A DNA stretch of 64,000 nt from Thermoplasmatales archaeon E-plasma (GCA_000496135.1 KI542674.1:124001-188000); one strand, 5' to 3'. Shown: positions 1 to 64,000, counted from the stretch's first letter. Program-made: numbers and translations. The notes: generated from the sequence alone by a model not told the origin.

Positions 1-339
1 ATTGAAAGTCTTCCCATTGACCAAACTGTTGCAATGACTGGTTCATTGAGTGTTAGAGGTAATGTTCTTCCGGTTGGAGGAGTAACTGCAAAAGTTGAAG
101 CCGCGGTTGAAGCAGGACTGAAGAAGGTCATAGTCCCTAAATCAAACTACGAAGACATAATTCTTGATGAATCCCATAAAGACAAAATTGAGATTATTCC
201 TGTAAGCAATATCGAAGAAGTTCTGGAGGTGGCCCTAGGGCAATCTCAGGAGAGACAAAACTTCCTAAAAAGAATTTCTGACATTATAAAACCACAACCA
301 AAAGCAGGAAATGGAAGAACCGGGGCTTACTTTGCCTGA
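1..339 (+). CDS. lonB: Archaeal Lon protease (LonB), C-terminal fragment cut by window edge
   Basis: ATP-dependent, membrane-anchored archaeal Lon protease that degrades unfolded and regulatory proteins. Only the last 112 residues are here, reading in frame from base 1. They are the end of the Ser-Lys protease domain: the stretch LSVRGNVLPVGG followed by VTAKVEAAVEAG carries the catalytic Lys (in TAKVEAA), and KKVIVPKSN is the usual strand after it. The catalytic Ser and the AAA+ and membrane parts lie upstream of the window. The stop overlaps the next gene by 29 bases, which suggests coupled expression. Confidence 0.93.
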   Translation: MESLPIDQTVAMTGSLSVRGNVLPVGGVTAKVEAAVEAGLKKVIVPKSNYEDIILDESHKDKIEIIPVSNIEEVLEVALGQSQERQNFLKRISDIIKPQPKAGNGRTGAYFA

Positions 340-763
340 TCCAAAATTTTATTCTATTATATCTACCACTTTTTATGATAAATTTATTGCTTACGTTAAA
401 CGCTTTAGCTCAATATACTTTTTTTCATTGAATGAAATTAGATGCACAGATCAGATTGGTGAGGCATATAGACGCTCAAAAAACATATCAAATTGTAAAA
501 TAAATGAAAGGGGGGCGTATTTTCTGTGTCTGTTGACTGGGACGCCACGTATAGATGTTGCCATAGAAAAGTCCGGCTTAAAAAAGGGGACAGAGATATT
601 TGGCTCGATATCAGAGTATCCCTCAGATCTTGAACACTTTGAAGATTCTTTTAAAGGGCTTATTGCTCCTGCTCAGGTAAATTTAAAAAAAAGATGTTCT
701 GGTGAGGATATGAAAATATTCACATACATGACAATGGCAGATTTCCGTTTGCACACTGCATGA
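311..763 (+). CDS. Cgi121-like KEOPS complex subunit (probable)
   Basis: A 150-residue protein resembling Cgi121, the KEOPS subunit that binds tRNA for t6A37 modification. What I see: a central segment with a conserved-looking LLTGTPRIDVAIEKSGLKKG, like the family signature in which a tRNA-contacting loop precedes 'I-x-x-A-I-x-x-x-G-I', an N-terminal beta/alpha part with an NEIRCTDQI segment, and a normal length for the family (about 150). The ATG at 311 lies inside lon; I see no better in-frame start. Other KEOPS genes (kae1, bud32, pcc1) are not in this window, so context gives no support. Could instead be an unrelated small alpha/beta protein. Confidence 0.55.
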   Translation: MEEPGLTLPDPKFYSIISTTFYDKFIAYVKRFSSIYFFSLNEIRCTDQIGEAYRRSKNISNCKINERGAYFLCLLTGTPRIDVAIEKSGLKKGTEIFGSISEYPSDLEHFEDSFKGLIAPAQVNLKKRCSGEDMKIFTYMTMADFRLHTA

Positions 764-1135
764 AGAAAGCTACTCCACATGTTTGCCTAAAAAATGTCTC
801 CGTTTTCAAATTGTGATCAAATTGACTGAATCATAGTAATTTACACCACATAAAGAATTATTCAACACAGCACGTATGTTTTTAAATTTTACAATTGTTA
901 ACATCATCCGGATTTGTTTCCATTTCAGAATTAATCCAAAGGTTTTGTCTTTTACAGAATGTATTGTTTAACGACAATAACATAGCATGAAATTAATAAA
1001 ACAGTGAGATGATTGAAATATTATTATTTGAAATGGTCCAGAATCTTCCGCAGGTTGTCCGTATTCATTCTTTAGCATATTTCAACCAGAGTAAAATGAA
1101 TAATATGCAAATACGAAGAAGTGATAATACTAACA
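764..1135. other. AT-rich intergenic region
   Basis: About 370 bases without a convincing gene. It separates the lon/cgi121 pair from the next hydrolase and must hold the hydrolase promoter; an AT-rich TATA-like stretch lies near 1087-1105. I see no RNA gene, repeat or decayed ORF. A 63-codon frame (1009-1200) overlaps the hydrolase and lacks protein-like composition. Confidence 0.5.
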
Positions 1136-1741
1136 ATGATAGAAGAATTTACGATGAATTTAGGGCATGCAAAAATTTTCTTAAGAAAGATGATTTCTGA
1201 AAAAAATAACAGGAATCTGATACTTCTCCATGGGATGAGCTTTTCTTCATATAACTGGGTCCAAATTAACGCGTTTCAAACGTTTGCTAAGGCGGGATTC
1301 AATGTCTATGCCCCAGATTATCCTGGTTTTGGAAAGTCTGAAGAAGACCCGGAATATCAACTGGATAGTACTTTTTCAAATGGTTCAAAGTTCATTCATG
1401 ATTTTGCAGAAAAACTAAAATTGCCAAAGTTCAGTATTATAGGTCCCTCAATGGGGGGTGGCATAGCTTTGAAAACTTTAATAGACTATGATGACGTCGT
1501 TTCAGCCATTGTTATAGCCCCTGCTGGAATTCATCAAATGATGAAAGAGTTAAATAAGGTTAAAGTACCACTTCTAATTCTTTGGGGAGACAAAGATCAG
1601 GTTATTGATAAGGAAAATGCAAAATTGCTTCAAAATGCAGTTTCAGGCTCAAAACTTGTGATTGTCCCCGGTGCAGGCCACGCATTATATCTTGAAAAAC
1701 CAGAAATTTTTTATTCTGAAGTCATTCAATTCATCCATTGA
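1136..1741 (+). CDS. Small alpha/beta hydrolase (cap-less)
   Basis: Cytoplasmic serine hydrolase of the alpha/beta fold, about 201 residues. Visible landmarks in order: the oxyanion strand LILLHGMSFSSYNW, the nucleophile elbow GPSMGGG (Ser), the acid in LILWGDKDQVI (Asp), and the catalytic His in GAGHALYLEKP. There is no room for a lid domain, so it resembles the small CIB/ABHD14-like esterases. Substrate cannot be inferred. I prefer ATG 1136 (MIEEFTMNLG) over the upstream ATG 1121 because the protein fold begins there. It is a single gene with its own promoter region. Confidence 0.85.
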   Translation: MIEEFTMNLGHAKIFLRKMISEKNNRNLILLHGMSFSSYNWVQINAFQTFAKAGFNVYAPDYPGFGKSEEDPEYQLDSTFSNGSKFIHDFAEKLKLPKFSIIGPSMGGGIALKTLIDYDDVVSAIVIAPAGIHQMMKELNKVKVPLLILWGDKDQVIDKENAKLLQNAVSGSKLVIVPGAGHALYLEKPEIFYSEVIQFIH

Positions 1742-1960
1742 TTTTTAGAATCAAAAGTTAATGTGATATACATATGCAATAATCAAATTGAAAATGGGAA
1801 TTTCGAATCCTGTTTAAAACTTTATGGAATTATGATTTTAAAGGCTTGAATCTATTTGGTGATGGGAAGTTACTAAGTTGCACTCCAAGTCTTTTTAAAA
1901 TATCGATTCGAACAAAAAAGGTTATGACTTAGAGATTTATTTAGAGCACTAATCATAAGG

Positions 1961-2287
1961 ATGGTGATTATTATGCAGAACGATGAAATGGGTGAGACTT
2001 TTGATAAATATTATGATAAAAAGATAGTCACGGCACTTATTGGTCTTGAGGTTGATGTTACAGAAATAGATGCTGTTATCAATAACATCTCTAAGGATTC
2101 AAACGTTGAAGATGCATACGTAGTAACTGGCGATTTTGACATAATCATAAAGGTAAGATTCCCTGACTATCAGGAATTACAGAAATATTTAATGACCAAA
2201 ATAAGCAAGCTTAAAGGAGTAAAAGACTCTAAGACCATGATGGTAATATCCATAAAGAAAGAGGATAATACCACTTTCACGGAGTGA
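1961..2287 (+). CDS. Stand-alone Lrp/AsnC ligand-binding (RAM) domain protein
   Basis: A 108-residue protein consisting of only the effector-binding half of an Lrp/AsnC regulator (beta-alpha-beta-beta-alpha-beta: VTALIGLEVD, NVEDAYVVTGDFDIIIKVRF, LKGVKDSKTMMVISIKK). No DNA-binding helix-turn-helix is present. Such proteins (SraM/RAM type) form ring oligomers and may sense amino acids or partner with full-length Lrp proteins; the role here is inferred from the family. A GGTGAT ribosome-binding match (1963-1968) precedes the in-frame ATG 1973, while ATG 1961 sits about 25 bases after a TATA-like element, so a leaderless start at 1961 is also possible. The UPF0147 gene follows after 5 bases. Confidence 0.8.
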   Translation: MVIIMQNDEMGETFDKYYDKKIVTALIGLEVDVTEIDAVINNISKDSNVEDAYVVTGDFDIIIKVRFPDYQELQKYLMTKISKLKGVKDSKTMMVISIKKEDNTTFTE

Positions 2288-2292
2288 TTTAA

Positions 2293-2556
2293 ATGGACAA
2301 CAAGTTATACTCGGAATTAATTTATCTGCTTGAGGAACTTTCCCAGGATACTTCTGTACCAAAGAATGTGAGAAAAAGCTCAATTGACGCTAGAAATAAA
2401 CTTTCCGATGCAAAAGTGACCCTTGATCTCAGATGCGCAACGGCTATTTCCATGCTTGATGAAATAGCAAACGATCCGAATGTTCCTTCACATGGAAGAG
2501 CTGCGTTGTATACAATAATAAGCAAACTTGAAGCTCTTTCTAAATCCGGAAAATGA
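2293..2556 (+). CDS. UPF0147 family protein
   Basis: An 87-residue, all-helical protein of the archaeal UPF0147 family. The family hallmarks are present twice as a tandem helical motif: LLEELSQDTSVPKNVRKS and MLDEIANDPNVPSHGRA, that is, two copies of 'L-x-E-I/L-x-x-D-x-x-V-P-x-x-x-R'. The function is unknown; the family is widespread in archaea. It starts 5 bases after the RAM-domain gene, so the two are probably co-transcribed. Length and composition are normal. Confidence 0.9.
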   Translation: MDNKLYSELIYLLEELSQDTSVPKNVRKSSIDARNKLSDAKVTLDLRCATAISMLDEIANDPNVPSHGRAALYTIISKLEALSKSGK

Positions 2557-2649
2557 TTCGCACTCTGTTTTTATAAGCGTTTAATTAAATCATATTTCCA
2601 ATTAAGGATATACATATATATTTAATTATAATATTGGATATTGATAGTT

Positions 2650-3018
2650 ATGACTCTAACAGAGAATAGCAATAAACTTGCAAAGTTTTTGACCGAATCT
2701 GATATACCAAGAAGTGTGGCTTTCACACTTGTTTATATAAGAAACAAAGGGGAAATTACAAGCGTTGAGATTGAACGGGAAACTGGATTGAGACAGCCTG
2801 AAGTTTCAATTGCAATGCAATGGCTAAGGAGGAAGGGCTGGATCAACAAACGTAATATGAAAAAAGAGGGAAAGGGAAGGCCAGTCCATGGATATAGACT
2901 TTCAAAGGAATTCGATGAAATTCTCGAGGAAATTATTCAGGATCTTTCAGAAAAGATAGATTCAATCCAGAACATAATACAGGAACTAAAATCGTATAAG
3001 GGAGAAAAAAAGAAATAA
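2650..3018 (+). CDS. Winged helix-turn-helix transcriptional regulator
   Basis: A 122-residue predicted DNA-binding regulator. Residues about 15-85 form a winged helix: ITSVEIERETGL is the first helix pair and QPEVSIAMQWLRRKGWI the recognition helix, followed by a basic wing (NKRNMKKEGKGRP). The C-terminus (EFDEILEEIIQDLSEKIDSIQNIIQEL) is a likely dimerising coiled coil. This is the ArsR/TrmB-like architecture common in archaea. ATG 2650 is chosen over a TTG at 2641. It lies just after a TATA-like run (about 2610-2635), which fits a leaderless transcript. The target is not evident. Confidence 0.8.
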   Translation: MTLTENSNKLAKFLTESDIPRSVAFTLVYIRNKGEITSVEIERETGLRQPEVSIAMQWLRRKGWINKRNMKKEGKGRPVHGYRLSKEFDEILEEIIQDLSEKIDSIQNIIQELKSYKGEKKK

Positions 3019-3102
3019 TCCCAAATATTTAATTTACCCTTAAATTACCTTATTTTTTAAAATTAAGCCCTTTGGATTTCCAGGAATTTGAAAATGATCG
3101 AT

Positions 3103-3798
3103 TTACAAACCATTTAATTCCCTGTATCTGTGAATAACCGCCCCGTCTGATCTTCCTTCTATTGACAAATTAGCCATACCCACAAAGAGGCCTACTTCAA
3201 CAACTCCAGGGATCATCTTGATAGCGCTTTCCATTTTCACCGGGTCTCTGATTGTCTGGAATTTACAGTCTACTATGAAATTTCCATTTTCTGTCGTGAA
3301 AGCCCCGTTATCTCTCATTCTGCATTCGGAGCCCATGGACTCGATCTTCTTTATTGTGCCCGCTGAAAATAGTTTAAATATTTCCACTGGCAGGCTAAAT
3401 CGCCCCAGTGTTTCTACGTACTTACCAGAATCTGCAATAATTATGAGATTTCGAGAATTGGATGCAACTATTTTTTCTCTGGTTAAAGCCCCTCCTCCAC
3501 CTTTGATAAGATTCCCATTTGGATCTATTTCATCCGCCCCATCAATGGATACGTCGAGTTCACCTTTATATTGTTGATTCACGTTCAGACCTAATTTTAA
3601 AGCCTTTTCTGTTGTCCTTTCTGATGTTGATACAAATGTGCTTTTTTTGAATGTAAGGTTCATTTCATCTATCGTATCAAGCAAAACATTAACGGTTGAA
3701 CCCGTTCCAAGCCCGATGTTCATGCCATCCTTCATATAACGAATTGCAACCTCACACGCAATTCTCTTTTCAATATTATGCTCTTGAGAGGAATTCAC
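3103..3798 (-). CDS. rpiA: Ribose-5-phosphate isomerase A
   Basis: Interconverts ribose 5-phosphate and ribulose 5-phosphate in the cytosol. A 231-residue RpiA of normal length with the family motifs: GLGTGSTVNVLLD (phosphate loop), STSERT, DVSIDGADEIDPNGN followed by LIKGGGGALTREKIVA (catalytic Asp/Glu/Lys region), SGKYVETLG with LPVEIF, and GVVEVGLFVGMA near the end. The start is GTG at 3798. It is divergent from the thioesterase gene with only 44 bases between the two starts, so both promoters overlap. In an organism with an incomplete pentose phosphate pathway this enzyme feeds nucleotide synthesis. Confidence 0.95.
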   Translation of the reverse strand: MNSSQEHNIEKRIACEVAIRYMKDGMNIGLGTGSTVNVLLDTIDEMNLTFKKSTFVSTSERTTEKALKLGLNVNQQYKGELDVSIDGADEIDPNGNLIKGGGGALTREKIVASNSRNLIIIADSGKYVETLGRFSLPVEIFKLFSAGTIKKIESMGSECRMRDNGAFTTENGNFIVDCKFQTIRDPVKMESAIKMIPGVVEVGLFVGMANLSIEGRSDGAVIHRYRELNGL

Positions 3799-3842
3799 CT
3801 TTCCACAATTTATTGTTTTATATTACCTTTACATTACTTCTT

Positions 3843-4352
3843 ATGGCTAATGAAGATCAAAAATCATGGAAAGATTCCTATACTGCAATAGAAAGGCTTG
3901 TACTTCCCCCCGATACTAACATTTTCAATGCATTATACGGTGGAAGGCTTGTGGAATGGATTGATAACGTCGCTTCAATTGTTTCATTCAAACACTCCAG
4001 AAGGAGAACCGTTACGGGAAGTATGGACAGTATATTCTTTCTCTCCCAGATCCGCATGGGAGACATAGTAACGATGAAGGGAAGAATAAATTATGTTGGA
4101 AAAACTACAATGGAAATAGAAGTAGATGTATTCTCTGAGGAATCACTTACCGGAGAGAGAAAATTTGCAACGAAGGCATACCTGACTTATGTTGCCATTG
4201 ATCAAAACGGGAAAGCAACTTCCGTTCCAAGATTAAAATTGGAAACTGAAGATGATAAAAGGCGGTTTAAGGAAGGGGAAGAAAGAAGCAGGGAAAGGAC
4301 AGCAAAACTAAATTCAGTCAAAGAGGAGGCAAAGGCCTACGATCTTTCGTAA
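3843..4352 (+). CDS. Acyl-CoA thioesterase, hotdog fold
   Basis: Hydrolyses acyl-CoA to CoA and fatty acid. The 169-residue protein is a single hotdog domain of the YciA/BACH type: LVLPPDTNIFNALYGGRLVEWID (the N-x-x-G/A-x-x-x-G-G-x-x-x-x-x-x-D catalytic helix), then KHSRRRTVTGSMDSIFFL and RINYVGKTTMEIEVDVF. A longer open frame continues upstream to 3696, but the hotdog domain starts at ATG 3843, inside the rpiA promoter side, so I use that. The C-terminus is a charged helix (about residues 135-169) outside the fold. The substrate is not predictable. Confidence 0.88.
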   Translation: MANEDQKSWKDSYTAIERLVLPPDTNIFNALYGGRLVEWIDNVASIVSFKHSRRRTVTGSMDSIFFLSQIRMGDIVTMKGRINYVGKTTMEIEVDVFSEESLTGERKFATKAYLTYVAIDQNGKATSVPRLKLETEDDKRRFKEGEERSRERTAKLNSVKEEAKAYDLS

Positions 4353-4462
4353 AATCGTCTTTTATCCACATTAATAATCCTATTATTTTTGAGATTTAGC
4401 AAATGTTGGATTTTTTTCAAAGCAATACCACAGGATTAATAATATGATTAAATCAGGGAGAG

Positions 4463-4744
4463 ATGAATTTAGAGGTTTTCGTCTCCATGAAAAGTTTGGC
4501 AAGCTCAAATACAACAATACAGGAAGTTTTCCAAAGAGGTTTCGAGGTTGTAATATCTGTATCGGCAATAATTATTGCACTCCTCTGGATACCAATTGCA
4601 CTGGGATTTTTCAGCTCTGATGAACAGAAGAGATATGATTCAAAAAACAGAGTCAAATATGCTGCACTGGGAACCATAATTTACATTTTGGCAATTAGCG
4701 GTTTCATCTACGGAATATTCAACTTTATAGCAACCGGGGCATAA
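4463..4744 (+). CDS. Two-TM small membrane protein, VirB2/CedA1-like pilin candidate
   Basis: A 93-residue protein with two hydrophobic helices (about residues 29-53, VVISVSAIIIALLWIPIALGF, and 68-90, ALGTIIYILAISGFIYGIF) joined by a short charged loop (SSDEQKRYDSKNRVK). This topology and size match VirB2-type pilins and the archaeal CedA1/TedC pilin subunits, in which the charged loop faces the cytoplasm or pilus lumen. It is the first gene of a four-gene set that ends in a VirB4-like ATPase; the next gene starts 3 bases after the stop. A GGGAG sits directly before the ATG. The function is inferred from topology and neighbours, not from sequence identity. Confidence 0.55.
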   Translation: MNLEVFVSMKSLASSNTTIQEVFQRGFEVVISVSAIIIALLWIPIALGFFSSDEQKRYDSKNRVKYAALGTIIYILAISGFIYGIFNFIATGA

Positions 4745-4747
4745 TCT

Positions 4748-5740
4748 GTGTCTTTCAACATAATCTCCTTCCTGTCTCCGCTGGGAAGCTTTTTGCTATC
4801 AGCAGAAATAGCATCTTCAGCAGGTTTATGGGAGCTTATTATAACTTACGGACTTGGACAACCCTACGCATTTCCATACTCCTCTTCAGATCTATCAATT
4901 ATAACACCCCTTTTTAAACATATCACAAATGAATTGGCAATTCCAATTTCTCTTCTGGCAATTTTTTTAAGTTCCATAAAAATAATAATGATAAGAAAAG
5001 GAGAAGATTTGAATAGAATATTCTGGAGGATGAGTCTGGGATTACTCCTGTTCTTTCTATCTCTGGATATAAGTAGATATATCCTTGAATTTTCATATCT
5101 TGTATTTAACAGCGTCTGGTCCTATGGCTCAATAAACTGGGTATCCTCAATGACCTCAAGTCAAATTTTGTCATATCTCGGTAACATGGCATCCGGAGGT
5201 AATACGCTTTCAGCGCTTCTTCTTTCTTCCGGATACTTCGCAGCAACATTCATACTTCTAAGTTTTCTAATGTTAAGAGATGCACTCCTCATAGTTTTCA
5301 TAATTTTGTTACCGCTGGTATCTTTGCTTATGGCTGTTACTGAGTTATATGAGAGAATGCTTCAATTGTGGGTCATGTTCATTGAACTGGCACTTATTCC
5401 GTTTCCCATTGCCATTGCCCTGTACCTGAGTTCTGTTTATTCAAACATATTTTTTATGCACCTTGCATTTCTATGGGCAGCCTGTCTAATTCCTTCCATA
5501 TTTATGACAAAGGGAGGGCTGTTTAGAAATCTCATGAGTTTGGATATCTTATCGGGCGTAAATCTTGTGGGAAATAGAATGCAATTGATCACAGACAGAC
5601 TGCCAAATGTTCATTTGGGGAATATCTCCATTGGTGGAGAACAAAATGGAATGGCAAACGGGAATAACCCCTATCAGATTAATATTAATGACCTGATGAA
5701 AAAAGATGTGGAATATAGAAGAACGATGTGGCAGGATTAG
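4748..5740 (+). CDS. Polytopic membrane protein, VirB6/CedA-like channel candidate
   Basis: A 330-residue integral membrane protein with about six to seven hydrophobic segments (near residues 10-30, 55-75, 90-120, 155-200 containing two, 210-235 and 240-260), then a hydrophilic Asn-rich tail of about 65 residues. Size and topology match VirB6/TrbL-type and CedA channel proteins that pair with a 2-TM pilin and a VirB4-like ATPase. The start is a GTG at 4748, 3 bases after the previous stop, so translation is probably coupled. No signature motif allows a family call by eye; the assignment rests on topology and gene order. Confidence 0.55.
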   Translation: MSFNIISFLSPLGSFLLSAEIASSAGLWELIITYGLGQPYAFPYSSSDLSIITPLFKHITNELAIPISLLAIFLSSIKIIMIRKGEDLNRIFWRMSLGLLLFFLSLDISRYILEFSYLVFNSVWSYGSINWVSSMTSSQILSYLGNMASGGNTLSALLLSSGYFAATFILLSFLMLRDALLIVFIILLPLVSLLMAVTELYERMLQLWVMFIELALIPFPIAIALYLSSVYSNIFFMHLAFLWAACLIPSIFMTKGGLFRNLMSLDILSGVNLVGNRMQLITDRLPNVHLGNISIGGEQNGMANGNNPYQININDLMKKDVEYRRTMWQD

Positions 5741-5867
5741 TATGTTCACATTACAGAATTGGAATGTTAACATGAAAGCCTTAAAAATCTTGATATATGC
5801 CCAGGGAGTGCAGATCAGCTGATGTTCTTACCTTATTATTGAAGAAAATCTATACCGGTTGAAATAA

Positions 5868-6557
5868 ATGCAAAAACAGGATGCTTTTGGAAATTTACCT
5901 CCCAATCTAAATCACAGGGAAAGAATGTCCTTGAATCCCAACCTGGATTTATATGTAATTGCAGTTGCTCTGTCTGCAATATTTCTGAATTTCAGCAATG
6001 ATTTCTTACCTTACATCGTGAGAATACCTGCAATTATCCTGGCCCTGGTTATTATTGCAGCAGTTTTATGTTCCATTTCAATAGCTAAATATATTAAAAT
6101 TCGGACAATCTCATTGAGCAAGAACTGTGAGAAGACAAACGTTAATACACTGATAATTGGCAGAAATACAGAAATGTCCGGCATAGAGGTGATTCCTGTA
6201 GAAATAGGGGCAATGACCCTGAGGGAACAGAACCTTTTCAAAAGTTCTCTTTCAAAGATATGGTCCAGAATGCCTGATGATTTGATACTTATATCAATGA
6301 ACTTCAACAATGTAGAAATTCCAGTAAAGAATGAAAATTCAGCAGTGGAATCATATTCCAGTATGTTAAGAAATCTTATGGGAAATACCTTCTACTTTAG
6401 ACACTTTATACTTATAAGAAATGCAAAGGGAATTGAAAGAAAGGGAAAACTCCAATCGGATTTGGATACCGTGCAGGAGCAGCTAGCCTCAATAGGCATG
6501 AAATTTAAGCAAATGGATACTTCACTTCTTGAAAAATTATGGGGGGAGTTCCCTTGA
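5868..6557 (+). CDS. Two-TM protein with VirB4 N-terminal-like cytoplasmic domain (PrgI/VirB3-like)
   Basis: A 229-residue protein. Residues about 27-80 form two membrane helices separated by a very short turn, the layout of VirB3/PrgI. The remaining about 145 residues are cytoplasmic alpha/beta (GIEVIPVEIGAMTLREQ, PDDLILISMNFNNVEIPV, FRHFILIRNAKG, LDTVQEQLASIGMKFKQMD) and resemble the domain that precedes the ATPase core in VirB4/TrbE proteins, where a long helix pair and 'fl.i...' strand recur. So the locus seems to carry a VirB3-like part fused to a VirB4 N-domain, with the motor on the next gene. It overlaps that gene by 19 bases. Confidence 0.5.
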   Translation: MQKQDAFGNLPPNLNHRERMSLNPNLDLYVIAVALSAIFLNFSNDFLPYIVRIPAIILALVIIAAVLCSISIAKYIKIRTISLSKNCEKTNVNTLIIGRNTEMSGIEVIPVEIGAMTLREQNLFKSSLSKIWSRMPDDLILISMNFNNVEIPVKNENSAVESYSSMLRNLMGNTFYFRHFILIRNAKGIERKGKLQSDLDTVQEQLASIGMKFKQMDTSLLEKLWGEFP

Positions 6558-7924
6558 AGAAAGCCCAAAAAAACCATGTTAAAGTGCGACTCCATAAAAC
6601 TTATTTTCAGTCGACAAGATTCAAATCACACATTCGTATTTCTGATTCCAAACCTGCAAACACTCTGGAAATTTCCCCATTGATAAATGGATTATCTATC
6701 CCCCTGGATATAATGTACTCACTGACCAGATTAAAAAAGGACAGCAAGACATTTGGAAGGATAAGAGCAGCCAAAAGAGCAAATCTCATGTCTGAGAGAA
6801 AAAAACATCCTCATAACCCTTCAAAGCGAATTATTGATGAGGAGAAATATGCAAGCAAAATTCATGAAATGAATTCCAGCGAGACCGGAGCGTTATATCA
6901 GGGAACATTCACAATATCACCTGGAAGCAATAATCCTGTAAAACTCAGAGAATATACGTTTAGAATACGAAATTCCCTGGAACTCATGGGAACAACCTTG
7001 AATCTTAAAGGGAAATTGACCAGATCCCACATGGAAAAACTGAATGCCTTTGATTTCCCAAAATCTGATAGATATCTCATCGACAGTGATTCATTGGTAA
7101 ACCTTATTCCATGGTTCACCGAATCGGTTCCTGATACTAATGGAGTGTTAATAGGACTTGACTCTTATTCAGGGAAGCCTGTCTTTTTAAATTTATGGTC
7201 AAAGCCATCATTTAACTCATTGATCCTTGGTGAAATAGGATCAGGAAAGAGCTACTTTACCAAGACCTTTCTTTTGAGGAATTTAGTACTCGATCTTGCT
7301 GATGAGATATATATTTTTGACCCCATGAATGAATATTTTGCCGGAAAAGACCTTACTTCATATTCTGATGTAGAAATAATATCCTTTGGTAATGATTTGA
7401 CGAACAAAAATTCATTTCGATCTGAAGCGAAAAAAAATAAAATGATTAAAATCTTTAGATTTGTGGAGGAGGCGAAGACCGAGGAAAATTTTCTCCTGTG
7501 CTTATCAGATATGCTCAATTTAATCAAAAATTCCGGTTCAAAGAGAAAACTGTTGATTTTGGATGAGGCACACCTTCTGCTTAGATCCAGTAAAACTATG
7601 AAATTATATGGAGAAATTGTAAGATCATCAAGGCACTATGTCACTTCAGTTATATCGATATCGCAGGGAATTGGTGAGTTTTTGTTAAGGCAGGGAGGAC
7701 AATCCATTTTTGAGAATTCAATAAACATTTTCATATTCAGAAATAAATTCTGGGAAGATCTTAAGACAGTGGCAATATCTCCGGAAAATTATGGGTACTT
7801 GGATTTTAAGAATCTATCTGGAGGAAAAGGTGAATCTTACTCTGAACTATTCTATTATACCAGCGGAAGTTTGAGAAAACTCACTTATATCTCAACAGAC
7901 TTTGAAAAAAATTTCATTGGGTAA
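6539..7924 (+). CDS. VirB4/CedB-like secretion or DNA-transport ATPase
   Basis: A 461-residue motor ATPase of the HerA-FtsK/VirB4 group. Residues about 1-100 are very basic. Walker A is GEIGSGKS (about 231-238), preceded by the VirB4-typical strand GKPVFLNLWSKPSFNSLILG; the Walker-A-proximal DPMNEY and the Walker B LLILDEAHLLL (about 337-347) follow, then SSRHYVTSVISISQG (sensor-like Gln) and a C-terminal strand. All core residues for ATP hydrolysis are present. No relaxase or coupling protein is nearby, so import or pilus function is more likely than conjugation. The start could be ATG 6539 or TTG 6554, both inside the preceding gene. Confidence 0.75.
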   Translation: MGGVPLKKAQKNHVKVRLHKTYFQSTRFKSHIRISDSKPANTLEISPLINGLSIPLDIMYSLTRLKKDSKTFGRIRAAKRANLMSERKKHPHNPSKRIIDEEKYASKIHEMNSSETGALYQGTFTISPGSNNPVKLREYTFRIRNSLELMGTTLNLKGKLTRSHMEKLNAFDFPKSDRYLIDSDSLVNLIPWFTESVPDTNGVLIGLDSYSGKPVFLNLWSKPSFNSLILGEIGSGKSYFTKTFLLRNLVLDLADEIYIFDPMNEYFAGKDLTSYSDVEIISFGNDLTNKNSFRSEAKKNKMIKIFRFVEEAKTEENFLLCLSDMLNLIKNSGSKRKLLILDEAHLLLRSSKTMKLYGEIVRSSRHYVTSVISISQGIGEFLLRQGGQSIFENSINIFIFRNKFWEDLKTVAISPENYGYLDFKNLSGGKGESYSELFYYTSGSLRKLTYISTDFEKNFIG

Positions 7925-7927
7925 AAT

Positions 7928-8179
7928 TTATCTTTTTACAGTAGAAATTCTCTTCTTCGTTTCACCAAGAATAATAGCCATTATGCCAAAGGCTAAGAGA
8001 ACAACTACAAGGGAATATAGTCCAGGATCAGTCCATGCATCAAAATATTCTGCCCACGCAAAATAATAAGAAAGCCCTGAAATAACAAAAAAAAGCCCTA
8101 TGGCAATTGTGGCGTTGTTATATGTGAATTTCGTCAGTATTCTCTGTAATTTTCCATTTGATGATTTTTCTGCTTCCAT
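7928..8179 (-). CDS. Small two-TM membrane protein
   Basis: An 83-residue protein with two hydrophobic helices (about 25-43 and 55-72) and charged termini (MEAEKSSNGK at the start, KKRISTVKR at the end). I do not recognise a family. It is convergent with the VirB4-like ATPase and ends 3 bases from its stop, so it is not part of that operon. A TATA-like AT run lies upstream on its strand (about 8195-8215). It may be lineage specific. Confidence 0.6.
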   Translation of the reverse strand: MEAEKSSNGKLQRILTKFTYNNATIAIGLFFVISGLSYYFAWAEYFDAWTDPGLYSLVVVLLAFGIMAIILGETKKRISTVKR

Positions 8180-8431
8180 TTTTATTATGCCATAATTAGA
8201 AATACATATTTAAATTGCAGCGTTTTTATTCCCCATACAATTTTTACCGAATTTCTCTCGATGTGATATTTATTTTTTTCCCGGCAGGATAACGCTCTTG
8301 AAGTAATCATTACTAAGGAAAAACTAAAAAATGACCTTCATAAGCATTGAAAAATTCTCAACAGTTCTAATCGTGCTTTTATTTCCATCTGTCCAATAAA
8401 CTTATTAGCGGATGTGAAATTCAGGTGGAAT

Positions 8432-8794
8432 ATGCCCGACATCGCAGAGCAATTTTTTAATTGCTCAAATAGAGAGAGAGCCATATTCGAGGCTGGAATA
8501 AAGCTGGGAACAATCTACCACCAGTATGTTGGGGCACCTGTAAGTTTATCTAACCTGGAATCACTGGAAGAGGCAATAAAACAGAGTGTTCTTGTTCAAC
8601 CCTTTGTTGCTGATGCCTCAGTGAAGATAAACCCGGAAAATATACACAGGCATAAAGGCACTTACAAATACATAACTCTAACCGGAGATATGCTTGATGT
8701 AAGTCTGGATATACAATATAAGGATTCAGGTGTTAGGGCCAGATTGCGCTACATCAAAGAAATGGATTACCCATTGATGTATCTGGAGGATTAA
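8432..8794 (+). CDS. mptD: Archaeal dihydroneopterin aldolase (MptD-like)
   Basis: Cleaves 7,8-dihydroneopterin to 6-hydroxymethyl-dihydropterin for tetrahydromethanopterin or folate-type pterins. The 120-residue protein shows the MptD (DUF372) pattern: RERAIFEAGIKLGTIYHQYVGAPVS at the start, LEEAIKQSVLVQPFV, VKINPENIH, and a conserved RLRYIKEMDYPLMYLED end. The start is ATG 8432, which has a good AGGTGG ribosome-binding site (8423-8428); an upstream in-frame GTG at 8414 has none. It is the first gene of a tight five-gene run reaching 12010. MptD normally acts after MptA/MptB, which are not in the window. Confidence 0.85.
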   Translation: MPDIAEQFFNCSNRERAIFEAGIKLGTIYHQYVGAPVSLSNLESLEEAIKQSVLVQPFVADASVKINPENIHRHKGTYKYITLTGDMLDVSLDIQYKDSGVRARLRYIKEMDYPLMYLED

Positions 8795-8797
8795 ATA

Positions 8798-9340
8798 ATG
8801 GCAGTTAAGATAGGAATAACAGGACCAGTGGGCAGTATAAAGGCAGAAGCGCTAACAAAGATTATGGATATTCTTGTTCACGATGGAAAGATTGTCCATG
8901 GGGTACTCGTAAATGAGATTACAGAACAGGGAAAGTTAAAGGGTTATTCAATTCTGGATATATATTCCAAGAGAAAGGTCGTGTTCGCCGAACTGGGTCT
9001 TGTTTCAAGAGTGAAGATAGACAAACTGGGTGTCGATACGCGTCTGCTGGAAGAGATACTAATACCAAGTCTACAGAAAGCAAGAGAAGTCGCAGATATT
9101 ATTGTCATAGATGAGATAGGGAAACTGGAAAACACCACCAAAAATATACAAAAAGAAATTCTGGAAACGCTAAATTACACCAAACCCCTGATTGTGACAT
9201 TACATAAGAAATCAAGAAACCCGGTACTGCAGGAAATAAGGAGCCTGGAGGGAGTCAGGGTTTTTGATATAACCCCTATAAACAGAAATATACTCCCGTT
9301 CAAGGTACTAAGGGTACTTAACGGAGAGGAGAACCCATAA
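8798..9340 (+). CDS. THEP1-like NTPase with degenerate P-loop
   Basis: A 180-residue protein with the THEP1 (nucleoside-triphosphatase, DUF265) order: P-loop strand at residues 4-14, HGVLVNEITEQGKLKGYSILDI, DIIVIDEIGKLE (Walker B, intact), KPLIVTLHKKSRNPVLQEI, and VFDITPINRNILPFKVL. The P-loop itself reads GPVGSIKAEA instead of G-x-x-G-x-G-K-T/S: the Gly before Lys is Ile and the final Thr/Ser is Ala. Nucleotide hydrolysis may therefore be weak or lost. It sits 3 bases after mptD, and its stop overlaps the likely start of trm1. Confidence 0.8.
   Translation: MAVKIGITGPVGSIKAEALTKIMDILVHDGKIVHGVLVNEITEQGKLKGYSILDIYSKRKVVFAELGLVSRVKIDKLGVDTRLLEEILIPSLQKAREVADIIVIDEIGKLENTTKNIQKEILETLNYTKPLIVTLHKKSRNPVLQEIRSLEGVRVFDITPINRNILPFKVLRVLNGEENP
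9322..9331 (+). promoter_or_regulatory. Ribosome-binding site deciding the trm1 start
   Basis: The purine run GGAGAGGAG within the last codons of the THEP1-like gene is a strong match to the 16S rRNA tail and lies 5-6 bases before the ATA at 9337. No such site lies before ATG 9409. It supports a non-AUG, translation-coupled start for trm1. Confidence 0.5.
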
Positions 9341-10395
9341 CGAAGATTGATGAAGGTTCAGTTACAATAGAGACGGACTATACATTTAACGAAACTGGTC
9401 CGGGAAAAATGCAGGCCGGATTTTACAATCCGGAACAGATCTTGAATCGTGATCTGACCATAATTATGTTAAATATACTTAAACCAAAACTTTTTCTGGA
9501 TGGATTTGGAGCAACCGGTGTCAGGGGAATAAGGGTAAGCAAGGAGACACAGACCCATGCAGTGATTTCAGAAAGGTCTGAGAAGAGTTTCAAACTTCTT
9601 ACACATAATGTTCTCTTAAATGAATCTGAAGCTGAAGTCCATTGGTCATCTTTCGAAGAGATGGTTACGCGGTATGACTTTGATTTTATTGATGTTGATC
9701 CCTATGGATCCATAATTCCTTATCTTGACATTTCTCTGAAAAATGTAAAAAACAGAGGTTATATAGGCTTTACAGCCACGGATCTTTCAGCACTATCAGG
9801 CGCACTCCCGGAAAAGACTCTCAGACGTTATGGTTCCATAATCCCAAAGTCTCTTATGAGACACGAGTTGGGTATTCGAAATCTTATTGGTACCATAGCC
9901 AAAAGAGCAGCCGCCCTGGACCTTGGCGTTGAACCATTACTTTCCTTCTGGAACAAACATTATTATAGAATTTTTGTGAGGGTTGTGAGAGGTGCAGCAA
10001 AGGCTGATGAAACCCTGAAATACATTGGAATGGTAGATCTTCAGGAACTAATAGGAAAAGCATATTCAGGTCAAATAGCGGGACCAATTTGGATAGGCGC
10101 TATGGAGAACGTCTTCAATTTAAAATGGGAAGAAAAAGACACCCCTTTTGTCCTTGAAAAATCCTCAAATTTTTTCCATGCTCTAAAGAATGAAGATATA
10201 TCCCTCCTTTTTTGTGATGTAGGCGAGATATTTTCAAAATATCACATGGATATTCCAAATTTGAAAAAAGCCAATGATATTGCCTTGAATAACGGCGCCA
10301 CAATTACAAAAAGAACCCATTTTTCTCCAACGGGATTAAAAACTGACTACCTGCATGCCTTTGAAAATGTATATACATCAAAAGGACTTGATTAG
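9337..10395 (+). CDS. trm1: tRNA (guanine26-N2)-dimethyltransferase Trm1
   Basis: Dimethylates G26 of tRNA using SAM. The methyltransferase part shows FYNPEQILNRDLTI, KPKLFLDGFGATGVRG (SAM loop), DFDFIDVDPYGS (catalytic D-P-Y), the ATDLSALSG segment and a C-terminal basic domain to residue about 350. The first ATG in frame is 9409, but the 24 codons before it encode a family-like leader (KIDEGSVTIETDYTF before FYNP, matching the 'EG...I' start of Trm1). No ATG, GTG or TTG exists between the upstream stop and 9409, so an ATA at 9337, overlapping the previous stop as ATAA and following GGAGAGGAG, is my preferred start. Confidence 0.88.
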   Translation: MTKIDEGSVTIETDYTFNETGPGKMQAGFYNPEQILNRDLTIIMLNILKPKLFLDGFGATGVRGIRVSKETQTHAVISERSEKSFKLLTHNVLLNESEAEVHWSSFEEMVTRYDFDFIDVDPYGSIIPYLDISLKNVKNRGYIGFTATDLSALSGALPEKTLRRYGSIIPKSLMRHELGIRNLIGTIAKRAAALDLGVEPLLSFWNKHYYRIFVRVVRGAAKADETLKYIGMVDLQELIGKAYSGQIAGPIWIGAMENVFNLKWEEKDTPFVLEKSSNFFHALKNEDISLLFCDVGEIFSKYHMDIPNLKKANDIALNNGATITKRTHFSPTGLKTDYLHAFENVYTSKGLD

Positions 10396-10439
10396 AATTT
10401 TGCCAAGGATTATATGAGCCTTAGAATTCAAGTTTGACT

Positions 10440-11258
10440 ATGAATCCATGGGTTAAACTTCTGAGACCGGAAAATGCCTTAATGGCCATAATTGCCACAT
10501 TTATATCCGGACTCATTTCTCTTGGTACCGACATTCTGTCCAGATGGTTTATACTATCGATTGCTTCACTATCTGTAATTCTAGTAATGCTGGGAGGGAA
10601 TGCAATGAATGATTTGTTTGACATTGAAAGTGACAGGATAAATCACCCTGCCAGACCTCTGGTCACCGGGAAAATTACCATCAATAGCGCAAAGATTTCG
10701 ATTGTAATATCCTTCGTTGCCTCAATTTTAATCGCAGTATTCTTTATCTCCTACATATCAGGTTTACTTGTTATTCTGGCTGAACTGCTTTTATTTTCCT
10801 ATGAATACAGCCTGAAAAGAAGCGGTTTACCTGGAAATATAGTCATAAGCGTTCTCGTTGGCCTAATATTTATTTTCGGCGGGATCGCTGTCAATCATTT
10901 CTATAGGATGATAATCCTTTTCTTCCTTGCCACATTATCAAATGTCTCCAGAGAGTTAATAAAAGACGTTGAGGATATGAGTGGAGATTTTGACAGGCTT
11001 ACGTTTCCAAAAAGATACGGTAAGAATAGCGCTCTCATACTTTCCAGCTTATTCATAGGAAGCGCTGTGGTCCTTTCACTGGTTCCATATTTCACTGGCC
11101 TTTTTTCCATATACTACCTGATTCCACTGGCATTTTGTGATGTTTTATTTGTGGTCACCGCTGTTCTGCAATTCAAAAGTGCAACACTGGCACAGAAATC
11201 GTCCAAAATATCAATGATTCTGGGCCTTGTATCATTTGCCGTGGGTGGTTTAAGTTGA
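10440..11258 (+). CDS. Digeranylgeranylglyceryl phosphate synthase (UbiA family)
   Basis: Membrane prenyltransferase adding the second geranylgeranyl chain to GGGP in archaeal ether-lipid synthesis. The 272-residue protein carries the two Asp-rich prenyltransferase motifs: NDLFDIESDRINHPARPL (residues about 58-75) and ELIKDVEDMSGDF (about 175-187), between eight or so hydrophobic helices. It lies directly before GGGP synthase and overlaps it by 4 bases (TTGA), so both steps are made from one transcript, which supports this choice over other UbiA members. ATG 10440 is preferred to an in-frame TTG at 10434. Confidence 0.92.
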   Translation: MNPWVKLLRPENALMAIIATFISGLISLGTDILSRWFILSIASLSVILVMLGGNAMNDLFDIESDRINHPARPLVTGKITINSAKISIVISFVASILIAVFFISYISGLLVILAELLLFSYEYSLKRSGLPGNIVISVLVGLIFIFGGIAVNHFYRMIILFFLATLSNVSRELIKDVEDMSGDFDRLTFPKRYGKNSALILSSLFIGSAVVLSLVPYFTGLFSIYYLIPLAFCDVLFVVTAVLQFKSATLAQKSSKISMILGLVSFAVGGLS

Positions 11259-12010
11259 GCGTTTATGAACATATTTTGAAAGCTCTTGCTAAGGGTAAAA
11301 TACACATGACTCTGATTGATCCCGCTACCTCTGGTCCCGAAGGCAGTGCAGACATTGCGTTTGAGGCGTATAAAGCAGGTACAGATTTCATTATGCTTGG
11401 AGGTTCCACTGAAATATCCCATGAAATCCTCGATAAGACAACTGATCTGATGAAAAAGAGGATTGATCTTGAGATAATTCTTTTCCCCGGTTCATCAAGC
11501 ATGATAACAAAAAAAGCCGATGCCATATACTTTATGTCCCTCCTGAACTCTTCAGACATAGAATATATTGTTGGTCATCAAAAAAAGGCTGCCATATATC
11601 TATCCGAAACAAACATTGAAAAGATCCCTATGGGATATGTAATTTTTAAACCTGGAATGACAGCCGGCAGGGTTGGAAAGGCGATGCTTATTGAAAGGGA
11701 TGATATTAAAACAGCTCTTCAATATGCCCTGACAGCGGAATTTTTCGGAATGAAGCTGGTATATTTTGAGGCCGGGAGTGGTGCTGATAAGCCTGTATCA
11801 GAACGAATTATATCCATGACAAAGGAAAAACTGGGTATACCATTAATTGTTGGCGGAGGTATAAGAGATCCTAAAAGCGCGGAGGCTATTGCAAAGGCCG
11901 GTGCAGACATCATAGTTACTGGAACAGTTGCAGAAAAAACATCCAATGTCTATGATACTTTGAAACCAATTATTAGCATAATTCATAATACCAGAAGTGA
12001 AAATGAGTAA
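11255..12010 (+). CDS. Geranylgeranylglyceryl phosphate synthase
   Basis: Joins sn-glycerol-1-phosphate and geranylgeranyl diphosphate, the first committed step of archaeal lipid synthesis. A 251-residue TIM barrel with the GGGPS motifs: MTLIDPATSGPEG, AGTDFIMLGGSTEIS, LFPGSSSMITKKADA, KLVYFEAGSGADKPV, IVGGGIRDPKSAEAIAKAG and ADIIVTGTVAE (phosphate-binding end). The start is TTG at 11255, overlapping the previous stop. It acts just before the product of its upstream neighbour. The pair with DGGGP synthase is a lipid operon. Confidence 0.96.
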   Translation: MSVYEHILKALAKGKIHMTLIDPATSGPEGSADIAFEAYKAGTDFIMLGGSTEISHEILDKTTDLMKKRIDLEIILFPGSSSMITKKADAIYFMSLLNSSDIEYIVGHQKKAAIYLSETNIEKIPMGYVIFKPGMTAGRVGKAMLIERDDIKTALQYALTAEFFGMKLVYFEAGSGADKPVSERIISMTKEKLGIPLIVGGGIRDPKSAEAIAKAGADIIVTGTVAEKTSNVYDTLKPIISIIHNTRSENE

Positions 12011-12138
12011 AGTGCTTCACTGAACCGTATAAATGGGCTTAAGTTATTATATCAAACTGGTTCAAATATTTAGAATAAATATTTTTTAGTAACTCTCACC
12101 AACCTGAAAGCTTTAATTCTGATATTGCATCGCATTCT

Positions 12139-12390
12139 ATGGTTAAGATTCGTATTGAGATTGGTTACCTTGAAGGGGTTGAAGACCCTGAAGCCTCAAC
12201 ACTTTTTCACAACTTAGGCATTCTTGGCTACGATTCTGTGGAAAATATGAAGATTTATAAAATTTATCAACTGGATATATCGTCCGATAATGAGCATGCG
12301 CTGGAAGTGGCCAGAGACATTGCTTCAAAAATTCTAATTAACCCTGTTATTAATAGCTACACAGTAAAAGTAGTTGAAGAAATTTCCTGA
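12139..12390 (+). CDS. purS: Phosphoribosylformylglycinamidine synthase subunit PurS
   Basis: Small structural subunit (83 residues) of the FGAM synthase complex PurSLQ in purine synthesis. It has the PurS fold pattern: VKIRIEIGYLEGVEDPEASTLFHNLGILGY, then ENMKIYKIYQLDIS and a final strand SYTVKVVEE. It is followed after 10 bases by purL, the usual partner. The glutaminase purQ is not present in this window. A promoter region of about 128 bases separates it from the GGGPS operon. Confidence 0.93.
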   Translation: MVKIRIEIGYLEGVEDPEASTLFHNLGILGYDSVENMKIYKIYQLDISSDNEHALEVARDIASKILINPVINSYTVKVVEEIS

Positions 12391-12400
12391 TTTTTAGTGA

Positions 12401-14698
12401 ATGGTAAAAATGAAAAATACTATTTTAATTACTGATCTTAACAATGAAAGTTTACTTGAGTTAAGTCATTCAATGGGGCTCTCCCTCAATATAGAAGAAA
12501 TGATAAGGCTCAGAAACTATTTTAGATATCTTGGCAGGGAACCAACAGATGTGGAGTTGCAGGCCATGGGCCAGGCCTGGAGCGAACATTGCTGTTACAA
12601 ATCATCGAAACTGTATCTTAAAAGATACTTCGAGAACCTGAAAACAGAGAATACTATACTTCAGATGGAAGATGATGCGGGAGTTATGGGTTTGGATCAG
12701 GATTATGCCTATGTTCTTAAGATGGAAACACACAATCACCCAAGTGCTGTGGAACCTTACGGAGGTGCTGCAACAGGCGTTGGAGGGATCCTCAGAGATA
12801 TTTTATGCATGGGTGCGCAACCGGTGGCAGTACTGGATTCACTTTATTTTGGAACGGATTTTGAGGATAAACCGGAAGATCGGTTAACTACCAGATTCGT
12901 AATAGAGAATGTGGTTGGTGGAATCCGTGATTATGGAAATAGGGTTGGGATTCCAACTGTTTCAGGATCTGTAAACTTCCATGAGGGATTTACAGGCTCT
13001 CCGCTTGTAAATGCAGGTTGCCTTGGCATAGCAAGGAGGGATGAAATTTGCAGAAGCAGAGTAGGTGGAATTGATGAAATTCTGATTCTGGCAGGCGGAA
13101 GAACAGGGAGAGATGGAATTCATGGCGTGAATTTCGCATCACGTGTCCAGGAGTCTGGTGACAAAGACAGAAACAGGGCGGTTCAGCTTGGAAATCCAAT
13201 AATCAAAGAGCCTTTGATTCACGCTGTCCTCGAAGCGAATTCAAAGAAACTGATATCTGGAATGAAGGATCTTGGTGGTGGCGGCCTTTCATCATCAGCG
13301 GGAGAGATGTGCCTGGCTGGAAATTGTGGCGGCGAGATCCACCTTGACAGGATAATAACCAAAGAGAAAGGAATGAAACCATGGGAAATCTGGATCAGTG
13401 AAAGCCAGGAGCGTATGCTGCTTTCCGTTAAGAAGGAGAATTTAAAAGAAATTCAGGATATTTTCAATTCATGGGATGTTGAAACCTCTGTAATTGGGAA
13501 CAGTGTATCTGGAAAGAATATGAAACTCATTTATGAAGATGAGATTGTTATGGATCTACCTCTTCAATTTCTCACATCAGGACCAATATATGCAAGACCT
13601 TTCAAAACACGAAAAGAGGGTGTAAAGATATATCCATTTCCTGTTGAGAAAGAAGATTACCTGGAACGCATAAAAGAAGTTATTTCCAGTCCAAATGTGT
13701 GCGCAAGATTCAATATTGTAAGGCAGTATGACCACACAGTTAGAGGAAATACTATTGTTAAACCGTTCACCGGAACGCCTAATTCCGAAACACATTCAGA
13801 TGGAAATGTGATTAAAGTAATAGATGAAGGCAGAAAAGGTCTAGTTCTTACAGCCGGATGCAATGTAAATGCGACCGTTGTTGATGCCTATAATGGCACT
13901 ATTAATACACTTTCAGAGGCTGTCAGGAATATAATTTGCAGTGGAGGAAAGCCTGACAGCGTTGTGGATTCTCTCAGTTTTGGAAACCCGGAAAATCCTG
14001 CCGTTCTTGGTCAGTTTGTGGATTCTTTAAAAGCCATAAGTGACTTCTGCAAAGAGATGCATCTACCTGTCGTGGCGGGAAATGTGAGTTTTTACAATAA
14101 CTACAGGGGAACTGATATTCCACCAAGCCCTAATATAATGATGGTGGGAATAATTGATGATGTGAAAGATTGTATTACCACTGAATTTAAAACCCCGGGG
14201 AATTTAATCGTTCTCATCGGATCAAGCAACTATGATCTCAGTGGCAGCGTCTATATGAAAAGCATTGGATACCCATCTCACGGTTTTGAAAAGACAAACG
14301 TTCAGGAATTGCGGCTAATAAAAGAAAATGTTCAAAAGTGTATCAGCAATAAATTGATTGTTTCAGCCCATGATGTCTCTTCAGGGGGATTAATCTCTAC
14401 CATACTGGAAATGTGCTTTGGTTATGAACTGGGGGCAAGCATAGATCTGAGTTATATTTCAAATTCCAGAACTTATAATAAACTCTTCGCGGAGGGTGGA
14501 AACCGCATAGTCGCAGAGGTGTCTCCAGACAACATTCAGAAGCTGACAAAAATGCTGGGTGATATAAGAGTGGAAATTATGGGAAAGGTTCTTGATTCCA
14601 GGACTATAGATGTTTCAGACTCAGGAAGACTTTTGTTTAATGAGGACATACTTTCTTTCAAGACATTATGGGAAAAAGGACTTGACAATATAATCTAG
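12401..14698 (+). CDS. purL: Phosphoribosylformylglycinamidine synthase subunit PurL
   Basis: ATP-dependent amidation of FGAR to FGAM (purine synthesis step 4). The 765-residue protein is the small (PurSLQ-type) PurL with two AIRS-like halves: AWSEHCCYKSSK (active-site His), METHNHPSAVEPYGGAATGVGG (nucleotide and substrate loop), MKDLGGGGLSSSAGEM, and in the second half DVSSGGLISTILEMCFG and FAEGGNRIVAEV. Either ATG 12401 or ATG 12410 could be the start. It is coupled to purS upstream and a small unknown gene downstream. Confidence 0.97.
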   Translation: MVKMKNTILITDLNNESLLELSHSMGLSLNIEEMIRLRNYFRYLGREPTDVELQAMGQAWSEHCCYKSSKLYLKRYFENLKTENTILQMEDDAGVMGLDQDYAYVLKMETHNHPSAVEPYGGAATGVGGILRDILCMGAQPVAVLDSLYFGTDFEDKPEDRLTTRFVIENVVGGIRDYGNRVGIPTVSGSVNFHEGFTGSPLVNAGCLGIARRDEICRSRVGGIDEILILAGGRTGRDGIHGVNFASRVQESGDKDRNRAVQLGNPIIKEPLIHAVLEANSKKLISGMKDLGGGGLSSSAGEMCLAGNCGGEIHLDRIITKEKGMKPWEIWISESQERMLLSVKKENLKEIQDIFNSWDVETSVIGNSVSGKNMKLIYEDEIVMDLPLQFLTSGPIYARPFKTRKEGVKIYPFPVEKEDYLERIKEVISSPNVCARFNIVRQYDHTVRGNTIVKPFTGTPNSETHSDGNVIKVIDEGRKGLVLTAGCNVNATVVDAYNGTINTLSEAVRNIICSGGKPDSVVDSLSFGNPENPAVLGQFVDSLKAISDFCKEMHLPVVAGNVSFYNNYRGTDIPPSPNIMMVGIIDDVKDCITTEFKTPGNLIVLIGSSNYDLSGSVYMKSIGYPSHGFEKTNVQELRLIKENVQKCISNKLIVSAHDVSSGGLISTILEMCFGYELGASIDLSYISNSRTYNKLFAEGGNRIVAEVSPDNIQKLTKMLGDIRVEIMGKVLDSRTIDVSDSGRLLFNEDILSFKTLWEKGLDNII

Positions 14699-14706
14699 GT
14701 GAAAAA

Positions 14707-14964
14707 ATGAGCGATTTATACAAAATGAATAAATTCATAGAAAAAGCTAACGTTACGGTAAGTGCAAACTACAGACTGAACTTTGATGCAGAGAGGCATT
14801 GCGGATATGTCAAAATTTATCATGGTTCTAATGTGAATTTCGATGAGGACTTCGAGCTATATCTTGAATTGCTGGACTGTGGGATGAACCAAACTCAGGT
14901 AGAAGAAAAAATTAACAGGTTGATCCACGACATTGAAACTGGAAAAATTGATGTATCAATTTGA
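14707..14964 (+). CDS. Small protein of unknown function, downstream of purL
   Basis: An 85-residue acidic protein with no motif I recognise. It is predicted alpha/beta: an N-terminal helix, strands NVTVSANYRLNF and GYVKIYHGS, then two helices ending in EEKINRLIHDIETGKIDVSI. It starts 8 bases after purL behind a GGTGA ribosome-binding site, so it is co-translated with the purine genes. Its 3' end overlaps the riboflavin kinase gene (opposite strand) by 9 bases. Confidence 0.7.
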   Translation: MSDLYKMNKFIEKANVTVSANYRLNFDAERHCGYVKIYHGSNVNFDEDFELYLELLDCGMNQTQVEEKINRLIHDIETGKIDVSI

Positions 14965-15654
14965 AACGTTAACGAATATTTGTAATCTGGTGCCGTCCTG
15001 CAGTTGAAGCTTTTCTCTGAGGAATTCTTCTGAAATTACCTCTATGACATCCCTGTAGACAGATCTTTCCGGGAAGATAACTGCGCATTTAACTCCTGAG
15101 ATTTTTCCCATGAACGCTTTGACGGGACCAAAGCTTCTGTCATCTGTGACAAAGCCATCGATCTTGATGCCGGAATAACCTCTGATTCTTCTAAGTGAAA
15201 CCTCTTCCGTTGGGTCGATCTTTATGTTAAGAGTTCCCATGTATGGAATAAAGCCTAATTTTTCCTGAAACTGGATCACATATGGTTTTCTGGACACATA
15301 ATAACGGCCCTCTCCCATACCGCTCTGAACCGTTCCAGACACAATAATATTATCCCTTACCCCGAGGATTCCGGATAACCTTGAATATTCCTCAAACAAA
15401 AGGTCTCTTCCTGTTTCTGTAATTTCTATTGACTGAACTTTACCATCCATAATTCTGTTTATAACGCCAGCCTTAACCATATCCAGAATAAGCTTTGATG
15501 CGGTTTGCTGACTGACCCCCATAAAGGATGCCAGAGAACCTGAATAAAGCCTCGCCTTCTTGTCTCCTCCGGATATCAAAAGGATGGCTTTCAGCCCTTC
15601 ATATATTCTTGTTCTTTCGCTACGCGTAATATTATCATCCACATTTTCAGGCAT
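14956..15654 (-). CDS. ribK: CTP-dependent riboflavin kinase with N-terminal winged helix
   Basis: Makes FMN from riboflavin, using CTP in archaea. The 232-residue protein has an N-terminal winged helix (about 15-90: YSGSLASFMGVSQQTASKLILDM) and a C-terminal DUF120 kinase barrel (about 100-230) with GTVQSGMGEGRYYVS, FIPYMGTLNIKI, RGYSGIKIDGFV, KAFMGKISGVKCAVIFPE and DVIEVISEEFLREKL. The HTH-kinase fusion is common in Euryarchaea and may allow autoregulation. The gene overlaps the PIN-domain gene by 8 bases, third in an operon with aIF2-beta. Confidence 0.95.
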   Translation of the reverse strand: MPENVDDNITRSERTRIYEGLKAILLISGGDKKARLYSGSLASFMGVSQQTASKLILDMVKAGVINRIMDGKVQSIEITETGRDLLFEEYSRLSGILGVRDNIIVSGTVQSGMGEGRYYVSRKPYVIQFQEKLGFIPYMGTLNIKIDPTEEVSLRRIRGYSGIKIDGFVTDDRSFGPVKAFMGKISGVKCAVIFPERSVYRDVIEVISEEFLREKLQLQDGTRLQIFVNVSN

Positions 15655-16021
15655 ATCTTAACTTCCTTCCTTCTGATATGGTAAATACAGTTAGATTATT
15701 TTTCTTTGCAATTTTTATAAGCTCGCGATCGTTGGTTATTATTGCACAATTTCTTGCTGATGCATATTTGATCAGACAGTCATCGCCGGAGCCTTCTGAT
15801 GGAGTTGTCTTATTGGAATCAACTTCTTTCAAAGCAAGGAGGGCATACATATTTTTCCTAGATAGCCCATAAAGTTCATTCTTTACGCAATCAAGAATTG
15901 TCAATTCTGAAATGCCTGAAATCTTTCCTGCCTCGTATTTGAGATTAATTCCGTTCTTTATGGAATAGATCAGAGCGTTCGTGTCCACAACTATTTCATT
16001 ATTGCTTATTAATTCGCTCAA
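15647..16021 (-). CDS. PIN-domain ribonuclease (Fcf1/VapC9-like)
   Basis: A 124-residue Mg-dependent RNase domain. Acidic metal residues are visible: DTNALIYSIKNG at the start, the conserved Glu in CVKNELYGL, GSGDDCLIKYA (Asp pair) and ITNDRELIKIAKK. This is the archaeal PIN type related to Fcf1/Utp24 rather than a mobile toxin, as it has no antitoxin and sits between aIF2-beta and ribK with overlaps at both ends (23 and 8 bases). A role in rRNA maturation is a family-based inference. Confidence 0.85.
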   Translation of the reverse strand: MSELISNNEIVVDTNALIYSIKNGINLKYEAGKISGISELTILDCVKNELYGLSRKNMYALLALKEVDSNKTTPSEGSGDDCLIKYASARNCAIITNDRELIKIAKKNNLTVFTISEGRKLRYA

Positions 16022-16628
16022 TCACTTCCCCTATGGCAGTACCGTCCTTGATTTTCTTAACGACTATCCTTACACTCTCGCCTTTTTTTACACCTGGTAC
16101 AAAAATATGGTATCCCCTATAAGTTGTCCTTCCCTCACCAGAGCGCCCTATTTCTGAAATTTGAACAACATATTTCTTTCCTTCTTCCAGATCCGCCTCA
16201 TTTCCAGTCAGTTCCCTGGACATATTGATTGGATGCTGTGCTCCGCATGCCTTGCACTCAATAACATTGGTACGGCCTACTTTTTTAATCTCTGTATCCG
16301 GTGAATTACATTCATAACATCTCACAAATACATTGAGATATTGCTCTATCTTTTGCGTAAACTCTTCCAGGGTTACCTTCTTGTTTATAATTAATCTTTT
16401 TCCGTCCAGGTTCAGACCTATACCAAATTCCTTCATCAGATATTTCATAATGTGCTTGGGATCACGGTTGATCATATCAACCATATCCATGAAATTTCTG
16501 ACAATTGTAACTTTCCCCTCCCTTATTATGTTTGGTTCAGGTATTTTTAACCTTTCTTCGCTTATGTTTGATTTTGATAAAATGTCCGATGATTTATCAA
16601 GAAGACTTTCATATTCATCTTTAGCCAT
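15999..16628 (-). CDS. Translation initiation factor aIF2 beta with C-terminal TRAM domain
   Basis: Beta subunit of the aIF2 trimer that delivers Met-tRNAi. Order in the 209 residues: N-terminal helix, core alpha/beta domain (TIVRNFMDMVDMINRDPKHIMKYLMKEFG), zinc ribbon (CYEC ... CKAC with 18 residues between pairs, about 103-127), then a TRAM barrel (about 145-205: YVVQISEIGRSGEG ... GYHIFVPGVKKGESVRIVV), which is an extra RNA-binding unit found in some archaeal aIF2-beta proteins. It is the first gene of the minus-strand operon with the PIN nuclease and ribK. Confidence 0.95.
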   Translation of the reverse strand: MAKDEYESLLDKSSDILSKSNISEERLKIPEPNIIREGKVTIVRNFMDMVDMINRDPKHIMKYLMKEFGIGLNLDGKRLIINKKVTLEEFTQKIEQYLNVFVRCYECNSPDTEIKKVGRTNVIECKACGAQHPINMSRELTGNEADLEEGKKYVVQISEIGRSGEGRTTYRGYHIFVPGVKKGESVRIVVKKIKDGTAIGEVIERINKQ

Positions 16629-16697
16629 AATACAAAATTTCCACTATGCTTATAATTCTGTTCATTTAGAAAGTATATAAAATGAGATAACAATAAA

Positions 16698-16710
16698 AAT
16701 ACTTAAATAT
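16698..16710 (+). promoter_or_regulatory. TATA-like promoter of the G1 peptidase gene
   Basis: The AT run aatacttaaatat is centred about 26 bases before GTG 16731. Archaeal transcription starts about 25 bases after the TATA centre, so the transcript would begin at or near this GTG. ATG 16716 would lie upstream of the RNA start. This is sequence-based inference only. Confidence 0.5.
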
Positions 16711-16730
16711 GTGACATGTGTGTATTATTT

Positions 16731-17561
16731 GTGAACAATAGCATAAATAAAAAAGGATTGAAGGCCATTGTACTGGCGGCGTTATTTGTACTATCTTTAA
16801 TGGTAGTCGCTGTCCCGTCAATTGCTGCCCAAGCCTCGAATGAACTGCACTTCGGAAAAGTAGTTTCCAGTTCATCTGGAACAACTTCCTCAACCAACTG
16901 GGCCGGCTACGTTGCTGCTTCCAGCTTTAGCAGTCCCGCTCATGTGGTTACAAGTATCACTGGTTCATGGACAGTTCAGTCAGTTTCTGCTTCGTCCAGT
17001 TCTACATACTCATCACAATGGATTGGTATTGGTGGATTTTTCTCCCATGACAGAACATTGATTCAAACTGGAACAGAATCTGATTATTCTTCGGGATCAG
17101 CCCAGTATAGCGCATGGTATGAAATGCTTCCAGCTGCTGAAACCCCAATAAGTGGATTTACAGTTAGCCCGGGTGACGTAATATCATCAGCAATTGTATA
17201 CGCAGGTGTTGCTCCACATCACAGCCAGTACTGGAACATATACCTCAATGATACAAGTCAGAATGAACATTTCTACATTCAGGTAACATACAAATCCAGC
17301 ATGCTATCTGCAGAATGGATTGAAGAAAGACCTGAAATAGGAGGACAGTTAAGTTCCCTTGCAAACTTTGGTACAGCTTATTATGGCGCTGATTACACTT
17401 CAATAGCGGGCACAAACTATGCCACGATAAATGGAGTTACAGAACCGCTTGGAGCATTGCCATATGAAAGCATAACCATGACAACCTCAAGTGGAGCACT
17501 GTATGCACAGCCGTCTGCCCTTACATCAGATGGAACAAGCTTTTCAGTAACCTATGAGTGA
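16731..17561 (+). CDS. Secreted glutamic peptidase, family G1 (eqolisin-like)
   Basis: Acid-active secreted protease of the glutamic peptidase family, best known from fungi. The 276-residue protein starts with a signal helix (LKAIVLAALFVLSLMVVAV, cleavage near AAQA). The mature part shows TSSTNWAGYVA, SSQWIGIGGFF (Gln-Trp-x-G, catalytic Gln region), LIQTGTESDY, YSAWYEMLPA, SPGDVISSAIVY, the catalytic Glu region AEWIEERPE, and LANFGTAYY, in the order expected for G1. GTG 16731 is preferred over ATG 16716 because of the TATA position. Such an enzyme fits a peptide-feeding acidophile. Confidence 0.85.
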   Translation: MNNSINKKGLKAIVLAALFVLSLMVVAVPSIAAQASNELHFGKVVSSSSGTTSSTNWAGYVAASSFSSPAHVVTSITGSWTVQSVSASSSSTYSSQWIGIGGFFSHDRTLIQTGTESDYSSGSAQYSAWYEMLPAAETPISGFTVSPGDVISSAIVYAGVAPHHSQYWNIYLNDTSQNEHFYIQVTYKSSMLSAEWIEERPEIGGQLSSLANFGTAYYGADYTSIAGTNYATINGVTEPLGALPYESITMTTSSGALYAQPSALTSDGTSFSVTYE

Positions 17562-17570
17562 TTTATTCAC

Positions 17571-18326
17571 TCACATATTTTTTAAAAGACCTATACCCCC
17601 ATCTATTATTATGCCCTGTCCTGTAATGAATGAAGCTTTTTCTGAAATGAGGAAATCCACTGCTTCTGCTATATCCTCCGGTTCTCCCCACCGTTCCATT
17701 GGCGTCATTGATTCAATTTCACGTGATATGGCTTCATCTGAATGAAGAAGTTGTGTCATATCTGTCTTTATAAATCCTGAAATTATACAATTTACGCGAA
17801 TTTTTGGAGCAAGACTTTTTGCCAGAGATTTAGTCAAATAAATCAAAGAGGCTTTTGATGCCTGATAAGAAAGGCCTTCAGTCGAAGAAATAATACCTCT
17901 CAATGAGCCAATATTTATTACCGATCCCCCCGTTTCTATAAGGCTGTGAAGATCCTTTGTCATTAATATCGGAACAGTTTCATTAAGTCGTATAACTCTT
18001 TCCCAATCCTTGAGATCAATGGAGTCAAGTGTTTCTGATCTGTATACTCCTGCATTGTTTACCAGAGCTTTGAGTCGATAATTGCTTTGTTTTATGTCGT
18101 TTACTATCTTTAACCGTTCTTCCTCATTAGAAAGATCGGCCTTGTAAAGTTTACAATTTCTGCCCTTTTCCTTAATTTTTGAAGAAAATGCGCTCGCCTC
18201 AATATCATTATTTCTGTAAACTGCAATTATATCATAGCCATTATCTGCCATTTTAAAGGCAATAGCTCTGCCAATGCCTCTAGTTCCTCCAGTAATAAGA
18301 ACACTTAGATTTTTCTCTTGATTCAT
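17571..18326 (-). CDS. Short-chain dehydrogenase/reductase (FabG-like)
   Basis: NAD(P)H-dependent oxidoreductase, 251 residues. Motifs: ITGGTRGIGRAIA (cofactor loop), KADLSNEEE, LVNNAGVY, a Ser in INIGSLRG and the YQASKASLIYLTK catalytic Tyr/Lys, then VNCIISGFIKTDMT and the C-terminal FITGQGIIIDGGIGL. This is the FabG-type classical SDR; the substrate may be a 3-oxoacyl compound, a sugar or an alcohol. ATG 18326 fits a leaderless start after an AT run at about 18349-18360; a GTG at 18347 is the alternative. It is convergent with the G1 peptidase (9 bases apart). Confidence 0.88.
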   Translation of the reverse strand: MNQEKNLSVLITGGTRGIGRAIAFKMADNGYDIIAVYRNNDIEASAFSSKIKEKGRNCKLYKADLSNEEERLKIVNDIKQSNYRLKALVNNAGVYRSETLDSIDLKDWERVIRLNETVPILMTKDLHSLIETGGSVINIGSLRGIISSTEGLSYQASKASLIYLTKSLAKSLAPKIRVNCIISGFIKTDMTQLLHSDEAISREIESMTPMERWGEPEDIAEAVDFLISEKASFITGQGIIIDGGIGLLKNM

Positions 18327-18441
18327 GATTACTGAAATGTAATCCACATTAATATTTTACTCATGAATTTTAAATCAATTCTACATAGGATTAACATAAA
18401 TGATTGTTTACTGCAGTTTACCAAAAAAAATTAGGACACCC

Positions 18442-18576
18442 TTACATATAAAACAAAAATTCCTCTATGTCGATTGAAACCTGGAGCTTTTCTGTGTCCT
18501 GTATTAACATTCTACCTTCTTCGATTGTGATAAGCTTCAATTCCTGACTCTCAGATTTGGTTTGCCCGGTGATCAT
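18442..18576 (-). CDS. Possible small protein after the crotonase-like gene
   Basis: A 44-codon frame that starts inside the last codons of the crotonase-like gene (26-base overlap) and runs to 18442. The translation is protein-like: TKSESQELKLITIEEGRML followed by KLQVSIDIEEFLFYM. I do not recognise it. It could be a coupled miniprotein or a shifted remnant of the preceding gene's C-terminus. Low confidence. Confidence 0.35.
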   Translation of the reverse strand: MITGQTKSESQELKLITIEEGRMLIQDTEKLQVSIDIEEFLFYM

Positions 18577-19234
18577 CTTTCTTTATTTTATCTGAATTTA
18601 CCTTGAGAAAATTAATCTGCTCTTCGTAGATTCGTTCCTTGAGGTCCCATCTGAAGGCGTTTCTTTCCTGGTAGATGTTATTCCTCACTTCTTTTAAAAT
18701 GAATTCTTTTGCAATTCCAAGAAAATCTATTTCTTCAATAAGCTTGTCACAGTTTTTCCTCTCTGTCGATTTGGAAAGAGTCGGGTTAGAGAATCGTCTC
18801 CTTGCAATAGTGCCACCCATTAGGCACTGATAATCTTTTGTAAATCCACACTGAGCCTTTGATGTGGAGACTATCAGATCACTTAAAAGGGCTATTTCAT
18901 ATCCAATGTTTATGGCATCACCATTTAATAATGAAATTATCGGCTTCTGCACCCCTGAAGAAAAGAGAGAATAAGAGAGCATTGTTTCAAGCGCTTCTTT
19001 AATGGATTCTTCCGGTTTGAAATATATGTCTTTGGCGAAGACTGAATTTATACCTGTAATTCCGATGTATTTCACTTTTTCATCTGCAGCAGCAACTGCA
19101 AGAGACTGCATGAGTTCATTGAGGGTATTCGTTTGTATATTTCCGTTCCTATCTGATTTGATTACGATCAGCCCGATTGAATCTTCCTGCCAGAAAGTAA
19201 TAGAATTAAAGCCTTTTACCCTGATATTACTCAC
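18551..19234 (-). CDS. Divergent crotonase-fold protein (enoyl-CoA hydratase/isomerase-like)
   Basis: A 227-residue protein with a degenerate crotonase fold: SIGLIVIKSDRNGNIQTNTLNELMQSL (A-domain start), KYIGITGINSVFAKD, KPIISLLNGDAINIGYEIALLSDLIVSTSKAQCGF (the second oxyanion loop, GDAINIG in place of the usual G-A-x-G-G-G), then a helical C-terminus rich in Arg/Lys. Usual catalytic Glu residues are not obvious. It overlaps the 3' end of the cytochrome b gene by 8 bases, so it belongs to the Rieske/cyt b operon; why is not clear. Confidence 0.65.
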   Translation of the reverse strand: MSNIRVKGFNSITFWQEDSIGLIVIKSDRNGNIQTNTLNELMQSLAVAAADEKVKYIGITGINSVFAKDIYFKPEESIKEALETMLSYSLFSSGVQKPIISLLNGDAINIGYEIALLSDLIVSTSKAQCGFTKDYQCLMGGTIARRRFSNPTLSKSTERKNCDKLIEEIDFLGIAKEFILKEVRNNIYQERNAFRWDLKERIYEEQINFLKVNSDKIKKDDHRANQI

Positions 19235-20912
19235 GTAGGTAGACCATCCTGTATAATCTTATTTCAATTCCAATAAGAATCATTAGGATACCCAGTCCTA
19301 TTCCAAATCCTTCCTCCTGAACTAGATTGAGTGGATTTGCAAGCAACATTAACCAGAGAATCTCCATTGAAATTATAACAAGAACAGACGAAATTATCAT
19401 GGCAGTTTTCTTGCTCATTTCATACCCCTTGATTTTTTTGGCTTTTAACAGTGCGAGGTTAGAAATCTCTGAAGACCTCATAGTTCCCAATGCAGCAAAA
19501 GTCATTCCAGATCCCGATATGAGTGTGAATGCTGTGTTATAGACTGTGATACCTGAAAACATACTTCCGAGAGACGTTGCAAATTCAAATATTGCTATAA
19601 CCAAAAAGATAAAGAAAACTATGAAAGAGCCAATTATTCTGTTAAGGGATGGCTTGAATGAACCTTTCTTGTATAGTTTTGATAACATATACATTCCTCC
19701 CATGACAATGATAAATGGTGGAATAAACACAGCAAGAACATCATTCGTTGCGATTGGGATTCCTGGTGAGAGTGCCCCCCATAGTGAGAGAATTGCCATA
19801 TAAACAACTCCTAGAATTCCGAAACCTGTAAAGAATGGTCTCGCCAAGGGATGAAGATCGTTCGATCTGTCTATGAATGGTACAATAAGGAAATACAGCA
19901 AAGGTATTACTCCAAAGACTGTAGATGCAGCCAATGCAGATAATGCGCCGGCTGCATTGAACATCTTAAAATCGACTGCCTTGTAGACGAATAAAAGGAA
20001 CCATGGAGGGTAAGGTGGAACATAAGCTGCAAGTGGGCTTGATGGAGCTACCTGTGGATATGGATCAAAGAGAGGTGGAACTGCATTAACAATGTTAAGC
20101 TGCAGTTCGGTAATAATTGAAGGAATTAAAATGATGAGACCGAAAACAAATGCACCCAGTTCTATCATATAAACAAGGTTGTACGGATACCAGGGCTTAT
20201 GTTCTGGCAGATCTTTTTCTACAGCAGGGGCTTTGTAATTTGCGCTCTTTTGGGATGGCATTAAACCATTGGCTTCCGCAAGATAAAAATGGAATCCAAA
20301 AAGTCCACCTATAACTGCTGAAAGTATGATGTGCCAACCAAGCATTCTAACGAACAATGAAGTTGATGTACCGTTTCCAAAGAAAATTGATTCAATAAAA
20401 GGACCAATGACTGGTGAGGAAAGAGCGATGCCTCTTCCGACATCCGTTGCATCGACCGATAAAACATCTCCCGACATGGAATATCCAAAGTAACCTACAC
20501 CGATAGTAACTGCAAGTAGCAGAACACCAGTCACCCACTGAAGCTCTCTTGGTTTTTTATAAGCTCCATTAAAGTAGTTTCTATACATGTGAATGTATAC
20601 AAGTACAATCATTGCATAGGCTCCATATAAATGCGTTGTCAGAATAAGCGAGCCATATGGCACACTGTTCTTGAAATATTCAGTTGAGACATATGCATTT
20701 GCCGGATTGTAATATAATAGAAGAATTAAACCTGTTACAACCTGGTAGATGAATGCCATGCTTATCATTGCCCCGGTCCAGTACCAGAATCCTCCTTTCT
20801 TCCTCATATAATCAGGAACAGTTGAAAGCGGAAGATCATCAATATGCAGAGGGTCTTCACCAAGTATATTTTTTATGCTGAACGTACTCCTTAAATCGTC
20901 AATAAATCCCAT
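19227..20912 (-). CDS. Cytochrome b of a Rieske/cytochrome b complex
   Basis: Membrane haem protein passing electrons from quinol to the Rieske protein. The 561-residue protein has the b6-like N-part (about 1-240) with two His pairs 14 residues apart, THLYGAYAMIVLVYIH and GWHIILSAVIGGLFGFH, that bind hemes bL and bH, and YKKPRELQW after the first pair. The Qo-site motif, usually PEWY, reads PPWF. A C-terminal half with several extra membrane helices follows. A GGTGA ribosome-binding site precedes the ATG. It follows the Rieske gene after 11 bases. Confidence 0.93.
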   Translation of the reverse strand: MGFIDDLRSTFSIKNILGEDPLHIDDLPLSTVPDYMRKKGGFWYWTGAMISMAFIYQVVTGLILLLYYNPANAYVSTEYFKNSVPYGSLILTTHLYGAYAMIVLVYIHMYRNYFNGAYKKPRELQWVTGVLLLAVTIGVGYFGYSMSGDVLSVDATDVGRGIALSSPVIGPFIESIFFGNGTSTSLFVRMLGWHIILSAVIGGLFGFHFYLAEANGLMPSQKSANYKAPAVEKDLPEHKPWYPYNLVYMIELGAFVFGLIILIPSIITELQLNIVNAVPPLFDPYPQVAPSSPLAAYVPPYPPWFLLFVYKAVDFKMFNAAGALSALAASTVFGVIPLLYFLIVPFIDRSNDLHPLARPFFTGFGILGVVYMAILSLWGALSPGIPIATNDVLAVFIPPFIIVMGGMYMLSKLYKKGSFKPSLNRIIGSFIVFFIFLVIAIFEFATSLGSMFSGITVYNTAFTLISGSGMTFAALGTMRSSEISNLALLKAKKIKGYEMSKKTAMIISSVLVIISMEILWLMLLANPLNLVQEEGFGIGLGILMILIGIEIRLYRMVYLRE

Positions 20913-20923
20913 TTTTTTTCACC

Positions 20924-21682
20924 TTATCCTACACTCATCTGGATCATTAGAGTCTTTTGTAAGTTTGATAACGGAGTACCGCCTGAAAGGTCACTGGATT
21001 TACCGTATATAGTGGGCCCTTTCATGTTTTTGGCGGCAAGTGTGTCTGTGCTTGGATCCCAAGCTAGTATGACATTTGGTAAAGGCTTGTAAGTTGGATG
21101 AGTAATAATTCCCGCCCCTTTAGAAGGATCATATGTGCTTCCATGGCAATCACAATGAATTACCCCATTGGGATAATCTGAAGCGGGACCCGGTAATATG
21201 GAAGAAAGTATAGACAACTGATTTGGTGGATAATATCTTATAATAGGAGGAACACAACCTAGATGCTGGCAAATCGCACTAAAGGATACAATGGAGCCAT
21301 TAGGCCCGGTGCCTCCAGGGGATTCAAATACAGCCCCCGTAGCATCTATTGTTACTGGAACAGGGCTTATTTTTTGCGGAACATTCGATGAATTACCAAG
21401 ATTAATTAAGAAGTTCGGGTCATCTGTTAACGGATAGTAATAAATCCAAATATTCGGTGAATTTACAGGAAATTCAGAAGCTTTTACAGGAACAGGAGTT
21501 CCACTTGTTGCTCCTGGAGGTACCCAATAAAGTAAAGTTTCTGGAAAGCTTGATAAACCTACAGAAGGGGTTACTACGTTCTGAACTACAGCTTTACCCA
21601 AACCACCAACTGCGGCAACCGCTGATAATCCGACAAGTGTTTTCAAAAAATTACGTCTTGAAACATCAGGTTCGTCTGCCAT
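20924..21682 (-). CDS. Rieske iron-sulfur protein with Tat signal
   Basis: 2Fe-2S subunit of the quinol-oxidising complex. The 252-residue protein begins with a twin-arginine signal (SRRNFLKTLVGLSAVAAVGG). The cluster ligands are in CQHLGC and, after an unusually long spacer of about 35 residues, CDCHGSTYDPSKG; the outer Cys of each could form the stabilising disulfide. ATG 21682 is preferred: an AT run (about 21703-21713) lies about 25 bases upstream, whereas the TTG at 21700 is nearly on the box. It is first in an operon with cytochrome b. Confidence 0.93.
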   Translation of the reverse strand: MADEPDVSRRNFLKTLVGLSAVAAVGGLGKAVVQNVVTPSVGLSSFPETLLYWVPPGATSGTPVPVKASEFPVNSPNIWIYYYPLTDDPNFLINLGNSSNVPQKISPVPVTIDATGAVFESPGGTGPNGSIVSFSAICQHLGCVPPIIRYYPPNQLSILSSILPGPASDYPNGVIHCDCHGSTYDPSKGAGIITHPTYKPLPNVILAWDPSTDTLAAKNMKGPTIYGKSSDLSGGTPLSNLQKTLMIQMSVG

Positions 21683-21992
21683 TGATTGTGAATACTTCAA
21701 TATCTTATAATATTTTTCCGTTCTTATTACATCCGTTTAAACTTTTTAATATATTCAATAAAATGAATTCTGAGATACCAGAAGCCCATTAATAGAATCT
21801 CCTTTTCTAAACAATAGATATTTCGGGATAAGTGAATGTAATAATTCTATGCGCAATTCTGCCAGAAGTTTGAATTATAAGATTCGTTGAAATTCCTGTG
21901 TCATATATGGATTAAATCCGCACTCTGTCTTAAATTAGAAATGCCTCCTTACCTGATTATGTTAAAGGTGATGAATTCGGAATCAAACAATT
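21683..21992. other. Intergenic region between Rieske operon and vapC remnant
   Basis: Holds the Rieske promoter (AT run at 21703-21713, minus strand) and otherwise no gene that I can support. One open frame on the plus strand runs antisense to the Rieske gene and is a shadow. AT-rich with no repeats seen. Confidence 0.45.
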
Positions 21993-22386
21993 TCATCGCA
22001 TAATAGGTATCCTCTTAATCTCCTTAATATTATCAAAATCTGAATTGTCTGTTATGATTTCAGATATGTTTCTTTCAATTGCACAGGATAGATGAATTGA
22101 ATCCCAAGGTTTTAAATTGTATTTTTTCCGAATAACCTGACTCCTTCTAATTATCTCATCATCAACAGTTATAAATCTTAGGAATCGAAAATTGAGGAAC
22201 TTCTTGCCAAACTCAATGGCATCCGTTTTTCATAATATTCTTTCTACTACATATAAGACCTCATCCCAAGTTAAGGTTGAGGTATAAGCATGAATTTTTT
22301 TTTATTTGTGATAAAATCTTTCTTGCTTCTTTTGATTCTTCAAGTTCATTGTAAAGAACGGGATAAAGAAAAACGTTTGAATTAAC
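21993..22386 (-). pseudogene. vapC: Broken VapC-type PIN-domain toxin
   Basis: Translating the minus strand with one shift gives a PIN toxin: VNSNVFLYPVLYNELEESKEA, YTSTLTWDEVLYVVERIL, KKFLNFRFLRFITVDDEIIRRSQ, KYNLKPWDSIHLSCAIERN and IITDNSDFDNIKEIKRIPI. Three lesions are visible: a frameshift in an A9 run (plus-strand T run 22295-22303), an in-frame TGA (22230-22232), and the first metal-binding Asp changed to Asn (NSNVF instead of DSNVF) with no proper start codon. The toxin is therefore dead. It lies just after and overlapping an intact VapB. Confidence 0.85.
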
Positions 22387-22636
22387 CTAAAATGTTCCTT
22401 TCATATTGTTCCTCTGTTATTTTCTTTATATCGACTTTCCTGTTGAGTTTCTTTGAATAGGTTGCGGAATAATAGTTAACATAAGTTACGGACTCCGGTA
22501 TGAGCTTTTTTATTATCACAGAATCATCGCTACTATCAACGATGACCTCTGAATATTCCTTGATCCCTATCTTATCTCGAATATCTTTTGGTATAAACAC
22601 CTGTCCCTTGGGACCAACCGTCACCTTTTTTTCCAT
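22382..22636 (-). CDS. vapB: VapB/AbrB-family antitoxin
   Basis: An 84-residue antitoxin with an N-terminal swapped-hairpin AbrB/MazE DNA-binding domain (KVTVGPKGQVFIPKDIRDKIG, then EVIVDSSDDSVIIKKL) and a C-terminal toxin-binding tail. It is intact, while its toxin partner downstream is destroyed. It may still autorepress its promoter, which has a TATA-like run at about 22640-22665 on the minus strand. Confidence 0.85.
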   Translation of the reverse strand: MEKKVTVGPKGQVFIPKDIRDKIGIKEYSEVIVDSSDDSVIIKKLIPESVTYVNYYSATYSKKLNRKVDIKKITEEQYERNILG

Positions 22637-22783
22637 ATTAAGGTTGTATGTATAACTTAAATATTTACGTTACCCACTAATTTCTTTTTATTATATTTCT
22701 TATTTTGAAGAAAAGGTTGCCATAAATTGTTATTCAAATGTGGTTTGAACAATAGCTTACAAATAAATGGGAAGAATATGGAA

Positions 22784-22856
22784 TGGGCCCGACCGGATTT
22801 GAACCGGTGACCACCGCCTTGTAAGGGCGGTATCATAACCACTAGACTACGAGCCC
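22784..22856 (-). tRNA. tRNA-Val (anticodon TAC)
   Basis: On the minus strand a 73-base cloverleaf can be drawn: acceptor GGGCTCG with CGGGCCC plus discriminator A, D-arm with AGTCTAGTGGTTA, anticodon arm CCGCC-CTTACAA-GGCGG giving anticodon TAC, and T-arm ACCGG-TTCAAAT-CCGGT. CCA is not encoded. No intron is seen. Confidence 0.95.
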
Positions 22857-22970
22857 CTTCTCTGTGAATTTAACTCATTATAATAAATTTCTCTATACTA
22901 TAACGAAATGTTGAAACCACCGTTTTCTTTTTGGGTTAATGTGTATTGTTACTAATCTCAGTATGGGAAA

Positions 22971-22980
22971 ATTATAAATA
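22971..22980 (+). promoter_or_regulatory. TATA-like box upstream of the aquaporin gene
   Basis: The element attataaata lies about 45 bases before the TTG start of the channel gene; transcription would begin near 23000, giving a leader of about 20 bases. Confidence 0.4.
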
Positions 22981-23020
22981 GTATTATTAACCGGATTAAT
23001 ATGAGTCACCGGATAATCAA

Positions 23021-23736
23021 TTGGTTAACTTAGTTAGAAGATCGTTGGCTGAAATGCTTGGAACTTTTATTTTTGTTTTGTTTGGTCCGGGAAGTGTTGT
23101 GGCATTCATGGCTGCATTTCATCAGCCTTTAGATCCAGAAACTTTATTCTTTTCCGGAGCCACTTTTGGATTGGGAATTGCAATGGCAATAATTGCAGTT
23201 GGGCCAATTTCTGGCGGACATGTGAATCCGGCAGTAACTTTGGGCCTTTTCTTTGCCGGCAAGTTCAATGGAAAGGATGTTTTACCATACATAGTGGCAC
23301 AGCTTATTGGTGCCGTTTTAGCCTCAAGTGCTATTTCATTGATGTTTGGATATTCAGTTGCTGACTCCGTGCAGTTTGGGGCTACCATACCTGGCGCAGG
23401 CGATGAATGGAAAGCTCTTTTCGGGAGTTCCTGATGACGTTCATATTTCTCTGGGTAATTAGTTCCATAGTGAAAAAGAGCGATAATATAGCGGTTATTG
23501 GGATTGTAATAGGAATCTACGTTGCAATAATGATATATATCCTTGGAACAATTAGCGGAGGTTCCATAAATCCAGCGAGATCATTTGACCCGGCAGTATT
23601 GTCTGGTATCCTCCTTAATGGAAGCTATTATCAATGGATTTATTGGGTTGGCCCCGTTCTGGGAGGAATCACCGGCGCATTAAGTTATAACTTCCTTTAT
23701 GGAGATAAGAGGAAAATTTACTTCAATTCCCAATAA
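23021..23736 (+). pseudogene. Aquaporin/glycerol facilitator split by a -1 frameshift
   Basis: A MIP-family channel in two reading frames. The first frame (TTG 23021 to 23434) carries helices 1-3 and the first NPA box (GGHVNPAVTLG); the second (from 23407, reading through to 23736) carries helices 4-6 and the second box (GGSINPARSF). The join is at the TTTT run 23418-23421: a single -1 step gives an uninterrupted EWKALFREFLMTFIF. Everything else is intact. It may be a recent pseudogene, a base missed in sequencing, slippage on the T run, or two half-channels made separately (the second ORF has its own ATG at 23407). Confidence 0.85.
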
Positions 23737-23747
23737 TTAATCTCCCC

Positions 23748-24215
23748 TTATTTTCCAATGCGTCTATTTCTTAATTTTTCACAGATAAAAACAGTTGGAA
23801 GTTTAAGACTTTCAATATCAAACACGTCAACATCAGAATTTTCTACTATTTTATTATAGATATTTCCTTCTTCGTTTTCATTATGTGTCTTTAAAATTAG
23901 AAGCATTTCTGACAGACTTTTTTTTGTTTTCAGAAATTTTTCTTCCTCAATTTCCCCATTAATGATGTCCATGAGTTTCCATAGAGCAGCATGTTCCATC
24001 TTTAATCCTTCTATCATCTGATGCGTCCTCAAATCTCCCTTGTCCAGAGCTGGAAATAGTACTGATTCTTCAAAATAAATGTGTTTTTTCAGGCTTTTTT
24101 CTATTTCAGAAAATTTGTCTGAGTCCATAAAGCCTTTATCCATAACATCTAGAACTTCCTGAATTTTCCTGTTTACCATATGATGATCATCGGTAAGCCA
24201 TTGTTCATTTTTCAT
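23748..24215 (-). CDS. Hemerythrin (HHE) domain protein
   Basis: A 155-residue four-helix bundle with a di-iron site. Likely ligands are visible in order: DDHHMVNRK (His), KKHIYFEESVLFPAL (His and Glu), MEHAALWKLM (His), and KTHNENEEGNIY (His and Glu). Such proteins bind oxygen or iron or sense redox or NO. It is a single gene, convergent with the aquaporin and 33 bases from mcm on the same strand, so it may be co-transcribed downstream of other genes or have its own promoter. Confidence 0.88.
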   Translation of the reverse strand: MKNEQWLTDDHHMVNRKIQEVLDVMDKGFMDSDKFSEIEKSLKKHIYFEESVLFPALDKGDLRTHQMIEGLKMEHAALWKLMDIINGEIEEEKFLKTKKSLSEMLLILKTHNENEEGNIYNKIVENSDVDVFDIESLKLPTVFICEKLRNRRIGK

Positions 24216-24247
24216 AAAAAATTCACCATTGACTGAAAATATGATAA

Positions 24248-26395
24248 TTATACTAAATCTATACGCTTTGCATATGGCGAAAAGAAGACCCCAAGTGATT
24301 TACCCTTGGCAATAGCTTTTCTTACCTCAGCATCACTCATTCCTCTGCTTATGGCTTCTGAAATTACATTATCCTCCATTGGAGAGCCTTTGTTGGATCT
24401 TTTCAGTTCTCCTATAATATCACTGAGTCTTTCTATGTCAGTTCTTTGAACTGAACTCATACCCGTCATAAGGAGATCGATATCGATGTGCCCGTCAGAG
24501 GCAGAAACATCATAGAGGAAATAATCCACTATCTTTTTGGCCGATATTGCATCATCAACTGATACAATAGCTGACAACCTGGCTCTTGCTGCGGCTTCTG
24601 CCAGTCTTATGGTAGATTCGAGCTGCCTTGCGGTAATCGGAATTGAATTCTTTTTTTCTCCGGATGATCTTGTATTTACATATTCATCTCTTAAGACAGC
24701 AATTGCCTCATCTGAAAGTCTTGGAAAGACTCTTGATTTTGCATAACCTACGTACTTTCTCAACATTTCCTTTGATATTGGAGGTTCAAAAATTTCAGCA
24801 TCTGTCATTGTTTCTTCTTCGACACCTCTGTTTTCAATACTTCTGTATCCTTCACCTAACCTGTGAGCTCTAAGGACATGTTCAGCAAGCTTAAGATCTC
24901 CCTCTTTTGTTGGTTTATCCATTATTTTGAATATTACATCAAATCTTGAAATCAGTGGAGGCGGAAAATCGACCTGCTCCATGAAATCAAGCTCTGGTCT
25001 GTATCTGCCACCCTTTGGGTTCGCAGCTGCAAGAACTGCACATCTCGATTTTAGCGTTGCCATGATTCCTGCCTTGGAAATAGTAACAGTTTGCTGTTCC
25101 ATTGCTTCGTGCATTGATGCGGTATCCTTCTGATCCATTTTATCCAGTTCATCTATTGCGACGAATCCATTATCTGCAAGAACGAGTGCACCAGCTTCCA
25201 GTGTCCATCTTCCCTCTCCGAATTCATCCCTTACTGCAGCTGCAGTCAAACCTGCTGAGCTAGAACCCCTGCCAAAGGCAAAAACTCCCCTGGGAGAAAT
25301 CTCTGTCATATATCTAAGGAGCTGGGATTTTGCTGTTCCTGGATCACCTACAAGAAGAACATGGATATCGCCCCTCATTGCAGTTCCGTCCTTCATGACC
25401 TTTCTCACTCCTCCAAACATCTGGAGAACCAGGGCCTGTTTGATCTTTTCAAGTCCAAAAATAGTGGGCGCTATTGAAGAAATCAGCTTATCCATTATCT
25501 TTGGGTCTCTTGACAATTCATGAATTTTCTCCTCGTCTTCATCAGTTATATGAATTTCATCCAGTTCCTTGACCGTTTTTCTAAAATTAAGAGCGTAAAG
25601 ATAAATGCTGAATTCAGTAAGCGGAGTACCTGAGTTTATCTTTTGATCTGCCATAAGAGTCCCATCGAGTGTAACCCTATCGCCCGGGAATAATTTCCCT
25701 GATATATCGTCTTCAAGAATAACGGCCATTCTTAACGGCTGAGCACCGCCCCCCAAATTTTCTGGATTCTCCTGTATTTCAATCTTTTGAGTGTCCACGA
25801 AAACAGATTCTGATGTTATTAGCTTGAATCTAGTTTTTCCCTTTTCAAGGCCGCACTTTTCAGAGGGGCATCTCGTGGGTTCATCAACTTTCCCCTTTCC
25901 CTGTGAAATGAAAAATCTGTGACCGCAGACCGAACATTCAAAGCATGCGTTCATTATTCTAGGTAAAACCTCAGTATTCTTTCTTATTATACCCGTGACA
26001 CTGATAAGTTTTCCTACTTCCGGACTTCTGATATTCCGTATTTCAAATCTGATATCCTCAGGGAGATCAACAATTCTAAGATTTATACGAACTACGTCTT
26101 TCTCTCTTCCGTGAATAGTTTCTCTTTCTATTCTGGCGTATTCTTTTATCTTCTTTTCTCCCGCAGATAGTACTTCAGATGGATTTTCAAGTATTTCCCT
26201 TGCAAATTCTTCGTCAAACTCTTCTAATTTATTATACGATACATACAAACTCTTTTCTGAAGGATAGTGTGATGTAAGCTTTCCTACCTCACTGTAATAA
26301 TCATACTTCTGGAAGAAGCTGTCCCATGTATTGATAAGCCTTGACAGAGTCAGTTCTTCATCAAGTTCATCTTCGCTCTGATCATTGGAATACAT
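24248..26395 (-). CDS. mcm: Replicative DNA helicase MCM
   Basis: Hexameric 3'-5' helicase that unwinds the replication fork. The 715-residue protein has an N-terminal OB domain with a zinc knot (CFECSVCGHRF ... CPSEKCG), the AAA+ core with Walker A GDPGTAKS, Walker B VAIDELDKMD, presensor/hairpin parts (TVTISKAGIMATLKSRC) and Arg finger SRFDVIF, and a C-terminal winged helix (about 640-710). Length is slightly above the family average. It sits on the minus strand 60 bases from the reductase gene. Confidence 0.97.
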   Translation of the reverse strand: MYSNDQSEDELDEELTLSRLINTWDSFFQKYDYYSEVGKLTSHYPSEKSLYVSYNKLEEFDEEFAREILENPSEVLSAGEKKIKEYARIERETIHGREKDVVRINLRIVDLPEDIRFEIRNIRSPEVGKLISVTGIIRKNTEVLPRIMNACFECSVCGHRFFISQGKGKVDEPTRCPSEKCGLEKGKTRFKLITSESVFVDTQKIEIQENPENLGGGAQPLRMAVILEDDISGKLFPGDRVTLDGTLMADQKINSGTPLTEFSIYLYALNFRKTVKELDEIHITDEDEEKIHELSRDPKIMDKLISSIAPTIFGLEKIKQALVLQMFGGVRKVMKDGTAMRGDIHVLLVGDPGTAKSQLLRYMTEISPRGVFAFGRGSSSAGLTAAAVRDEFGEGRWTLEAGALVLADNGFVAIDELDKMDQKDTASMHEAMEQQTVTISKAGIMATLKSRCAVLAAANPKGGRYRPELDFMEQVDFPPPLISRFDVIFKIMDKPTKEGDLKLAEHVLRAHRLGEGYRSIENRGVEEETMTDAEIFEPPISKEMLRKYVGYAKSRVFPRLSDEAIAVLRDEYVNTRSSGEKKNSIPITARQLESTIRLAEAAARARLSAIVSVDDAISAKKIVDYFLYDVSASDGHIDIDLLMTGMSSVQRTDIERLSDIIGELKRSNKGSPMEDNVISEAISRGMSDAEVRKAIAKGKSLGVFFSPYAKRIDLV

Positions 26396-26456
26396 GTAAT
26401 CAATTGCATAACCATGGTGCTAATATTACTTTGGTTACGTGTTAGATATAAGATTT

Positions 26457-27497
26457 CTATAATCCACCAAATATTTTTTTCTTAACCGATTTTGGCATGA
26501 TTTTGGCTAATGTAATATATCTGGAAACTGATTTTTCACCTTTTTTGTGAATTTTGCTGTGCAGATCATTATGTTTCTTAAGCCATGGATAAATGCTTTC
26601 AGACCATGTCCTCTGATAAATGTCAGGATCATCAAGAGAGGCAGCTTCTCCTGCTGCCTTTCCAGACCAGAATGCCCCCTGAAGTCCCCCTGCTGTTGTA
26701 TTAAGAACAGCGTTAACCATATCTCCAACCATAAGCCTGTTTCCATCCACTACCTTTTCCAGAGGAGCGGTAAGTGGTATCTGATGAGCCATGTTGTGAA
26801 GCATTTTGCCCTGAACTTCCGGAAATTTCTCAGTAAATTTTTCAAGGACATTTTTTGGCTGCGATGGTTCTATTGGATAGTAACATACTCCAATCTTCCT
26901 GGTGTTATCGCTTTCTGCAAAATCCCAGAAATATCCTCCTGGCGCAAGGTTGCTAAACCAGAGTATCATTTGAAAATCATCCCTTTTTGGAAGTTCTCTG
27001 GTCTCCTCATAAGCTACAAGGGCTTCTGTTTTCCCAAGTTTCGGGCCCAGATTTGACTGGGGACCCGCCGCCATAATAAGATTTTTAGCAGTAATTTTCT
27101 CCTTGTCTGTAGTAACTTCGTTTCCCTGAACTTTTAAGACTCTTTCATTCATTCTGATATTCAACTTTCCGGCAAATTCATCGGCAAGATATTTCTCATA
27201 TTTTGTAAAATCATATACAAGACCAACCGGCTTATCAAATTTTAAAGGGATGTGGTTTCCATTAAATGTCCTGAAGTCCATTCCGAATATCTCAGAGGAG
27301 ATGATTTTCTTCTCCTTTGGCATTCCAATTCTGTTTACCCATTCCAGAGATACTGCCCCGGTTGATCTAACGGGTAAACCTATCTCCTGCTTCTTTTCTA
27401 TAATAATATAATTGGAACCGGCTTTCTTGAGTGAAGCTCCGGCTGACAGACCGCCAGTTCCTGCCCCTATAACTATAGTATCAAAATCATATCCCAT
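26457..27497 (-). CDS. FAD-dependent geranylgeranyl-reductase-family protein
   Basis: Flavoprotein resembling the reductases that saturate prenyl chains of archaeal lipids. Landmarks in the 346 residues: DTIVIGAGTGGLSAGASLKKAG (FAD loop), EKKQEIGLPVRSTGAVS, AAGPQSNLG, and the C-terminal GDMVNAVLNTTAGGLQGAFWSGKAAGE typical of the family. It is shorter than the classical T. acidophilum reductase (about 400), so it may be a relative with a different substrate. It lies upstream of mcm on the same strand. Confidence 0.8.
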   Translation of the reverse strand: MGYDFDTIVIGAGTGGLSAGASLKKAGSNYIIIEKKQEIGLPVRSTGAVSLEWVNRIGMPKEKKIISSEIFGMDFRTFNGNHIPLKFDKPVGLVYDFTKYEKYLADEFAGKLNIRMNERVLKVQGNEVTTDKEKITAKNLIMAAGPQSNLGPKLGKTEALVAYEETRELPKRDDFQMILWFSNLAPGGYFWDFAESDNTRKIGVCYYPIEPSQPKNVLEKFTEKFPEVQGKMLHNMAHQIPLTAPLEKVVDGNRLMVGDMVNAVLNTTAGGLQGAFWSGKAAGEAASLDDPDIYQRTWSESIYPWLKKHNDLHSKIHKKGEKSVSRYITLAKIMPKSVKKKIFGGL

Positions 27498-27657
27498 ATT
27501 AATATACCGTCATACATTCAACTTTATTAATATTCTCAAAAAGCTCAAAGATAAGCTAATGTTACTCCAAATTGGTGTCAGGAATATTTTTCATGAAGAA
27601 ATTCCAGATTTACTTTTTTAAAAGTTTTTATTAATCTGTAAACATTACCCATACTGT

Positions 27658-27731
27658 GCCGTCGTAGCTCAGCCTGGTAGAGCGTGTGCTTGGTAAGCAC
27701 AAGGTCGCGGGATCGAACCCCGTCGGCGGCT
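27658..27731 (+). tRNA. tRNA-Thr (anticodon GGT)
   Basis: A 74-base cloverleaf: acceptor GCCGTCG with CGGCGGC plus discriminator T, D-arm GCTC-AGCCTGGTA-GAGC, anticodon arm TGTGC-TTGGTAA-GCACA (anticodon GGT), T-arm GCGGG-ATCGAAC-CCCGT. CCA is not encoded. Confidence 0.95.
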
Positions 27732-27918
27732 TTCTGCATTATTCCTGTTTATGCAGCCTATTTTCTCTGAATATCGATTCCATGATAAATTATGCAAAGC
27801 ATTTGATTAAAACCCGGAATATTTTATTATCACGTGATGAGAATATCACTTTAATTTCTAATGAATTAAAGCTAACACAACAACTGATGGAGATATAATT
27901 TGGACCGAATGGAAAATA

Positions 27919-27930
27919 ATAAAATTTATT
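27919..27930 (+). promoter_or_regulatory. TATA-like box of the miniprotein gene
   Basis: The run ataaaatttatt is centred about 28 bases before ATG 27954, the spacing expected for a leaderless archaeal transcript. Confidence 0.45.
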
Positions 27931-27953
27931 AACTGTTATTAATTTATAATTTT

Positions 27954-28100
27954 ATGTCTTTCTGGAGAAGAGAAATGCACCCACAAAAGGGGATAATAAT
28001 CCATCACTGCGATAAGCACAATTTCCACTCTACCGAGCTGATGGAAATAGAAGAGCACGAGAGAATGCATGAAATAGAAGCCGGAGGCTTCAAATATTAA
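27954..28100 (+). CDS. His/Cys-rich miniprotein, possible zinc binder
   Basis: A 48-codon gene. The protein has eight His and one Cys in 48 residues: HHCDKHNFHS in the middle, then EEHERMHEIEAGG, giving H-H-C-x2-H-x2-H and H-x3-H groupings that could hold a metal. It has its own TATA-like box and an ATG at a leaderless spacing, and reads straight to a TAA. Its frame also has protein-like codon use, unlike the antisense frame of the same stretch. It may be a zinc-finger-like regulator or a metal-handling peptide. Not recognised from a named family. Confidence 0.55.
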   Translation: MSFWRREMHPQKGIIIHHCDKHNFHSTELMEIEEHERMHEIEAGGFKY

Positions 28101-28159
28101 TGGATTTAATTCATAAATTTCATTTTGTGCCATAGGCTGGACCGTTGATATTTCGTTGA

Positions 28160-29119
28160 CTAGAGGTTTTCATCATAAATTGAAACGGCCACTGGAGCAA
28201 GTTTTCCTGTTTCCGGATCAGACCTGATTATTTTTACATCTCTATACATTCCTTTCAGATTTTCATCTATTGACTGTTTGAGCGGAGAAAGAAGTAAATT
28301 TCCTGCAAGGCTCATTCCTCCTCCTATTATTATTGCTTCCGGGTCAAAGGAGCAGATAAGATTGGAAATAGCCGTGGAAAGATAAAATAAAGTCTCTTCC
28401 AGTATTAGCTGGGCATACATGTCCTCTTTTTTTACCCCTTCAAACATATGTTTAGCTGTAATTTTGCCTGCCGGTATGGATGAAAAGAATTTTGATTCGT
28501 GCAACATTGTTCTGTTTTCCATTATTTTTCTTGCTATGGCTTTACCACCTGCAAGCGCCTCTATGCATCCTCTCCTCCCGCACCCGCATACAGGACCATC
28601 AGGGAGTATTATACAGTGTCCAATCTCCCCGGCGAGGCCTTTATTTCCCCTTACAAGCTTACCGTTGGCAAAAATACCACCACCAATTCCAGTACTCAGA
28701 GAAATATAGATAAAATTATCCATGTTTTTTCCCTTTCCAAAAACCTTTTCAGAAATGGCCCCTGCTGTTGCATCATTTTCTAAAAGAGTTTCAAGAGAGA
28801 ATATTTTCTTCACGTCTTTAACGATGTTGAAATCTGATAATCCAAAAAGATTTGGAGAGGAGATTATTCTTCCCATGTCCGAATCGACGAGACCTGCAAA
28901 AACTATTGAAACCTTCTGAGGGGAAATTCCTGTTTCCTTCATCATGGAATTGCCAATTTCCTCAATATCCTTTAGAACCCTGTCTTTCCCCATATGTTTA
29001 ACGGTCATCCTTCTGGACGAACTTAAAATATTTCCATTACTATCTGACAGAATACCTGAAATCTTGGTTCCTCCTATGTCAAAGCCCAGAATATATTCAT
29101 TGGCCCTGTTTAATCCCAT
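28160..29119 (-). CDS. ROK-family sugar kinase (glucokinase-like)
   Basis: ATP-dependent phosphorylation of glucose or a related hexose. The 319-residue protein shows FDIGGTKISGIL (phosphate loop), VSIVFAGLVDSDMG, LENDATAGAISEKVFG (catalytic Asp), STGIGGGIFANGKL, the substrate and zinc part EIGHCIILPDGPVCGCGRRGCIEALAGG and a C-terminal IIIGGGMSLAG. The zinc motif (C-x-C-x4-C) is complete. It follows the broken NfeD protease gene (23-base overlap). Confidence 0.92.
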   Translation of the reverse strand: MGLNRANEYILGFDIGGTKISGILSDSNGNILSSSRRMTVKHMGKDRVLKDIEEIGNSMMKETGISPQKVSIVFAGLVDSDMGRIISSPNLFGLSDFNIVKDVKKIFSLETLLENDATAGAISEKVFGKGKNMDNFIYISLSTGIGGGIFANGKLVRGNKGLAGEIGHCIILPDGPVCGCGRRGCIEALAGGKAIARKIMENRTMLHESKFFSSIPAGKITAKHMFEGVKKEDMYAQLILEETLFYLSTAISNLICSFDPEAIIIGGGMSLAGNLLLSPLKQSIDENLKGMYRDVKIIRSDPETGKLAPVAVSIYDENL

Positions 29120-30406
29120 CCCCCTTGTCCTCCTTAACCGTTAGAACTAATCCCGATATGCCTATGACCGTAATGCTGGAACCATTCTTTATTTCAACGC
29201 CTTTTTCTGAGATAGCTTTCCATCTTTGCCCGTCAATGCTTACCCACCCTGCTGGATTTAGAGTGGTCACTGCAGTACCCTTGCTGGAAACTAAGGATTC
29301 CCAGCCCGTTTCAGGTTTCCTCTTGAGTGAAGACCCGAGTTTATGAAGATAGTAAGCAAGGACAACCCCAAGGAAAAGCACTATTCCAATGATCACATAG
29401 TCTGTAGTGCCTATGGGGTTAGATGGATAAGCTGAGCTGTTAGCTGAAATGTATGGGGCTGCAATTAAAATTGTGCCAACCATATCTATTGCAATTCCTC
29501 CAAGCAAGGCTATACCGTGCTGAGTCTTGATTTCCAAAAACATTAGAGCGGAACCGAGAAGGAGAAATACAATACCAACTACAGATGAACCTATCAGTTG
29601 TGCGCCAAACAGTCCCAATCCGATTAAAATAACCCCAAGAGCTGTCATAATTACCGTTCTGTGGTATATATCAAGGAGTATTGCAAGAGAACCGAAAGTG
29701 ATGAACAATCCATCTACAATAGAATTACTCATGAAGCTTAAAAACTGTTCATAGAGATTTTCATTGACGGTTCCAGTTGGATATCCCGAAAGACCCATTT
29801 TATTCATGAAAGCTGACAGGTTCGGGGATATTCCGTTTATTAAACCTATATCGTAAGCCTGCTGGGTGTTGTAAGCCTGATCATCATAAACCATAATTGC
29901 TGCAGCAGTAACATTTCTTCCATGAGCTTCTGCCAAACCTGTCATCAATGCTTCCATGGCTGCTTCCGTGTGGTTTTCCTGTAAACTTGATCCACCAACC
30001 ACTATGGGTGTGGAAGGCCCTATTTCAGATCCATTTCCCATCCAGATTTGTGTCGTAGCCATTGCAATATATGAGCCTGCTGAAGCCCCTATTGAGTCTG
30101 CTCCAATATATGTATAGACTGGAATTCCAGCCCTGTTGGGTTGCATTGATTGAACTTACAATTTGAAGCATACACCCTAACAACCCACCCGGGGGTGTTC
30201 ATATTGATAATAACGGCCTTGGTGTTCGTCGGATTAATGTTGCTCAAAGCATCCGAGATCATTGTAGCTGATCCAGGATCTATTTCTTCATTGAGATTTA
30301 TAATGAGTACATGCTGTGTAGATTGGGCATTAGAAACGCCAGAAAAGGAAATGATTGTTATGGAAACAAAAATTAGTGCAATTCCCATGACTTTCCTTGA
30401 TAACAT
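29097..30406 (-). pseudogene. NfeD/ClpP-class membrane serine protease broken by two frameshifts
   Basis: The minus strand encodes a signal peptide and protease start (residues to VIINMNTPG), then changes frame twice. With one extra base dropped in the C/G run near 30185-30195, the translation continues as GGLLGCMLQIVSSINATQQ; dropping another in the G run near 30130-30134 joins it to AGIPVYTYIGADSIGASAGSYIAMA (Ser at GASAGS) and then, further on, four membrane helices and the C-terminal NfeD OB domain (GWVSIDGQRWKAISEKGVEIKNG). With the two bases removed, a normal ClpP-class NfeD protein results. So this is either recent decay or two assembly errors in GC runs. Confidence 0.8.
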
Positions 30407-30526
30407 ATGTCATTAATGTTTACCTTGGATTTTATAATTTTGCATAATGAGATTTAACAGCGTATCCCAAAAAAATTACCCCTTTTATTATTGAAACCCT
30501 TTTTAGTATGAACAATATTACCACGA

Positions 30527-31813
30527 ATGAGCAGAATTTCGATTGCTGATCTTGGAACTTTAAAGGGCGGAGAAGATGTTACTATTTCTGGATGGGCACA
30601 GGAAATTAAGATTTTGAAAAGTGTCACTTTCATCATTCTGAGAGATTCAACAGGAGTATGCCAGGTCACCATAAAGGGTAACCCCGATCTGATTCAAAAA
30701 GCATCAGTTTTAACAAGGGAAAGTGTCATAAAAATAACTGGAACCTTTAAAAAAGATGGTATAAGCAAATCTGCTCCGGAAATCAGCTGTTCAGATATTA
30801 TATTACTAAATCCGTCTGCAACGCCTCTGCCGTTGGGTATAACTGATCCCGTTGAAGCTGATTTCGAAACAAGGTTCAACAACAGAATACTGGATTTGAG
30901 AAAACCAAAAAACAACATTATTTTTATGGCTAAATCATCAATTTTATGGGGTATAAGAAAACTGATGACAGATGAAGGATTTACGGAAGTTCAAACCCCT
31001 AAAATTGTATCCTCTGCAACTGAAGGTGGCGCTGAGGTATTCAGGGTTAAATATCATGAAAAGGATGCGTTTTTAAATCAGAGCCCACAACTTTACAAAG
31101 AAATGCTCATTTCCGCCGGAATCCCAAAAGTTTTTGAAGTTGGTCCCGCATTTCGTGCTGAAGAACACAATACCAACAGGCATCTCAACGAATTTACGAG
31201 CATAGATATTGAAATGGCATTCTCAAACGACGACGACGCAATGCAGATGCTTGAATTATGCGTTTATCAGGGAATAACTGAGCTGATGGACAAAATGGGA
31301 AAAGAACTTGAAGCTCTCGGTTATAAGATCATAGTTCCGAAGAAACCATTCCCGAGAATGGAATACACAGAAGGAATTAAGATTCTGGAAGAGAATAATG
31401 TGGAATTTAATTTTGGTGATGATTTCTCATCTGAACAACTGAAGATAATTGGCTCAAAAATGGATGGATTTTATTTTATCACAGGATGGCCTGAACAGGT
31501 AAGGCCATTTTACACCATGCAGAGAGAGGATGATCCAAGATTCACGAAATCGTTTGATCTTCAATACAAGGAACTTGAAATAACCTCAGGGGCACAGAGA
31601 GTTCATGATCCAAATATTCTTATCAAAAGGTTAAAGGAAAAAGGTTTAAACCCTGAAAATTTTGAATATTATGTAAGCGCATTCAGATACGGAATGCCAC
31701 CGCATGCTGGATGGGGACTCGGACTTGAAAGACTTACCCAGATAGCACTTAATATTCACAATATCAGAGAAGTCACTCTATTTCCTAGAGACAGGACCAG
31801 AGTTACTCCTTGA
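30527..31813 (+). CDS. aspS: Aspartyl-tRNA synthetase
   Basis: Charges tRNA-Asp (possibly also tRNA-Asn). A 428-residue archaeal-type class II synthetase: N-terminal OB fold (GEDVTISGWAQEIKILKSVTFIILRD), class II motif 1 around QTPKIVSSATEGGAEVF, QSPQLYKEML, motif 2 FEVGPAFRAEEHNTNRHLNEFT, and motif 3 HAGWGLGLERL near the end. No bacterial GAD insertion. Whether it discriminates Asp from Asn is not decided by eye. Confidence 0.97.
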   Translation: MSRISIADLGTLKGGEDVTISGWAQEIKILKSVTFIILRDSTGVCQVTIKGNPDLIQKASVLTRESVIKITGTFKKDGISKSAPEISCSDIILLNPSATPLPLGITDPVEADFETRFNNRILDLRKPKNNIIFMAKSSILWGIRKLMTDEGFTEVQTPKIVSSATEGGAEVFRVKYHEKDAFLNQSPQLYKEMLISAGIPKVFEVGPAFRAEEHNTNRHLNEFTSIDIEMAFSNDDDAMQMLELCVYQGITELMDKMGKELEALGYKIIVPKKPFPRMEYTEGIKILEENNVEFNFGDDFSSEQLKIIGSKMDGFYFITGWPEQVRPFYTMQREDDPRFTKSFDLQYKELEITSGAQRVHDPNILIKRLKEKGLNPENFEYYVSAFRYGMPPHAGWGLGLERLTQIALNIHNIREVTLFPRDRTRVTP

Positions 31814-31912
31814 TTTTTTTCTATTATCCTCTTCTCCAAATGCAACTTTATCGAGTTCTTCCGGCTCACCTATTTCTTCCAGTTCTTTCAGGTCTTTTTT
31901 AAATTTGCCCAT
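31778..31912 (-). CDS. Possible small acidic/basic peptide antisense to aspS end
   Basis: A 44-codon minus-strand frame with a GAGGT ribosome-binding site about 9 bases before its ATG. The translation (GKFKKDLKELEEIGEPEELD then KVAFGEEDNRKKSR) is strongly charged and helical. It overlaps the last 36 bases of aspS on the opposite strand. It may be a genuine small gene; there is no family match by eye. Confidence 0.35.
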   Translation of the reverse strand: MGKFKKDLKELEEIGEPEELDKVAFGEEDNRKKSRSNSGPVSRK

Positions 31913-32028
31913 ACTATTGACCTCATATAATTAACAAATACGTGGATAAAAATATTATGAAATGTGATAAAATACGAAATGCTACCTTCATTTAGGAAAA
32001 TTATTATGTTTTTTCAACATAGTGACAT

Positions 32029-33006
32029 ATGTTTAAACGTCTTGGAGTAGTCGGTCTGGGAACCATGGGCTCATCAATTGCTGAAGTTTTTGCGTATAAC
32101 AAAATTGATGTGACAATAATAGAACAGAATGAGGAATTATTAAACAAAGGATTGAAAAATATTGAAAATATATTATCGTCCAATTTAAAATATGTGAGAT
32201 CAAGAGCATCAAAAGAGATCAACAGAATAGAATCACTTGGAATTCAATTACTTCCAGAACAAAAGAAGGAAATTGAGAAAAAGCTTTCTGAAGGATTTAA
32301 CGAAAATGTAATGGCAGATGCCATGAAAAGACTTCATCCCACAACCGATTTCTCGGAACTGGGAAACTGTGATCATGTTGTGGAGGCGGTTTTTGAAAAG
32401 ATAGATGTGAAAATAGAAATGTTCAAAAGATTGTCCACTGTTTGCAGTGCGGATTGTATTATTTCCTCGAACTCATCCTCTCTGAGCATCACCCGGCTTG
32501 CATCATATACTAAAAACCCGGAAAGGGTCATCCTGACCCATTTCTTCAATCCACCATATACCTTGCCACTCATAGAGATAGTAAGAGCAATTCAAACTTC
32601 AGATGATACCGAACGAAAAATTTTCGAATTCTATTCTTCGCTTGTAAATCACAGAACCAAAATGAAACCTATAAGGGTTAAAGAGGTTCCGGGATTTCTG
32701 GTTAACAGGATTCTTGTACCCATGTTAAATGAAGCAGCCATTGCCTTTGATGAGGGTGTTGCGAATCGGGAAGATCTGGATAATGCCATGAAACTTGGAG
32801 CAGGAATGCCAATGGGTCCGCTGGAATTACTTGACATGGTGGGAGTGGATATTGGCCTCGATGTGATGGAGATTCTTCAGAAAGAATATGGAGACCCCAA
32901 GTACAGGCCTTCCCCGTTATTGAGAAGAATGGTGGATGCTGGAAGAATAGGGAGAAAGTCCGGAAAAGGATTCTATGATTATGATAAGACAAAGGCCAAA
33001 GCTTGA
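32029..33006 (+). CDS. 3-hydroxyacyl-CoA dehydrogenase
   Basis: NAD-dependent beta-oxidation enzyme, single-domain-pair type (no hydratase). The 325-residue protein has an N-terminal Rossmann part ([24 protein letters not shown]), [12 protein letters not shown], the catalytic His in [30 protein letters not shown], then a C-terminal dimerisation domain with [22 protein letters not shown] and [10 protein letters not shown]. With thiolase (49860) and thioesterase (3843) the window carries parts of fatty-acid or ketone catabolism, though the genes are not clustered. Confidence 0.95.
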
Positions 33007-33422
<416 letters not shown>

Positions 33423-33440
33423 ATCTTCATTCGTGCTCTG

Positions 33441-35276
33441 ATGAAAAGCATAAAAGAATACTTTAATGGGGAATCCATAAGCGGAAAAATGGGTTCACTC
33501 ATAGAAAAAGCAAAGACAAGGAAAAAGACAACGTTTGCAATTATTGCTGCGTTGATCATGGTTGGATCAGTGGGGCTGTATGTCGTATACATACATTCAA
33601 ATGAACTGCAAAAGGGTGTTCCGGTAAATCTGTCTGTGAAGTTTACAGGTGCACCTCCAGGTGTTTCATCATTTGCAATGGTGTCAAAAAACGCATCAAA
33701 ATATTACAATAATGAGAATGTATTCTTCTCACTTCTATCTGTAATACCCATGAATCTAAACACAACACCGGAGGGCAAGTTTGTCAATATGACTGGAATG
33801 AACATGTCAAACAATCCCTATGATGTTTCCATACTCAACGGAAGATTATCATCAAACGGTCAGTTTTCCGGTATACTCGGAAACAACTTCTATAACATTG
33901 CAAGACAGTGGAGAGCAAGTGGAATATCAAACAGCAGTGATGTTTCAGTTATGCTTCAGGCAGGATATTCATTTGTTATAAATGGAACCATATACGAATA
34001 CAGATATTACAACAATATACAGTATTCTCCATTCAACGAAGTGTTCAATGATATGCAGACATATGTGACAAATCCAAATTCTCCATCTATTTCACTTCAA
34101 TCACATATATTCTTCAATCTCTCACATCCATCTTATGTTGGGCCGTTTAACATATCAGAACTGCATGATTTGCATCAGGTGAAAATCCATACGGAAGGGC
34201 AGATAGGTCCTCCATCAGGTGGATGCGGTCCCAACTTCTACATACCTTACTGCAATTACCCGGAGTTTACAAAAAGCATGGGCGGAACATCTTGGACCGG
34301 TCCACTTCCACTGGCAATATCAACACAGCAGTTACCATCCAATTCAATAATGGTAACATCATTTGCAGATATGTCCAGCGCATCCGGAATGAGTTTCAAT
34401 ACAGCTGAAGAATGTCAGGTAAATTCGGCAAGTTCTCAGGTTATGGATTCCACATCAGGTTCATTCAAGTCAGGGAGCATTACATCTGTTTCAGGAAATT
34501 TAGTATCAGAAGATAGTGCTCAAGGTAACATGTCCATGGTGTATATACCAAGTGTCACTTTTACGGCCTATGAATATCATGACGCGTATCCTTTACTTGT
34601 TCATTCCGGTGGTCAATGGTACTGTGGTGTCACATACGGAATACCTTATACAGTAATGTCAATCACTTCAATGTCCAGTAGCATCGCAGAAGAGGAAAGC
34701 CTGTATGATCAGGCCAGTTACAATGGACCAGATTCCAATCAGACCACTGCTGCAGACTGGTCAGCAGTTTTGAATTCTCTGGGTATGGTAAAGGTAGATT
34801 CCGGGACAATTGACGCTGTAAATAATGGAAATAGTTTACCTGACTTTAGTTATAGCAACTATGTTACAGAATATAACAATGCAAAGACAGAAATGGCACA
34901 GGTAAACGGTGCAACGGGAACATTTTCAGCGGCTTTGGGTGTAGCATTAGCAATAAATGCAGCCACAGGTTTAATCCCGGGTGGTGCAGATGCAGAGGAT
35001 GTAGTTAATGGAGTGGCACTTACAAGCGCAGAGGTTGGTCTTTCATCAGCAATAATATCGGACATGTCTTCAATCTCCATATATACCTCATCCACAGTTC
35101 ACTTCAGTGAATTTACAATAACCAACTCAGAGCAGTACGGTGTGGGTTCAAACGTTGATTATACGATATATCAGTCAGCAGGAAGCACACCCATATTCTT
35201 TGTGGATAACAGTAATTACAACACATACAGTTTCAATGTACCGATGGACTATTTCTCATACGTTCCAGTTTCATGA
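33441..35276 (+). CDS. Large membrane-anchored extracellular protein, unknown
   Basis: A 611-residue protein. Residues about 32-52 (TTFAIIAALIMVGSVGLYVVYIH) are one N-terminal membrane helix; the rest is extracellular and Ser/Thr/Asn/Tyr rich with many N-x-S/T sites (for example NLSVKF, NSSDVS, NGTIY, NLSHPS), as in glycosylated surface proteins. Four Cys occur (GGCGPNFYIPYC; EEC; YCGV). A hydrophobic Gly/Ala stretch (about 490-530, FSAALGVALAINAATGLIPGGADAED) could be membrane active. No catalytic motif is seen. It lies behind the (AT)29 tract with its ATG 20 bases downstream. I do not recognise a family. Confidence 0.8.
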   Translation: MKSIKEYFNGESISGKMGSLIEKAKTRKKTTFAIIAALIMVGSVGLYVVYIHSNELQKGVPVNLSVKFTGAPPGVSSFAMVSKNASKYYNNENVFFSLLSVIPMNLNTTPEGKFVNMTGMNMSNNPYDVSILNGRLSSNGQFSGILGNNFYNIARQWRASGISNSSDVSVMLQAGYSFVINGTIYEYRYYNNIQYSPFNEVFNDMQTYVTNPNSPSISLQSHIFFNLSHPSYVGPFNISELHDLHQVKIHTEGQIGPPSGGCGPNFYIPYCNYPEFTKSMGGTSWTGPLPLAISTQQLPSNSIMVTSFADMSSASGMSFNTAEECQVNSASSQVMDSTSGSFKSGSITSVSGNLVSEDSAQGNMSMVYIPSVTFTAYEYHDAYPLLVHSGGQWYCGVTYGIPYTVMSITSMSSSIAEEESLYDQASYNGPDSNQTTAADWSAVLNSLGMVKVDSGTIDAVNNGNSLPDFSYSNYVTEYNNAKTEMAQVNGATGTFSAALGVALAINAATGLIPGGADAEDVVNGVALTSAEVGLSSAIISDMSSISIYTSSTVHFSEFTITNSEQYGVGSNVDYTIYQSAGSTPIFFVDNSNYNTYSFNVPMDYFSYVPVS

Positions 35277-35462
35277 ATGAAATAGTTTCAAAACATTTTT
35301 TAATATAAATTTTCTTAAATTCAACAATAATTTTTTAAGATATCTGAATCACTGAGATCAAAATTAGCCGCAATGATATATTTTTAGTTTTTCACTTATG
35401 GAAGTGACTTGATATCTTAACAACCAATCTAATATCCACTCTTTTTATCTCTTTAATCATAA
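35277..35462. other. Short intergenic stretch
   Basis: A gap between convergent genes; AT-rich with poly-T runs that could end transcription on either strand. No gene seen. Confidence 0.3.
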
Positions 35463-35753
35463 TTAGTCTTCTCTTGTTAATTTCTTATTTCCCTGAAAAT
35501 TCACAACAACAATGGCAGGTTCAACAATATACTTAGTTCTTCCCTTTCGATAAACAGAGACAATGGAACTGTGAGATTTATTGCCATTTGCGTACTTTTT
35601 CAGAGCAATAAACAGACTCTTATTCATTGAAAGTTCCACATATATAGGGAAACCCTTTTGATACCATGTGACTATGATTGATTTCTTAAACCCGAAGTTA
35701 AGATCCTCGTTGTCAATTTCTAATTCTATTTTTTGCCCGACTGAAATTTCCAT
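35463..35753 (-). CDS. Hypothetical protein upstream-paired with MBF1
   Basis: A 96-residue protein of beta-rich appearance: VGQKIELEIDNEDLNFGFKKSIIVTWYQKGFPIYVELSM, FIALKKYANG, then SSIVSVYRKGRTKYIVEPAIVVVNF. No motif is recognised. It lies 13 bases after the MBF1 gene on the same strand, so both are likely one transcript. It may be a small accessory or lineage-specific protein. Confidence 0.6.
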   Translation of the reverse strand: MEISVGQKIELEIDNEDLNFGFKKSIIVTWYQKGFPIYVELSMNKSLFIALKKYANGNKSHSSIVSVYRKGRTKYIVEPAIVVVNFQGNKKLTRED

Positions 35754-35766
35754 TTATACCATCTGA

Positions 35767-36216
35767 TCAAAATTCCTCTAATAGGGTTACTTTTAGCAAC
35801 TTTTCAATTTTCCTTGCCGTTCTTATATCAGGTTTTAAATCTCCACGTTCTATATTTGCTATGACATGTTTCTTTTCCATTAGTTTTAAAGCGAGTTCTT
35901 CCTGCGTCATAGCCGATTTTTCCCTTGCCTCTCTTATGATTAAATGAAAATCTGGAACTATCTCAAGCTCTTCATCACCTCTTTGACCCTCTCTTCTTAT
36001 TTTTTGCTGCGATCTCGGCTTTCCCACAATAACCGGTCTCTCCCTCACCTGTAGTGTAACTTGCCCCTGAAATTCTGTTTTCTTTTGAACGCTTGCCCTT
36101 ATGGATGTTACTGGAGTCCCGAATCTGGAACAGCTGTCGCAGACAGAAAGTATAGCACCATCAATACGTATTTTAGTCAATTTTTGTGCCTTGTTTCCGC
36201 ACATTTCGCATTCCAT
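35767..36216 (-). CDS. mbf1: Archaeal multiprotein bridging factor 1
   Basis: Transcription co-regulator. The 149-residue protein has an N-terminal zinc ribbon (CEMCGNKAQ ... CDSCSRFG, two C-x2-C pairs), a basic linker (RPVIVGKPRSQQKIRREGQR) and a C-terminal Cro/C1-type helix-turn-helix (AREKSAMTQEELALKLMEKKHVIANIERG). Order and length match archaeal MBF1. The gene is divergent from the dienelactone hydrolase, with 92 bases between the starts. Confidence 0.92.
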   Translation of the reverse strand: MECEMCGNKAQKLTKIRIDGAILSVCDSCSRFGTPVTSIRASVQKKTEFQGQVTLQVRERPVIVGKPRSQQKIRREGQRGDEELEIVPDFHLIIREAREKSAMTQEELALKLMEKKHVIANIERGDLKPDIRTARKIEKLLKVTLLEEF

Positions 36217-36308
36217 ATTAAACAGGATACCATGTCAATTGAGGTAATAATACATTTTCATTTTGAAATTCATGAAAAACTTTTTACCCATTGCTAAATA
36301 TTGTCATC

Positions 36309-37115
36309 ATGGATAACGTTAGTGAAGAGATTAGAAATTACAAGACTTTTGATGGAAGTACATTGGATTATTTCGTAACTAACCCGTCAAAAAATGAAAA
36401 AGCGCCCAGGATAATAGTTATATCTGAGATATGGGGTTTGACGGAATTTGTGAAGAATGTTTGCCGCAGACTTTCAGGAGAAGGATATTCTGCAATAGCT
36501 CCTGATCTGTATTCCAGACCTGATGACAAAGAATTGTTTACTGAGGAAAATCTTATGGATGCCATGAGACCCATATGGAGTCTTCCGCCTGAAAAGAGGA
36601 GAGACCCCAAGGCAATGGAAGAACTTCTTTCAAAGGCATCCGATAAATCAAAGAAGATCATAAATTCAATTATGCTCGGAAGGGAGACCATTGAAAAGAG
36701 AATGGTCAACGATCTTGAGGAACTTTATGACGTTGTAAATAAGGGCGGTAATGGCAAGAAAGGTGTTGTTGGGTTCTGCATGGGAGGAGGACTCGCGTTT
36801 CAGCTGTCTACCCAGAAACAGTTTGATGCGTCAGTCATATTTTATGGAGCTAATCCCCGTAATATAGACGATGTTTCCAGGATCAAGGGAGCGATATTTG
36901 GAATATATGCTGGGGAAGACAGCTCTATTAATTCCGGTTTACCCACGCTAATTGATGCGGTTGTTAAATACAAACCTGATTTCATGATGAAGATATATCC
37001 CGGAACTTTCCATGCATTTTTCAATGACAGTGGTATGAGTTACCATAAGGAAGCAGCATCCGACGCATGGATCAAAACAGTTTCATTCTATGAAAAATAC
37101 CTGAAGGGTGAGTAA
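36309..37115 (+). CDS. Dienelactone hydrolase family protein
   Basis: Alpha/beta hydrolase of the DLH family, 268 residues. Seen: IIVISEIWGLTEFVKNVCRRL (Glu of the DLH 'x-E-x-x-G' strand), YSAIAPDLYSRP, the nucleophile region VVGFCMGGGLAFQ (Cys nucleophile, as in DLH), GIYAGEDSSI (Asp) and YPGTFHAFFNDSG (His). The Cys/Asp/His triad is complete. The substrate is unknown. ATG 36309 is preferred over a TTG at 36291. The next small frame starts directly after its stop. Confidence 0.9.
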   Translation: MDNVSEEIRNYKTFDGSTLDYFVTNPSKNEKAPRIIVISEIWGLTEFVKNVCRRLSGEGYSAIAPDLYSRPDDKELFTEENLMDAMRPIWSLPPEKRRDPKAMEELLSKASDKSKKIINSIMLGRETIEKRMVNDLEELYDVVNKGGNGKKGVVGFCMGGGLAFQLSTQKQFDASVIFYGANPRNIDDVSRIKGAIFGIYAGEDSSINSGLPTLIDAVVKYKPDFMMKIYPGTFHAFFNDSGMSYHKEAASDAWIKTVSFYEKYLKGE

Positions 37116-37232
37116 ATGGATGAAGAAGGAATAGTTGACGGTTGTTTCTTCACATGGGTTGCTGTAACAGAAAAATATATGAAAGACAAACAACAGAAGA
37201 AATTTAATACATACCAGAGCGATAAAAAATAA
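37116..37232 (+). CDS. Possible 38-residue peptide coupled to the hydrolase
   Basis: An ATG follows the hydrolase stop without a gap (TAAATG), behind a GGTGAG that could act as a ribosome-binding site. The frame reads DEEGIVDGCFFTWVAVTEKY then MKDKQQKKFNTYQ. It is a protein-like composition but too short to place in a family. It could be a real coupled peptide or chance. Confidence 0.35.
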   Translation: MDEEGIVDGCFFTWVAVTEKYMKDKQQKKFNTYQSDKK

Positions 37233-37610
37233 ACAAATCTCTTTTTATTGCCATATAGCTTGATCATTTACATGTATCCAATAATTCTTAATCCTTGACG
37301 GAAACTAAAGTATATATTCATTTTTGATAGAAACAGGATTAGATATCTATTGTTATCATAGAAGAAATAACTGAAAGTTGACAAAACTGATATGGTATTT
37401 GCGCTCATCCCTGTTTTTTCCAATGCTGAACTGTATTCTTTATGAAATTTATTCCAGATAATGAGGTCAATAATACTGTCTTTAGGATTACGAAATTCAT
37501 TTCAGGAAGATCAAAGCAGGTGTTTTGACTTCAAAAATGAGAAATCTATGAACCCACAGGTAGATGATAAAAATACTAAAGTATGAATATATAATAACAA
37601 TTTCGGGAAT
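37233..37610. other. Intergenic region with promoter of the membrane protein pair
   Basis: About 378 bases. An AT-rich box (aatatataataac, near 37583-37596) lies about 22 bases before ATG 37611 and fits a leaderless start. Nothing else recognised. Confidence 0.4.
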
Positions 37611-38489
37611 ATGTTTCAGAGATTAAGGGCAGGTTGGAGACTGGCAAAGGAAGTTAGACAGAGTGTTTCCAAGGATAAGAGCATGTATATTTTTCCAATA
37701 GCTTCAGGTCTTCTGGGTGTTTTCATATTTTTATTTACAATGTTCATGATTTTCTTTGCCTTTCCAGGAAGTGTTTCAAATTCAATAGATGTACTATTCA
37801 TTATAGCATTTTTTGTTGCTTCCGTTGTAGTTATGTTTACCACCACATATTTTCTTTTAGCTATGCTAATTGCATACCGTTCATTTAATGGTGGCAATCC
37901 CATATCATTTAGAACTGCACTTTCAAGAACCTGGGAATACAAAAAATATGCGCTTGAGTGGGCTATATTTTATACTATAATTGTCTCAATAATCAGGGCT
38001 ATTGAATCGAGAATAAGGGGAATAGCAGGAATACTTATTGGGGTCATTGGATCACTTACCATAACAATTGCCACTTTTTTTGCAGTACCGGCAATACTTG
38101 AAGAAAAAGTAGGCCCAATAAAGGCAATTGAAAGCAGCATCCATACCATAAGAAAAAATTTCGGGATGACCTTTGGCGGAATGGCGTATGTTGATCTTTA
38201 CACTTTAATATTCATATTGCTTGGCTTTTTCTTAATAATAGGAGCAATATTCATTATGGGATCATTAGCTTTACCTTTGATTTTATTGCTTCTGATTTTT
38301 GCTGTAGGAGTAATTCTAATTGTGTTTGGCCTGATCCTGAAATTTACATATATGAATGTCCTCAAACTTATCTTATATGATTATTTCAATGGTAAGGGCC
38401 TTCCTGAAGGTTTTGACGAAAACACTATAAATGCTGCAATGAAAAAGAAGAGAAGAAATAAGGGTATGGATCTTGGAGATTTTAATTGA
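37611..38489 (+). CDS. Multi-pass membrane protein (DUF6159-like)
   Basis: A 292-residue protein with an N-terminal amphipathic part (RAGWRLAKEVRQSVSKDK) and about six membrane helices (roughly residues 25-48, 55-80, 120-160, 185-210, 210-250). The start pattern and the 'RSFNGGNPISFRTALSRTWEYKKYALEWAIF' loop resemble a family of archaeal/bacterial membrane proteins of unknown function (DUF6159 by my reading). It overlaps the next gene by 4 bases (TTGA), so both are co-translated. Confidence 0.65.
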   Translation: MFQRLRAGWRLAKEVRQSVSKDKSMYIFPIASGLLGVFIFLFTMFMIFFAFPGSVSNSIDVLFIIAFFVASVVVMFTTTYFLLAMLIAYRSFNGGNPISFRTALSRTWEYKKYALEWAIFYTIIVSIIRAIESRIRGIAGILIGVIGSLTITIATFFAVPAILEEKVGPIKAIESSIHTIRKNFGMTFGGMAYVDLYTLIFILLGFFLIIGAIFIMGSLALPLILLLLIFAVGVILIVFGLILKFTYMNVLKLILYDYFNGKGLPEGFDENTINAAMKKKRRNKGMDLGDFN

Positions 38490-38860
38490 AAAAAATCAAT
38501 GTATTTCAATTTTCCCTTACGCTTTCAATTTTACTGATTATTATTGGTACTGTTGACCTGAGAATGTTCGCCCTGGTGCCATTATACCTGACTTATCTCT
38601 CAATACTGGCAATTGCTATTGGATTGATAGACCTCTATTACGTTTTTCAGGATGTTGCAATTGCTGTAAGAATAGGTGTTTTGCTTGCCATAGCAGCCAT
38701 ATTGAGTTCTTTGGGGCCGGCTCATTTCTCTGCAATTTTACAATTTGGAAAGTCTCTATCTTTGTCCATAGCAGATATCTCGTTAATTTTCGGTTTTATA
38801 GTATTTCCATTGGTGTATATTATCTCTTACTTCCACAGTTATTCACTGAAAGAAAAATAG
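38486..38860 (+). CDS. Small polytopic membrane protein
   Basis: A 124-residue protein with four hydrophobic segments (about 8-22, 30-52, 58-78, 92-115). No motif is recognised. TTG 38486 overlaps the stop of the upstream membrane protein, indicating coupling. Probably a partner of that protein. Confidence 0.6.
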   Translation: MKKINVFQFSLTLSILLIIIGTVDLRMFALVPLYLTYLSILAIAIGLIDLYYVFQDVAIAVRIGVLLAIAAILSSLGPAHFSAILQFGKSLSLSIADISLIFGFIVFPLVYIISYFHSYSLKEK

Positions 38861-38903
38861 GGCAGAATAAGAACATTATTATATCCAAAGACAATGAAAT
38901 CCT

Positions 38904-39542
38904 ATGTATATTCCTAATGAATTTGAAATAAATGATAGGAATGAAATTATAAATTTTATTAAAGAAAACAGTTTTGGAATGATCATATCATCTGCTGATG
39001 ATGGTTTTCAAGTCACACATGTTCCATTGCTGATTGAAGACAGGGAAGGAACATTATACCTGTATGGACATTTTGCCATTGCTAATAATCATTGGAAAAT
39101 AGCAAATGACAGAAAAGTCCTGGCTATATTCAATGGCCCCCATTATTACATATCACCAAAATGGTACAGAGCTAAGGAAGCAGTTCCAACATGGAATTAT
39201 ATGACCGCCCACTGTGAAGGGCATTTTAACACTATTGATAATGATAAGAATGTTGAGATTCTCAAGAAAACACTTGAATATTATGAGATCGACAGAGATC
39301 TGGAGAAAAAAATGGAAGATCCATACTATTCAAAAATGTCAAGGGGTGTAAAAGGTTTCAGCATTAAGATAGATAAGATATACGCAAAATACAAACTAAG
39401 CCAGAATAGAACTCATGATGACAGACTGTTCATAGTGGAAAATTTGAGGAAAATTAACACACAGGATTCTAACCGTATGGCTGAAGAAATCATAAGGATG
39501 AACAGTGATATGAAAGGTGCTGGTACAGATAAATCTCCTTGA
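38904..39542 (+). CDS. PaiB-family FMN-binding protein
   Basis: A 212-residue protein of the PaiB family, FMN-binding split-barrel proteins first described as repressors in Bacillus. Landmarks: YIPNEFEINDRNEIINFIKEN, the barrel HVPLLIED ... LYLYGHFAIANNHWK, FNGPHYYISPKWY, VPTWNYMTAHCEGHF and the C-terminal YKLSQNR. Function in archaea is not established; a flavin or heme-utilisation enzyme is an alternative. It has its own promoter after 43 bases. Confidence 0.88.
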   Translation: MYIPNEFEINDRNEIINFIKENSFGMIISSADDGFQVTHVPLLIEDREGTLYLYGHFAIANNHWKIANDRKVLAIFNGPHYYISPKWYRAKEAVPTWNYMTAHCEGHFNTIDNDKNVEILKKTLEYYEIDRDLEKKMEDPYYSKMSRGVKGFSIKIDKIYAKYKLSQNRTHDDRLFIVENLRKINTQDSNRMAEEIIRMNSDMKGAGTDKSP

Positions 39543-39866
39543 AGAGAATTGATACCATATATTGAATAGAGTTCACAACCACGAACTTTCATTGTCCGCA
39601 AAATTTATTCATTATTTTGAATTGTTATAATCGTAAATCTACAGCCTATACGTCAAAATGTTGCTTTTCTTGAAAACATATCTTTCCTATACCAGTCTAT
39701 GTTACACGATTTGCTTTAAAACACAAATTTCGGGATTCCATTTCACAACCATAATGCCTGTTACTCCTCATAATGAAATGAAAGATAACCTGTCAATTTA
39801 ACTTTAATTTATAATATTTTCTTTCAACGTCTCCTAATGAATCAGGATATCAAAATTAAAAAGAAT
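39543..39866. other. Convergent intergenic region
   Basis: About 320 bases between convergent genes. No supportable ORF, RNA or repeat; AT-rich with short T runs. Confidence 0.4.
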
Positions 39867-41243
39867 TCAATTTGACTTTGAAATGTTATCTACGACCCCT
39901 GCAAATATATCGAGGGACTTATCTAGGAGTTGCTGCTCTATTGTTAGGGGAGCCATAAACCTGATGACATTGGCGTAGTGACCGCAGGTATGTATTAATA
40001 CCCCACGATTGAACATCTCCGACTTGATCTTCTGGGCCATTTCGCCAAAGGGTTCTTTTGTTTCTTTATTCTTTACGAACTCAACCCCGATCATGAATCC
40101 CAGTCCTCTTACATCCCCAATGTATTTGTTCTTCTCCTGAAGTTTTGAAAGTCGATCCATAACGTATTGTCCTTTCTTTTGAACGTCTTTCATGAAATTC
40201 TCATTTTTTAATTTCTGAAGAATTATATTACCTGCAGCCAGTCCAAGTGGATTTGCCCTGTAGGTGCCAAGGTGAAAGCCAGACGGGAGATCCATATCAT
40301 AATCCTGATTATAGGCAATCATGGATATTGGAATTCCTCCTCCAACACTCTTTGAAATTGTCATAATATCAGGAGTTACATTGTAATGCTCAGAGGCCCA
40401 AATTTTTCCTGTCCTGCCTATACCGGTTTGAACTTCATCGACTATTAGCGGTACGTTGTGCTTTTCTGTAACCTCTCTCAATAGCGGAAGGAAGTTCTCA
40501 GGCGGTACGATGTATCCACCTTCTCCCTGAACGGGTTCCACAATCACTCCAGCTATGCCCCCGGTGCCTGAATATGGATCTGTTATGAGATTCTCCAAAT
40601 CTTCCGCCACAATTTTAGACATTTCTTCTGGCTCGACCTTTTGTGGAAATCTATACGGATAAGGATAGGGAAGATGGTAAGTATTGATATAATCGTTCCC
40701 TGAATATTCCCTGTAATGGGGATTCGCAGTTGTTGAGACAATATTGCCTGCAATACCATGATATGATCCTCCGAATGCAACAATTACTTTTTTTCCTGTT
40801 ATAAATCTGGCCATTTGTATTGCCAGTTCGCATGCATCTCCTCCTGTAACTGTTGTGAAAATTTTTGACTTGCCCCTCATTTTGCCAGGTAGTGTTGAAT
40901 CTAGTGTCTTAAGAAAAGAGATTCTGGATTCTGTTGGAACTTCGGTAATATGCGTCAGTTTATCTGTCTGTTTTTTAATAGCTTCAATTACTTCCGGGTT
41001 TCCGTGACCAAGGTTTATGACACTGACCCCTGCGAATAAATCGATGAAAACATTTCCATCCATGTCGACTAATGTGGCATTCTTTCCATAATCAAAGGCT
41101 GTCCTGAAAATCTTCGTATATGACCTTGAAGCAGTTTCTAAATGTTCCTGAACTTTTAGCATTTCTGACGATATGGGTCCTGGGGGGTTTACCTTAATTT
41201 TGGGTGCTTCCATAAAGCTTCCCCATTTTTTATCATTCATCAT
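39867..41243 (-). CDS. Class III (omega) aminotransferase
   Basis: PLP-dependent transaminase, 458 residues. The cofactor Lys is in MTISKSVGGGIPISM; IVDEVQTGIGRTGKIWASEHY supplies the PLP-ring Asp, GGDACELAIQMARFITG and AFGGSYHG the phosphate and ring contacts. This is the GABA/acetylornithine aminotransferase-like group; substrates can be 4-aminobutyrate, putrescine-type diamines or other omega-amines. It is last in a minus-strand set with a HisD-family dehydrogenase and an APC permease, so uptake and breakdown of an amine or amino acid is likely. Confidence 0.88.
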   Translation of the reverse strand: MMNDKKWGSFMEAPKIKVNPPGPISSEMLKVQEHLETASRSYTKIFRTAFDYGKNATLVDMDGNVFIDLFAGVSVINLGHGNPEVIEAIKKQTDKLTHITEVPTESRISFLKTLDSTLPGKMRGKSKIFTTVTGGDACELAIQMARFITGKKVIVAFGGSYHGIAGNIVSTTANPHYREYSGNDYINTYHLPYPYPYRFPQKVEPEEMSKIVAEDLENLITDPYSGTGGIAGVIVEPVQGEGGYIVPPENFLPLLREVTEKHNVPLIVDEVQTGIGRTGKIWASEHYNVTPDIMTISKSVGGGIPISMIAYNQDYDMDLPSGFHLGTYRANPLGLAAGNIILQKLKNENFMKDVQKKGQYVMDRLSKLQEKNKYIGDVRGLGFMIGVEFVKNKETKEPFGEMAQKIKSEMFNRGVLIHTCGHYANVIRFMAPLTIEQQLLDKSLDIFAGVVDNISKSN

Positions 41244-41254
41244 TATTTATCACT

Positions 41255-42550
41255 TCATACTATTATTTCCTGATCTCTGTATTTAGTCCTCAGTTCAGCA
41301 GACTTAGAGTGCCCTGCCAGTCCCTCTAATTTGCTCTGTTTCTGAGCACGATCTGCAAGATTGTATAAGGATTCCTTTTTAATAACTTCTTGATATGTCA
41401 ATATTTTTATGAATGCGCCAACACTTAAGCCTCCTGTATATCTGGCAGCCCTGTTTGTAGGCAGAGTATGATTGGTACCTATGAGTTTATCTGAAAATAC
41501 AACAGGCGTATCTTCATTCATAAACAGAGAGCCGTAATTATGTAATTTGCTGAACGCAAGTTCTTTGTTTTCACTTGATAAATGCAATTCCAAATGCTCT
41601 GGAGCATATTCATTGGCGGCTTCTATTGCCTCTTTAATAGTATCACAGAGAATAATACTACCCTTATTTGCCCACGACTCTTTTAATATCTCCTTTGTTT
41701 CCAGAGTGTTAATATAATATTCCATTTTCTCTGCTATGTCTTCAGCAAGGCTTTTTGAATTTGTTATAATGCAACTTCTCGCAGCAGTGTCATGCTCAGC
41801 CTGGGCGAGGAGATCATATGCTACTTTCTCAGTACATGCTGATTCGTCTGCAAGAATTAATACCTCACTTGGCCCAGCCAGAAGGTCTATTCCGACGCGG
41901 CCAAAGACCTGCCTCTTTGCTTCGTTGACAAATTTGTTCCCTGGACCTATAATCTTGTCAACTGGCTTGATTGTTTCTGTTCCATAAGCCATAGCAGCAA
42001 TTGCCTGTATTCCTCCAATAGTGTAAATTTCATCAGCCCCTGCCCTTACCATTCCATATAATACCGCCGGATCTGGTCTTTGCTTTCCTGGTGGGGTCAT
42101 GGCAACGATCCTTTTGACACCCGCCACTTTCGCTGGTATTATACCCATTAATGCTGAAGAAAGTAGTGGAAATCTGCCTGCAGGTACATATACACCAACC
42201 GAGCTTATTGGAATTATTCTCTGTCCCAAAACTGTTCCGCCATCATCTACTTCCAGTAGCATTTCTTTATACATGCCCATCTGGAATTCTGCAAATTTTT
42301 TGATTCTTGAAATATTGGTGTCAATTAATTCCTTGGTTGTTGATTCCAGAGAAGAGAGCCTTTTTTCTATTTCTATTCCGGATAAGATAAATTTCTTAAT
42401 ATCTATCCTGTCAAATTTCTTTGTAAATTCTGAAACTCCCTTATCCCCTTCATTCCTGATAGAGTTAATTACTGATTGAACAGTCTCTTTCAGTTCCCTT
42501 GAATCCTCTTCCCGGATTTCGGTTTCTGATTTTATGATCTTAATAGGCAT
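41255..42550 (-). CDS. Histidinol-dehydrogenase family protein (catabolic context)
   Basis: NAD-dependent HisD fold, 431 residues. Conserved residues of true HisD are present: [13 protein letters not shown] (zinc Gln/His), [11 protein letters not shown] (catalytic Glu-His), [13 protein letters not shown] (zinc Asp) and the final His in [14 protein letters not shown]. However, no other his gene is nearby; it is sandwiched between an aminotransferase (12 bases) and a permease (0 bases) and so probably oxidises an amino alcohol or hydroxy compound in catabolism. It could still serve histidine synthesis. The substrate is inferred, not seen. Confidence 0.85.
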
Positions 42551-43972
42551 TTAATTCCCTTGGTGTTCTTCTATGACTTCTACAGAACCTATCTTTTTGA
42601 TTTCTTCAGGAGTCCTTCTTATTGTCAGATAGACGATAAACAGTATTCCTGCAACAAGCATGATTATGAACAGATACAGAGATATGCTATATGGGTACAC
42701 AGGTATTGGTGAAAACGACCCGTATATTGCGAACAGGTAAATCGCTGTTGCTGGTATTGGACCCAGCAAAAATGGGAGCCATTTCTTAAAATCAAGCTTC
42801 AGTTTCTGTTTTCCGTACACAGGCAGGGAGATGTTTGCAAGTATGTGAACTACATAGAGAACAACACCATTAAGAGTGGTTACAACTGCGGCTCCTATGA
42901 ATGGCCCGAAAAGTATACCTGAAATTAAACTGAGTATTGTAACGAAGGATGCTTCAAACAGAACTATTTTTCTCGGAGATCCGGTTTTTTTATCTGCTAC
43001 AGCCATACTTTTTGGCAATAGCAGATTGTCCCTGGCCATTCCAAAACCTATTCTGCTGAAGGCGTTTCCTTCAGCAATTCCATTCGAAATAAAACTGTTT
43101 AAGGTTATGAGGATAAATATTGTGACTCCTATTGGCCCAAGATAGTTAAACATAATAGTGAACCCTGGATTCGTAGAAGTTGAGAATGAGCTCATATTAT
43201 TAATGCCCCATCCCACAACCATTGCATATGAACTTATTATGTAAACTACTGCTCCAATTATGAGACCATATAAGATAGCCTTTGGAACAACTTTCTTTGG
43301 GGTATTGAGCTCTTCTGAAATAGTTATGATCGAACCCAAACCAACGAAACCCAGGACGGCATATAGCGTACCGAATCCCAGCGATCCCGCCGTGTTTCCA
43401 TCAAGCGTGAACGGGATAAATGAATTATGTGTCGACGGGCTTAATATTATGAACAGAGAAAAAGCAACAAGTACCGTTACCTCTATTATTCCCCCAATCA
43501 GTGTGTAATACAGGGATGGTTTCAAACCGAAATAGAGCAGTGTGAAAATCAAGACAAGCGGTATAAAAGCAAGTGGTATCCATCCGTACGGGTTCGATGC
43601 CAGTTGGGGTATGAGAGGCCACGTGACCCCTGCAAAGAAAAGAGTTGAGAATCCTACGAGGGCTCCAAGAACATTGGTGTAATAAAGGAGTGCTCCAAAC
43701 CCGCCCAATCTACCGCCCAAACCTGCAGAGATGTATGAATAATAGCCCCCCGCATGGCTTATTTTTTTAGCGAAAGAGTAGTTCATATACATAGCTGAGG
43801 CAACACCAAGTGTGGCAAGAATGAATGTTAATGGTACTGATGCACCTACATATCCAGCTTCAACGACAAAGAACGAAGCCGCAGTGGCTGCAGGTGCAAC
43901 ATAGGCCAATCCCTGAAAAATTCCTGTAAATAATCCTCCACTGTCTTTTTTTAGATACTTGACAGACGACAT
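42551..43972 (-). CDS. APC-superfamily amino acid/amine permease
   Basis: A 473-residue transporter with about twelve membrane helices. Typical APC first helices: GLAYVAPAATAASFFVVEAGYVG, then KKISHAGGYYSYISAGLGGRLG (Gly-rich TM3 entry), and SEELNTPKKVVPKAI after TM6. It shares a transcript with the HisD-like and aminotransferase genes (0-base spacing to hisD). The divergent Lrp gene, 149 bases away, is the natural regulator. Substrate: an amino acid or amine. Confidence 0.93.
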   Translation of the reverse strand: MSSVKYLKKDSGGLFTGIFQGLAYVAPAATAASFFVVEAGYVGASVPLTFILATLGVASAMYMNYSFAKKISHAGGYYSYISAGLGGRLGGFGALLYYTNVLGALVGFSTLFFAGVTWPLIPQLASNPYGWIPLAFIPLVLIFTLLYFGLKPSLYYTLIGGIIEVTVLVAFSLFIILSPSTHNSFIPFTLDGNTAGSLGFGTLYAVLGFVGLGSIITISEELNTPKKVVPKAILYGLIIGAVVYIISSYAMVVGWGINNMSSFSTSTNPGFTIMFNYLGPIGVTIFILITLNSFISNGIAEGNAFSRIGFGMARDNLLLPKSMAVADKKTGSPRKIVLFEASFVTILSLISGILFGPFIGAAVVTTLNGVVLYVVHILANISLPVYGKQKLKLDFKKWLPFLLGPIPATAIYLFAIYGSFSPIPVYPYSISLYLFIIMLVAGILFIVYLTIRRTPEEIKKIGSVEVIEEHQGN

Positions 43973-44121
43973 ATGGGTATTATGTTCACGGATGTATATA
44001 AGAATTTTCCAGATGCGTTATAACTTTAATTTGAGGAAATATAATTCCCAAATATTTTTAAAATTATTAATAATTTTCCAAAATGATTAAATAGGAACTT
44101 ATAATTGAATCAAGAAATTAT

Positions 44122-44604
44122 ATGGATCTTATAGATTTAAAAATCCTGGATATAATAATAAAAGACAGTGACACCCCTTTGAAGGAAATCGGTAGAATTT
44201 GCGGAATTAATTCTCCATCGGCTGTAAGTAAGAGGATTAAGAAGCTGAAAGAAGAGAATGTGATAAAAAAATTTGTGCCAATCATTGATTATTCGAAGTT
44301 TGGGCTTAATTTCATTGCAGTGACATTCATTAGGGCGAAATATGGGAAAAGTTATACAGATAAGCTATCCTTGAAATTAAAAAATGTATCAGGTCTTATC
44401 ACATTATTAGAAATACTTGGAGAAATTGATTTTGTGATGATAACATTTAACAAAGATCAGGAATCCTATAAGGAAAACATGAGATATATGATGTCTCTGG
44501 ATGAGGTTGAAAGAACCGATACCAGGGTTGTGGTTGACAATTTCATGCTTTGCGATTTTGGAAACATAAATCTTTTTGATTCGCTCACGGAAAAGAAGAT
44601 ATGA
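44122..44604 (+). CDS. Lrp/AsnC family regulator
   Basis: A 160-residue full-length Lrp/AsnC protein: winged helix (DLKILDIIIKDSDTPLKEIGRICGINSPSAVSKRIKKLKEENVI) followed by a RAM effector domain (NFIAVTFIRAKYG, LITLLEILGEIDFVMITF). It is divergent from the permease operon and probably controls it in response to an amino acid. The 149 bases between the two starts would hold the operator. Confidence 0.92.
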   Translation: MDLIDLKILDIIIKDSDTPLKEIGRICGINSPSAVSKRIKKLKEENVIKKFVPIIDYSKFGLNFIAVTFIRAKYGKSYTDKLSLKLKNVSGLITLLEILGEIDFVMITFNKDQESYKENMRYMMSLDEVERTDTRVVVDNFMLCDFGNINLFDSLTEKKI

Positions 44605-44768
44605 GGAAAGACCCGGTGGAAATGTGAACGGTCATCACATACCTGAAATGAGAGATTTGTGAACCTTGTCAGATTTTGATGAGAAGGTTATAATTTACTT
44701 TCATAATGAAGGAGAATACCGTTATTCCAAACGGATAAACATATTAATGGAGATTTACTTTATATCAC

Positions 44769-45899
44769 ATGAAATATGTAAAAGCAAGTATACTATATGA
44801 TGGTCAAACGACTCTGCATGATAAATATATTTTATTTGATGATAAAATTACAGCCATAGAAGATAAAAAACCTTCAAACGCTGAATTCCTTGGTGAAGGA
44901 ATTGTAACTCCTGCATTTATCGATTCTCACAGCCACATTGGTATGGTAAGATCAGGTGAACCTTCAGCTGAAGATGAATCAAATGAACAGATGGAAAACC
45001 TTTTTCCTCTAGTAAGGGCCATAGATAGTGTTTATATGGACGATTCTGCGTTCAAAGAATCTGTTGAATGTGGTGTGCTATATTCCACGGTTTTACCTGG
45101 GAGTGGTAATACTCTTGGTGGAAGGGCGTCTTTGATTAGAAATTTCAAGTCCAACATAAGTGATGCTTTTGTAATGGATATTGGAATTAAGATGGCGCTT
45201 GGTTATAATCCGAGGAGCACAACTGCGTGGAAAGGGACAAGACCTTCAACCAGAATGGGTGCAGCAGCACTTTTAAGACAGAGCCTATACTCAGCACAAA
45301 AAGCTCTTAACCTTATGAAGAAAGACATTAAGGATATAGATGAAATAGAACCTCTCACAGAAGTTTTCATTGATATCCTTCAGGGAAAATACAAACTTAT
45401 GGTTCACACACACAAAGAAGATGATGCAGAATTACTTATCTCACTGAAGAAGGAATTCAACCTGAAGGTCGTTTTGAATCATGGTATGGATTTGCATAAC
45501 ATTGCTGCATTCAACAGAATTAAGGAAAATGGAATTCCAATAGTATATGGACCAATGGACAGTTTAGCATACAAAGTGGAATTGAAGCATGAATCCTGGA
45601 GGAATGTAGAATTTTTAATGAAGTCAGGGGTGAAATTTTCAATGATGAGCGATCATCCTGTTATTCTCCAGCGAAATATTTTCCTGACCATGAGACATTT
45701 CCTGAGATTTGGTATGGAAAAGGCTGAAGCTATTTCAAAACTTACTTCTGAGGCTGCCGATATTCTCGGAGTTAGCAATCTTGGAAGCATCAAACCAGGC
45801 TTTATACCATCAATGGTTTTATGGAATGGAGATCCCTTTTCAATGACATCACACCCTGTGAGGGTCATAGCTGAAGGAAGTGTGGTCTATGACGAGTGA
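44769..45899 (+). CDS. Amidohydrolase (imidazolonepropionase-like)
   Basis: Metal-dependent hydrolase, 376 residues. Metal ligands: PAFIDSHSHIGMV (HxH), YKLMVHTHKED (His), VVLNHGMDLHN (His) and FSMMSDHPVI (Asp), in the order of the composite-barrel amidohydrolases. It resembles imidazolonepropionase and related cyclic-amide hydrolases. With a HisD-family dehydrogenase, transaminase and permease 1-5 kb away, it may cut a ring intermediate in the same pathway. TATA-like region before it (near 44740-44765). Confidence 0.85.
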   Translation: MKYVKASILYDGQTTLHDKYILFDDKITAIEDKKPSNAEFLGEGIVTPAFIDSHSHIGMVRSGEPSAEDESNEQMENLFPLVRAIDSVYMDDSAFKESVECGVLYSTVLPGSGNTLGGRASLIRNFKSNISDAFVMDIGIKMALGYNPRSTTAWKGTRPSTRMGAAALLRQSLYSAQKALNLMKKDIKDIDEIEPLTEVFIDILQGKYKLMVHTHKEDDAELLISLKKEFNLKVVLNHGMDLHNIAAFNRIKENGIPIVYGPMDSLAYKVELKHESWRNVEFLMKSGVKFSMMSDHPVILQRNIFLTMRHFLRFGMEKAEAISKLTSEAADILGVSNLGSIKPGFIPSMVLWNGDPFSMTSHPVRVIAEGSVVYDE

Positions 45900-45950
45900 A
45901 CAATTTTCCTCAGTTTCAAATTCCATTCCATGAATTATAGAATGGTAATT

Positions 45951-46133
45951 CTATTTTTCAGTGGGATCGTCATCCTTTTCCATGAGGAATTTTTCATAAT
46001 TTCGATCATCCATTTCGATTATGAATGAACCCTGGTAACCGCAATCCAGACACCTGTATGTACCATACACCATTAGAAGAGATCCAATTACATTATCGGA
46101 TTTACAATACGGACATACCAGATGTTTACCCAA
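45951..46133 (-). CDS. Small zinc-ribbon protein
   Basis: A 60-residue protein with one zinc ribbon: CPYCKSDNV ... CLDCGYQG (C-x2-C, 18 residues, C-x2-C), then an acidic tail (IEMDDRNYEKFLMEKDDDPTEK). Such proteins are RNA-polymerase or ribosome-associated adaptors in archaea. The function is unknown. Confidence 0.75.
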   Translation of the reverse strand: MGKHLVCPYCKSDNVIGSLLMVYGTYRCLDCGYQGSFIIEMDDRNYEKFLMEKDDDPTEK

Positions 46134-46546
46134 CCTTTCACCTTATTCTAGATGGCTTTTCAGTAGCAAAAGCGATTAATGATCATCAATCATAGGGTCT
46201 TACTAAACCTCGTCCCGTTAGGAATTCATCAATCCTAGAGCTTCGACCCGTCATCAATCAGATAATGCCAAATGCTATTTTCATGTAATTAATAATTTGC
46301 TTATTAATCATTTGTAAAAAAAGTACAGCTAAACAAGTCTCCTCATAAAGTTCATTAAATTAATTGGTTATGCCAAAGAGAGTAAGTGATTCAAATATGA
46401 AAAGGTGTCTATATGCATATGAAAATCCATGAAATGCAGGGAATTAGAAGACAAAACTATATGATAAAATTAATTGTTTGGACTTATGGTTATAAACGCG
46501 AAGTTTAAACATCAGGCAATTAATAACGTCTAAAGGTGGATGCTGA
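46134..46546. other. Intergenic region upstream of the mevalonate pair
   Basis: About 410 bases. Three copies of CATCAATC (46184, 46227, 46252) occur in the first third. An AT-rich promoter-like run near 46468-46480 and an AAGGTGGA ribosome-binding site (46533-46540) serve the next gene. No ORF supported. Confidence 0.45.
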
Positions 46547-47152
46547 TTGGTAAACGAAGACCGTAACAAGGACCCTCAATCATTTAATAAAACCATAATC
46601 CTGGTAGGAGGTGTTCCTGGTGTTGGCAAATCAAGTATTTCTGGATATTTAGCCCATAAATTAAATTATGATATTGTTTTGTCTGGAGATTATTTGCGCG
46701 AGTTTATCAGACCCTATTTAGGTGAAGAATATAAGATTGCCATGTCCAGCGTTTATGACTCCTGGCAATATTTTGGAGAAAAAACGCATGATAATATCGT
46801 TAAGGGCTTCCTTAAACAAACTGAAATTATGAATAGGGGAATTGAAAAAGTTTTTGAACGGGCCAATCAAAACGGTGAAAAAATTATACTTGAAACATTA
46901 TATTTCTATCCAGATTTTATAAAAAAACTTAGTAATAGTGTTTTACCAGTATATCTGTATATTCAGGACGCAGAGGAACATAAAAAACATTTAGAGGAAC
47001 GATCCAATTTTACTCATCCTAGATCACATGGATCAAGACTGTCTGCTCATCTTTTCGAATACAGAATAATGATGCAAAAATCAATTGAATTCTCTAATGA
47101 GCATAACATTAAGACTTTTGATATGACAGATTACCCTTGGATCAAGGGATAA
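46547..47152 (+). CDS. P-loop kinase, probable mevalonate-3-phosphate 5-kinase
   Basis: A 201-residue P-loop kinase: IILVGGVPGVGKSSISGYLAHKL (Walker A), DIVLSGDYLREFIRPYLG, KIILETLYFYPDF (Walker-B-like strand), and the lid region ERSNFTHPRSHGSRLS. It looks like the 2-phosphoglycerate-kinase-like group, which includes the mevalonate-3-phosphate 5-kinase of Thermoplasma. The adjacent GHMP-like decarboxylase homologue (31 bases later) makes that role likely, as the two enzymes act in sequence. TTG 46547 with AAGGTGGA upstream is the likely start. If wrong, it is some other small-molecule kinase. Confidence 0.65.
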   Translation: MVNEDRNKDPQSFNKTIILVGGVPGVGKSSISGYLAHKLNYDIVLSGDYLREFIRPYLGEEYKIAMSSVYDSWQYFGEKTHDNIVKGFLKQTEIMNRGIEKVFERANQNGEKIILETLYFYPDFIKKLSNSVLPVYLYIQDAEEHKKHLEERSNFTHPRSHGSRLSAHLFEYRIMMQKSIEFSNEHNIKTFDMTDYPWIKG

Positions 47153-47183
47153 AATTTTAGAATACATCAGAGGCGAAGTTTGA

Positions 47184-48290
47184 GTGAATTATGATGAAAT
47201 AAAGATTAAAGGAGAGGAAATAAGAAATTCACTAATGGAAGAAGGAATCTATGAAGAGATCACCTATGAGTCACCACAGGTCGAAGATGGAAGAGTGACA
47301 ACAACCACTGCTTACCCCATCAAAGCCTTTGAGAAATTTTTAGGTTTTTATAATAACACCGAAAAGATTGCTTTTAATCCTTCCATATCGTTTAACACAG
47401 ATTTTTCATTCTGTATCTCTTCATGCAGATATGTAAAGGAAGACGGAAAGGATTTTGTAAGTCTTGATGGCGAGATTTCAACCATTTATAATACAAAAGC
47501 AGGAAATGCGTTGAATTATTTCAGAAAAAGATTTAACCTGCACGGCAGTTTTCAGTTCAATATACAAAGATTCAGACGTTATGAAAACGCAAAGGGAATG
47601 AGTGAATCTTCAGCGGTAGCCGCAGCAGTTGCATTATCACTGGTTGAGAATGTATTTCCAAATATGAAAAACAAAGATTCCATAGCATCGCGATTTGCAA
47701 GACTTGTATCTGGATCAGGTACAAGAGCCTGCATTAATGGACTCTCAATATGGTTATCTTATCCAGGAATTGATCCTGATCAAAGCTTTGCAGTAAAATT
47801 AAAAAATAACCCAATGAAATTTCATTATGGAATATTCCCAAATCCTCAAAACATTGCAACTGATAAGGCACACGAAACCGCAATAAAATCAGTATTCTAT
47901 GAAAGCTGGATACGCGATAAATATGATGCACTTTCTGAAGCCTTGAAAAGTGACTTTGACTATGAATATCTACTTAAGAGGGGCCAGAAAGAATCGCTGA
48001 ATTTACATTCAGTACTCTTATCCGGAGGCCTCATTATTCAAACTCCTGAAAGCATTTCACTTTTGAGAAAAATTCTCGATTTTCAGAAAAAAAATGAGGG
48101 GTTATATCTCAATGCCGATACAGGTCCATCAATAATGATAGGAGCAATGGATAAAAGTCTGTTGAATGAGTTTGCTGAGTTTTCAGGAAATAATTATCTT
48201 GAAGGTTCGTATGAATTCAGGAAGCATCTTAACCATGAGGAACAATTTAGAAAGAAATCTGAGGAGTTTTTTAACAATAATATTAAATGA
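47184..48290 (+). CDS. Mevalonate 3,5-bisphosphate decarboxylase-like (diphosphomevalonate decarboxylase family)
   Basis: A 368-residue GHMP-fold enzyme of the diphosphomevalonate decarboxylase family: AKGMSESSAVAAAVALSLV (phosphate loop), RLVSGSGTRACINGLS (Arg region) and LNADTGPSIMIG (Asp, as in D-A-G-P-N of decarboxylases). In Thermoplasma the related members are mevalonate 3-kinase and mevalonate 3,5-bisphosphate decarboxylase; retention of the Asp and the length favour the decarboxylase, which yields isopentenyl phosphate. GTG 47184 start, 31 bases after the likely 5-kinase. Confidence 0.68.
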   Translation: MNYDEIKIKGEEIRNSLMEEGIYEEITYESPQVEDGRVTTTTAYPIKAFEKFLGFYNNTEKIAFNPSISFNTDFSFCISSCRYVKEDGKDFVSLDGEISTIYNTKAGNALNYFRKRFNLHGSFQFNIQRFRRYENAKGMSESSAVAAAVALSLVENVFPNMKNKDSIASRFARLVSGSGTRACINGLSIWLSYPGIDPDQSFAVKLKNNPMKFHYGIFPNPQNIATDKAHETAIKSVFYESWIRDKYDALSEALKSDFDYEYLLKRGQKESLNLHSVLLSGGLIIQTPESISLLRKILDFQKKNEGLYLNADTGPSIMIGAMDKSLLNEFAEFSGNNYLEGSYEFRKHLNHEEQFRKKSEEFFNNNIK

Positions 48291-48297
48291 AAAAGTT

Positions 48298-48858
48298 TTA
48301 AGGAAAAACCACAATATATGCCATTAAACTTATAATTGCCATCTGGAAGAACATCTGGATGAATGCCCCTTTGGAAATGATGTTCATGCCCTTTGAAATT
48401 ATTTCTTCATCTGGTTTTTCCATGGAAAGTTCCTTTGAAAATTTCCATGACGTGGGGACTATTGTAAGAAAACCAGTTAGCACCAAAAAAATACCTATTA
48501 TAATTATGGCTATGAAAATACTGGAAGTAAAACTGAATATGTCCTCACGTGTTGCCAGAACGTATCCAGCTGCTGGAACCACAATGGAAACTGTGGGAAT
48601 AAAAAATAGTGTCATTGGAATCATTCCCCTTGCAATATTTACTTTCGTGGATTTGTTTATTGTCTTAATTACTGAGGAAAATATAATTCCAAGGAATATG
48701 TCAACACCAGTCCACAGAGCACCCAACAAAACATGGACATAATCTAGAATGAGGATGTTATTGGCAAAATAAGCTATTATAAAAGATAGTAACGGAATTA
48801 ATACTGCAATGCTCCCGTGTTTGTAAATCCTATTTAAATCAGAATTTTGTGCGTTCAT
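48298..48858 (-). CDS. Five-TM membrane protein, paralogue of neighbour
   Basis: A 186-residue integral membrane protein with about five helices. The segment YVHVLLGALWTGVDIFLGIIF followed by RGMIPMTLFFIPTVSIVVPAAGYVLA closely parallels the next gene (YFHVLSGSAWTGMDLIMGIFF; KRLIPVMLFFMPAIATTTITAG), so the two are tandem duplicates. The His-x6-W-x-G-x-D pattern resembles CopD/DUF2269-like proteins; a His could bind heme or copper. It overlaps the paralogue by 4 bases. Confidence 0.75.
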   Translation of the reverse strand: MNAQNSDLNRIYKHGSIAVLIPLLSFIIAYFANNILILDYVHVLLGALWTGVDIFLGIIFSSVIKTINKSTKVNIARGMIPMTLFFIPTVSIVVPAAGYVLATREDIFSFTSSIFIAIIIIGIFLVLTGFLTIVPTSWKFSKELSMEKPDEEIISKGMNIISKGAFIQMFFQMAIISLMAYIVVFP

Positions 48859-49451
48859 ATGGGATACCCCGTGGCAAAATGCGCCATAAATACTATAATT
48901 GTAAGCTGCAGAATCAGTTGAACCAGTGATAATCTAATATTGAACATTGTCAGACTGACAATTTTAGTTATATTCTTTCCTCCCCTGGACAGTTCTAAAT
49001 ATATTTTCAATTCATTTGGTAGAAACACCAGAAGACCTATTATCATTAGAGAGAGGGCAAGAATTGCTACTACAATAAAATAATCAGAATATAAATTAAT
49101 ATTCATTGCAAAGGCAAGGTAAATCCCTGCAGTTATGGTCGTAGTTGCAATAGCAGGCATGAAGAATAACATCACAGGAATCAATCGTTTGGAGACTTCA
49201 GCTCTTTCATCGTTTCTTAAACCCCTCATAATATACGCAAAGAATATGCCCATTATAAGGTCCATTCCTGTCCATGCAGAACCAGAAAGAACATGAAAAT
49301 ACTCCAGAAGGTAGAAATTCCCACTTATTAATATACCTATCAATATAATAATTGGAGTAAGTAAAAGTATTAGGCCCTTTGGCAAGGCCGATTTTAAATC
49401 AACTTCGTTAACCTTTGGCAAAGCATTACCGAATGATTCCACCATTATCAT
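48855..49451 (-). CDS. Five-TM membrane protein, tandem paralogue
   Basis: A 198-residue membrane protein with the same helix order as its downstream copy, about 30% visibly alike in the HVLSGSAWTGMD region and the LIPVMLFFMPA helix. It has an extra 12-residue N-terminal hydrophilic part (VESFGNALPKVNEVDLKSAL). ATG 49451 or an internal ATG 49445 can start. It is upstream in the pair, and the overlap (ATGA) indicates coupled translation. They may form a heterodimer. Confidence 0.75.
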   Translation of the reverse strand: MIMVESFGNALPKVNEVDLKSALPKGLILLLTPIIILIGILISGNFYLLEYFHVLSGSAWTGMDLIMGIFFAYIMRGLRNDERAEVSKRLIPVMLFFMPAIATTTITAGIYLAFAMNINLYSDYFIVVAILALSLMIIGLLVFLPNELKIYLELSRGGKNITKIVSLTMFNIRLSLVQLILQLTIIVFMAHFATGYPI

Positions 49452-49859
49452 GTTAAATGAATTAAATTCATAAGCTTTTTGAAAATTCCGCTTGCAAAGA
49501 CTATGAATGTTTTCAGATGAAAATTAACGGATAACCAACTCAAGTCTAACTTGTATATTGCACATGTCAAGCATAAGCATTGAAAATTGACCGGTTATCC
49601 TCTGGTTAAAAGTAGCATATAGTTCAGCGGCAAAATATTTTTTTTGTCAAATCAAGTGAGAAAGGCAAATCTGCATTAACTTAGCAAATGCTGGAACATA
49701 GGCAGATGTTAATTTAAAGCCACCTCAACCCTCATAACAGGGGGATTATCCAGGTAAATACCATTGTTAAAAGTGAACGGTAAACTAATTCTTTAGGAGA
49801 ACCTATAAATTAACATGGAATGAATCAAGGTAGCCTATGGGGTTTCAAAGGAAGTGATA
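49452..49859. other. Intergenic region between paralogue pair and thiolase
   Basis: About 400 bases holding the promoter of the membrane pair (AT run near 49460-49490, minus strand) and the thiolase 3' end. No ORF or RNA gene seen. Confidence 0.4.
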
Positions 49860-51041
49860 TCAAAGTAACTCTATAATGGCAGAATTGGACATTCCTCCCC
49901 CTTCACATATGGCAATTAGCCCTAATTTTTTACCTGTTGCCTTTAATTCATTGATCATTGTCGTAACGATTCTGCAACCTGTTGCTCCAAGAGGATGCCC
50001 AAGAGCAATTGCTCCGCCATTGGGGTTTAATTTCCTTTCATCTATATCAAATTCATCAAGCCAGGCAAGTGGAACAGGAGCAAATGCCTCATTCACTTCG
50101 AATAAATCTATCTGAGATATATCCAATCCTGCCCTTTCAAGTGCTTTCCTTGTAGCTGGAATAGGCCCTGTAAGCATGGTGACAGGATCTACACCAACCA
50201 CTGATGCACTTAAAATTCTGGCCCTCGGTTTCAGGTTATTCTTTTCCACTGCTTCTTCAGAAGCCAAAAGTACAGCACTTGCTCCGTCTGATATCTGACT
50301 GGAGTTTCCTGCTGTTATTAACTCTAGACCGTTGAATGCAGGCGGCAAACCGGCTAATTTTTCTATGCTTGTATTTTCTCTTACACCTTCATCATAATCG
50401 ATTTTTTTTGCTATAGTTTCCCCATCTTTGGAAATCTCAATATCCACTGGAATAATTTCTTTTTTGAAGTGCTCTCTCGCCCGAAGGGCGGCCTTATGGC
50501 TCCTCAGGCTGAACTCATCAAGATCATTTCGAGTCAATTTACGATCCTTCGCAATAAGTTCCGCCCCATATGCCTGACTAAACCAATTTCCCTCTAGACG
50601 GTATTTTTTTTCCAGACTCGCAGTTATGGGATTTTTTTCCTTGCTGATATTGCTTCCTATTGTATGTCTTGACATGGATTCGACTCCAGCAGCTAAGACC
50701 ATATTGTAGAAACCAGAATTTATGCCCTGGTCGGCAAATTGAAGTGCCTGAAGACTTGAACCACATTGTCTGTCAACAGTCGTTCCGGGAACTGTTTCAG
50801 GAAATCCAGCTGATAGTGCAGCATTTCTAGCAACATTGGCTCCCTGCTCACCAATTTGTGTAACACAACCTGCAATTATATCATCTATTTGGTCTAATTT
50901 AATATAATTCCTTTCCACTACAGTTTTCAAAGGTATTGCAAGTAAATCTACCGCGTGTAAATCTTTAAGAAAACCATTCCTTCTACCCAAAGGCGTTCTT
51001 ATAGCATCTATTATATACGATTCTTTTAATTCTTTCTTCAC
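49860..51041 (-). CDS. Acetyl-CoA acetyltransferase (thiolase)
   Basis: Condenses or splits acetoacetyl-CoA; may feed the mevalonate pathway or beta-oxidation. The 393-residue thiolase has the nucleophile Cys in TVDRQCGSSLQALQFA, NEAFAPVPLAWL, the His of NGGAIALGHPLGATGC and the second Cys in LIAICEGGGMS. All catalytic residues are present, unlike the SCP2-type archaeal thiolases. A HMG-CoA synthase or 3-hydroxyacyl gene is not adjacent. Confidence 0.95.
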   Translation of the reverse strand: MKKELKESYIIDAIRTPLGRRNGFLKDLHAVDLLAIPLKTVVERNYIKLDQIDDIIAGCVTQIGEQGANVARNAALSAGFPETVPGTTVDRQCGSSLQALQFADQGINSGFYNMVLAAGVESMSRHTIGSNISKEKNPITASLEKKYRLEGNWFSQAYGAELIAKDRKLTRNDLDEFSLRSHKAALRAREHFKKEIIPVDIEISKDGETIAKKIDYDEGVRENTSIEKLAGLPPAFNGLELITAGNSSQISDGASAVLLASEEAVEKNNLKPRARILSASVVGVDPVTMLTGPIPATRKALERAGLDISQIDLFEVNEAFAPVPLAWLDEFDIDERKLNPNGGAIALGHPLGATGCRIVTTMINELKATGKKLGLIAICEGGGMSNSAIIELL

Positions 51042-51177
51042 CCTTTTTAATCCACGGAAAATATTTAATGTTTGTGAGACCTGAGGAAACTCTCTATATT
51101 TGCTCCAACTAATTATTACATAAACTTTTGCAGGATCATAGAAAATCTATATATGAACGAGATTTTGTATTACGAAA

Positions 51178-51190
51178 AAATTAAATATAG
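51178..51190 (+). promoter_or_regulatory. TATA-like box upstream of the SHOCT membrane protein
   Basis: The run aaattaaatatag is centred about 26 bases before ATG 51210, the spacing of a leaderless archaeal transcript; the upstream GTG 51198 is too close. Confidence 0.45.
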
Positions 51191-51209
51191 ATCTTAAGTG
51201 CATTTAATT

Positions 51210-52415
51210 ATGTATTCAGAAGAAGAAAAAGGCACAAATCAAAAAAACCTTTTGAGAGTTGGTTTCATATTAAGTGGGATTGCAATTATTATTTCTGCAA
51301 TTTCACTTATCTTTTTAGATTTGTTCGATAATATCATTATTACATCAGGCACAAATGGATCGGCTAACAACGGAGATGTGGTTTTTGTGTTTCTTATGAT
51401 AACTGTTGCGATGATATTCTTTTTAATAATAGGAGCAATGGTAATTAGAATGGCGAATTCCCTGAATTATACAAAAACAACAAAACTTGGAATAATGATT
51501 ATGTTGATGTTTATTTTTATAGGGATTGCAGATTTCACTATGGCGTCTTACTTCTCCAGCAGTGGCTCGACAGGGGCTGTAGTTTCAACGAATCAAATTA
51601 ACGGTATTTTAGCTATTATTGGTGGAGTATTTGTTGGTTCATCCCTGATTATAGCGGTAAACAAAACTAAAATGACATATTTAATTGCAGCAATTATAAG
51701 TCTAATAGGTATACCTTTGATCTATTTTAGCATATTTTATATTCCAAGTTCTATTAGTTCAACAATTACAGGGAGTAGTATTTATTATCAATCGCACTCT
51801 TTCCTCCTAAATGTTGTTTACTCTACGGGCTTTCCATCTCACGTCCTTTTTCCAATCGGGTTTTTCCTATCATTTGATTACTTGGGTCTTGTAGCTGGAT
51901 TGCTGGTTCCGATTACAATTATTATATCTTATTTTACAGGTCCCAATAAAAATATATCAGGTTTATTGTATTATATCGCACTCCTCATCTTCTCAATTGG
52001 TGAAATAATCACAGGGGCAATTTTGCTATTGAGTAGTTCGGTTACTAACTTTACAAATTCAGGAAATACGCTCCGTTATATTACAACTCTTGTCGAGGCA
52101 TCATCGGGTAACACTTCAACTGGAGCACTATCTATTTACTCCGTTTTTCAATATCTTGCCATTATATTCGCAGTTTTAGCTCTGATTTCTGGAGTTATCC
52201 TAATAATATATTTCGCAATCAATTTTATTGGTTTGGTAACTTCCGTAAAAGTATCGACAGTGAGTTCTGCAAATAATCAAAAAAACAGTAATAAGAATAC
52301 TGGTGCACCTGACGTAAAAGAAAAACTATTGACTCTAAAAGAACAGTTAAACAATGGGTTGATCACGCAGGAGGATTATGACATGATGAAGGAAGAACTT
52401 CTAAACAAGCTCTAA
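51210..52415 (+). CDS. Multi-pass membrane protein with C-terminal SHOCT domain
   Basis: A 401-residue protein with about ten hydrophobic segments and a C-terminal cytoplasmic SHOCT-like helix pair (KEKLLTLKEQLNNGLITQEDYDMMKEELL), joined by a Ser/Asn-rich linker. The N-terminus (YSEEEKGTNQKNLLRVGFI) is like archaeal DUF973 membrane proteins. SHOCT is an oligomerisation motif. Function unknown. ATG 51210 is preferred by the TATA-like box at 51178-51190. Confidence 0.75.
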   Translation: MYSEEEKGTNQKNLLRVGFILSGIAIIISAISLIFLDLFDNIIITSGTNGSANNGDVVFVFLMITVAMIFFLIIGAMVIRMANSLNYTKTTKLGIMIMLMFIFIGIADFTMASYFSSSGSTGAVVSTNQINGILAIIGGVFVGSSLIIAVNKTKMTYLIAAIISLIGIPLIYFSIFYIPSSISSTITGSSIYYQSHSFLLNVVYSTGFPSHVLFPIGFFLSFDYLGLVAGLLVPITIIISYFTGPNKNISGLLYYIALLIFSIGEIITGAILLLSSSVTNFTNSGNTLRYITTLVEASSGNTSTGALSIYSVFQYLAIIFAVLALISGVILIIYFAINFIGLVTSVKVSTVSSANNQKNSNKNTGAPDVKEKLLTLKEQLNNGLITQEDYDMMKEELLNKL

Positions 52416-52737
52416 AATCAGATACCTTAAACATTTTTATTATTGAAATTCTTAAAACATGTCTCTCTGTCTATAATGAATATAAAAAATACTTATAAAC
52501 CTCAAGAGAGAGAAATACCTTTTACTACTTTTAAACTATTTTTGTGAATTAACAATATAAGAACGATTTAATTTTACTGAATTTGAACGCACAGGAATTG
52601 ATGTCTAAAGTTATACTTTCGAATGCGATTAGTATGTCTGAATTTATCATGGAACAGAATTCAATTGTTATATCTCATTAATTGGAATCAAAAATCTATT
52701 AAAAAAGTAAATTATTGAAAAATAAAAAATAGAATGA
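52416..52737. other. Convergent intergenic region
   Basis: About 320 bases, strongly AT-rich, between convergent genes. No ORF, RNA or repeat supported. Confidence 0.35.
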
Positions 52738-55605
52738 TTATTTTTTCTTTATAAAATAGACTGCCGTTCCGACTATGGCAAAAATTGCGGCTACCCCTCC
52801 TGTAATTTCATAATTCACAAGATTTGAAGTTCCTCCGGAAGAATTTGATGAATTTACTTTACTGAAATCTATTGAATTTGATGAGTTAGCTCCATTCACG
52901 TTTATAGTCCCCTTTTGTGGAGATGCAGAATATCCATTGGGAATACTAATCGAAAAATCATAACTGCCATTAACCAATGAAAAAGAGTAAGAAGAACCAG
53001 TGATAGCTCCAGAACTGACCCCATTTGTTAGATTTACAAACCACGTAGACCCGCTTGGAAGTCCTGACTCTTCGAAAGTTACTGAATATTTATTAGGTGA
53101 AAAAGAAATGGATATTGAGCCTGGAGACCCTGATGACTCAGTGAATGAACCGAAAGTTGATAATGTTGAATATATTTTATCAGATGTGGATATGGAATAA
53201 TTATATGTCCCGTTTATCAGAGAGAATGAATATGAGGAAGTGGTTATTTGTCCAGATTGCATTTTATTTGAAAGGTTAATGTACCATGGAACACCCGATG
53301 GCAATCCTGTTTCTGAGAATGTTAAAGTATAGACCTCTGTAAAAGCTGCCGTTTCTGGCTCTGAATTCCCACTAATTTTAAATTCAGCCGTATTGGAGGA
53401 ATATGATTTATCAGTTGTCCCCAGTGAATATGAATATGTTCCATTTGGAAGAGAAACTGTGAAAGAAGAACCTGCGTTTATGGCCCCGGACGATGGTTGT
53501 CCAGTAATGTTCACATACCATATGGTGCCGTATGGCAATCCGTTTTCTGAAAATGTCACAGAATACGTTACCTCTGAAAATGTCACTGTTACTGCTGACG
53601 AAGCTCCGTTAACATTGAATGAAAATGAAGAAGTTGATATTGATGATACCTCGAATATCTTATCTGATGTGGCTATTGTGTAATAGTATGTGCCGTTGAT
53701 AAGAGAAAAGGCGTAGGAAGATGCCGTAATTGGCCCTGAACTTGGTCCACCGGTTATATTTACGTACCAGGCAGCTCCTGATGAGAGCCCTGTTTCAGAG
53801 AATGTTACAGGATATTTCACTTCTGAAAATGTTACCTTTACAGTTAATGAGGCACCGTTGACATTGAATGAAAGTGATGAAGTTGATGATACTTCATAGG
53901 TCTTGTCTAATGTGGAAATTGCGTAATAGTATGTTCCATTAGTCAAAGAAATTGAATACGTTGAAGCTGTAATCTCACCAGACGGGGACTCGCTGGATAT
54001 ATTAACAAACCATATGGTACTTGACGGTAACCCTGTCTCCGTGAACTTGACATTATACATCACTTCAGAAAATGAAACCGCAATTTGCAAGGAAATTCCT
54101 TTAACCGTGAAAGAACCTGAGGTTATGTTAGAAACAAATATTTTGTTTGCAGTAGATATGGTATAGTAAAATGTTCCATTTGGCAGGTTAAAACTTATGG
54201 TAGAATTTAGAGATGAATAAGTTTGTCCACCGCTTAGATTTACGAACCATTCGGTTCCGAGAAGCAAAGATGTCTCCATAAATTTGACCTTAAACGTTAA
54301 AGTTGAAGGAATTATTTTGTTGAAACCCGGTAAAGCAGTAAAATTTCCCGAAGCGGTTAGGATTCCGTTTTCATTGTATATCTGATAGTTGTATTTTCCT
54401 GTTGAAATTGTAAGATTTATGCAGGAATTTATGAATGAATATGAAGTTCCATTTATCTTTATGATCCCCGAGTTTATGCCCGTTGTTATATTCACTATGC
54501 TAACATCACTTTGATTATATATCTGCTTAAGAGATCCGCTTCCACTGGTCACAGATGCGAACAGGGTGCCGTTCGAATTACAAGCTTCTGCTGTTGAAAC
54601 TACATTTTGAATTCCCTCTGCAGTATCACTTCCAAAATTGTATGCACTTATTATTTGCTGAAAATTATGGCCATTCCAAAATTCCAGCTGCAAGTGAACA
54701 TTAGAAGATACATCTTTGGTTTGTGAGCCGTCTCCTGGACCTCCCATTATCAAAGCTGCATTGTAGAAACTATATCCATCTGGTTCATATTGATGACCAT
54801 CCACAACAAATCCGAGGTTGTTGGACAGTTGCGTCACGAATTTAAAAATCACATTGTCATAAGTGATCCATCCTTGCCCATCATTGTATAGAAATTTAAC
54901 CTCAGGTTGATTGTTGCTTGTGGTTATGGAATCAACTTTAAGTTTTATATACGTAGGATAAGTTATAATTTTTGAATTTCCAGGGCAGGAAGAATTTGCA
55001 CATGAATAATAAAAAGAAGTACCTGAGGAATTTGCAACAATTCCATTCCCTGATATTGAGGATTTATGCATACCTGCACTTGATGATGACATATTCCAGA
55101 TGTTATCAATAAAGCTTATCAATTGATTGCTTGAAGTTGTATTAAGACTAATCACGTTTTGTACCCAGTATACATATTCAGTAGTTCCATCACAAAATGC
55201 AAGATTCACATTAAGCTGAAATCCCATTTGATTTGAACAGTTCAAACTACTGTTATGGGTTTGCAGAGAGGTAATGTTAATAATACCAAGGAACGAGGAG
55301 GTATTATAGCTGTATGTCACGTTATTGTTCCCAATTCCATAATCAGCGATTCCCATAGGTGCCGGTTCAACAAAGTTAAGATTGTTTACATCCACTGAGT
55401 TTGAAGGATTTTGTGATAATAATTCATTATTCTGTAGAGTTCTAATACTGCTAAATTTCATATTATCCAGGATAGAATTTGTGCTTAAAGCAGGGCCATT
55501 TTGGCCTGAGTTGCTGAGTAAACCTGGAATGAATACCCCTGTAATCATTAATGAAACTACTAGCGCGACTGCAAAAATTAAAAATTGATTGTGTGTTTTC
55601 AACAT
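52738..55605 (-). CDS. Thermopsin-family acid protease with six C-terminal repeats
   Basis: Secreted acid protease (family A5). The 955-residue protein has a signal or anchor helix (LIFAVALVVSLMITGVFIP), then the thermopsin catalytic region to about residue 390: PAPMGIADYGIG, TTEYVYWVQNVISL, DGQGWITYDNVIFKFV, GFVVDG, ALIMGGPGDGSQT and AYNFGSDTAEGIQN. Next come six beta-type repeats of about 80 residues (VTFSETGLPSG ... WYVNITG ... SLINGTYYYTI), and a C-terminal membrane anchor (GGVAAIFAIVGTAVYFIKKK). Many N-x-S/T sites suit a glycosylated surface enzyme. The protease would be tethered to the cell. Confidence 0.93.
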   Translation of the reverse strand: MLKTHNQFLIFAVALVVSLMITGVFIPGLLSNSGQNGPALSTNSILDNMKFSSIRTLQNNELLSQNPSNSVDVNNLNFVEPAPMGIADYGIGNNNVTYSYNTSSFLGIINITSLQTHNSSLNCSNQMGFQLNVNLAFCDGTTEYVYWVQNVISLNTTSSNQLISFIDNIWNMSSSSAGMHKSSISGNGIVANSSGTSFYYSCANSSCPGNSKIITYPTYIKLKVDSITTSNNQPEVKFLYNDGQGWITYDNVIFKFVTQLSNNLGFVVDGHQYEPDGYSFYNAALIMGGPGDGSQTKDVSSNVHLQLEFWNGHNFQQIISAYNFGSDTAEGIQNVVSTAEACNSNGTLFASVTSGSGSLKQIYNQSDVSIVNITTGINSGIIKINGTSYSFINSCINLTISTGKYNYQIYNENGILTASGNFTALPGFNKIIPSTLTFKVKFMETSLLLGTEWFVNLSGGQTYSSLNSTISFNLPNGTFYYTISTANKIFVSNITSGSFTVKGISLQIAVSFSEVMYNVKFTETGLPSSTIWFVNISSESPSGEITASTYSISLTNGTYYYAISTLDKTYEVSSTSSLSFNVNGASLTVKVTFSEVKYPVTFSETGLSSGAAWYVNITGGPSSGPITASSYAFSLINGTYYYTIATSDKIFEVSSISTSSFSFNVNGASSAVTVTFSEVTYSVTFSENGLPYGTIWYVNITGQPSSGAINAGSSFTVSLPNGTYSYSLGTTDKSYSSNTAEFKISGNSEPETAAFTEVYTLTFSETGLPSGVPWYINLSNKMQSGQITTSSYSFSLINGTYNYSISTSDKIYSTLSTFGSFTESSGSPGSISISFSPNKYSVTFEESGLPSGSTWFVNLTNGVSSGAITGSSYSFSLVNGSYDFSISIPNGYSASPQKGTINVNGANSSNSIDFSKVNSSNSSGGTSNLVNYEITGGVAAIFAIVGTAVYFIKKK
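52852..54306 (-). repeat. Six tandem about 240-base repeats in the thermopsin gene
   Basis: Each unit encodes an about 80-residue beta domain starting V-x-F-x-E-x-G-L-P-x-G-x-x-W-x-V-N and ending in N-G-T-Y-x-Y-x-I...F-S-E-V. The units are diverged in base sequence but share this order; the third and fourth are the most alike. They look like adhesion or wall-spanning domains outside the catalytic part. Confidence 0.85.
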
Positions 55606-55904
55606 AAAGTTGACTTAGTGGTATCGAATATATATAGTCTTTTAATAATAATACTGTACTTATACTTTCAATTAAATGAATAGTTAGCCAAATCTATTCT
55701 GTGTTCCCTTTATTATAACAGTTTGCCCGTTTCTTTATAATGTTGAGGGAGAACTTGATCCTTCTTCACATTATTTCTATTGAGCTTTAAAGTGGTCCCA
55801 ATCTTTTGAAAAACCTCTATACTAAAAACTTTATATTCAATACATTGTACGTCTGGTAGACTTATTCTTCCGTGATATGAATTATTTATATTTACTTCTG
55901 ATAA

Positions 55905-55989
55905 TGCGGAGGGCCGGATTTGAACCGGCGAACCCCAACGGGAATGGACCCTAAATCCATCGCCTTTAACCTAGCTCGACAACCTCCGC
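55905..55989 (-). tRNA. tRNA-Leu (anticodon TAG)
   Basis: An 85-base class II tRNA on the minus strand: acceptor GCGGAGG with CCTCCGC plus discriminator A, anticodon arm ATGGA-TTTAGGG-TCCAT (anticodon TAG), a long variable arm (TCCCGTTGGGGTTC area), and T-arm GCCGG-TTCAAAT-CCGGC. CCA is not encoded; no intron. Confidence 0.93.
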
Positions 55990-56437
55990 CTAGTTACAGG
56001 GATTAAACAGCAATATATGAAAGATACTAATATTTGTGTGATGGGAGAATGTTGTCTTTCTCATAAAAGTGAGTAAAGGAAATTATGATTAATGCCACAA
56101 AAAATTTCCTGATTGGTAATATTATTTACGCGTTTATAAACTATAAAACCAAAATTACTTCTAGAATTCTTTAAATCTCACCCAAACCCTTAAAATTTGG
56201 CTCATTTGAATCTTATGAAGATAATAATATGGCAAAGAAAAGCATAAAATTCAGGTGAAGGAGAAACAGATAGTTATAGAGATAAGGGTATTAGTTTGCT
56301 ACTAAATACAAGAGACCCTATTGGAATCACTCCTCAGCGAATAGAGGAATTCGCGATGTATACAAGAATTCTAATTATTTTTGATTAAATCTCTGTTTTT
56401 AAATTCCATAACAAATGAGCAAAGAGGAGAGCAATAT
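55990..56437. other. Decayed intergenic region
   Basis: About 450 bases with only broken reading frames. One plus-strand fragment (about 56290-56370) reads ISLLLNTRDPIGITPQRIEE in one frame and then stops, which looks like a scrap of an old gene (possibly a transposase), not identifiable. AT-rich. Confidence 0.35.
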
Positions 56438-57145
56438 TCACTGTAATTCTGGAAGTTCAAGAAGATATTTCGCAAGTTCATCAGGTTTTGTGATCATGGG
56501 GTAATGCCCTGTCTCCATTACACGGAAGGGGCCATTTAGTTTACCCCATTTGCCTTGAATTATCTCATCTACCGGGTCACCACTCATCGAGCAGAAAATG
56601 TATCCTGTATTCATAAGGTCTGGTGATCTGGCCAGAATTATTGGATCTGTAGCAAGTTTTATTGGCCATGGGGTGCATTTATCAAGCATCCATTTCTTAT
56701 TCTGCCCCTTTACATCCTTTCCAATATTACCAAGAATGGCTTCTGAAAAAGGGATAGCGAATGATCCATGCTCAAGCGGACCATATTCTTCTGTTGGATC
56801 AAAGATTCCCTGAGGTTCAACAGTGTCCTTGGGCCTGAATGAGTCAAGATAAACTGTCATTTTGATTTTTTCAGGGATTCTGTCTGACACAGCAGCTGCA
56901 ACTTACCCAGCAAAGCTATGGCCAACCAACACAATGTTCTCAAGATCATTGAATTTTATAACGTTGAGTACGTCTTCTATTGCTGTTTGTATGCCTATCT
57001 CAGGAGATGCAAGATGAACTCTCTCTCCCATACCTGTAAGCGTTATGGGAAAAACATTGTGATCGCTCCTTTCCAGTATATGATCGACCTTATCCCATGC
57101 CCAGCCTCCAAGCCAGGCTCCAGGTATGAGGACATAATTATACAT
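56438..57145 (-). pseudogene. Alpha/beta hydrolase (HNL/methylesterase-like) interrupted by UAA
   Basis: A 235-codon hydrolase of the plant-esterase/hydroxynitrile-lyase type: YVLIPGAWLGGWAWDKV at the start, ENIVLVGHSFAG (Ser nucleophile), then an in-frame TAA (56903-56905) where family members have a Lys or similar, followed in the same frame by VAAAVSDRIPEKIKMTVYLDSF, DEIIQGKWG and the catalytic His region VMETGHYPMITKPDE. A single base change would restore it. It may be a fresh pseudogene, an assembly error, or a stop that is read through. Confidence 0.85.
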
Positions 57146-57366
57146 ACCGAATAGAATGCGAATCTATATATAATAACATTGGGAGGACTTGAATAATGTT
57201 TGAGAAAAAGGTTTGTTGCATGTTGGAATTCAAAATGTCCTATGGAAGACGTTTCATTAATCTGAGGGTTAAAACCTATGAAAATTTAACAGGTTGAATT
57301 ATCCTGACTCTACAGTGGAATTGAAATGCCTTGTGATACTCTTGCCGGTTTTGGTCTTATTACCTT

Positions 57367-57690
57367 TTAAAGTATCAGTCCAGTTATTGTACAATATATA
57401 TAGAGAATGACACATATTTGGGAATAGAGCCCATTCATGTTCACAAATCCAGGTGAGAATTTCACTGTTTCAACACTTTTACAACATATCAGATTTGCAG
57501 ATAGAATGAACATCCACATGGTGTCGAAACCTGTCAATATATTCTTTCCGTATTTCCTGTACTCTGCCTGGTATTTAATCCTGACCTCATAAAAATGATT
57601 GTACACGAAGCGGCATGATCCAGGGTGCTTTTCCAGGAGAATTATCTGCTCTTTATCCGGATACAACCGCACTTTGACGGTTTTGACCAT
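57367..57690 (-). mobile_element. Truncated IS200/IS605 TnpB (OrfB) remnant
   Basis: The first about 60 residues resemble the N-terminus of IS605-type OrfB/TnpB: KTVKVRLYPDKEQIILLEKHPGSCRFVYNHFYEVRIKYQ, then FDTMWMF; the remainder is unlike TnpB (no RuvC DED motifs, no zinc finger). No transposase TnpA or intact ends are seen nearby. It is a dead fragment in a decayed stretch. Confidence 0.75.
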
Positions 57691-58248
57691 TCGATCATTA
57701 TGTTTCTAATACACTTTCTCTTTGCAATTGATCTCCTTCTAAAAATAGGATCTTTCTTGCTCAAAGAATTGTAAAGGCCCATGACTTGCTCATGTGTTAC
57801 TGAAATGGGGTTATTTGAACCTGATTGCAAAAGGATCAAAAGCGCAATAGATCTCCCTTTTTTAATGAAGGCTCATCTGATAATTAAGATCATATGTCAG
57901 AACCTCACCATAACAAAAAATAGGATTAGAAGAGGAAAATCCCTGTGCATTCTTCAACGGTATGTTCCACTTTGATCATGTGATGACAACGACAGTTCAG
58001 AGAGTAAGGGTGAAGACCTGTCTCATAGCAATATGCTACAATCTTGAAAAGGAAGGATTACTTGACCGGACAGTATTATCTAAGGCGATTATGGAAAAAC
58101 CAGAGAAAAAAGGGGTAAAAAATCCTATATTTCTTCATTGTTCAGATATACCGGGATGAATTCATCATGTACATGAAATAAACTGTGTTAAAGCCAGGGT
58201 TATGGGAAAAACTCATATGCTTTTAACCATAATGCTCTTGATCCTGTT
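57691..58248. other. Degraded stretch, possibly old mobile-element DNA
   Basis: About 560 bases with short frames on both strands (for example 57962-58159 plus strand, reading TTTVQRVRVKTCLIAICYNLEKEG, a transposase-like scrap). None has a start, length or motif that supports a gene. It borders the TnpB remnant. Confidence 0.35.
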
Positions 58249-58836
58249 GTGAATATTGAGAATTTAACGAATCCGGAAAATATCTTACATATTTCTTTAA
58301 ATGTTAACAAATCCATTTTTAAGGATGTTTTTAGCAAAATGGAATTTATTGGTGCTTACGAATATATCCTCAGCGCTTTTAAAAGATACAATATCCCCAC
58401 AATGAACATTGCCATTGAAAATATGGATCATCTATCGAAAGAATATGGCGCTGAAAAACATAATCGAAGAAAGAGGAATATGGCTCCTGTTAGCCCCCAG
58501 CATGAGATGTTTCTAAAACAATTTTCAGAGGTTACAGATCACTATGAACCAGACCTGAGATTTAAGACCAATAAAATTGATATATTGACGGAACCTGAGA
58601 TTTTTGACGCCATCAAATCAACTAACAGGAAGATAATCATGATTAGCGGTTTTACCACGGATATTGAAATTTTGATTACAACTGCAATCCTTTACAATAG
58701 TGGATTTATTCCTGTAGTTATTTCAGATGCTACCTCCACTTACTCCGAGAGAATGTTTTTCACAGCTCTTGAATTCATCTCCATGACAGGAGAAGTAATA
58801 GATTCCAGAGATTTAATAAAGAAATGGGAGTATTGA
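58249..58836 (+). CDS. Isochorismatase-fold protein lacking the catalytic Cys
   Basis: A 195-residue protein with the cysteine-hydrolase (isochorismatase) order: YNIPTMNIAIENM, PDLRFKTNKIDILTEPEIFDAI (Lys of the triad in KTNKID), KIIMISGFTTDIEILITTAILYNSGFIPVVISDATS. In active members the strand reads 'G-x-x-T-D-x-C-V-x-x-T-A', with the nucleophile Cys; here the segment is TDIEILITTA, so Cys is absent. The N-terminal Asp also is not obvious. It could be a binding protein or pseudoenzyme. GTG start at 58249. Confidence 0.65.
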   Translation: MNIENLTNPENILHISLNVNKSIFKDVFSKMEFIGAYEYILSAFKRYNIPTMNIAIENMDHLSKEYGAEKHNRRKRNMAPVSPQHEMFLKQFSEVTDHYEPDLRFKTNKIDILTEPEIFDAIKSTNRKIIMISGFTTDIEILITTAILYNSGFIPVVISDATSTYSERMFFTALEFISMTGEVIDSRDLIKKWEY

Positions 58837-58841
58837 AAAAG

Positions 58842-60113
58842 TTAAAGAATCAGCTGTTCCATTTTTACATTTCTATGGTTAACGCCAACATCGGCAACGT
58901 TGAATTCTATATTATTGTATAATTTTACCTTATCTTTACCGGAATAAACTGCTGATGCTACTCTCCCTATGGCATCTCCTTTCATTATGCCACTTCCGCT
59001 TGTACCGGAAATCACAGTGAGATTAACCTCCCTGAAAATATTTGGAGTCATATCTGCTGTGTTATATGAATAATATCCAGCCCAACTTCCAGTTAATTCC
59101 GCATTCTCAAAGTTGCCTGAGTATGCCGTAAGAATTTGATAAATGCTGTTTTCATAGAAATCGTGTTCTGCCTGCGGATCTTCACTGAAAGAGAAGTCCC
59201 TTGCAAGATCGTCCGCAACGCCGATCCACATGGAATGAAATTTGGGTGCTGGCCTTAGAAAAACCCCATGAGATGGAAGTATGGTAAATGGCATAATTCC
59301 TTCATTTGTGTGTATCTCTCTTGTAAGCATGCTTCTGATCTTTTCATTTGTTATCTGAAATACCTGCCTTTTCTTTGGCCTCTCGTGACCATCAATACCT
59401 GTTTTATCAAGTAACCCCGTTGTATAAACATCCGCAGCCATGATGTATTCATCAGCCTGATACGTTCCCTTATTAGTTCCAATTGACCCAATTTTCTTAT
59501 CCTGCCAGATAAATGGTTCACCTGGATAATCCAGAGGATTCACGGGAACCAATGACAAACCGGATACGGTTACTCCAAAATTAAACTGTATTCCCCGTCT
59601 GACACATTCCTTGTAATAATAATCTGCCACAAGCTCAGGCTCAATGATACCACAGTTTTTCCCAAGATATCCTTTGTCATAACCCTGAAGATTCATTAAT
59701 TTGGACTGTTCAGGGTCGAGATCATAACTGATATTCAGTGAATCTCTAATTTCGTCCTTATCTACACTTTCAATCTTTGTTATGCGTGACAGATCGTTTA
59801 ACATTAAATCCATGGGTGATTGGTCCCGTACAAGGAAAAGATATCCGCTTGAGTGCATTCCAATGTCGAAACCTTTGGATTTTTGGATACTTTTAAAGAA
59901 TTCAATTGATGATGAGGCCAATTTTCTGTTTACTTCTGTTTTGAAAATATCCCTGTAACCGGCAGCGCTCTTTCCCGTATTACCCTGACCATATGTATGT
60001 TGTTTGTCAAGCACAACTATGGATAGATCCGGATTTTCCTCCTTAACGTGCATGGCGGTTGACAGCCCCGAAATTCCCGCACCGATAACAATGACATCAA
60101 ACTTCTGGTTCAT
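58842..60113 (-). CDS. FAD-dependent amine/amino-acid oxidoreductase (DAO family)
   Basis: A 423-residue flavoprotein of the D-amino-acid oxidase/glycine-oxidase superfamily: VIVIGAGISGLSTAMHVKEENPDLSIVVLDK (FAD loop), YGQGNTGKSAAGYRDIF, EPELVADYYYKECVRRGIQ, and the C-terminal VISGTSGSGIMKGDAIGRV with the flavin-contact Gly run. Substrates in the family include sarcosine, glycine, proline and dimethylglycine; none can be assigned here. Divergent from VAT. Confidence 0.88.
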   Translation of the reverse strand: MNQKFDVIVIGAGISGLSTAMHVKEENPDLSIVVLDKQHTYGQGNTGKSAAGYRDIFKTEVNRKLASSSIEFFKSIQKSKGFDIGMHSSGYLFLVRDQSPMDLMLNDLSRITKIESVDKDEIRDSLNISYDLDPEQSKLMNLQGYDKGYLGKNCGIIEPELVADYYYKECVRRGIQFNFGVTVSGLSLVPVNPLDYPGEPFIWQDKKIGSIGTNKGTYQADEYIMAADVYTTGLLDKTGIDGHERPKKRQVFQITNEKIRSMLTREIHTNEGIMPFTILPSHGVFLRPAPKFHSMWIGVADDLARDFSFSEDPQAEHDFYENSIYQILTAYSGNFENAELTGSWAGYYSYNTADMTPNIFREVNLTVISGTSGSGIMKGDAIGRVASAVYSGKDKVKLYNNIEFNVADVGVNHRNVKMEQLIL

Positions 60114-60247
60114 ACTGACTTAATCGTAGACCCTGATATATCTATTACCTATTTCCCAATCACTTTACTGCAGTTACATTCAGATAAGAAATATTTCTGC
60201 AAGAAGAAGCTCATAATTTTAAAATAGGTAATAAACGATATTGGGGT

Positions 60248-62491
60248 ATGAGTTACGCTTACGGAGACGGTATTACGCTTAGAGTTGCTGAGGCAAATTC
60301 CACAGATCCCGGCATGTCAAGAGTCAGACTTGATGAGGAGTCCAGAATAGCGCTTGGTGCGGAAATAGGAGATGTCGTTGAAATAGAGAAGACTAAGAAA
60401 ACTGTAGGCAGAGTTTTTAGGGCAAGGCCGGAGGATGAAAATAAGGGTATTGTGAGGATTGATAGCGTCCTAAGAAACAACTGTGGCGGTTCCATTGGAG
60501 AAAAAGTTAAGGTAAGAAAAGTCAAGACGGAGATAGCTACAAAGGTAGTGCTGGCACCAATTATAAGAAAAGATCAGAGAGTGAGATTCGGAGAAGGAAT
60601 AGATGATTTCGTCCAGAAAGCTCTAATAAGAAGACCCATGCTTGAGCAGGATAATATAAGTGTTCCGGGATTAACACTTGCAGGTCATTCAGGTCTTTTA
60701 TTCAAAGTCATCAAGACAACCCCGTCAAAAGTTCCTATAGAAATAGGTGAAATTACCAAGATTGAGATAAGAGAAGAACCCGCATCTGAAGTACTTGAAG
60801 ATGTTTCGAGAATCAGTTATGAAGATATTGGAGGTCTATCAGACCAGCTTGGAAAAGTCAGAGAAATAATTGAACTGCCTTTAAAACATCCGGAACTTTT
60901 CGAGAGATTGGGAATAAGACCACCAAAGGGAGTTTTGCTTTATGGTCCACCAGGAACTGGAAAAACACTTATTGCAAGAGCGGTAGCAAATGAATCTGGT
61001 GCAAATTTCTTTTCTATCAATGGACCGGAAATCATGAGTAAATATTATGGACAGAGTGAACAGAAGCTCAGGGAAATATTTACGGAAGCTGAGAACAAGG
61101 AACCCTCCATCATATTTATAGATGAAATAGACTCAATCGCACCTAAAAGGGAAGAAGTTCAAGGGGAAGTTGAAAGGAGAGTTGTAGCACAGCTTCTCAC
61201 ACTAATGGATGGCCTCAAGGAAAGAGGACATGTAATAGTTATTGGAGCAACCAACAGAATTGACGCAGTTGATCCTGCGCTCAGAAGACCTGGCAGATTT
61301 GACAGGGAGATTAACATAGGCGTTCCTGACAAAAAGGGCAGAAGAGAAATTCTCAACATTCATTCAAGGGCAATGCCTCTCGGTATGGATGAGGAGAGAA
61401 AATCCAAGTTTTTGGATGAGATTGCAGACATGACTTATGGTTTTGTCGGAGCCGATCTGGCAGCTCTGTCAAGAGAGTCAGCGATGAATGCACTGAGAAG
61501 ATATCTCCCGGAAATTGATCTGGATAAGCCTATCCCCACTGAGATTTTGGAAAAGATGGCGGTCACAGAAGATGATTTTCTTGAGGCACTTAAATCAATT
61601 GAGCCAAGCAGTCTAAGAGAAGTAACTGTTGAGATTCCAAATGTGCACTGGGATGATATTGGCGGTCTTGACGATGTAAAGAGAGAATTAAGAGAAAGCG
61701 TTGAATTGCCGCTTCAGAAACCTGAGATATTCAAGAACCTTGGAATCAGGGCACCAAAAGGTTTTCTTTTATATGGTCCACCCGGGGTTGGTAAAACATT
61801 GCTAGCAAAGGCTGTGGCAAATGAAAGCAACGCAAATTTCATTTCTGTGAAAGGTCCGGAGGTTTTGAGTAAATGGGTAGGAGAGAGTGAAAAAGCCGTT
61901 AGAGAAATATTCAAAAAGGCCAAGCAGGTAGCACCTACCATAGTATTTCTGGATGAAATAGATTCCATAGCCCCAAGAAGAGGAAGTACCGGAGATTCAG
62001 GAGTCACTGAGAGGATAGTAAATCAACTGCTTACTTCCATGGACGGTATTGAAGTGCTGCAGGGAGTAGTCGTGGTAGGCGCCTCAAACAGGCCGGATAT
62101 TCTGGATAGTGCCCTCCTGAGAGCAGGAAGATTTGACAAGATGATTTACATACCGCCACCTGACGCTGAGGGAAGATTGAAGATTCTCAAGGTACATACC
62201 AAGAATATGCCCCTTGCTTCCGACGTTGATCTGAAGAAACTTGCAAACATTGGAGAAGGGTATGTGGGGGCAGATCTTGAAAATCTCGTGAGAGAGGCTG
62301 GAATGATTGCCTATAGAAAAGATCCCAATGCAACAAAGGTTACCCAGGCTGATTTCACGGATGCAATGAATGCAATAAAACCCTCTGTTGATGAGGAGGT
62401 TTTGAAATTCTATAACACCATTAGTTCCAACATGGGAAAGAGCATGAGGGAAAAGAGAAAAGATGTAGAAGTTTCTGGTTTATACCAGTAA
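60248..62491 (+). CDS. vat: VAT, archaeal Cdc48/p97 AAA ATPase
   Basis: Unfolds proteins and feeds archaeal proteases. The 747-residue protein has the N-domain (double-psi barrel, about 1-180), AAA domain D1 with Walker A GPPGTGKT and Walker [13 protein letters not shown] (about 235-305), and D2 with GPPGVGKT and [15 protein letters not shown] (about 510-590), each with its sensor and Arg-finger loop (for example [20 protein letters not shown]). Length matches T. acidophilum VAT. A tricorn-factor gene (62968) lies next door on the other strand, so protein quality-control genes cluster here. Confidence 0.97.
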
Positions 62492-62537
62492 CTTTCACTT
62501 CCATAATATTGATATAATTTGTTTTCCATTCAAGCCC

Positions 62538-62912
62538 ATGGATAAAGGTTTAGACATCTCTTTTCAAGTTGCTTCAGGTAGTGAAGATCAGGATCTGGTT
62601 CAGGCTCTTGCGGATTTAACAGGGCACGATATGAGTAAGGAATTCAATATAGACTGGAGGATTTTCAAGGTCAAACTTGAGGATAAGAGATTTTTCAAGA
62701 TTCTATATACCGGACCAAAGATAAATGGATTTCATCCTCACAACATGAAAAAAATACCGGATCATTTTGATACGATTTCCAGGTTGAGTTATAATGAGGT
62801 TATGACCAGATATAATAAACTGCTCGAGGATGGATCAATAAAGAAAATTCCAATAAAAGAAATTGAAGAATCCTACGACCTGTGGCAGGATAAAATATGG
62901 CAATATATTTAA
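62538..62912 (+). CDS. Hypothetical protein downstream of VAT
   Basis: A 124-residue protein with no motif I can place: SFQVASGSEDQDLVQALADL, then DWRIFKVKLEDKRFFKILYTG and a helical tail (EIEESYDLWQDKIWQYI). It is 46 bases after VAT in the same direction and probably in its transcript. It may be a lineage-specific partner. Confidence 0.6.
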   Translation: MDKGLDISFQVASGSEDQDLVQALADLTGHDMSKEFNIDWRIFKVKLEDKRFFKILYTGPKINGFHPHNMKKIPDHFDTISRLSYNEVMTRYNKLLEDGSIKKIPIKEIEESYDLWQDKIWQYI

Positions 62913-62967
62913 TCAGAAAAAAATGTTTGAATCCGATTAATTATATTTCCTGAAGTTCACATAGATA

Positions 62968-64000
62968 TCAAGCATTTCCAGACCTTTTGATACTCCCCTG
63001 GGAAACATCTGGGCCATTAAGCAGTGATGCAAGTTTTCTGGTCTTCTTTTCATTAACGATCCCCAGAAGAGGTATGGAAATCTGCATCGCCTGTGCACCG
63101 AAACCGGTTCCGGCAAACTCTTTTCTGATCGCACTTATAACATATTTAAATATACCAAGCATAAATTTTCTTGAATCTGGATTCCTTATGAGCGAAATGA
63201 CAGCCCATGGTGAATCCTGTCTTTTGATTTCACCTTTCATAACCATTTTCATCAGTGCCTTGTGATTCTTCTTTCCTTTCATTGATCCCATTGCGATTAT
63301 GAGTTTGTTCCTGTCAGTATCATCCTTTGCCTTTGAGTAGGTTATTTTTAGATCCTCAATGTTATCCGATGTTGTGGCTTTTGATAATGCAAGAGCCTGC
63401 CTCCCTTCTGGCGGAGAGTCAAAATATTCACCGAAATGAACCGCGTTGGACGCAGCGAAATCATGATCGTATAGAGATAGAGTTTCCTTTATTTTTTCTC
63501 TGGTTATGGATCTCAGAGATTCTTCATCCTGGGACTTTTCTCCAAGTTCTTTTAAAATGGTTTTCAGCAAACCTGTTGCTTTCGAGCGGAAGTTTTCCCT
63601 GTCGAAGAGAATTGACATGGCACTATCCAGATTCCTCTGAACCAGAGTGATAACCGGTGTTGTAACTCCAGGCATCAGGTCATTCAATATCCTGAAATAT
63701 TTATCAACGGTCATCTTGCCTGATAAAAGAAGAGAGTATGCGTCGTTTACTATTTCAGCCCTGTCAATATCTGAGAAAAATTGTACTTTATCCTTTAAAT
63801 TCGTGTAAAACTCCTCCTCATAAATGACTCTGAAAAACCCGTTTCCATCTGAATTTAATTTCACGTAGTCGCCCAAATTAATCTCCATTGACTTTTCATC
63901 CATAAGTATATTTTTTGTTCCCTTGGATCCCTTAACTGATAATGGTATCCTCCATACCAGGTCTGAATGCTGGTCATTCATGAAATATCTTCTCTGTTCC
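62968..64000 (-). CDS. Tricorn-interacting factor F2/F3-type M1 aminopeptidase, C-terminal part
   Basis: Removes N-terminal residues from peptides released by tricorn. The frame is open to the window edge, so this is the C-terminal about 340 residues. They begin EQRRYF, then SDLVWRIPLSVKG, matching the beta-sandwich domain of M1 enzymes; the remainder is helical (ERAP1_C-type: SLYDHDFAASNAVHFGEYF, LIRNPDSRKFMLGIFKYVI). The catalytic HExxH part lies outside. The end LNGPDVSQGSIKRSGNA is a short tail. The F2-versus-F3 choice is not made. Confidence 0.85.
   Translation of the reverse strand, partial: EQRRYFMNDQHSDLVWRIPLSVKGSKGTKNILMDEKSMEINLGDYVKLNSDGNGFFRVIYEEEFYTNLKDKVQFFSDIDRAEIVNDAYSLLLSGKMTVDKYFRILNDLMPGVTTPVITLVQRNLDSAMSILFDRENFRSKATGLLKTILKELGEKSQDEESLRSITREKIKETLSLYDHDFAASNAVHFGEYFDSPPEGRQALALSKATTSDNIEDLKITYSKAKDDTDRNKLIIAMGSMKGKKNHKALMKMVMKGEIKRQDSPWAVISLIRNPDSRKFMLGIFKYVISAIRKEFAGTGFGAQAMQISIPLLGIVNEKKTRKLASLLNGPDVSQGSIKRSGNA

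Follow-up and report, generated by a model that had tools for sequence, protein, structure and literature searches.

A chromosomal, relaxase-free type IV secretion-type gene cassette as a candidate DNA-exchange machine of Thermoplasmatales

Results

A four-gene cassette with conserved order

Four adjacent genes in the genome of the acidophilic Thermoplasmatales archaeon E-plasma encode a pilin (A1), a membrane protein (A) and a VirB4 ATPase that is spread over two polypeptides (N and B). From these parts, we infer with moderate confidence that the cassette forms the core of a chromosomal, relaxase-free machine of the type IV secretion system (T4SS) type that serves cell-to-cell DNA exchange.

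The window analysed here comprises 64,000 nucleotides (KI542674.1:124001-188000). The cassette that a prior sequence-only reading had proposed is real: all four open reading frames lie on the plus strand, at the positions and with the junctions then given. A1 (4463-4744; 93 aa, two transmembrane (TM) segments) resembles VirB2 and T4SS pilins and is followed after three bases by A (4748-5740; 330 aa), a probable VirB6-like channel with six TM segments by hydropathy (6-7 TM). After 127 bases comes N (5868-6557; 229 aa), whose two TM segments form a hairpin ahead of a putative VirB4 N-terminal domain. N overlaps by 19 bases with B (6539-7924; 461 aa when read from 6539), the predicted VirB4 motor ATPase, in which both Walker motifs are intact (Walker A, GEIGSGKS, at 231; Walker B, KLLILDEAH, at 337). 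In both congeners checked, B and the stop codon of N share four bases (TTGA), which makes TTG 6554 the more likely start of B and 456 aa its probable length.

Directly upstream of A1 lies a 19-bp AT-rich element, ATTAATAATATGATTAAAT (4435-4453, plus strand), which is probably the core promoter of the cassette. Its sequence does not vary among the three species of the genus for which the upstream region is available, and many other genera carry a TTTATA-like box ~30 bases before the ATG. No second copy was found in the window at up to three mismatches, the nearest matches elsewhere in the genome differ by three mismatches, and a regulon search with the element returned nothing above chance.

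How widespread is this arrangement? A VirB4-like relative is present in 52 of 61 close genomes. In a scripted annotation of 32 family loci, 28 had the order A1-A-N-B or, with the last two genes fused, A1-A-NB, and the other four were interrupted by contig ends; a gene order that recurs to this extent makes the cassette more than a chance assembly. The A family occurs in 113 of 300 sampled genomes, including other families of the class, and one family outside the order also has the order pilin-A-N-B. The cassette is conserved across Thermoplasmatales and beyond.

The wider survey also brought up variants of the locus. In Aciduliprofundum-type relatives (L068:13826-18685, L067:13262-16035), the pilin domain is C-terminal in several tandem proteins of 320-589 aa, which look as if pilins bore extracellular domains. 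The I-plasma family has a second ATPase after the cassette (677-679 aa; best NCBIfam match CedB, 35.5 bits), together with a 215-aa gene (L112:8046-10723, L106:8046-10732, L108:8046-10723), an arrangement that recalls the CedB/CedD pair. One family outside the order encodes a giant protein of ~1,800 aa with four TM segments immediately before the pilin or channel gene (L180:526-5946, L182:7064-12352, L183:8015-13462). A contig filed under candidate division WOR-3 bacterium (L094) carries an archaeal-type cassette and is nested in the DHVE2 clade of the VirB4 tree; its filing is probably a binning error. A tentative identification of the f15 family as methanogens was dropped, as McrA was not found.

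N and B together make up one VirB4

Profile searches place B among conjugative VirB4 proteins. With 84.7 bits for Mbov_0397 VirB4 and 66.7 bits for CD1110, its best NCBIfam matches stay under the equivalog cut-offs of 325-590, and all 40 B orthologs match the CD1110 and Mbov_0397 models (best E values 1e-64 and 1e-52, respectively). The best PDB match by sequence is a VirB4 (4ag5, E 4e-24), and the family B proteins are monophyletic (100/100). For N, profile searches gave nothing convincing, and its sequence could not be linked to solved structures.

The relation of N to B emerges from relatives in which both are a single protein: 18 of the 34 family members, and 15 loci among those surveyed. 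An AlphaFold2 model of one such fused ortholog (L088; pLDDT 87.9, pTM 0.86) retrieved VirB4 TrwK chains of R388 at all of PDB ranks 1-14 (best E 7e-26, TM ~0.5-0.6), with HerA entering only from rank 16. The 721 alignment columns on this 692-residue query suggest near full-length VirB4 coverage. On this modelling, N and B together are one VirB4, and the assignment of a VirB4 ATPase to the cassette is solid.

The separate N-part had initially seemed unusual. The split is genuine, but neither unique nor a one-off: on the family tree, the two genes passed between the fused and the split state at least seven times (shuffled mean, 11.8). It also has a parallel in CedB and CedD, which between them contain different parts of the VirB4 N-domain (PMC11868833). 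Is N also the VirB3-like component? An hhalign comparison of its hairpin with a PrgI-containing set gave 6% probability, too weak to count. In other families of the order (L067, L068, L069, L090, L092), an extra protein of 95-139 aa with 2-3 TM segments is encoded between N and B, and is a better VirB3-like candidate than the N hairpin.

Pilin and channel candidate

The assignment of A1 as a VirB2-type pilin is solid. Although A1 itself scores under the curated cut-off of the Pfam T4SS_pilin model (PF18895; 21.6 versus 26.6 bits), 33 of 34 A1 orthologs match this model at E<=0.01. Likewise, A1 reaches 27.4 bits against the NCBIfam conjugal pilin model Mbov_0395, derived from mycoplasma integrative and conjugative elements (ICEs; cut-off 40), which 29 of the 34 orthologs match at E<=0.1. 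About half of the A1 residues are identical across genera. A search of the PDB with the A1 sequence gave no pilin match. Pilin-channel homology has been reported for CedA1 and CedA (PMC9905601); between A1 and A, none was seen by hhalign.

Evidence on A is of a different kind. It has no match in Pfam or NCBIfam, its sequence provides no link to solved structures, and its AlphaFold2 model (pLDDT 77.5) found no significant match in the PDB. The best Foldseek matches among natural proteins are VirB6/TrwI of R388 (E 0.2-0.4, TM 0.30-0.32, probabilities 0.75-0.82), and operon position and the 6-7 TM segments point to VirB6 as well. Invariant residues R177 and P189 are in register with R284 and P296 of the clostridial genes that occupy the VirB6 position, while the hhalign probability for the same pair of families (13%) is too weak to count. 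VirB6 is the best natural structural match, but not a significant one, and A is likely, on weak support, a VirB6-like channel.

No known relaxase and an unlinked VirD4/HerA-type ATPase

Relaxase profiles (PF03432 and PF08751) have no match in the whole E-plasma genome, and PF03432 is absent from all 36 other family members sampled. The sequence-only reading had noted neither relaxase, coupling protein nor integrase nearby. This holds within the window; just outside it, however, ~26 kb to the left of the cassette, lies a candidate coupling protein. This VirD4/HerA-type ATPase (G000:C2:100274-102208; L167:6272-8209, minus strand) is a stand-alone protein of 645 aa with no TM segment. It passes two coupling-protein models of Pfam (PF10412, 34.2 versus 20.5; PF12696, 22.3 versus 22.0), and NCBIfam is ambiguous among HerA, CedB/CedD and VirD4. 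In the C-terminal half, D470, E483, E485 and K498 are invariant in eight sequences, a D...ExE...K pattern that could mark a PD-(D/E)xK-like nuclease; a PDB search with the C-terminal domain gave no match. The gene adjoins a haem-oxygenase-like gene (PF14518), and in several genera the ATPase has genes of comparable length (208-233 aa) as neighbours.

A and the VirD4/HerA-type ATPase family occur together in 99 of the 300 genomes; 14 have A only, 16 the ATPase only and 171 neither. This co-occurrence is suggestive, and phylogenetically confounded by shared ancestry. At E 1e-10, the 14 cassette genomes (of 113) that miss the VirD4-like family include all seven sampled from one genus, and this ATPase is therefore not obligatory.

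The same 14 genomes bear on an alternative reading, in which a relaxase-free T4SS would serve protein secretion or cell-cell contact instead of DNA transfer. In an ICE survey, VirB4 loci without a relaxase were classed as putative protein exporters (PMC3158045), and this treatment of MOBless T4SSs weighs against DNA exchange; Patescibacteria, moreover, keep a largely relaxase-less T4SS linked to epibiotic growth (PMC12102498). Yet the neighbours of the cassette in the family are housekeeping genes, with no candidate effector gene accompanying it, and the archaeal relatives whose function has been tested transfer DNA (PMC9905601, PMC11868833). Overall, we regard this alternative as unlikely.

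Relation to Ced, Ted and conjugative elements

Which known system does the cassette resemble most? By profile, pilin and VirB4 find their best matches in MPF_FATA cores (mycoplasma ICE Mbov_0395/Mbov_0397 and the Clostridium CD1110 type), which share the order pilin, 6/7-TM protein, 2-TM protein and VirB4; in clostridial relatives, this reads pilin, VirB6-like, PrgI (PF12666, at the equivalent position) and VirB4. Unlike these elements, the cassette is chromosomal and vertically inherited, has neither a relaxase nor a surrounding element, scores under the equivalog cut-offs, and has its VirB4 either encoded as two polypeptides or joined to an N-terminal TM hairpin.

In its way of working, the cassette would parallel Ced and Ted, the T4SS derivatives that move chromosomal DNA (PMC9905601, PMC11868833), being a domesticated T4SS core free of a relaxase. 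Ced of Sulfolobales likewise combines a pilin, a multi-TM channel and a VirB4-type ATPase, is relaxase-free and chromosomal, and distributes the VirB4 N-domain over two proteins (CedB and CedD; PMC11868833). Ted of Thermoproteales, a minimal T4SS of the pilin TedC, TedA and TedB (PMC9905601), is likened here by the published description of its parts. In contrast to Ced, where CedB and CedD are both ATPases, the cassette has one motor and a motor-less N-part; its genes form one operon, and a VirD4/HerA-type ATPase is usually present. Of the earlier proposal of a Ced/Ted-like machine, the T4SS-type, relaxase-free character was borne out; Ced membership by profile was not. B reaches 19.1 bits with the CedB model (cut-off 700), CedD fits just as poorly, and no NCBIfam model matches A. 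The CedB model is matched weakly by 35 of 40 B orthologs (best E 4e-13, far under the cut-off). By sequence, B is closer to the conjugation ATPases of Firmicutes and mycoplasmas than to CedB.

Could the cassette nonetheless be a one-way importer that acts on the recipient side only, as a true functional equivalent of Ced? The same three part types as in Ced and Ted, the resident nature of the gene set and the genomes that miss the VirD4-like ATPase would all fit. Against this stand the position of B outside the CedB and CedD models, the VirD4/HerA-type ATPase accompanying the cassette in most genomes, and the finding that CedE and CedA1 matter for export, too, in Saccharolobus (PMC11868833). 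We give this possibility about as little weight as protein secretion.

A resident, vertically inherited locus

The cassette is flanked by rpiA and by genes for a thioesterase, dihydroneopterin aldolase, an NTPase and Trm1-like, UbiA-like and GGGP-synthase-like proteins, as well as a small 2-TM gene, and these neighbours are kept in most genera (exceptions: four loci from three genera; L051, L055, L058, L060). The small 2-TM protein (83 aa; window 7928-8179, minus strand; dN/dS 0.047) is encoded convergently with B and beside the cassette in most genera; it may belong to the machine as a fifth part or simply lie next to it.

A tree of A1, A and B from 18 genomes recovers all nine bipartitions that have at least 95% support in the flank-gene tree, with no strong conflict. 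Relative to the nearest relative, dN/dS is 0.035 for A1, 0.058 for A, 0.144 for N and 0.131 for B. Because the cassette tree agrees with the flank tree at every strong branch and the cassette genes are under purifying selection, we consider the cassette resident rather than mobile, in agreement with what its housekeeping flanks had suggested from the window. The genome has four integrases, the nearest ~232 kb from the cassette on the same contig; a scan of a phage collection and of viral_contigs found no relative, and plasmids gave only partial B matches, mostly around the Walker A region. While VirB4 and pilin are closest to ICE families, the vertical inheritance, conserved flanks and purifying selection, together with the missing relaxase, the distant integrase and the search results just given, make it very improbable that the cassette is the remnant or end of an ICE, plasmid or provirus, and the mobile-element reading was rejected.

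Discussion

How might such a machine operate? In the DNA-exchange reading that we prefer, which would cover import, export or both, A1 subunits would build a conjugative-type pilus or conduit and A would provide the membrane channel. N would anchor the complex via its TM hairpin and contribute the outer N-domain of VirB4, with B as the motor, and the unlinked VirD4/HerA-type ATPase would probably feed or receive the DNA. The role of A as VirB6, DNA as the substrate, the joint action with the VirD4/HerA-type ATPase and a use in recombination or repair are, in this scheme, proposed rather than observed. Transfer by such a set of parts has a precedent in the Thermococcus plasmid pT33-3, for which a review describes conjugation by means of VirB4 and VirD4 in the absence of any known relaxase (PMC12857230). 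A more far-reaching version—a class-wide, vertically inherited, quasi-sexual DNA-exchange system of Thermoplasmata that arose apart from Ced and Ted, uses a two-polypeptide VirB4 and has, in place of a relaxase, an unlinked VirD4/HerA-type ATPase whose C-terminal domain is nuclease-like—is speculative, and we consider it possible but doubtful.

Parts of this system have been listed before. The 2016 genome paper on Cuniculiplasma divulgatum assigns VirB4, a VirD4-family ATPase and three membrane proteins to type IV secretion (PMC5155288); most likely, CSP5_1185-1189 and the VirD4 CSP5_0791 are the orthologous cassette and ATPase, as genome G014 carries both at places that fit the gene numbers. 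That paper gives the parts in one sentence, without a proposal of DNA exchange, the split VirB4, synteny or distribution. The DNA-exchange function proposed here is deduced from the parts, and our literature searches found no earlier proposal of it for the Thermoplasmata cassette.

What would this mean for the organisms? Natural Ferroplasma populations recombine often (PMC2704941), and in the literature searched no DNA-transfer machine is named for Thermoplasmatales. The resident T4SS core described here is a testable candidate for one. It suggests that conjugation machines have been domesticated outside Crenarchaeota as well, and its natural two-part VirB4s should be useful for studying how VirB4 is constructed. 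Inherited like any other set of chromosomal genes, the cassette may give these archaea a permanent means of moving DNA between cells.
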